Below are positions 1-24,876 of a DNA stretch of 24,876 bases, in pieces (positions within the stretch are counted from its first letter, which is position 1; each line of letters begins with the position of its first letter). The notes under the pieces were generated by a model. It saw only the letters and a list, made by a program, of their open reading frames with translations. It did no database searches and was not told the DNA's origin. The DNA is from a virus, in the IMG/VR virus record IMGVR_UViG_3300012954_001618, positions 1 to 24,876 of that record. One strand, 5' to 3'. The position numbers and the translations under genes were made by a program.

Positions 1-153
1 AATAAAATTAAAAACAGTAAAGTAATTGTGTTTGATGATGCTGTTAACAAGAATAACGCCAATGATGTAAATAAATTTTTAGATGAATTATCTGAAGAAG
101 GTAAAGAAATAGAATACTACAAGCGTTGGGCTGTTATACGTAATCACGCATAA
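1..153 (+). CDS. 3' end of a plus-strand gene of unknown function (partial)
   Basis: An open frame runs from the first base of the window to TAA at 151-153, giving the last 50 residues of a protein whose start lies outside. The fragment is polar and charged, with a hydrophobic strand (KVIVFDDAV) near its beginning, a helix-like acidic stretch (FLDELSEEGKEIEYY) and a basic end (KRWAVIRNHA). That composition looks like real coding sequence rather than a shadow frame. It is the only plausible plus-strand gene in the window. It converges on the minus-strand gene to its right, and the two 3' ends overlap by 20 bases (134-153). I do not recognise the family, and no function can be given from 50 residues. 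Confidence 0.6.
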   Translation, partial: NKIKNSKVIVFDDAVNKNNANDVNKFLDELSEEGKEIEYYKRWAVIRNHA

Positions 154-1057
154 ATCTCCAAGCCCTACCGTCTTTTAACTCGTCAAACTTCCAATGACTC
201 ATGCTAATTCTTTCTAACCAAGACTGTCTATCTACTAGTGCAGGTTCTTCTATTTTACTAATATCAAAGTTAGCTATCTCTCCGTACATACTGTAATTAG
301 GTTCAGGATCCATCTGAAATACTGGTACACCTCTAATAAAACTTGCAACTCCTGGACTACTATTATAAACAATAGTTGCCCATGCATTTTCTAAATCTTG
401 ATCTATATTTGGATTAGTGCTTACAGTTACATTAGGCAAGTTCAATCTTAAATACAATGCTGATTTTTTATCTCCCGGATGAGCTCTAACAACAATGGGT
501 CTGTCTGTGTACTGTCTAAGTTTAGAAATAGTACTGTGACAAAATTCCATTACATCATAATTTTTCATACTCCATCCACCGTTACGTTGTAAACAGATTA
601 AGATATGATTACCATTTTTTCTATAGGGTTTTACATCTATTTGTAAGTCGGTTTTTATTTGTTGCCATCTAGCAGGATCTATATCTTTGTCAAAATAAAA
701 TCCTGTTCTCCTAAATACTCCGTCCCAACTATATCTTAGATAATGATGAGGTTTGTTAGATTTGTTTACCCATAAAAACAAATTGCTATCTGCAACTAGT
801 GTTCTTTTTCTAGCCATCTTTTGTGTTTGTAAAACATCTCTACGCAATCTTAAATGCGGAGCATTCTTACTATGTTCATGTACAAAGCCTTGCAATACTG
901 CAACATCACATTCTAAAGTGTTGAATTCAAAGTGATTTCTACCTATGTCACCGCAGGCATTAACACCTTCGATCATGTAGTATAATATGTTAGATTTTTC
1001 TGGGCTTTTATTTACTACCGGAATTCCAGAGTGGTAGCTTACCACTTGCAGTTTCAT
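134..1057 (-). CDS. Glycan-transferase-like protein (capsule/LPS synthesis type), paralog 1
   Basis: This 307-residue protein shares a C-terminal domain with two other proteins of the window (1008-2726 and 4807-5724). The common pattern is a YTDRPIVVRAHP stretch (residues 183-194), then a W-x-x-V-Y-N-S-S segment (226-234), then a GVPVF strand, and finally EEP-x3-DRQSWLERI...W followed by DGRAW at the end. An HP-containing strand followed by a YNSS turn resembles the nucleotide-sugar half of GT-B-like capsule polysaccharide proteins, but I infer the activity only from this pattern and the neighbours. The ATG at 1057 has GGAG eight bases upstream, which supports this start despite a 50-base overlap with the preceding gene. 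It is the last gene of the sugar module and converges with the plus-strand gene at 1-153. It has no signal peptide or membrane segment, so a cytoplasmic enzyme is expected. Confidence 0.6.
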   Translation of the reverse strand: MKLQVVSYHSGIPVVNKSPEKSNILYYMIEGVNACGDIGRNHFEFNTLECDVAVLQGFVHEHSKNAPHLRLRRDVLQTQKMARKRTLVADSNLFLWVNKSNKPHHYLRYSWDGVFRRTGFYFDKDIDPARWQQIKTDLQIDVKPYRKNGNHILICLQRNGGWSMKNYDVMEFCHSTISKLRQYTDRPIVVRAHPGDKKSALYLRLNLPNVTVSTNPNIDQDLENAWATIVYNSSPGVASFIRGVPVFQMDPEPNYSMYGEIANFDISKIEEPALVDRQSWLERISMSHWKFDELKDGRAWRFMRDYV

Positions 1058-2726
1058 TTACAATTCTCCATGCATAACCTGATCGTAATTCATGAACACT
1101 AAATTGACAATAACCCAGGTGTGCAAAGAATGCTTCAATTTCATCTCTCGGTGGTTGTTTAGGATGTTCAATATTTGCAATTTCAGTTTCGCAAACTGTT
1201 GAAGCAGCATTTTGTCCTAACACTAATGCAGGCTTACCCTCCATTAACGCTTCTACTGCTGCAATACTATTATAAGTTACAAGGCAATGCACATCATCTT
1301 GAAGTGCAGCCTGGATGGTTTTTGTTGTAATTCTTTCACTTCTTAAAGGTTTAAGTCTTACTTCAATTGGTCGATCAGTGTGCTTTTTAATTTCTGCAAT
1401 AGTTTGATCTACCCATGCCTGAGGATCAGGCTGTCCAAAAAGTCTCATCACTTTTTCACTTGGTGGACAAATTAAAATTTTTGTTCCTGGAATAAATTTT
1501 CTATATCTATATCCGTGTGCTTTAGCACGATCCATAGGCCTTTCAATAATAGGTCCTAATTGTTGTAATGCATTTTTAGTTACTCTGTGAAGCCATTTGT
1601 TTTTAAAGTTTCCAAAATAACCTGTATCAACGGTGTAGAATGTTCTGTTAATATCCCAACATTTTGCAATAGCTTTTCTACTTCCTCCACCTACACCGCG
1701 AATGACTAGTGATGTATCAGTGTCTCTGTGGTCATCGTATGAAGCAATTGAACCATTACAGCCCATTACAAAATTTTCTAATATCGGATCATACTTGTGA
1801 CCTTTTCGTTCAAAGTTAGTTTCGCTTGTATCAATAGCTACAATTTTACCCATATGATCTTGTACCTTTCGTGTGATAGTATCCCACGTATTACCTTCGT
1901 AATACTTAGCTTGAGGGTCTACTAAGTAATTTAAAACAGATTCTAATATTTCTTTTTTCTCATCATTTACTTTCCAAGTATCTGGTGTAAGTTTATGTTT
2001 TGCATTTTCGTCTTTATTTTTAATATATGCTTTTTCAGCTTTGTACCAGTCACCTGAATATTCACAAGTTGAATATTTTTTAAACCAAGGTCCACCTTCT
2101 GTGTAGTGAATTGCTTTTGGTGAACCGTCTTCTGGCTCTCTATACCAACCAACAAGCCAATTCCACTCGTGATGTATTCTACCTATTTGGCTATCATCTA
2201 ACCAACTAAATCTATGTAAGTATTTTCCAGTTGTTTCTGGGTTGTTGACAAGTTCTTTTGTAACAGCTTTGTTTGCTGGATGGCTACAGTTCCATAATAC
2301 ACAACTTGACCAATTTTTTCTAGGATAGTTATGTTGTACTTTACCATCCATTTTTTCTTTTCCATCTTTTGGTTGATAATCATGTTGTACACACATAATT
2401 GCATATCTGTCATCACACTTGTCAAACAAGTTTCTTACATCTTCTCTAAAAATAAAATCACAATCAATAAAAAGTGCCCAGCCTTCGTAGTTACATAATT
2501 CAGGCACTAGAAATCTTGAAAATGTAAATTCTGTTGAGCCAAGTTTGTCTTCTTCACGTGTATAAAAACCTTTTTTTCGTAGTTCATCTAATTTTAATGG
2601 ATAAACTTCTAAGTTATTTGGATATTTTGCAGCTGTCAATAAACTTTGTTTACATGCTTGATAAGCTATATCTTCTCTACTGTCCCAACCTACAAAAACT
2701 CTAAGTGTCGTATTATTTCCGTTCAA
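1008..2726 (-). CDS. Two-domain glycosyltransferase: GT-A-like domain fused to the shared glycan-transferase domain
   Basis: The N-terminal half is GT-A-like. It begins RVFVGWDSRED, has a DxD-type metal/nucleotide motif in ALFIDCDFIF (DCD at residues 88-90, counted from the TTG start), and ends with HYTEGGPWF (207-215), typical of GT8/GT32-like enzymes. The C-terminal half repeats the domain of the neighbouring genes: HTDRPIEVR (449-457), TYNS (484-487), EGKPAL and LGYCQF...ELRSGYAW. Fusing both may couple two transfer steps. I prefer the TTG at 2726, because GGAGG stands exactly six bases before it and the overlap with the upstream gene is only 14 bases. ATG codons at 2753 and 2768 would need longer overlaps and have poor ribosome sites; they would add 9 or 14 residues. 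The fold assignment is inference from motifs; donor and acceptor sugars are unknown. Confidence 0.7.
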   Translation of the reverse strand: MNGNNTTLRVFVGWDSREDIAYQACKQSLLTAAKYPNNLEVYPLKLDELRKKGFYTREEDKLGSTEFTFSRFLVPELCNYEGWALFIDCDFIFREDVRNLFDKCDDRYAIMCVQHDYQPKDGKEKMDGKVQHNYPRKNWSSCVLWNCSHPANKAVTKELVNNPETTGKYLHRFSWLDDSQIGRIHHEWNWLVGWYREPEDGSPKAIHYTEGGPWFKKYSTCEYSGDWYKAEKAYIKNKDENAKHKLTPDTWKVNDEKKEILESVLNYLVDPQAKYYEGNTWDTITRKVQDHMGKIVAIDTSETNFERKGHKYDPILENFVMGCNGSIASYDDHRDTDTSLVIRGVGGGSRKAIAKCWDINRTFYTVDTGYFGNFKNKWLHRVTKNALQQLGPIIERPMDRAKAHGYRYRKFIPGTKILICPPSEKVMRLFGQPDPQAWVDQTIAEIKKHTDRPIEVRLKPLRSERITTKTIQAALQDDVHCLVTYNSIAAVEALMEGKPALVLGQNAASTVCETEIANIEHPKQPPRDEIEAFFAHLGYCQFSVHELRSGYAWRIVNETASGKLPLWNSGSK

Positions 2727-3513
2727 TGTCTTCCTCCACACAGTTTGCACCATATTGTATCTCAACAACTTTTAATGGCTTGTCTGTTTCATTCGCAAGC
2801 ATATGCCATTGTTCTTCAGCTATGTGTAAAGATTTATGTGTTGTATACTTTCCTAACAGTTCCATATCTGTCGAACTGTTTAAAGTATAGACTGTTGCTT
2901 CACCTTCTGATATAAACCAATGTTCTGCTCTATGTTTATGTCTCTGCATACTTAGTCTGTTGCCTGGATCCACAATTAATTCTTTGACTTTAACATTAGG
3001 TCCATTCTCGTGCAATACTCTATAGTATCCCCATTTGCGTACTGTTTTGGGTTCTTTCCATTCTTGCAAAATCCAACTAGAGCTGTTCTTTTTATCATCT
3101 CCGCCAACACCATATTCAAATGTTGTGTTAGCAAACAATACACTATCTTGACTACCTTCGTAATAGAAACTTTCTTCAGGAACATTACCTTGCTTTCTAT
3201 CGCCACCGTTTGCAAATATTAATTGTACATTTTTGTCAAAGTTAACACTTTTCCAAAATACATTAATAGCATCAATGGCTGTACCGTCACTGTCATCAAA
3301 TGAAATTACATCATCTACCACTGAAAGATTATTAACAATTTTTGATCTTACATTCCATGGCATAAAAGGTTGTCCTTTTTTCTTAGACAACCATTCATCA
3401 GAATTTAATCCTACAACAAGTTTGTCACCTAATTCTTTTGCAGCTTCAAATAGACTTAAATGTCCATCATGTATTGGATCAAAGCCACCTGTAACCAAGA
3501 CTATACGTTCCAT
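2713..3513 (-). CDS. Nucleotidyltransferase (HxGH family) fused to a mannose-6-phosphate-isomerase-type cupin
   Basis: Residues 1-140 begin VLVTGGFDPIHDGHLSLF, the TGGFD...HxGH signature (HDGH at 15-18) of the cytidylyl/adenylyltransferases (RfaE C-domain, TagD type) that activate a sugar phosphate or polyol phosphate. Residues about 158-258 form a second domain. The pattern VRKWGYYRVL, then VKELIVDPGNRLSMQRHKHRAEHW, then ISEGEATV matches the C-terminal cupin of type II phosphomannose isomerases, with metal ligands probably H192, H194, E197 and H237. The protein may join isomerisation and activation of one sugar in a single chain, but which sugar cannot be read from sequence. There is no Shine-Dalgarno site. 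Instead a perfect late-promoter octamer ends five bases before the ATG, so the mRNA may be leaderless. The 3' end overlaps the fused glycosyltransferase. Confidence 0.75.
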   Translation of the reverse strand: MERIVLVTGGFDPIHDGHLSLFEAAKELGDKLVVGLNSDEWLSKKKGQPFMPWNVRSKIVNNLSVVDDVISFDDSDGTAIDAINVFWKSVNFDKNVQLIFANGGDRKQGNVPEESFYYEGSQDSVLFANTTFEYGVGGDDKKNSSSWILQEWKEPKTVRKWGYYRVLHENGPNVKVKELIVDPGNRLSMQRHKHRAEHWFISEGEATVYTLNSSTDMELLGKYTTHKSLHIAEEQWHMLANETDKPLKVVEIQYGANCVEEDIERK

Positions 3514-3518
3514 GTTAA

Positions 3519-3526
3519 TATTTATA
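3519..3526 (-). promoter_or_regulatory. T4-like late promoter core TATAAATA, five bases from the ATG
   Basis: On the minus strand this octamer is the exact T4 late consensus TATAAATA. In T4 the octamer spans -13 to -6, so the predicted first transcribed base is 3513, the A of the start codon of the nucleotidyltransferase-cupin gene. This implies a leaderless transcript starting a new unit within the sugar module. The only genes downstream in the window are this one and the two glycan-transferase genes. Confidence 0.65.
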
Positions 3527-3549
3527 TGAGTATTTAATTAGTGTAAAAT

Positions 3550-4032
3550 TTATGGCTTTACACACGTTATTTCGAGATGTCTGTTCTTGGGATTTCTCAC
3601 ATTTATTATATGTGTATAACCTTCTTCTGTTAAAATAGGTTGTAATAAATCAAAATTATATCCGCTTTTATGTGTATCCCATGTGTCGTCAAACTCTCCA
3701 CGTTGCCATCCGTATAACCCTGCTAGTGCTTCTTTCATTTTAGTTTTACTTGTGTATTGGCGTATATGAAAATCTAAATTAGGCAACATCATGTGCATTA
3801 TTCCTTTTGGCTTAAGAATTTTATGCCATTTTTGTAAAACAATTCTTCCTTGCTTGTAAGTTAAGTGTTCAAAAAAATGTCTTGAAAATATTTCGTCGAC
3901 TGTGTTTTCTTCTACATGTAAATCTATATTCCAAGCAGGGCATACAAAATCTACACCGGGAACATTTCTTATATCACAAGTTTTAAAGCCTTCTTTAGTA
4001 GGAGTTTCTCCACAGCCAAATTCAATCTTCAT
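3550..4032 (-). CDS. Small class I SAM-dependent methyltransferase
   Basis: This 160-residue protein begins directly with the SAM-binding strand and loop EFGCGE (residues 4-9). The acidic end of strand 2 follows (TCDIR, 18-22), then VDEIFSRHFFEHL (45-57) and LKPKGIMHMMLPN (73-85), the usual motif order of type-11 methyltransferases. It is shorter than most family members and lacks an N-terminal cap, as is common for phage and sugar-cluster copies. The start codon overlaps the stop of the preceding methyltransferase (ATGA type), so the two are probably translationally coupled. Its place among sugar genes suggests O- or N-methylation of a sugar, but the substrate is unknown. After its stop there is a 36-base gap with a late promoter for the next gene. 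Confidence 0.75.
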   Translation of the reverse strand: MKIEFGCGETPTKEGFKTCDIRNVPGVDFVCPAWNIDLHVEENTVDEIFSRHFFEHLTYKQGRIVLQKWHKILKPKGIMHMMLPNLDFHIRQYTSKTKMKEALAGLYGWQRGEFDDTWDTHKSGYNFDLLQPILTEEGYTHIINVRNPKNRHLEITCVKP

Positions 4033-4817
4033 TTTTTTGCACTCCAGTCTTTAAAATGATAAAATGTGTCTTTATACATTTTGTCAAAAAAATCTTCGTC
4101 TAAATATATCATTTCAGGACCTTTGAATGCTTCAATGTGCTTGTTAGTTTTGCAAGCTATAAAAACTCTTCTGTCTGATTTATATGGTCCCCATGTTGAT
4201 CTAAATATGTGTTCGAATCCTGCGTCTTTTAACCAACTTGCATAACATCCAATAGAAGCTCCTGTCCAATTACTATTACTATGACAGTACTCGTCAGTTC
4301 TATAAAATCTTGTTGAAGCTAAAGTATCTGGTACATGTAAGTCTACATGTGTTTCAAAACAAAAAATGTCTTTGCACACAGAAGATACTTTATCTATAGC
4401 AAGTAAAGGATGCCTTAAATGGTAAAGTAGCCCGTGTGCAAACACAATATCAAAACTTCCTTTTACATTATATATTGATTCTTGTTTATATACAACTTTA
4501 CTGTTTAAATTTTTATGATGGAAATCAAATGCTTTTTTTCCTGTACGGGTGTTGTTAATTAATTCTATCCATTCATTGTCTTTACGAGCACCCCAGTCAT
4601 ACAATTCAGCTCTTTCAACATCACATGCTTCTACATAATGAGCGCCTTTCATTTCTGCATTAAATGCCCACCATCCTTCGTCTGTTGCAATGTCTAAAAC
4701 ATTTTTATTACTAAAATTAATGTTATTAAATCCTAAACGTTCGAACCAGGTTGAATGTTGTTTTTTACCTTTAACTACTGTACCATCAGGATATGTAATT
4801 GCCATTCTATATTTCAT
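4029..4817 (-). CDS. SAM-dependent methyltransferase, CmoB/DUF1698-like
   Basis: The SAM-binding motif is VLDIATDEGWW (residues 40-50), an altered GxGxG loop with D-E-G in place of G-x-G. FDIVFAHGLLYHLRHPL follows (about 122-138), and then a strand ending in FETH. The HGLLYHLRHPL pattern resembles the CmoB/Methyltransf_9 group (tRNA wobble-uridine carboxymethylation) and related sugar methyltransferases. A sugar target is more likely here because the gene sits inside the surface-sugar block. I choose the ATG at 4817, which has AAGG about eight bases upstream. A GTG at 4826 would sit on that ribosome site and add only three residues. The start overlaps the end of the upstream glycan gene by 11 bases, and the stop overlaps the next methyltransferase by 4. 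Confidence 0.7.
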   Translation of the reverse strand: MKYRMAITYPDGTVVKGKKQHSTWFERLGFNNINFSNKNVLDIATDEGWWAFNAEMKGAHYVEACDVERAELYDWGARKDNEWIELINNTRTGKKAFDFHHKNLNSKVVYKQESIYNVKGSFDIVFAHGLLYHLRHPLLAIDKVSSVCKDIFCFETHVDLHVPDTLASTRFYRTDEYCHSNSNWTGASIGCYASWLKDAGFEHIFRSTWGPYKSDRRVFIACKTNKHIEAFKGPEMIYLDEDFFDKMYKDTFYHFKDWSAKK

Positions 4818-5724
4818 TAATGACACCTTTTAAATGTTCCCAAGGTAAGCCGTTCAAACATTCAGTTTCATTCCATTGACAATAACCTAAATTATTTAAC
4901 CATTGTTGTCTATCAAACATTTTAGGTTGTTCTATAAGTTTCAAACTTTTATTAGAACACTCCCAAGCCATAGAACTAGGACACATACTAAACGTAGGAA
5001 TACCTTCGCAAACACTTTCTGTTAACGCATTACTATTAAAACCAACTACTGCCCATGCTTTATCAAAATCATCATATAATTGATTCCCTCCAGACAACAT
5101 ACCTTCTCTAGAAATATTTTCACTAATTGATATTCCTTTTAGTTTACACTTTTCAATTATTTCTAATTGCCATAATCTTCTACTAGGATGAGGTCTAACA
5201 ACTATTTTTCTATCTGTATATCTTCTTATCTCATTTACTGTATATGTTATAAAGCCTTCGTAAGATCCATGTTTAGTAATTAAATTACGTAAACTAGTGT
5301 CACCAGGACGTTGTAATACTAATAATATATATTCGCCTTTTGTGCGCCAATCTTTAATAGCTATTTTTTGATCTGTTTTTATCTGATTCCATCTATCCGG
5401 TGGGCAATTTTTGTTATTATAATTACCCTCATCACGGTAGTAACTTTTCCAACTCCATCTATGATATGCTTTTGGATTTGGTGGGTCTGGCATGTTACGC
5501 CTAAACACAGCAGATTCTAAGCAAAGATATGGTTTACCTGAATCCATTACATATTGATATATGTGTCCTAATTTTCTTTCTTTTTTGCCGCCTTTTATAT
5601 TTGTTTGAACTAATACATCAGCAGATTCTATTGTTTTTCTATCTTTGAATGATGCAGTTTTCCATTTTCTAGGAAGCGGATGATAGGTCCACATTAACTC
5701 TTTTATAGCAACAATATTAGGCAT
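4807..5724 (-). CDS. Glycan-transferase-like protein (capsule/LPS synthesis type), paralog 2
   Basis: This is the closest relative of the protein at 134-1057. Both have RYSW/RWSW, then RW-x-QIKTD, then LQR, then YTDR-x-IVVR-x-HP (residues 169-180 here), a W-x-x-V-x-[YF]-N-S segment (FNSN at 229-232), EGIPTF, EQP-x2-FDRQQWLNNLGYCQW and a final NGLPW. The third relative is the C-terminal half of the protein at 1008-2726. The function as a GT-B-like surface glycan transferase is inferred. I chose the ATG at 5724, which overlaps the upstream methyltransferase by only eight bases, giving 305 residues. An ATG at 5790 would add 22 residues but needs a 74-base overlap and has no ribosome site. Neither start has a good Shine-Dalgarno sequence, so coupling to the upstream gene is likely. 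Confidence 0.6.
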   Translation of the reverse strand: MPNIVAIKELMWTYHPLPRKWKTASFKDRKTIESADVLVQTNIKGGKKERKLGHIYQYVMDSGKPYLCLESAVFRRNMPDPPNPKAYHRWSWKSYYRDEGNYNNKNCPPDRWNQIKTDQKIAIKDWRTKGEYILLVLQRPGDTSLRNLITKHGSYEGFITYTVNEIRRYTDRKIVVRPHPSRRLWQLEIIEKCKLKGISISENISREGMLSGGNQLYDDFDKAWAVVGFNSNALTESVCEGIPTFSMCPSSMAWECSNKSLKLIEQPKMFDRQQWLNNLGYCQWNETECLNGLPWEHLKGVINEI

Positions 5725-6268
5725 TTTTGAATAGCAGTCCTGTACGTTGTAGGAATCTATGTTTCTTTTTTGTACCCATTGTAGATGCATTACGCATTTG
5801 ATTGGTTAACATAGGATCATATATAAATCCGTATTTTTGTAGAGTTGCTATCCAATACTGTTCAGTATTTTCATTTACATGATGATAACCGCCGTGTCCT
5901 GGAGGTGCATATGTCATAATGAGATATTTGCATTTTTTCATTGCTTCGATATAGTTTGGAATATATTTTTCATATACATGTTCTACAAATTCTACACTCC
6001 ATCCTAAGTCATATTCTTTATCTATAGGAGCAGGACCAGTTTGAAAATCGTGTATAAGAAATTTATTTTCATTGTACCTTTGCAAGGTGTAATCGCCGTC
6101 TATACCAAAAGCATCTACACCCATGCTGTTTGCAAGTTCTACCATGCCTCCTGGGCCGCAACCTATGTCTAGCATTGATTTAACATCAAGGTAATGAATA
6201 GCCCAATTTAAAGTACCTTCATCTGTGTGTGTTTTGCCTTGGTGGCCTCCTAAATGTTCTTCTAGCAT
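5717..6268 (-). CDS. Class I SAM-dependent methyltransferase
   Basis: The motif MLDIGCGPGG (residues 32-41) is a canonical SAM-binding loop. It is followed by FGIDGD at the end of strand 2 and by a LGWSVEFVEHV stretch in the position of the motif that precedes strand 4. A conserved-looking YAPPGHGGYHHVN segment after strand 5 resembles other phage and cyanobacterial FkbM-like or type-12 methyltransferases in glycan clusters. The start ATG overlaps the stop of the upstream dehydrogenase (TAATG) with a GATGAGAG ribosome site. The substrate is unknown; a sugar or sugar nucleotide is the natural guess from the neighbours. Confidence 0.75.
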   Translation of the reverse strand: MLEEHLGGHQGKTHTDEGTLNWAIHYLDVKSMLDIGCGPGGMVELANSMGVDAFGIDGDYTLQRYNENKFLIHDFQTGPAPIDKEYDLGWSVEFVEHVYEKYIPNYIEAMKKCKYLIMTYAPPGHGGYHHVNENTEQYWIATLQKYGFIYDPMLTNQMRNASTMGTKKKHRFLQRTGLLFKNA

Positions 6269-7062
6269 TATTCTCTCATCCCGTTGAATACAGTTTTTTT
6301 AAATTTTAAATTATCGTCATGAATAGATTGTATCAATTGTAAATCTATATCTAATTTTTTCATTAGACTTGCTATTGCAATAGTATCTTTAGGTAAACAC
6401 ATTCCGCCATACCCTCTTAGACTAGGATTAACGTCAAGATACATGTCAGTAGCTTTACCTGTTTTGATGTAAGCATTTTTAATTGTAGTATAATCGCAAT
6501 CCAATTTATCACATATTTCATACATATTGTTTGCAAATGTTACTCTTAGAGCCGCATATACGTTATTAAAATACTTTAAAACTTCTGCTTCATTTGGTGT
6601 AAGATGTTCTGTATGTTCAGGTAGTTTGCCGTGAGATCTAACAACTTTACGAAACACCCAAATGTCATGTGTTCCAACTGCTAATAATTTATGATTGTTA
6701 ATAAAATCATCTTCTGCACAACGTTCGCGTAAAAATTCAGGAACAAAACATATTGTTAAATTATTAAATTTTTCAATCATGCTTTGTGTAAATCCAGGAA
6801 CTACTGTGCTTCGAATTGCAATTATACCTTTGTAATTACATTGACCTAATTCATCAATAACACTTTCTATAATACTTGTATCACAACTTCCGTTTTCAGC
6901 TTGCGGCGTAGGCACACAAACATAATTTATTTCTGTTTCACATACTTCACTAATCTTTGTGTTAAGTTTTGTATCATGAATACAAACTTCATGTCCTAAA
7001 TATTCAAAACCTTTTTTATTAGCACTTCCTACTGCACCTACGCCTATTATTCCAATTTTCAT
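6268..7062 (-). CDS. UDP-glucose/GDP-mannose dehydrogenase family protein lacking the C-terminal domain
   Basis: The N-terminus is an NAD-binding Rossmann domain (GIIGVGAVG, residues 4-12), with the VPTP loop at 50-53. The family's STV (85-87) and EFLRE (109-113) motifs follow, then the central helical domain with the active-site pattern GYGGMCLPKD, putting the catalytic cysteine at C222. Family members oxidise the C6 hydroxyl of a nucleotide sugar to a carboxylate with two NAD+. The usual enzyme is about 390-450 residues. This one stops at 264, right after the central domain, so the C-terminal UDP-binding domain is missing although every active-site motif is present. It may be a compact active enzyme or may make a different oxidation. 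The start overlaps the epimerase stop (ATGA). Confidence 0.8.
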   Translation of the reverse strand: MKIGIIGVGAVGSANKKGFEYLGHEVCIHDTKLNTKISEVCETEINYVCVPTPQAENGSCDTSIIESVIDELGQCNYKGIIAIRSTVVPGFTQSMIEKFNNLTICFVPEFLRERCAEDDFINNHKLLAVGTHDIWVFRKVVRSHGKLPEHTEHLTPNEAEVLKYFNNVYAALRVTFANNMYEICDKLDCDYTTIKNAYIKTGKATDMYLDVNPSLRGYGGMCLPKDTIAIASLMKKLDIDLQLIQSIHDDNLKFKKTVFNGMRE

Positions 7063-7913
7063 AATAAACTCTCTACAGTTTTTTTCAATCCTACTTCTAA
7101 TGGAGTGTAGGCATCAAAACCTGTTATTTCTTTGACTTTAGTTGTATCAGGACATCTTCTTTTTGCACTGCCTATAGGCCCATCCATCACTTCTAATTTT
7201 TCTGGATTAATTCCCATAATGCCCATTATCAATTTTGCAACTGTACTAATTTGTGTTTCTTCTTGTCTACCTATATTTACCGTACAATTTTCTGCATTAT
7301 CTATAACAGCTTGTGTCATTTGTATTGCATCATCAATATAACAAAAACTTCTTGTGTCGTTTCCTTTTATATAATATTCACCTTTTGTACAACGTTCAAC
7401 AAATTCGCTTATAAAATGATCTTTTTGTCCTGGACCGTAAATATTAAAATATCTAATTATTACATAATTTAAACCGCAATTTGCAACTAAGTTTTCTCCT
7501 AATGCTTTAGGAATGCTGTAACTCCATCTTGCATTATCGATGTTTTGAAACATTACCGGAACAGTTTCATCAGTAGGTACTGGATGTAGTCCTTTATCTA
7601 TTGCTCCATTAAATATTTCGCAAGTACTAGTAAAAACAAATTTTGTGTTTGTATTTTGATATCTTTTGACTAAGTTAAATGTGGGCAATGTGTTATTAAA
7701 GGATACTTCAGTAGGTGTCTCATAAAACAATCGTGTACCATTAGTTGCCGCCATGTGTACTAAAACATCACAGTCTGGCATTTGTTTCACTAATTCAGCA
7801 TCGCATAAATCTTTATTATTCAGCAGGTCATACCCTTCTGCATCTTTCACGTAGTCAAAATAATGTTGACCAATAAATCCTTTATGACCGGTGACTATAT
7901 ATTTTTTATGCAA
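7059..7913 (-). CDS. NAD-dependent epimerase/dehydratase (extended SDR)
   Basis: The glycine-rich NAD loop is TGHKGFIG (residues 8-15). The catalytic pair is Y132-x3-K136 (YSIPK), with the upstream serine in FTSTCEIF. RYFNIYGPGQ (154-163) and the later RSFCYIDD are hallmarks of nucleotide-sugar epimerases, decarboxylases and dehydratases such as GalE and UDP-glucuronate decarboxylase. Length (284) is slightly below the usual 310-340. With the adjacent UDP-sugar dehydrogenase it could convert a UDP-hexuronate. The only start that fits is TTG at 7913, overlapping the stop of the upstream glycosyltransferase by eight bases, with AAGGA about eleven bases before it. The exact sugar cannot be decided from sequence. 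Confidence 0.8.
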   Translation of the reverse strand: MHKKYIVTGHKGFIGQHYFDYVKDAEGYDLLNNKDLCDAELVKQMPDCDVLVHMAATNGTRLFYETPTEVSFNNTLPTFNLVKRYQNTNTKFVFTSTCEIFNGAIDKGLHPVPTDETVPVMFQNIDNARWSYSIPKALGENLVANCGLNYVIIRYFNIYGPGQKDHFISEFVERCTKGEYYIKGNDTRSFCYIDDAIQMTQAVIDNAENCTVNIGRQEETQISTVAKLIMGIMGINPEKLEVMDGPIGSAKRRCPDTTKVKEITGFDAYTPLEVGLKKTVESLL

Positions 7914-8649
7914 TTTTTAATTTTTCCTTACGTTTCAATGCTTTTCCGTAATGCTTATCTCTAACAGATTTTTTAGCACCTTTGTAATGTGCAATATATC
8001 CATTTAGTGCTTGGTCAAAATGTGTTTTTGTAACTCCAGGTGGACTAATATTATGATTTTGAATCTTTCCTTCTTCTTCCATCTCTAATCTAACAGCATC
8101 AAATACATGACAATCTAGTTGACCTGATAGATCATACAATTTGTCTGTATCATAATATTCCTTAAATCTATCAAAGTATTCTTGTGCATATTTGTGACGC
8201 ATATCAAATACTAAAAATCCTGTTTCAGTATAAGTGCCAGGACGTCCTAAATAAGCGACAAATTTTCCTTCTGGGAGGAAACTTTTCAAATATTTTGATG
8301 TAATTTTTGTAATAATCTCAGTGTCAGTATCTAACCAACATAGAAAGTCAACATCCTTTGTTTTTGCCGCATGATATAAACAATAACTTTTATGACTAAA
8401 CCGTACTCCATCAAATAGAAAATTTCCTGGTTCTCTATGTGAATTACGCTTTTTAAATTCAGTTAAGTCTGGTATGGATTCCTCTAACTTTTGATTCGTC
8501 ATGTTAGAAGGAAGATCTAAATGTGTGTTATCTGTGTAAAAAAATAATTGTACGTCTGAGTCTATATATTTTTTTGCACTTTCAACAAACCAATGTCCGT
8601 ATTCTTTATAACCTTTATCACTAAAAGTTGTTACTATTCCTATTTTCAT
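7906..8649 (-). CDS. GT-A-like glycosyltransferase (GT8-like)
   Basis: This 247-residue protein starts with a strand KIGIVTTFSD. It carries a DxD motif in FLCWLDTDTEI (DTD at residues 107-109), which in GT-A enzymes binds the metal and the nucleotide sugar, and ends with GYIAHYKGAKK (HYKGAK at 221-226), the C-terminal histidine motif typical of GT8-type enzymes. It has no membrane segment. It is the first gene of the sugar module and has a good ribosome site, AAAGAGG, before ATG at 8649. Only 11 bases separate it from uvsY, so it may be read from the recombination-gene transcript. Donor and acceptor are unknown. Confidence 0.7.
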   Translation of the reverse strand: MKIGIVTTFSDKGYKEYGHWFVESAKKYIDSDVQLFFYTDNTHLDLPSNMTNQKLEESIPDLTEFKKRNSHREPGNFLFDGVRFSHKSYCLYHAAKTKDVDFLCWLDTDTEIITKITSKYLKSFLPEGKFVAYLGRPGTYTETGFLVFDMRHKYAQEYFDRFKEYYDTDKLYDLSGQLDCHVFDAVRLEMEEEGKIQNHNISPPGVTKTHFDQALNGYIAHYKGAKKSVRDKHYGKALKRKEKLKIA

Positions 8650-8660
8650 AACACCTCTTT

Positions 8661-9116
8661 CTATAAAGTAGCATCTTCCATTCCTGCTACTCTTAGCTTT
8701 ACTATATTAGTTATCTGCCATTGCTTCTGGTCAAGCGCCTTTAAGACTCCTAGCCATTTGTTACGAAGAAGTGCGAATTCATTAATAATTTTTTCGTAAT
8801 CAACTACATCTGCCTCACCGTCAACATATTTTTCGACGTCTCGACTAGATAAAGCTCTTTGATAATTTTCTAGATATTTTTTGAAATATGAGCTACGCAA
8901 TCTACGTAGCTCGATATTCATATAGTGTAATATTGCTTCGATTTCTTGAAGTTGATTAAAACGGTGTTCAACAATACCTGGCATAGCCGCAGATGCTTTT
9001 TCTACATTACCTACAAGTTTAACTTCTTTTCTTGCGTCAACTAATTCAGACTCATAATGTTTGATTGCTTCTGGTATCTTTCCAACATCGCGTGATACTT
9101 CGCTATACCAACCCAT
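8661..9116 (-). CDS. uvsY: UvsY recombination mediator
   Basis: UvsY loads UvsX recombinase onto gp32-covered single-stranded DNA. The identification rests on three things: a size of 151 residues (T4 UvsY is 137), a mostly helical charged composition, and a C-terminal half (about 78-151) of the type I recall from marine T4-like UvsY proteins. That half runs ELRRLRSSYFKKYLENY, ALSSRDVEKYVDGE, a hydrophobic LLRNKWLGVLKAL, then ITNIVKLRVAGMED. The gene lies two genes downstream of uvsX and four bases after a small acidic gene, as expected for a recombination operon. The T4 protein itself is too diverged to compare residue by residue by eye. Confidence 0.8.
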   Translation of the reverse strand: MGWYSEVSRDVGKIPEAIKHYESELVDARKEVKLVGNVEKASAAMPGIVEHRFNQLQEIEAILHYMNIELRRLRSSYFKKYLENYQRALSSRDVEKYVDGEADVVDYEKIINEFALLRNKWLGVLKALDQKQWQITNIVKLRVAGMEDATL

Positions 9117-9119
9117 TAA

Positions 9120-9350
9120 TTATTCATCCCATTCATATTCATCATCAAACTGATCTTCGTCAATATCCAAGTAATAATAGATAGCATTGTCTAAGTAATT
9201 ACAACTTCCTAATGCTCCTTTGAATGCTTCGTCATCTGCTCCAAAGTCTGCACATACTTCAACAAATCTTTCAGCACAAATTTCAATCTGTTTTTTATCT
9301 ATATTGTCTTTGAATACTGACCAAATATCAGCAATCTGTTGCTCTTCCAT
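9120..9350 (-). CDS. Small acidic protein of unknown function between uvsX and uvsY
   Basis: This 76-residue protein is strongly acidic, with a tail of nearly continuous Asp/Glu/Tyr (DIDEDQFDDEYEWDE) and two cysteines (C29, C37). I do not recognise the family. The start ATG at 9350 is three bases after the uvsX stop, and its ribosome site (GAGGAG) lies inside the last uvsX codons, so the genes are translationally coupled. The downstream uvsY start follows after four bases. An acidic tail beside two ssDNA-binding recombination proteins could mimic nucleic acid or contact UvsX, but that is a guess from composition and position. Confidence 0.75.
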   Translation of the reverse strand: MEEQQIADIWSVFKDNIDKKQIEICAERFVEVCADFGADDEAFKGALGSCNYLDNAIYYYLDIDEDQFDDEYEWDE

Positions 9351-9353
9351 ATA

Positions 9354-10430
9354 CTATTCCTCCTCGATGCTGTCGGCTTCGAGGGTATTTACCAATTTGT
9401 TCTTAATTGCATCTTCAATTAAGTCTCCAGTATAATCTTTCATAACAGTATCAAGTAAAGAACCATCCCAATTTTTTCTATACTCTTTGTGTTCAGTACC
9501 ATTTGATGTTACATACTTTAGTCTGTTTCCATCTTTTACAAGTAACCCTTTCTTTTCAAAAAGATCAACTAATCCACTGTAAGGATTCATACCTGTTTCA
9601 TATGGAATCTTTACTTGCACACCTTCAAATGGTTTAGCGTAACGTGTTTTCATTACTTTACAACCAGCACGTATACCACGAACATCAGTAACTTTGTTAC
9701 CATCTTCATCTTCTTTAAGTTTCAATTTTTTCATTGCTACTACAATAGATGATGCATAGATAAAGCCTTGACCACCTGAAATTTTATCATCTGGATCAAA
9801 CATATCTTGTGATGCATATGTGTGATTAGTACATACTAGTCCTACATTATGAGAACCTATCATGTTAACTGTATTACGAACAAGCGATGTTAGTGCTTTA
9901 GGCTTACGACCCATATCACCTTTCATATCACCTTTGTTAAACTGATCAACATCTGTTGGTGTAAGTAACATACCTAAACTATCAATAACAAACAATACTT
10001 TCGGACGATCAGCTTCATCCATTGCTTTATAGTCTGTCATAAATGTTGAAATAGTCTTTGCAACATCATCAATCATTGACATGTTTAGTTTAAGTAGTTT
10101 TTCTTCAGAGGTGTCTACGTCAAGTGCGTGTAACCAACTCTCGTCAAGTGCGTTTTCAGAGTCAATTAAAACTACAAATATACCTTGGTCCTGTGCATGT
10201 TTTACAATATTACCTGCACAAATATATGATTTACCAGCGCCTGACTCTCCAGCAAACACTGTTACCTTACCCATAGGCACACCTTTATGAAAGTCGCCTG
10301 ATATAAGATAATTGAGTGCATAGTTACCTGTTGAAATCCAATCAGTAGGATCATTAAATCCTGCACTCATTCCTGTAATAGATTTCGTTAATTGTGTCCG
10401 AAACTTGCTCGGATCAAATGCTTTTGCCAT
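9354..10430 (-). CDS. uvsX: UvsX RecA-like recombinase
   Basis: UvsX is the T4-type RecA homolog: it forms filaments on single-stranded DNA and carries out strand exchange in phage recombination-dependent replication and repair. The Walker A motif is GESGAGKS (residues 61-68). The conserved DSENALD follows (90-96), then Walker B LFVIDSLG (146-153), the VGLVCTNHTY strand and SGGQGFIYASS, which is the DNA-binding L2 region. Length (358) is close to T4 UvsX (391). A strong ribosome site, AAGGAGAC, precedes the ATG. The leader between gp32 and this gene holds a 9-bp stem. The C-terminus is acidic (EADSIEEE), as in RecA proteins. Confidence 0.95.
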   Translation of the reverse strand: MAKAFDPSKFRTQLTKSITGMSAGFNDPTDWISTGNYALNYLISGDFHKGVPMGKVTVFAGESGAGKSYICAGNIVKHAQDQGIFVVLIDSENALDESWLHALDVDTSEEKLLKLNMSMIDDVAKTISTFMTDYKAMDEADRPKVLFVIDSLGMLLTPTDVDQFNKGDMKGDMGRKPKALTSLVRNTVNMIGSHNVGLVCTNHTYASQDMFDPDDKISGGQGFIYASSIVVAMKKLKLKEDEDGNKVTDVRGIRAGCKVMKTRYAKPFEGVQVKIPYETGMNPYSGLVDLFEKKGLLVKDGNRLKYVTSNGTEHKEYRKNWDGSLLDTVMKDYTGDLIEDAIKNKLVNTLEADSIEEE

Positions 10431-10451
10431 ACTTGTCTCCTTGTTAAAGTT

Positions 10452-10514
10452 GCCCAGTGCATTTAGAATTTTGACATGTAAACAATGAATCTCTGTTCTG
10501 ATTTAGCACTGGGC
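10452..10514 (-). promoter_or_regulatory. Long stem-loop in the gp32-uvsX gap (uvsX leader)
   Basis: The arms GCCCAGTGC (10452-10460) and GCACTGGGC (10506-10514) are perfect 9-bp complements enclosing a 45-nt, AT-rich loop. The stem ends nine bases before the uvsX ribosome site (AAGGAG) and starts about ten bases after the gp32 stop. No U-run follows on the minus strand, so it is not an ordinary terminator. A role in mRNA stability, processing or translational control of uvsX is inferred from position only. Confidence 0.5.
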
Positions 10515-10523
10515 TTGATTAGT

Positions 10524-11522
10524 TTATTGACTTTGTCTTGCTCTAATCATTGCAAGAATGTCTTCTGCTTTACCTTCAGTTTCTGTTGACTGTGCAGCAG
10601 GTGCTTCTGCTTGGGGAGCAGGAGCAGTCTCAGCTGGTGCAGTTTCTGCTACCGGAGCTGGTGCTGGAGTTTCTTCAGTTCTTGAAGTGGCAGTGCCGTT
10701 TGATGATGATTTGTTAGGATCACCAGTTCTAGCACTCATGCCTGCTGGACGGAAATACTGTGAAAATTTCTCTTCATCATATGCTTCTCCGTCGACACTT
10801 GCTTCAAACATTTCCTGCATTACCTTGACTTCAACGTCGGAAGGCTTTTTAGGAAGAAAGTCGCTCAGATTGAACAACCCGTTTGTATTAACAGCATTCA
10901 TTTCTGAATCACCAAGCGGACGTTCTCTACGTGCCCAATTGGAAGTACTGTAATCTGCGTAACCACCTTTACTTGTTTTGTTAAGACGGAAATCAACACC
11001 AGCAGTATAATCTGTTGGCAGTTCTTCCATATCAGGATCCATTAGTGCCTGTTTAATAATTTGGAAAATTTGTGGTCCAATTATAAAACGTCTAATCGGA
11101 TTTTCTGGAGTAGTATCCTCTGATAAAGGATTGTCTACTACAAAACCTTGGAAAAGATAAGAACGCTTTTTCCAATATTTGCGACCCATGTCTTCTAGAC
11201 TAGGATCTTTAAACCAACCCCTAACTTCATTAAGGATGTTACAAGTATCTCCATACATTTCCATACATGGGATTTGTACTTGTACAGGACGACTATCAGT
11301 CTGTCCTTTGATTCCGGAAAACGGAAGTTTGATCATCAAACGTTCTTTCCAAAAGAATGTATTTGAATCATCTCCATCAGGAAGGAATCGGAATGTTGCA
11401 CTCTCACCTTCTTTAATATTCCAGAATGGGTAAATTGCGTTGTCGCCGCCGCCTGTGTTTGAACCACCTTGTCGTGATTCTTGCTCTTTGAGCTTTGCTC
11501 TTATTTCAGCTAATGATGCCAT
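10524..11522 (-). CDS. 32: gp32 single-stranded DNA-binding protein
   Basis: gp32 coats ssDNA at the replication fork and during recombination. The protein is 332 residues (T4 gp32 is 301). It has a short basic N-terminal region (AEIRAKLKEQESR) like the T4 cooperativity domain. A core follows with aromatic and basic residues (YPFWNIKEGESATFRFLPDG at 31-50, then WFKDPSL and RKYWKKRSYLFQGFV). The zinc-loop region keeps only C86 and C94 (IPCMEMYGDTC) of the T4 His-Cys3 set, so the metal site is altered or absent. A long Ala/Pro/Glu-rich linker (about 282-316) leads to the end that would bind partner proteins. It has a strong ribosome site (AAGGAGG) and its own sigma70-like promoter. The next genes are uvsX and uvsY, its functional partners. 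Confidence 0.93.
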   Translation of the reverse strand: MASLAEIRAKLKEQESRQGGSNTGGGDNAIYPFWNIKEGESATFRFLPDGDDSNTFFWKERLMIKLPFSGIKGQTDSRPVQVQIPCMEMYGDTCNILNEVRGWFKDPSLEDMGRKYWKKRSYLFQGFVVDNPLSEDTTPENPIRRFIIGPQIFQIIKQALMDPDMEELPTDYTAGVDFRLNKTSKGGYADYSTSNWARRERPLGDSEMNAVNTNGLFNLSDFLPKKPSDVEVKVMQEMFEASVDGEAYDEEKFSQYFRPAGMSARTGDPNKSSSNGTATSRTEETPAPAPVAETAPAETAPAPQAEAPAAQSTETEGKAEDILAMIRARQSQ

Positions 11523-11526
11523 AATA

Positions 11527-11573
11527 TGCCTCCTTTAAATTGCCTATAGCTTTGTGCCTGTTTATGTAGCACA
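11527..11573 (-). promoter_or_regulatory. gp32 mRNA leader with three AGGCA repeats and a small hairpin
   Basis: On the minus strand the leader holds AGGCA three times at exact 14-base intervals (11555-11559, 11541-11545, 11527-11531). The last copy overlaps the ribosome site GGAGGC. Just upstream, TGTGC (11569-11573) can pair with GCACA (11553-11557) around an 11-nt loop, and the second arm shares bases with the first AGGCA. T4 gp32 represses its own translation by binding a structured leader; this region is a candidate for an equivalent operator. The function is inferred. Confidence 0.4.
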
Positions 11574-11581
11574 TGTTATAC

Positions 11582-11610
11582 ATACTACACAATTATATAG
11601 CAGAAGTCAA
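11582..11610 (-). promoter_or_regulatory. Sigma70-like promoter for gp32
   Basis: On the minus strand a -35 box TTGACT (11605-11610) is followed, after a 17-base spacer, by a -10 box TAGTAT (11582-11587), which predicts a start near 11575 and a leader of about 53 bases before the gp32 ATG. TTGACT matches five of six consensus bases and TAGTAT four of six. This would let gp32 and the uvsX-uvsY genes be read by the host polymerase early, independently of the late genes upstream. Confidence 0.5.
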
Positions 11611-11622
11611 CCTTTTTCTGCT
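11599..11622. repeat. Perfect 7-bp inverted repeat overlapping the gp32 -35 box
   Basis: AGCAGAA (11599-11605) and TTCTGCT (11616-11622) are perfect inverted repeats around 10 bases that contain most of the -35 hexamer. As DNA it could be an operator. As RNA it would be a short hairpin after the upstream gene's stop, but no U-run follows, so it is a poor terminator. Confidence 0.45.
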
Positions 11623-11639
11623 AAATTCTTGAAATTATT

Positions 11640-13868
11640 TTATATTCCTGCTAGTTGCCTAATATTTTCTAATTCAACTGACTCTTGACTTTTGTCAAAA
11701 GAAGATACATCAGCAGCAGCCCTGCGAGCCACGTCTTTACGTATCTTTTGAAGAACTTGACCTAAATTATTATCAGTGATGCCGTATTTTCTTTCTGCCA
11801 TTCTAAGCCAGTTTCGTTCTTCTGTACTTAATACACCTTTTGTATATAATGCTTCAATAGCTTCTGCGTCATTTAGGTATTCACCTGGGCCGCTGTAATT
11901 TGGATCATATTCTGTATTTTGCATACCATACTTACCAGTTACTTCGCTACCACTGTAATCATAGTCTGGTTGAAATGATTTTTTTGGTAAACTAGGTGCT
12001 TCTGGATCGTCTTGTGGTTTAGCTGGATCATCAGGCATTGATTTTGTTGGTTTTATATCTGGGCCTGGACCGCCAAATGCATCTAGTTTGTCGTCTGCTG
12101 ACTTATCAGCTGCTTTACCAGCATCTCTTTTGGCTGCCGCTCTATTGCTTAATTCGTCTTTTACTCTACCCATCAAATCTCTATATTTTTGTGGAATCAT
12201 AGGATTATCTTTATAGGTATTGTATAAAGCTAACAGCATTTCTTCGTCACCTTTTTTCAATTTCTCATCTAAGTTAGATAAGAAACCTTCTAGTGTAAAT
12301 TCTTCGTCGTCCATTAATTCTGGATCTTTATATCCGTTATACTCTTCAAACTTTGCGTTGATAGCTTCTATAAACTGCTTTGCTGGATTAATAAAGCTCT
12401 CGCCAAAATCTTTTTCCACTGCTGTCAGCACTGCTGTTTCGCCTTTTGGAAACTGTCCTGTGTTCCTATCATACATTGATAAAACATAATCTGTTACTGT
12501 TTCTATTGTTATTTCTTTTCCATCTGGACCCATTACTTTATCACCTTTTTTCTTTCCATCCATTTTTGCTTTACGGACTGCGTGTGCATATGCATTACCT
12601 TCATCTGTATCACTGTCAGCTTCCATTATGTCTGGAACACCGTTGCCATTTGCGTCTCTCCACCATGATCCAGATTCGTCATGTGAGTCATGTTTACAAG
12701 TTGTAGTTGGCATGTGCATTGTATCTTGACAGTCTTTACAATGATACTTTTGGTAGCCTTTCATATAGCCTTCGTCTAGTGCAGAATCTACTGTGTCATC
12801 TGCCCATTCTTCAAAAGCGTTAAATTCATCTTCATAATCGCTTGCTGTGGATTCTGTAGTTTCTTCTACACTGTTTACAATATCTTCTGGGCCTAGTTCT
12901 TCTGCTTTAGTTTCTTCATTAACAAGATTGTATATGTATGGAAATACATCTTTTAATTCTTCATTAAACTGTCTAATTGTAAGCTGATCAATCCAGTTTT
13001 CAGCTACGTCTTCTGGCACTTCTTTAATTTCTTTAACTTCAAAGTTTTCAACCATAGCTTTGTATGATTTTTGTCTTTGTAATCCTTCGATAGTTTTTTT
13101 GACCGTTAGCACTCGATCATTTACTATGTCCATGTATTGTGAAAGACCTTCTGCCATTACACCTGACCGACCCATGTAACTTTTAAATTTCTTTAATTTG
13201 TATAATTCTTCTGATAAACCTGTAATATGTTTTCCAAAGTCATCATAAACTTTTCCACCTTCTGATACGTGCATTGCCATAGCTCTTGCACCATTAAGAT
13301 GTTTGAAAGGATATTTAAATCTTTCACCTTCTGAACTTTCTATGTAAATGTTTTCAATATGTTGTGTACGTCCACTTGCAAGTTCTTGATTTACAGGCTT
13401 ATTATGCCTAACGCTGACTCTAGCTGATCCAACGTCTTGGTAACTAGTTCTGCTTGTTCCATACATTTTTGATTCGGTCATTTGTTCTTCTCCGGATTGA
13501 TTTTGTGCTAAAAATTTATAATCATTTTTGTTAAGATTGCTTTTAGTAATATCTCTAGTATCAAAATTTAAAAGTCTTTTCTTAGCAAAATACCTTAATT
13601 CTTTTAAAAAGTCGTACCATGATTGTTTTACTAACTTGTCTTGGTTTTCTACAAAATTATTACTATACATTACGCTTACAGAATTTTCGTCTAAACTAAC
13701 ACTAACTCTTCCTAAAGATTTTTCCTTTTGTTTAAAGTCAAAATCAAAGAATCTTGCTTCATTTGGCTTGTTAGTTACTATACCTTCTGCGTTTCCTATT
13801 GTTACAGTAGGAAAACGTCCACGTATTTTATTAAATAATTCTTCACTTATTAAATCAAGGTTTTTCAT
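11640..13868 (-). CDS. Large acidic virion-associated protein of marine T4-like phages
   Basis: This 742-residue protein (from ATG at 13868) resembles, as I recall it, a structural protein found in marine T4-like phages. The N-terminal part (about 1-115) is a compact domain (LISEELFNKIRGRFP, then FFDFDFK, then NFDTRDITKSNLNK). The middle is rich in coiled helices (GARAMAMHVSEGG, GRSGVMAEGL). A cysteine/histidine cluster follows (C377, C380, C391, with nearby histidines), and directly after it an EF-hand/dockerin-like loop starting DANGNGVPDIMEA at about residue 405. The C-terminal third is acidic and low-complexity, with one DAGKAAD linker. A TTG at 13883 would add five residues. The ATG has no Shine-Dalgarno site; the late-promoter core ends five bases before it and overlaps the gp17 stop. 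Its exact virion role is unknown. Confidence 0.7.
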   Translation of the reverse strand: MKNLDLISEELFNKIRGRFPTVTIGNAEGIVTNKPNEARFFDFDFKQKEKSLGRVSVSLDENSVSVMYSNNFVENQDKLVKQSWYDFLKELRYFAKKRLLNFDTRDITKSNLNKNDYKFLAQNQSGEEQMTESKMYGTSRTSYQDVGSARVSVRHNKPVNQELASGRTQHIENIYIESSEGERFKYPFKHLNGARAMAMHVSEGGKVYDDFGKHITGLSEELYKLKKFKSYMGRSGVMAEGLSQYMDIVNDRVLTVKKTIEGLQRQKSYKAMVENFEVKEIKEVPEDVAENWIDQLTIRQFNEELKDVFPYIYNLVNEETKAEELGPEDIVNSVEETTESTASDYEDEFNAFEEWADDTVDSALDEGYMKGYQKYHCKDCQDTMHMPTTTCKHDSHDESGSWWRDANGNGVPDIMEADSDTDEGNAYAHAVRKAKMDGKKKGDKVMGPDGKEITIETVTDYVLSMYDRNTGQFPKGETAVLTAVEKDFGESFINPAKQFIEAINAKFEEYNGYKDPELMDDEEFTLEGFLSNLDEKLKKGDEEMLLALYNTYKDNPMIPQKYRDLMGRVKDELSNRAAAKRDAGKAADKSADDKLDAFGGPGPDIKPTKSMPDDPAKPQDDPEAPSLPKKSFQPDYDYSGSEVTGKYGMQNTEYDPNYSGPGEYLNDAEAIEALYTKGVLSTEERNWLRMAERKYGITDNNLGQVLQKIRKDVARRAAADVSSFDKSQESVELENIRQLAGI

Positions 13869-13873
13869 AATAA

Positions 13874-13881
13874 TATTTATC
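13874..13881 (-). promoter_or_regulatory. T4-like late promoter core GATAAATA, five bases from the ATG
   Basis: The minus-strand GATAAATA overlaps the gp17 stop codon (TGA at 13880-13882) and ends five bases before the ATG at 13868. With T4 spacing the first transcribed base would be the A of that ATG, giving a leaderless mRNA. Confidence 0.6.
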
Positions 13882-15460
13882 AATAATTGGTACTAATGAA
13901 GATAGGCATAGGCGGTTCATAATCCTCTGTATCTTCTATACTTTTAAATGTGTTATATATTCTTGGATCCCAATCTTGCAATACTCCCATAATTCTTATG
14001 CTCAACAGCATTGCAGATATTAGATCGTCTGTTTCTCCTGGTTTTGCTTTAAAACTAGAGCCTGTTGCCACAAAGCCTTTTAGTTCTGATATCAAAGGTG
14101 CAGAAGCTATAACTAACTTGTCGTTTTCTATCATTGTTTTCAACTTGGCACAAGCTGTAATTTTTGAACCATGTGTTGTGTTAAATCCTTTGCGAAACTT
14201 TCTCACATGTCCTTTACGTATTGGTTCACTTACAAACATACCTGGTATATTTTCTTCGCCAAAATCTCTTATCACTATAAGTGCAGCTTCTCCTATTGAG
14301 TTGTTTTCAACACTCCAATATATACCTGTTGACCGTTCACTTTGCTTTTCTATGTAATCACATATATCTTTAAGCACTCTTATCTGCCCGGGAATAGGTG
14401 TAGTGTTATGTCTCCACTCAGCTACTTGTTTATAACTAGGAAGTTCAATAACCTGTATGGCGGCATAGTCTCCTCCTGTGCCCATACTAGGATCTAATCC
14501 TATACAGTAAGAAGCATCTTTTTTGATTTTTTCATACCAGCGTGTTTGACCCATATTCATAATTACTGTCTTTGGCTCCATTGATGCTAATTTTATACTG
14601 TTTAACAATGTTTCGTCAAAAACTAAAAATTCACAACCATATTCACGTCGAAATCTTTCTTCACCAATACGTCCTATTTCGTCTTCTTTCCATTTTTCAT
14701 CTCTGTCAGGATGTTCGTCCCACGCACATGTAAAACTGTGAAAACCATTTATACCTACATCTTGTTCATTACCGTGTTCGTCAAATTTTTGTTCAGCTTG
14801 TTTCCAGATAGTAGCAAATGTATCTTCGTCTGAGTTAGGTGTGCTTGTTAGGATTGCACGACCACCTGTTGCTAGTGTGGGCGATATAGAAGTCCAAAAT
14901 TCATCTGCAATAGTAGGTTGGACAAATGCAAACTCATCACAGTACAGTAGTGAAATACTCATACCTCTACCTGTGTTACCAGTCGTAGTTGCACTAACTA
15001 TACGAGATCCGTTTTCAAATTCAATTGAACCTTTGTTGTAGTTTACAACACCAGCTCTTATATGATCTGGACAAAGTTCATATCCATATCTAATACGTTG
15101 CATGATTTCCTGTGCACCTGTATATTTGTGAGCGGCAATAAGTATAGTTTGATCTGGATTAAACATGGCATACCATAAAAGATAAATCGCTGCACAGGTT
15201 GTTTTACCTGTTTGTCTTGGCAACATGTTTATGTTAAATCTATGATTGTGATAACTTTCTAATAGACTTACTTGATAAGAGTATGGATCAAAAAGTAATT
15301 TTCCCTCAACAGGATGCTGAATAAATGCAAAGTGTTTTGCAAAATACAAATAGCCTGAATCGGGATCCATACATTGAGAAAGATCCTGTATTTGTGCTTC
15401 TGTAAAAGATTCACGTTGATTTGCTTTTTTGGTTAATACACCATCTAAACTTTTGCTCAT
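13880..15460 (-). CDS. 17: Large terminase subunit gp17 (packaging ATPase/nuclease)
   Basis: gp17 pumps DNA into the prohead and cuts the concatemer. The ATPase domain has Walker A PRQTGKTT (residues 81-88), Walker B LLYCDEF (171-177) and the coupling motif TSTPN (205-209). The RNase-H-like nuclease domain starts with GLDPSMGTGGDYAA (321-334, first catalytic Asp D323), continues with YWSVENNSIGEA (second acid) and ends with ETDDLISAMLLS (third acid). The length is 526 against 610 in T4. The ATG at 15460 has no Shine-Dalgarno site. TTAAATA, a one-base variant of the late-promoter core, ends exactly five bases before it, and a strong terminator lies just upstream, so this gene should have its own transcript start. 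Here gp17 lies far downstream of gp18 and gp19, unlike T4. Confidence 0.96.
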   Translation of the reverse strand: MSKSLDGVLTKKANQRESFTEAQIQDLSQCMDPDSGYLYFAKHFAFIQHPVEGKLLFDPYSYQVSLLESYHNHRFNINMLPRQTGKTTCAAIYLLWYAMFNPDQTILIAAHKYTGAQEIMQRIRYGYELCPDHIRAGVVNYNKGSIEFENGSRIVSATTTGNTGRGMSISLLYCDEFAFVQPTIADEFWTSISPTLATGGRAILTSTPNSDEDTFATIWKQAEQKFDEHGNEQDVGINGFHSFTCAWDEHPDRDEKWKEDEIGRIGEERFRREYGCEFLVFDETLLNSIKLASMEPKTVIMNMGQTRWYEKIKKDASYCIGLDPSMGTGGDYAAIQVIELPSYKQVAEWRHNTTPIPGQIRVLKDICDYIEKQSERSTGIYWSVENNSIGEAALIVIRDFGEENIPGMFVSEPIRKGHVRKFRKGFNTTHGSKITACAKLKTMIENDKLVIASAPLISELKGFVATGSSFKAKPGETDDLISAMLLSIRIMGVLQDWDPRIYNTFKSIEDTEDYEPPMPIFISTNY

Positions 15461-15465
15461 ATGTA

Positions 15466-15472
15466 TATTTAA
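15466..15472 (-). promoter_or_regulatory. Variant late promoter core TTAAATA before gp17
   Basis: The minus-strand TTAAATA differs from ATAAATA at one position, lies between a terminator and the gp17 start, and ends five bases before the ATG, as at two other genes in the window. The predicted first base is 15460, the A of the start codon. Confidence 0.45.
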
Positions 15473-15474
15473 CC

Positions 15475-15501
15475 AAAAAAATAGGGCCTGATGGCCCTAT
15501 T
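15475..15501 (-). terminator. Rho-independent terminator between the 130-residue gene and gp17
   Basis: A perfect 9-bp stem, AATAGGGCC (15480-15488) with GGCCCTATT (15493-15501), closes a 4-base loop. On the minus strand it runs directly into seven T's (15475-15481). It lies 20 bases after the stop of the 130-residue gene, so it ends the upstream late transcript and isolates gp17. Confidence 0.92.
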
Positions 15502-15520
15502 GAATTTACTGGGGGTGTTA

Positions 15521-15913
15521 TTAAGCTACTGTAATACTTGATGCAGCAGTAACATCTGTACCTGAAATGTCAATGTCGTTTACACCAGTTGATGTTGTGG
15601 TTGCTCCAGGGTCTTGAGCAATTTCTCTTATTCTTTGCTGTAAGGCGCTTGCACTTGAATGATTTGCATCCATTACTAAATGCATAGTTCCGCTTGCATC
15701 ATCTGCAATAAAATACGCTAACGGACTTAATTCTTTAATGATTATTTCTGCCGCTTCATCTATTGCATCGTCTTCAGCACGTAGATCTCTTGCTGAATTG
15801 GCTGCATTTTCTACTACTACTTTATAGCAATACGCATTATGTTGGTACATTGTGCCAACTGTGTTGGCCATTGATCCTACTCGTCTTGCTCCTGCTCCTG
15901 TTACTGTTGCCAT
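15521..15913 (-). CDS. Small probable virion structural protein
   Basis: This 130-residue protein is Ala/Thr/Ser-rich. Its last 30 residues form a low-complexity beta-prone stretch (TGVNDIDISGTDVTAASSITVA) of the kind that, from memory, ends many small structural proteins of marine T4-like phages. A central helical acidic part (RAEDDAIDEAAEIIIKEL) is followed by NHSSASALQQRIREI. It has a strong ribosome site (AAGGGG, six bases from ATG at 15913) and the best terminator of the window directly downstream, both fitting a highly expressed virion component. I cannot say whether it belongs to head or tail. A decoration or head-surface protein is one option. Confidence 0.6.
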   Translation of the reverse strand: MATVTGAGARRVGSMANTVGTMYQHNAYCYKVVVENAANSARDLRAEDDAIDEAAEIIIKELSPLAYFIADDASGTMHLVMDANHSSASALQQRIREIAQDPGATTTSTGVNDIDISGTDVTAASSITVA

Positions 15914-15923
15914 TTTTATCCCC

Positions 15924-16175
15924 TTATATGTCTATTCCGAGTTTGGTTTCTTGGCTGCTTAGAAATTTATCCATTTTATCTAAGTCACCTTGAAGTTTAT
16001 TTTGTAAACTTTGAAAGTTTTTTTCCAAATTTTTGAGTGCCTTTCTTGCACCCATTTTATTTAGTATCTCTGCAAATCTACGCTTTAATTCTTCGTCATT
16101 AATTTCTGTAGGCATTTGTACATCACTGCTTTTGCCTGTGAAAGTTGTTAATTTTTCAAATTCGCGTAAACGCAT
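15924..16175 (-). CDS. Small helical protein of unknown function
   Basis: This 83-residue, highly charged protein is probably all helical, with a likely coiled coil at about residues 28-74 (KRRFAEILNKMGARKALKNLEKNF and onward). It begins MRLREFEKL, a short amphipathic start like those of the two preceding genes. The ATG at 16175 overlaps the stop of the 1331-residue gene by one base (TAATG), so it is translated by coupling. Its ten-base distance to the next gene puts it in the same late unit, ending at the 15475 terminator. The family is not recognised. A scaffold or core-associated peptide is possible but unsupported. Confidence 0.65.
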   Translation of the reverse strand: MRLREFEKLTTFTGKSSDVQMPTEINDEELKRRFAEILNKMGARKALKNLEKNFQSLQNKLQGDLDKMDKFLSSQETKLGIDI

Positions 16176-19100
16176 TAGCCTTTGTTACCCATGTTTTTAA
16201 GTTTTGCTTGTTGTTCAGCTTTTCTAGCTTCCTGTTCGCTTTTGTAAGTTTTTCCTCCAAATTCATAACCATCGGCTGTTTTTTTGTAAGTAAACTTTCC
16301 GTATGCTTCTTCTAAGTCTTTAGCTAGTTGTGCTTTATACTTGGCTACTTCTTCGTTGTGAATAGCAGGATCTTTTGCACGTAAAGCACCTTTGTCTTTA
16401 GGACGATTTAAGCCGCCGGCTATATCATTGTTCATATAGTCGTTGTCTTTGTATTCTTCGTCTGGTGAGTTATCCCATTCTGCTTCTTCAACTTCATCTT
16501 CACCCATTCCGCATGGACTTGGTCCTTCTGGCTCATCCATCATCGGTGGCTCATCTACTATACTGATAGTTTTTGCCATAGGTGGCATCATATCTGGTGT
16601 TACAGGTTTTGCATCTTGCATACCTGCATTTCTAAGAATACTAACAAGTTCGGAAACTTCTCCTGCATTGTCACCGCTCATTGATATATTCATAGAAGCC
16701 GCTTCGTTCACTTTTGTCATATCGTACTCCTTATTTTCTAGATATCCTTGTTTTTTAAGTTCATCTCTATTTAATCTTTGACCGTTAATAGTTACGTAAC
16801 CTTTTCTGGATAATGATTTCCTTTGAGATGAGTTTAATGTTTTTGTTTCTGCACTTTGTCCTGCAGCTTGATTAGATGCCGCTGTGCTTGTTGTATTTGT
16901 TTGTTGTGTTGTATCCGTTTTTTGTGTTGTATCTGTTTTAGCATTTGTTTGTGCAGTTGCAGATGGTACTTCTTTATCTGTTTTAGCACTTGTAGAATTA
17001 CTTGTTACACCTGAACTTACAGGATTAGTTGCCCACAATATTTTTTCCTGAGCATACTGCATTGGAAAGTTAAACACATCATTAGCTTGTAACTTTTGTC
17101 CTTTATCATTCATAATACCTGCTTTTCTTTGGTATTTAACAAAAGAGTCAACATCTTTAAATCCTGCTTCTTTAGAAATACGATCCCAATCTCCCTTTCC
17201 AAGGGCGATAGCTTTCCTACCATCTCCTACTGGTTTTGACGCAACATTTGAATCAGCACTTGAACTAGTTGTAGTAGCGTCAGTTTTTTCATCGCTAGGT
17301 TTATCACCTTTTATAGCTTCTATTTTTTTAAGCATTTCTTTTCTATCTTTTCTACTTAAAAGATTATCACCTAGCTCATCTTTAATCATTTCTTCTACAG
17401 TCATGCCATGCAAGCCTTTGAAAACTTTATCAACTTGTGCTAATTGTTCAGGTGTTTTTATTCTATCTAATGAAGAACTTAATAATTTTTTGTCAGTACC
17501 TAATAAATTACCTGTTGAGATTCCTGCATCTGCTGCTTTTTTAAGATCCATTGCAATACTATTAGCATCAAAACCTGCGGTAGCAGTTTCTGTATCTTTG
17601 TCTGTATCTTTACCAGCTTCTTGATCTGATGCTGTTGCATCTTCTTCACTGTCTTTTTCTTTGTTCATTGCAGCAAGCATCATAGGTTGCAGTTCATCTT
17701 CTCTGTAAACTTTTATATCACGTATAGCTCTTTCTATTTGGCGTCTGTCTATTCCTTCTATATTAGATACTAATGTTCCGGTTCCTGGAATTCTTGAGTT
17801 GCTATTTAAAACATTTATTACTTGCCTTAATTGTGCAGTAAACATTTCCATTTCTAAAGCTGTTCCGCCTGCTTTTAATTTATCATCAACAGCTTTCAAC
17901 ATATCGTCTACTTCATCTACTGGATCTAATCCTGCTTCTAATCCCTTGTAAAATTCAGGAATGTCTTTTTTATAATCTCCAGTATACTGTGTGTCATATA
18001 CTTCTTTTTCTTCTGCATCTTTACCTGCATCTGTTTTTGATGCAGCTGCATCTTCTTCACCGCTCGGACCTTTTCTAGGATCACCCTTTTTAGTTTCTAT
18101 GCTATTGGCATTGAGAAAATCCATCACTATTTTATGATCAGAATCTCCTGGTGCGTATGCTGTTCTTGAAACATGTTTTTCGCTACTTCTACTAATGTAG
18201 ATTGTACCAACATTTCCAGTGTACAAGTTTATAAACAAGTCTTTTTTGGATCCTAATCCTAGTTCTCTTTGCATGTCTTTAGGCATTGCAACAAACCAGT
18301 TACCTATAATTTCTGGTTTCTTACTTGTATCTGCAAGCCCTTTGAAGTCATCTTCTGCATCTTTGCCAGCATCTTGATTAGCAGCAACGCCGCCGCCTTG
18401 TTTGATAACTTGACTCATTAAGTCTTGCACTGATTTCGGCAAAGCTACTTGGTATTCTGGATCATCAAATTTAGCTTGGTGTTTTTTCATTAATTCGTCA
18501 TACTCTTTTTGTTCTGCAGCTGACAACGCTTCAAGAAGATTTCCACCTTCAAGTATTGTTAACACATAACGAAAATCATTCGATTCTTTTTTAATTTTTT
18601 TACTTAATTCTGCAAGACGTTTTAAATCATCATAAAATGTAATTACACCTGGGATATTTCCCATCTTTAAAATTGCACCAATCGTCTTAGGACCTGCGTC
18701 ACCGTCTTGTTTTTCACCAAGCATCTCTTGCACACGTTTTACAGCATCAACAGTACCTTTACTGTATTTGCCGTCAACGGTCATTCCAATGCCCATGTCT
18801 TTTAACCGTTCTTGTAATTCTTTAATTGCGTCTACTTCGTCTGCATCATTAGCTAATCCACCTTTACCACTTTTTGCAAATTTAGCTAAAGCACCGGTTG
18901 GTGTTGATTCTGCTCCTTTGGCTGCATCTTGATCTGATGCAACTGCTGTATCACTGCCGGCATTCATTTGTGCCATTTTCAAAACTTGTTTTTTTATTTC
19001 TTCAGTGCTATCACCGTCTTGTATGTTGTACTGTGCTACTAGATCATCATCTTTATATATTAAAACTTTATCACCATCTCTTTCAGCTCTATATCCTTTA

Positions 19101-20170
19101 GGTAAGCCACTGAATTTGTTTGCTTCTGCATCTTTACCTGCTTGACGGACGGCTTTTGCTATTTTTTCTTTTTCAGAAGCAATAGCCATTTCTTTATCAT
19201 ACTTCCAATTATCTATAATTTTCTCTGCACGTTTTAATCTTAAACCAGATAACTTTTTATTTTTTATTGCAGTTTCTAACGCAGTGACAATGTCTTGTAA
19301 TTCTTTTTCTTCGTCTGCAGACAGTTTGTCTTCTGTTAATATTTTAGCCATAGATCCAAAAACAGATTTGAACCGGCTTGCATATTGAACTTCATTTTTT
19401 GTTGCTTTAGAAATCAATTCCTCATATCGCTGAATATACTTCATTACGTTTTCTGGAGTAATTTCTATAACGCCTTCTGCTGATTTGCCAGCATCAGAAT
19501 CTGCTTTTGCAGGTTCTTTGGGTAGTCCCATAATTTTAGCATCATCACCAAAACGTTTTATTAATTGTTCTTTTGTTCCATATGTACGAATTTTTTTACC
19601 ATCTTTTACTTCGTCTACATACGGTTGATCTCTATTAATGTTAAAATTAATTCTAGAACCATTTGATTGAATTCTAAATTCTTTATCTGGTTTACTGTCA
19701 GGATCATTAGGATCATTAGCTGAACCTTTGAATTTTAAATCAATTTCAAACTTCTTAGCTACTTGGCCTGGAAGTAGTCCTGTTTCATTTTGTGCTTCAG
19801 CCGCCCCCTTAGGACCTCCACGACTTGATTGATATCTGCCAAACTCATCTTTCTCTTGTGCATTAACATAACTTCCATTAGTCATGTACATGCCTTTTAG
19901 TCCAATCTTTTCTGCAACTTTTCCAAAATATTGTCTTTCTAAAAAATCATCTGTGACTGCAAAGTTTGTAATCCTATCTAAAATACCTTTTGCTTCTTTG
20001 TCATCTAATTCTAGTGCTTTTGATAAACCCTTGTTCAGCACACGATCTCTATCAATCATGCCTCCACTGTCAGAGCCTTTCAGTGCAATATCAACTATTT
20101 TATCAAGTTCTTTATCGAATGTTGCTTCGTTAAGTTGTTGTGATTCAACAAGATTTATCAATTCTCTCAT
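16175..20170 (-). CDS. 1331-residue modular virion-type protein with peptidoglycan-binding repeat
   Basis: This is the largest gene in the window. Seven variants of a DAGKDAE-like linker, near residues 226-232, 343-349, 413-421, 599-606, 714-720, 849-857 and 1100-1108, separate otherwise different modules. Residues about 447-501 match the PG_binding_1 pattern (DAIKELQERL, then TVDGKYSKGTVDAVKRVQ, then DGDAGPKTIGAI), pointing to contact with the host cell wall. The N-terminus contains QLNEA (12-16), an LxE|A site of the type cut by the T4 gp21 prohead protease, with further LLEA (545-548) and VNEAA (1154-1158). Residues 1073-1094 are Thr/Gln-rich. The last 170 residues are acidic, with many methionines and prolines, then a helical tail. 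A head-packaged, ejected protein or a cell-wall-interacting tail protein both fit. It has an AGGAAG ribosome site. Confidence 0.65.
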   Translation of the reverse strand: MRELINLVESQQLNEATFDKELDKIVDIALKGSDSGGMIDRDRVLNKGLSKALELDDKEAKGILDRITNFAVTDDFLERQYFGKVAEKIGLKGMYMTNGSYVNAQEKDEFGRYQSSRGGPKGAAEAQNETGLLPGQVAKKFEIDLKFKGSANDPNDPDSKPDKEFRIQSNGSRINFNINRDQPYVDEVKDGKKIRTYGTKEQLIKRFGDDAKIMGLPKEPAKADSDAGKSAEGVIEITPENVMKYIQRYEELISKATKNEVQYASRFKSVFGSMAKILTEDKLSADEEKELQDIVTALETAIKNKKLSGLRLKRAEKIIDNWKYDKEMAIASEKEKIAKAVRQAGKDAEANKFSGLPKGYRAERDGDKVLIYKDDDLVAQYNIQDGDSTEEIKKQVLKMAQMNAGSDTAVASDQDAAKGAESTPTGALAKFAKSGKGGLANDADEVDAIKELQERLKDMGIGMTVDGKYSKGTVDAVKRVQEMLGEKQDGDAGPKTIGAILKMGNIPGVITFYDDLKRLAELSKKIKKESNDFRYVLTILEGGNLLEALSAAEQKEYDELMKKHQAKFDDPEYQVALPKSVQDLMSQVIKQGGGVAANQDAGKDAEDDFKGLADTSKKPEIIGNWFVAMPKDMQRELGLGSKKDLFINLYTGNVGTIYISRSSEKHVSRTAYAPGDSDHKIVMDFLNANSIETKKGDPRKGPSGEEDAAASKTDAGKDAEEKEVYDTQYTGDYKKDIPEFYKGLEAGLDPVDEVDDMLKAVDDKLKAGGTALEMEMFTAQLRQVINVLNSNSRIPGTGTLVSNIEGIDRRQIERAIRDIKVYREDELQPMMLAAMNKEKDSEEDATASDQEAGKDTDKDTETATAGFDANSIAMDLKKAADAGISTGNLLGTDKKLLSSSLDRIKTPEQLAQVDKVFKGLHGMTVEEMIKDELGDNLLSRKDRKEMLKKIEAIKGDKPSDEKTDATTTSSSADSNVASKPVGDGRKAIALGKGDWDRISKEAGFKDVDSFVKYQRKAGIMNDKGQKLQANDVFNFPMQYAQEKILWATNPVSSGVTSNSTSAKTDKEVPSATAQTNAKTDTTQKTDTTQQTNTTSTAASNQAAGQSAETKTLNSSQRKSLSRKGYVTINGQRLNRDELKKQGYLENKEYDMTKVNEAASMNISMSGDNAGEVSELVSILRNAGMQDAKPVTPDMMPPMAKTISIVDEPPMMDEPEGPSPCGMGEDEVEEAEWDNSPDEEYKDNDYMNNDIAGGLNRPKDKGALRAKDPAIHNEEVAKYKAQLAKDLEEAYGKFTYKKTADGYEFGGKTYKSEQEARKAEQQAKLKNMGNKG

Positions 20171-20171
20171 G

Positions 20172-20735
20172 TTAACTTCCTATAGGACTTTTTGCATTTT
20201 CTTTATCCGAGATGTCTTTAGATTCACCTGGTTTGACACCTTCAACCGGATCAATTTCTCTGTCTTTCCTTGCAGTTTCTAATTCTTTCAACAAGTCCAT
20301 AATTCTATTTCCACCAACAGTATCTTGAGCTTTTGGATCAGCTTGCTCCATTTCTGTTGTTGTTAATTTAGCTTCATATGGTTTGTCTTCTACTTCTGCT
20401 TGGTATTGTTCTATAGGATCGTGTTCACCTCTTACAATTATATGTCCGTGTGAACAAGGAATACTGTCGCTTAGATATTTTTCTAAAACATGGCTTGTAA
20501 TTGGATATTTTACTTCTGCATCAAAGTGTGAAACTTCAATGTTTTGCAGTTGTGGAAAATCCATTGGCTTTTCTGAAATTGGCCCTGTTTTTACTTTGTT
20601 AAATTTGATTATTTCGTATTTGTTAAGTGCAGATTCCATTTTATCTTCACAATTTTCCGGAAGTTCTCCAGCAATACGAATTATAAATTTGTATGTCTTT
20701 TCAGACTCTGTTAAATATTCTTTAAATGTTTTCAT
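20172..20735 (-). CDS. 187-residue protein with T4 internal-protein-like N-terminus
   Basis: The protein begins MKTFKEYLTES. From memory, T4 internal head proteins IPI-IPIII begin MKTYQEFIAEA, a capsid-targeting peptide removed by gp21 protease after an (I/L)-x-E motif; here L8-T9-E10 fits the cut. The rest has a small alpha/beta region (FIIRIAGELPENCEDKMESALNKY, later EVKYPITSHVLEKYL and HGHIIVRGEHDP) and a charged tail with many Glu, Lys and Pro. It has its own late promoter (20756-20763) and an AGGATC ribosome site, and sits between gp16 and the 1331-residue protein. An internal head protein or an ejected protein is the best guess. I do not recognise the central domain. Confidence 0.65.
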   Translation of the reverse strand: MKTFKEYLTESEKTYKFIIRIAGELPENCEDKMESALNKYEIIKFNKVKTGPISEKPMDFPQLQNIEVSHFDAEVKYPITSHVLEKYLSDSIPCSHGHIIVRGEHDPIEQYQAEVEDKPYEAKLTTTEMEQADPKAQDTVGGNRIMDLLKELETARKDREIDPVEGVKPGESKDISDKENAKSPIGS

Positions 20736-20754
20736 GATACTGATCCTATATTAA

Positions 20755-21240
20755 CTATTTATCCATATTCTTTAGTTTCTCTAACAAACTATTGCGGTCT
20801 GTTACCACATATCCTTCACCTTGTACAATATCACCTTCTAAACCGCCCTCTTTATCTAGCTTTTCTTTCTTAAGTTGGAGTTCGATCATTTTTAATTTTT
20901 TATCTACTTTTGCCACCTTGGCATCAAGAGATGTTTTAAGCATTCCTCCAGCCACTTCAAAAACTCTTCCACTGTATCTACTCTCCACATTCATACCCAG
21001 ATCCATTAGATCTTCATAAGCTGTCATTGCCTTATCTGCAACTTCATTAAGCTCTTTATCTGCCATTTCTCCTAGTCCTTTGACAGCAGGCAGAGCAGCA
21101 GTAATTTTATCAAACTCTTGGATACTACGCATAGTATCTTCCTGTTCAACTATTGCATCTTCTTGCTTGTCTTTTTTACCTTCTTCTATAATTTCTTTTG
21201 AATCTGGTAAATTAAGTAGGTCTTCTAGTTTTTTAGTCAT
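20755..21240 (-). CDS. 16: Small terminase subunit gp16
   Basis: gp16 recognises phage DNA and stimulates the gp17 ATPase. The protein is 161 residues (T4 gp16 is 164). The middle, from about residue 68 to 130, has the family shape: a helix with ALGMNVE-like turn (DLMDLGMNVESRYSGRVFEVAGGMLKT), then DAKVAKVDKKLKMIELQLKKEKL, a basic coiled-coil helix. It ends VVTDRNSLLEKLKN, again like gp16. The N-terminal 35 residues are charged and probably flexible. It lies upstream of gp17 but separated from it by four genes, whereas in T4 the two are adjacent. The stop codon TAG is part of the late promoter of the next gene. Confidence 0.72.
   Translation of the reverse strand: MTKKLEDLLNLPDSKEIIEEGKKDKQEDAIVEQEDTMRSIQEFDKITAALPAVKGLGEMADKELNEVADKAMTAYEDLMDLGMNVESRYSGRVFEVAGGMLKTSLDAKVAKVDKKLKMIELQLKKEKLDKEGGLEGDIVQGEGYVVTDRNSLLEKLKNMDK
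20756..20763 (-). promoter_or_regulatory. T4-like late promoter core GATAAATA for the 187-residue gene
   Basis: The minus-strand GATAAATA forms the last codons and stop of gp16 (GAT AAA TAG). The predicted transcript start is 20750, leaving a 15-base leader with an AGGATC ribosome site before ATG at 20735. Confidence 0.7.
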
Positions 21241-21264
21241 TGGTTTTTTCCATTATACACTGTG

Positions 21265-21891
21265 TTAATTATTTAGTGTAGATAAAGAATCATTGAGCCA
21301 TTCTTGTTTGTTAATTATAACATACCATGCTCTAAAGGGCTTTTTAATAGGGGCCTCTTTGCTTGGATTCCACAAATATTTACGCATCCACACAGGATAT
21401 CCCTTGCCAGATCCGGCATTGTTGGTTTTTATGAATACTTGGTTGACATATTTGAAAACATCATTAAAGAAAAATTGCCAATCAAATTTTTCACCAGGTT
21501 GTAATGCTTCTCTATCAAACTCTGTTCTTGTTGCTATGAATAGATCATATTTGCCAGGAAAGTTCATTGGCTCTCCATTGTTAATATACATATGATGTAC
21601 TTTTAAATTTATCATATCACAGCACATTTTAAAAATAGGGCCTGTGATTTCTTCTTCTATATCTGTTCCCTCTACACTTATACCTTTTTGTTGTAATAAA
21701 AAAGGTAACATGCCAATGCCTGTACCTATGTCTATTGCTGTTTTTACATTTGATAAATCACATTTATCTAAAACAAATTGTTTTTCTGTCCAATAGTAAT
21801 CCCACTTTCTAATATATTTTATTCCTCTTGTGCTTTTATCGTGTCCTTTGATAATTTGGAATAATTTATTTTTATATTCTATTTCATTCAT
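21265..21891 (-). CDS. SAM-dependent methyltransferase inside the structural operon
   Basis: The SAM-binding loop is AIDIGTGIG (residues 52-60), followed by VEGTDIEEE at the end of strand 2 and by KYDLFIATRTEFD in the motif IV position. The protein is 208 residues. The N-terminus contains a WDYYWTEKQFVLDK segment seen in other small Rossmann methyltransferases. It is placed between gp4 and gp16, where T4 has no such gene; its ATG overlaps the gp4 stop (TAATG). The target is unknown: DNA, a virion protein or a small molecule are all open. The sequence is clearly different from the three sugar-cluster methyltransferases. Confidence 0.72.
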   Translation of the reverse strand: MNEIEYKNKLFQIIKGHDKSTRGIKYIRKWDYYWTEKQFVLDKCDLSNVKTAIDIGTGIGMLPFLLQQKGISVEGTDIEEEITGPIFKMCCDMINLKVHHMYINNGEPMNFPGKYDLFIATRTEFDREALQPGEKFDWQFFFNDVFKYVNQVFIKTNNAGSGKGYPVWMRKYLWNPSKEAPIKKPFRAWYVIINKQEWLNDSLSTLNN

Positions 21892-22325
21892 TATCTTTTA
21901 CCTGTATGAAATATTTCATTTTCTGTAATAACTCTAAATTTTATTTTATTTTGTTTACACCATTTATATGCAGCTTCCCATTTTGCTTGGTTAACAATAT
22001 AACTAGCTTGATTATGTCTGCTATTGCCCAAACGTGATTTAATTGCTTGATTAGCTGGCTTTACTTCTATTAATTCTGCTAGAGTTTTTCCGTTTTTATC
22101 TGTGTATGCAATAAAAAAATCTGGAACATAAATTGTGTGCTTTCCTGTTAATGGATTTCTATAAGGTATTTTAAATGCTTCACTAGCCCATTGTTTTACA
22201 CTAGGGTGTTCATCACAAAAACGCATAAAAGCGAATTCCCAACTTGAACGGTATGTTGGAGTTTTTCTTCCGGAGTATTTTTCAGGAAACTTTAAAGTGT
22301 ATTTGCCTTGTGCAAATCTAGACAT
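21891..22325 (-). CDS. 4: gp4 head completion protein (PD-(D/E)xK nuclease fold)
   Basis: T4 gp4 (also called gp50/65) is needed to finish filled heads before tail joining. This 144-residue protein has the same length class and motif order: YRSSWEFAFM with E30, WASEAFKIPYRNP, YVPDFFI with D69, then ELIEVKP with E87 and K89, the triad of a TnsA-like restriction nuclease fold. The C-terminal part (KWEAAYKWCKQNKIKFRVITE) is typical of such folds as well. The start overlaps nothing but follows the preceding stop by one base (TAAAATG). It is most likely a nuclease that trims the packaged DNA end or a protein that keeps only the fold. Confidence 0.85.
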   Translation of the reverse strand: MSRFAQGKYTLKFPEKYSGRKTPTYRSSWEFAFMRFCDEHPSVKQWASEAFKIPYRNPLTGKHTIYVPDFFIAYTDKNGKTLAELIEVKPANQAIKSRLGNSRHNQASYIVNQAKWEAAYKWCKQNKIKFRVITENEIFHTGKR

Positions 22326-22326
22326 T

Positions 22327-22698
22327 TTACACCACTACGTTTCTACGTTCACCATATTCAAAGGTAGGAGTAACTCTAAATCCTATTGTGGAAGATTTGT
22401 TACGTTGGAAGTTTAAGACTTGTGCAACTACTTTACTAATTTGCACTTCTGTATAACCTTTAAGTGTGTCGATCAATTGAAATACATTAACTTCATCTAA
22501 TTTAGCTTGAGTTAAAATAGCTTGTCCTACGCTTGCAGATGCTGTTTTATCAAAGCCTCGTTTTTCAAAAAAACTTATTACAGCATCATAATCATTAGCT
22601 GACACTTCAATTGGTTTTGAAAAATATTGATCAAAGAATTGAACAACTCTTTGTTCTGATTTTTGGTCTTTTGGTGGTAAACTAGTTTGTACTGCCAT
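22327..22698 (-). CDS. 123-residue virion-module protein of unknown function
   Basis: This mostly helical protein has the pattern FFDQYFSKPIEVSANDYDAVISFFEKRGF, then two helices (AILTQAKLDEVNVFQLIDTLKGY and VAQVLNFQRNKSSTIGFR). I recall it as common in marine T4-like phages next to the tail tube genes, with no assigned role. It has a strong ribosome site AGGAGA that overlaps the stop codon of the preceding gene (TAGGAGA). Lying between a tail-tube-fold protein and gp4, it may act in tail or neck assembly. Confidence 0.65.
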   Translation of the reverse strand: MAVQTSLPPKDQKSEQRVVQFFDQYFSKPIEVSANDYDAVISFFEKRGFDKTASASVGQAILTQAKLDEVNVFQLIDTLKGYTEVQISKVVAQVLNFQRNKSSTIGFRVTPTFEYGERRNVVV

Positions 22699-22706
22699 TT
22701 TATCTC

Positions 22707-23777
22707 CTATTTAGGGAATATTGTATTTGCTACTCCGCTTACGTCAGAACCGCTTATACCCCCTATTGTGCTTTTGAGCAAATTAAATCCGCCTGCTCTA
22801 GCACCCTCACTGGATAAACCTCTAACATTTCCAATTAAGTTTGCTGCCGCTAAACCAGCTGCTAGTGGACTACTGAATCCTTTTCCTGTTCTAGCATAAT
22901 CAAACAAGTCAACGCCTGCACTAAGTATTCCTCCTAGTCCAACGTTTCCTCCTCCAGCTAGTGTAATAGGACTTGGTGTAGTATCGTAATGAGCTGAATC
23001 ACCAAATCCTTTTGGATCTCCGTTTGCGCCAGCTGTCACAGGTCCTCTATCATACCACACCGCTTCATATTTTACTGTGATAGTATTTTGCATTGTACCT
23101 GAACCGTCTGCATAATCACCGCTGTCATGTCCCCAACTTTCAATAATTGGATTAACAAGTGTATAAGTTATATACTCATGTCTACTCATTTGACTTAATT
23201 GAATATTTGTAAAAAAAGGATCAGTGCTATCATTATCTAAACCGTATCTAAAACTGTTTAGTTCAGGTCCTGCATAGGTGTTATCACCAGGTGTTTGTCC
23301 TGATTGCCCTGGCGGGCCACCTGTCGGTGTAAAAGATTTTTTGTAAGCCTGAGGAAAAGTCCCGTATTTTCCATCTCTGTAATAATATCTATAGTAGGCT
23401 TCTAACATTGCAGTTGTAATACCTAAATTATCATCATGAAATGTAATATTGACAGGTTCATAATTTATACTTGTTTGTACATGTTTGACTCTATTATATT
23501 TTTTTCTAGTATCTATTACAGCTGAATATTTAGGCATATCAGCACTTTTAACTAGTAAGCCTGCTTCTAATTTATGACGTTGCTCAAATTTTGGGAATGA
23601 TTTTAATGCAGCAGGTCCAAATGTAAATGCTGTATGAAAAAGAAATTTTGCTTTTGGTGCTAGTCTAAAACTATCATCTACAAAGGTTCTACTTGCGTGT
23701 CTAAAATCTGCAAGATTGCCTTTTGGGTTTAGAGCGCCTGATGCTAAGTTATCTAAAAATCCATTAAAGTTTGCCAC
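22707..23777 (-). CDS. Tail-tube-fold virion protein (gp19/gp54-like)
   Basis: This 356-residue protein has a core like tail tube proteins: KAKFLFHTAFTF (42-53), LLVKSADMPKYS (74-85), then INYEPVNITFHDDN (104-117) with AYYRYYYRDG, and ITVKYEAVWYDRG near residue 240. The last 90 residues are Gly/Ala-rich. It follows gp19, and its fold suggests either a second tail-tube-like protein or the baseplate tube-initiator (gp48/gp54 type); I cannot choose. The start is GTG at 23777 with AGGAGA five bases upstream; an ATG overlapping it is in the wrong frame. It has its own late promoter. Confidence 0.65.
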   Translation of the reverse strand: MANFNGFLDNLASGALNPKGNLADFRHASRTFVDDSFRLAPKAKFLFHTAFTFGPAALKSFPKFEQRHKLEAGLLVKSADMPKYSAVIDTRKKYNRVKHVQTSINYEPVNITFHDDNLGITTAMLEAYYRYYYRDGKYGTFPQAYKKSFTPTGGPPGQSGQTPGDNTYAGPELNSFRYGLDNDSTDPFFTNIQLSQMSRHEYITYTLVNPIIESWGHDSGDYADGSGTMQNTITVKYEAVWYDRGPVTAGANGDPKGFGDSAHYDTTPSPITLAGGGNVGLGGILSAGVDLFDYARTGKGFSSPLAAGLAAANLIGNVRGLSSEGARAGGFNLLKSTIGGISGSDVSGVANTIFPK

Positions 23778-23794
23778 ATTAATCTCCTATACAA

Positions 23795-23802
23795 TATTTA
23801 TC
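23795..23802 (-). promoter_or_regulatory. T4-like late promoter core GATAAATA for the tail-tube-fold gene
   Basis: The minus-strand GATAAATA lies between a terminator and the GTG start at 23777. The predicted first base is 23789, immediately before the AGGAGA ribosome site, leaving a 12-base leader. Confidence 0.7.
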
Positions 23803-23832
23803 TATCTTAATTAAGTGGGTATATAAAGAGAA

Positions 23833-23856
23833 AGGGGTGTAATTAATTACACCCCT
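23833..23856 (-). terminator. Rho-independent terminator after gp19
   Basis: A perfect 24-base palindrome, AGGGGTGTAATT followed by its complement, starts 24 bases after the gp19 stop. On the minus strand it is followed by TTCTCTTTATAT, a T-rich but interrupted tail. It should form a GC-tipped stem and stop much of the gp19 transcript before the next late promoter. Confidence 0.8.
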
Positions 23857-23879
23857 ATAGATTAGGAAATAAAGTTTAA

Positions 23880-24509
23880 TTATGCGCCAGCGCCAGTTAC
23901 AAGAGTGTTAACTGTTCTACCAATAGCTGTACCAATTCCTGTACCTTGTGGAGTTTGTACTGCATTATCGTAGCGAATATTTAAAGTTACTGTTACAGGT
24001 TCTGTACCTGCTGAGTATGCTAACTGATTGTAGTTTGCTGCTTCTACATAACAACCATATAACTCAAAAGTTTCTAGTACAGTTGGTGTATTGGCACCAT
24101 TACCACCGTCTAGTATTTCGATTCTAGTTGCAAATTTGTAATCTAATCCAGAAGCCGCACTTGACTGCTCGTAGAAATCAAATTGTTTCTGTAGCTGTTC
24201 ACCAACAAGTTTTTGTACATTGTTGTTAACATCTTCACGTAAGTTAATTGTAATTGGCTCCCAAGTATGTTTACCTGCTAGATATACTCTTGAGTTGTAA
24301 ATATCAATCGTCATTTGATCAAAACTTACATTTGGTCTACTTACGTCTACAACCTGTTTTGTTAATTCTGTTGTCGGTGTTGATACGCCAAAATTCTCCA
24401 AACTCACCCTAAAGCGATATTGTAGTTTTGGCATTAACAGACCTTGGTTGCTTGCGGAATCTCCACTTGCTAAAGGTACTGTCATTTTTGATAGTGTTGA
24501 AATTGCCAT
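23880..24509 (-). CDS. 19: Tail tube protein gp19
   Basis: gp19 polymerises into the inner tail tube through which DNA passes. The protein has 209 residues (T4: 163). Recognisable parts are LQYRFRVSLENFG (29-41), a region of alternating strands (VDVSRPNVSFDQMTIDIYNSRVYLAGKHTWEPITINLRED split over 54-93), LYGCYVEAANYNQLAYSAGTEPVTVTLNIRYDNAVQ near 151-186, the typical tube end. A late promoter and AGGAGC ribosome site precede the ATG at 24509, and a strong hairpin terminator follows, consistent with very high expression. It sits directly after gp18 as in T4. Confidence 0.88.
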   Translation of the reverse strand: MAISTLSKMTVPLASGDSASNQGLLMPKLQYRFRVSLENFGVSTPTTELTKQVVDVSRPNVSFDQMTIDIYNSRVYLAGKHTWEPITINLREDVNNNVQKLVGEQLQKQFDFYEQSSAASGLDYKFATRIEILDGGNGANTPTVLETFELYGCYVEAANYNQLAYSAGTEPVTVTLNIRYDNAVQTPQGTGIGTAIGRTVNTLVTGAGA

Positions 24510-24531
24510 TATATTGCTCCTAATCTAATAT

Positions 24532-24539
24532 TATTTATC
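24532..24539 (-). promoter_or_regulatory. T4-like late promoter core GATAAATA for gp19
   Basis: The minus-strand GATAAATA is in the 34-base gap between gp18 and gp19. The predicted start is 24526, giving a 17-base leader with AGGAGC before the gp19 ATG. Confidence 0.75.
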
Positions 24540-24543
24540 ATAA

Positions 24544-24876
24544 TTACAGTCCTGCTATTTCACCAGTATTTTTAAGTCTTAGTGGAATGTAAATAAATTC
24601 TACTGCCTTGACAGGTTCTACAGCAATATCTAAATAAAGCTCATTTCTGTCAATTCTTGCAGGTGTATTGTTGGATTCATCACAAACTACTAAGAAATCA
24701 AATAGTGCTCTTTGACCTACTAGTTCTAATAATAGACTTTCTGCGGCTTGTTTAATTTCATCTCTAGTAATCTTATCGTTTGGCTCAAACAAGTAAGGCT
24801 TTGCAAGTACGTTTAATTGGCTTCTTAAATGTATTACAAGTCTTGCTACATTTATTCTATCCAATGAACTTGCTGT
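24544..24876 (-). CDS. 18: Tail sheath protein gp18, C-terminal part (runs off the window)
   Basis: The frame is open to the last base of the window, so only the last 110 residues are present. They match the C-terminal domain of T4 gp18: LDRINVARLVIHL, LFEPNDKITRDEIKQAAE, LLLELVGQRALFDFLVVCDESNNTPARIDRNELYLDIAVEPVKAVEFI (seen as segments). VVCDESNNT is the strongest hallmark. A TTG at 24862-24864 is internal, not the start. The sheath contracts to drive the tube through the cell envelope. The stop is four bases before the gp19 late promoter. Confidence 0.93.
   Translation of the reverse strand, partial: TASSLDRINVARLVIHLRSQLNVLAKPYLFEPNDKITRDEIKQAAESLLLELVGQRALFDFLVVCDESNNTPARIDRNELYLDIAVEPVKAVEFIYIPLRLKNTGEIAGL

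Follow-up and report, generated by a model that had tools for sequence, protein, structure and literature searches.

The question raised by this locus is whether three short repeats in front of a phage gene for a single-strand DNA binding protein (SSB) belong to an RNA element through which the protein controls its own synthesis. The window, that is, the whole stretch of 24,876 nucleotides analysed here, comes from a marine phage, and all leader coordinates given below are on its minus strand. The initial annotation placed AGGCA at three sites in the leader of this gene, and these were recovered exactly: copy 1 at 11555–11559, copy 2 at 11541–11545, and copy 3 at 11527–11531. Copy 3 was also said to overlap the ribosome site, and it is indeed fused to the Shine-Dalgarno sequence AAGGAGG (11529–11535), while copy 1 forms part, as described, of the 3' side of a short hairpin (UGUGC/GCACA). 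The results presented below suggest that the leader is a conserved cis-acting RNA element through which the SSB probably represses translation of its own mRNA, in the manner of T4 gp32.

The gene (10524–11522, minus strand) encodes a protein of 332 amino acids. This protein is matched by the Pfam gp32 family (PF08804; E = 8.5e-5, under the family's curated cut-off) and by PHROG 1192 (SSB; E = 3.3e-65). A sequence search of the PDB with the protein gave no match. A Foldseek search with its AlphaFold model (mean pLDDT 71.6) returned six PDB matches at E ≤ 0.001, all of which are the gp32 core of RB69 or T4 (2a1k, 8gme, 1gpc, 2atq). The protein is therefore a gp32-type SSB, in support of the name first given to the gene. 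Inspection of the translated SSB found neither the T4 gp32 zinc finger (Cys-X3-His-X5-Cys-X2-Cys) nor the LAST motif, as defined in PMC535899, and this counts against an autoregulatory operator. A T4-type terminase gene lies upstream of the SSB gene, and UvsX- and UvsY-like genes follow it downstream (Pfam, PHROG), an order found too in RaK2-like and related jumbo phages. From the SSB stop codon to the UvsX-like start there is a nine-base inverted repeat, GCCCAGTGC/GCACTGGGC (10514–10506 and 10460–10452, minus strand), enclosing about 45 nt.

Taken singly, the leader of the window is weak evidence, as the best-repeated 5-mer seen three times inside its 60 nt has P = 0.070 and AGGCA was picked after the fact. 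Block-wise dinucleotide shuffling of the window (300 replicates) produced AGGCA three times within 40 nt in 11 cases and a triple with equal steps within 60 nt in one. Conservation was assessed in a close set of 76 complete leaders, made up of the window and 75 of its 80 nearest relatives (5 of the 81 leaders were dropped because their contigs are too short), and in a broad set of 251 unique SSB leaders from four further viral scans. Each viral scan contributed its best 80 matches only, so the leaders are a sample rather than a census. At least three AGGC within approximately 66 nt of the start are present in all 76 complete leaders of the window and its nearest relatives among the best 80, and three AGGCA in 65 of them; the check on close relatives that accompanied the initial annotation thus came out in favour of the repeats. 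The exact 14-base step, which had been offered as the signal, did not survive the same comparison, as a 14/14 spacing was tallied by eye in 6 of the 76 leaders (window included; best 80 relatives) and found in 7 of 105 anchored leaders among the matches listed, with median steps of 16 and 15. The repeats are conserved in sequence whereas their exact step is not, and a 14-nt periodicity was rejected because steps vary widely among relatives.

The repeats are also confined to the SSB gene. At least three AGGC occur in the last 75 nt of 140 of the 251 SSB leaders (best 80 matches per scan) and of 2 of 815 control leaders, which come from other genes of these contigs and have mechanical first ATGs as their starts. 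In the same comparison the mean AGGC count is 2.12 versus 0.215, AGGCA is present in 80% versus 8% of leaders, and GAGGC, the joint of the Shine-Dalgarno and copy 3, in 46% versus 2%. This gene specificity favours the SSB gene's own product as the regulator and argues against a global one. Five leaders (L007, L013, L055, L065, L067) retain the third AGGC though AGGAG is elsewhere or gone, suggesting that this copy is more than a Shine-Dalgarno. Nineteen anchored leaders among the matches listed have a gap of 28–41 nt between copies 1 and 2, and a perfect stem of 4–6 bp lies inside the gap in all 19; several of these stems are unrelated in sequence, and 12 of the 19 are significant (P ≤ 0.05 against shuffled gaps). 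Once the inserted stem is subtracted 13–25 nt remain, as would be expected if selection acted on distance within the folded RNA. The more distant leaders count against an autoregulatory operator, as AGGCA is absent from 48 of 140 unanchored leaders among the matches listed. A search of the leader DNA against named phages gave no near-match. The two exceptions among the control leaders (L006:3862–3936 and L018:2701–2775) both belong to the gene directly downstream of the SSB gene, and each carries three AGGC and a strong hairpin.

Upstream of the repeats lies a covarying helix of the GUGUAG/CUACAC type, S1, which in the window pairs UUGUGUAG (11585–11592) with CUACAUAA (11562–11569). Relatives form the helix with pairs such as GTGTAG/CTACAC, TGTAGTAG/CTACTACA, CGTATAG/CTATACG, and ATCATATAG/CTGTATGAT. 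When identical leaders of the close set were merged (76 to 66) and the best helix joining the segment that follows GTR to the upstream segment was scored, the result was 15.44, versus 12.34 (sd 0.27) with the 3' strands swapped. A larger set was obtained by anchoring 115 of the 251 leaders (111 after merging) on TTGA[CT], AGGC, and the complement of GTR; since anchoring demanded all three, numbers from this set prove none of the corresponding features (promoter, first AGGC, S2). The S1 score of the 111 anchored leaders is 15.43, versus 12.15 (sd 0.23) after swapping. When swapping was restricted to protein clusters (25, 20, and 15% distance), the controls rose to 12.93, 13.43, and 14.44 but stayed below the observed 15.43 in all 200 trials per level; the maximum among the closest proteins (approximately 85% identical) was 14.98. 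Shuffles and cluster swaps leave some shared ancestry in these comparisons, which weakens the case for an operator. In a plain MAFFT alignment (A1), several rows of which are visibly shifted, S1 covariation is 0.163 versus 0.122 (sd 0.009; 0/500), and 76.3% of S1 cells are paired, falling to 60% or less after slides of 1–3 columns. Two count measures in the MAFFT alignment are unremarkable (double-change pairs, 102/500; pair types, 133/500).

A second covarying helix, S2, pairs UGUG (11570–11573, with C11569 added if S1 yields one pair) with CACA (11553–11556), which overlaps copy 1; both covariation and the hairpin fold point to it. When the test was repeated without the demand for complementarity (127 anchored leaders, 108 distinct rows), the matches listed comprised GTG/CAC in 78 rows, GTA/TAC in 12, GTA with both in 1, GTG/TAC in 2, GTA/CAC in 3, and neither in 12, and two of the three GTA/CAC rows (L014, L366) look mis-anchored, with GTGC just upstream. 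The GTA leaders have the 3' strand of S2 shifted just beyond AGGCA, leaving the motif intact. S3 is a weaker third helix that closes the start codon, pairing GCUAUAG (11544–11550) with UUAUGGC (11518–11524, start codon included) in the minimum free energy fold. Pairing of the start codon involves the bases 5' of the second AGGC copy and takes the form CATAG/CTATG in 34 of 77 leaders and ATAA/TTAT in 8 of 77, and the S3 score is 11.57 versus 10.66 (sd 0.12; 0/500, and 0, 0, and 5 of 500 within clusters). The order S1-S2-S1'-S2' is that of an H-type pseudoknot, with medians of 7 bp for S1, 11 nt for the first loop, 0 for the linker, and 7 nt for the second loop; S2 measures 3–4 bp and the S1 loop spans 9–21 nt (10–90% of anchored leaders). 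There is good support for a conserved, structured RNA leader specific to the SSB gene.

The closest functional parallel is the T4 gene 32 operator, in which a 5' pseudoknot is followed by UUAAA repeats over the ribosome binding site, both of them essential according to PMC535899 and PMC3014915. Repression by gp32 is described as proved in T4 and RB69 in PMC535899, and RB49 is reported to be without the T4-type leader element. As read here, the T4 leader runs UGCC-A-GCUAUGA-GGUA-AAGUG-UCAUAGC and then enters the UUAAA repeats. Like the operators of T4, T2, and RB69, the present element sits in a gp32-gene leader and begins with a 5' structure, after which a less structured stretch of repeats runs onto and covers the ribosome site. 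Unlike them, it has no sequence in common with these operators, its first loop is approximately 11 nt (1 nt in T4), its start codon is closed by S3, and it overlaps a sigma70-type promoter. UUAAA or UAAA repeats do not occur in the window leader, where AGGCA takes their place, and repression, proved in T4 and RB69, is putative here. In the gene 32 leader of Mosigvirus mar005p1 (L382, RB69-type), 4 nt separate the end of a TATAAATA box from the T4-type pseudoknot, which is where late transcription should therefore begin; this box is placed as the late box is before S1 in the present leaders. Since the plan, the gene, and the promoter placement are common while the sequence and the UUAAA repeats are not, the element was filed as working like the T4 operator and not as a member of it.

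The best reading is consequently an operator that would be built like that of T4 gene 32 in unrelated sequence, with a 5' pseudoknot and single-stranded repeats over the ribosome binding site. The initial annotation had proposed a different solution to the same autoregulation. The overall plan, a 5' structure plus repeats over the ribosome binding site, agrees with the T4 operator, but the solution is less different than claimed and is better described as the same architecture in other letters, because the main conserved feature is the pair of covarying 5' helices, which had been missed. Autoregulation is the most likely function given the gene specificity and the T4 precedent; we infer the step from structure to repression, as we do the start sites and the pseudoknot itself. 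Excess SSB would nucleate at the 5' structure and spread across the single-stranded AGGCA region, blocking the ribosome, and when replication exposes single-stranded DNA the SSB would depart from the RNA and translation could resume. The literature covered (gp32 leaders, pseudoknots, and SSB autoregulation beyond T4 and RB69, with few subscription papers) yielded no account or binding test of this leader. A leader of the T4 plan in unrelated letters is conserved across many environmental phages, and AGGCA offers a short, specific RNA motif for asking how a sequence-indifferent SSB picks one mRNA. The covarying helices are open to testing by compensatory changes.

Known RNA families were compared as well. 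An Rfam scan of the window, the leader, and 10 loci found no family above its gathering cut-off, and the 10 loci had no match up to E = 0.5. The ribosomal S15 leader (RF00114) is an autoregulatory pseudoknot over the ribosome binding site of a different gene, and the window leader scores 11.3 bits against it (E = 2.7; gathering score 39.5 bits). The STAXI RNA motif (RF01728) resembles the present element in consisting of pseudoknot repeats near ssb genes, as stated in PMC2864571; it differs in being enterobacterial, in having tandem pseudoknots with UUCG loops, and in not being such a leader. A general rule of short repeats in SSB leaders is not claimed. When 24 gp32 leaders were examined one by one (72 tests), a repeated 6- or 7-mer reached nominal P < 0.02 only in those of Mosigvirus, KVP40, P-SSM4, and Atu_ph07, and the UUAAA-type repeats of T4 (5-mer P = 0.246), those of the window (0.070), and RaK2-like leaders that are repetitive by eye did not stand out. 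The repeats concerned are TAAATA x4 in Mosigvirus (L382), ACAATA x4 in KVP40 (L375), CAATAC x3 in P-SSM4 (L377), and CACAATT x3 in Atu_ph07 (L085), at nominal P of 0.004–0.014.

The promoter region suggests a different use of the same helices. A -35-like TTGACT (11605–11610; TTGA[CT] is present in all 111 anchored leaders by construction) is separated by a 17-nt spacer from a -10-like TAGTAT (11582–11587) that overlaps the 5' strand of S1. A late-type box, NTAARTA, is found in 79 of the 111 anchored leaders, its last A mostly 3–5 nt before the first S1 pair, and TAnnnT at -10 spacing in 106; the two occur together in 77. The window has a degenerate counterpart, CTATATA (11594–11600), and this departure from consensus counts against the autoregulatory operator. 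In T4 the late box sits one turn before the start, its T at -13 and its extent -13 to -6 (PMC2988020), and by this geometry S1 should be where late transcripts start. The RNA expected from the overlapping sigma70-type promoter would be shorter and lack half of S1. It is accordingly conceivable, though not favoured, that the leader is a transcript-start switch rather than a static pseudoknot, promoter choice setting the strength with which the SSB represses its mRNA: an extended S1 hairpin would free copy 1 in late-type RNA starting at S1, while sigma70-type RNA, lacking the S1 5' strand, would fold S2 and hide copy 1. The overlap of the 5' strand with the -10 in class I leaders fits such a switch, as does nested folding, in which GGCA of copy 1 is paired with a probability of 0.90 in short-type and 0.34 in long-type RNA, and extended S1 uses up GTR, the 5' strand of S2, in 78 of 86 long-type RNAs. 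This last preference for extended S1 over S2 also tells against the pseudoknotted operator. Against the switch, folding without pseudoknots cannot weigh a pseudoknot, the start sites are predicted, and S2 of the GTA leaders pairs beyond AGGCA, so that hiding of copy 1 would not be universal. In its specific, promoter-coded form, the early-type -10 would double as a strand of the 5' helix, early RNA hiding the first AGGCA and late RNA exposing all three or forming the full pseudoknot; this too is conceivable rather than favoured. If true, the phage would alter the sensitivity of SSB mRNA to self-repression by a change of promoter during infection. Late-type boxes reading GATAAATA also lie just upstream of two other window genes (23802–23795 and 24539–24532, minus strand).

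The same overlap of S1 with the -10 could mean that S1 is a feature of the DNA, an inverted repeat bound by a transcription factor, with AGGCA as a separate translational feature. The class II leaders (24 of 111 anchored), in which the best S1 5' strand is placed between -35 and -10, suit this explanation, as their arms are long perfect dyads wholly inside the promoter spacer and show no excess of G.U (3 G.U and 3 A.C in 20 arm pairs). No recognised promoter would transcribe that strand, and these leaders thus count against the autoregulatory operator. A DNA operator is nevertheless unlikely. With arms picked by Watson-Crick pairs alone, the mismatches number 14 G.U and 8 A.C over all classes (43 arm pairs, 7 positions) and 13 G.U and 3 A.C at the six core positions of class I (36 arm pairs); RNA tolerates G.U, and such a preference over A.C would not be expected of a DNA operator, suggesting that S1 acts as RNA. 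Furthermore, the arm spacing varies (loop 9–21 nt) without helical phasing, pairing persists although the arms change freely in sequence, and more distant leaders hold a compact hairpin in this place, immediately following the late box (mean z -2.60 for the 95 out of 140 unanchored leaders that have a box). In the class II leaders L015, L020, L027, L031, L046, L049, L051, L058, L069, L077, and L080, the S1-like arms are long, reaching TTGTTTGTAG/CTACAAACAA.

A hairpin directly after the late box is found in the anchored leaders too (mean z -2.45, n = 84), and its presence in both sets is what would be expected if the 5' structure served mRNA stability and the AGGC copies were ribosome standby or Shine-Dalgarno-like sites, with no repression by the SSB. 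AGG is able to pair with the anti-Shine-Dalgarno sequence, in line with a standby role. This explanation is improbable, as it accounts neither for the conserved GCA after AGG nor for the confinement to the SSB gene and the covariation of S2 and S3, even though T4 gene 32 mRNA is described as the most stable T4 mRNA in PMC3014915. Chance repetition within one leader, to which P = 0.070 might have pointed, deserves almost no credence after the counts of 76/76 in the nearest complete leaders and 140/251 versus 2/815 in the broad set (best 80 per scan), and chance is upheld for the exact 14-nt step alone. Immediately after the late box, L348, L328, L352, and leaders like them carry a 10-bp hairpin and then a T run, an arrangement that resembles an intrinsic terminator placed right where the transcript begins.
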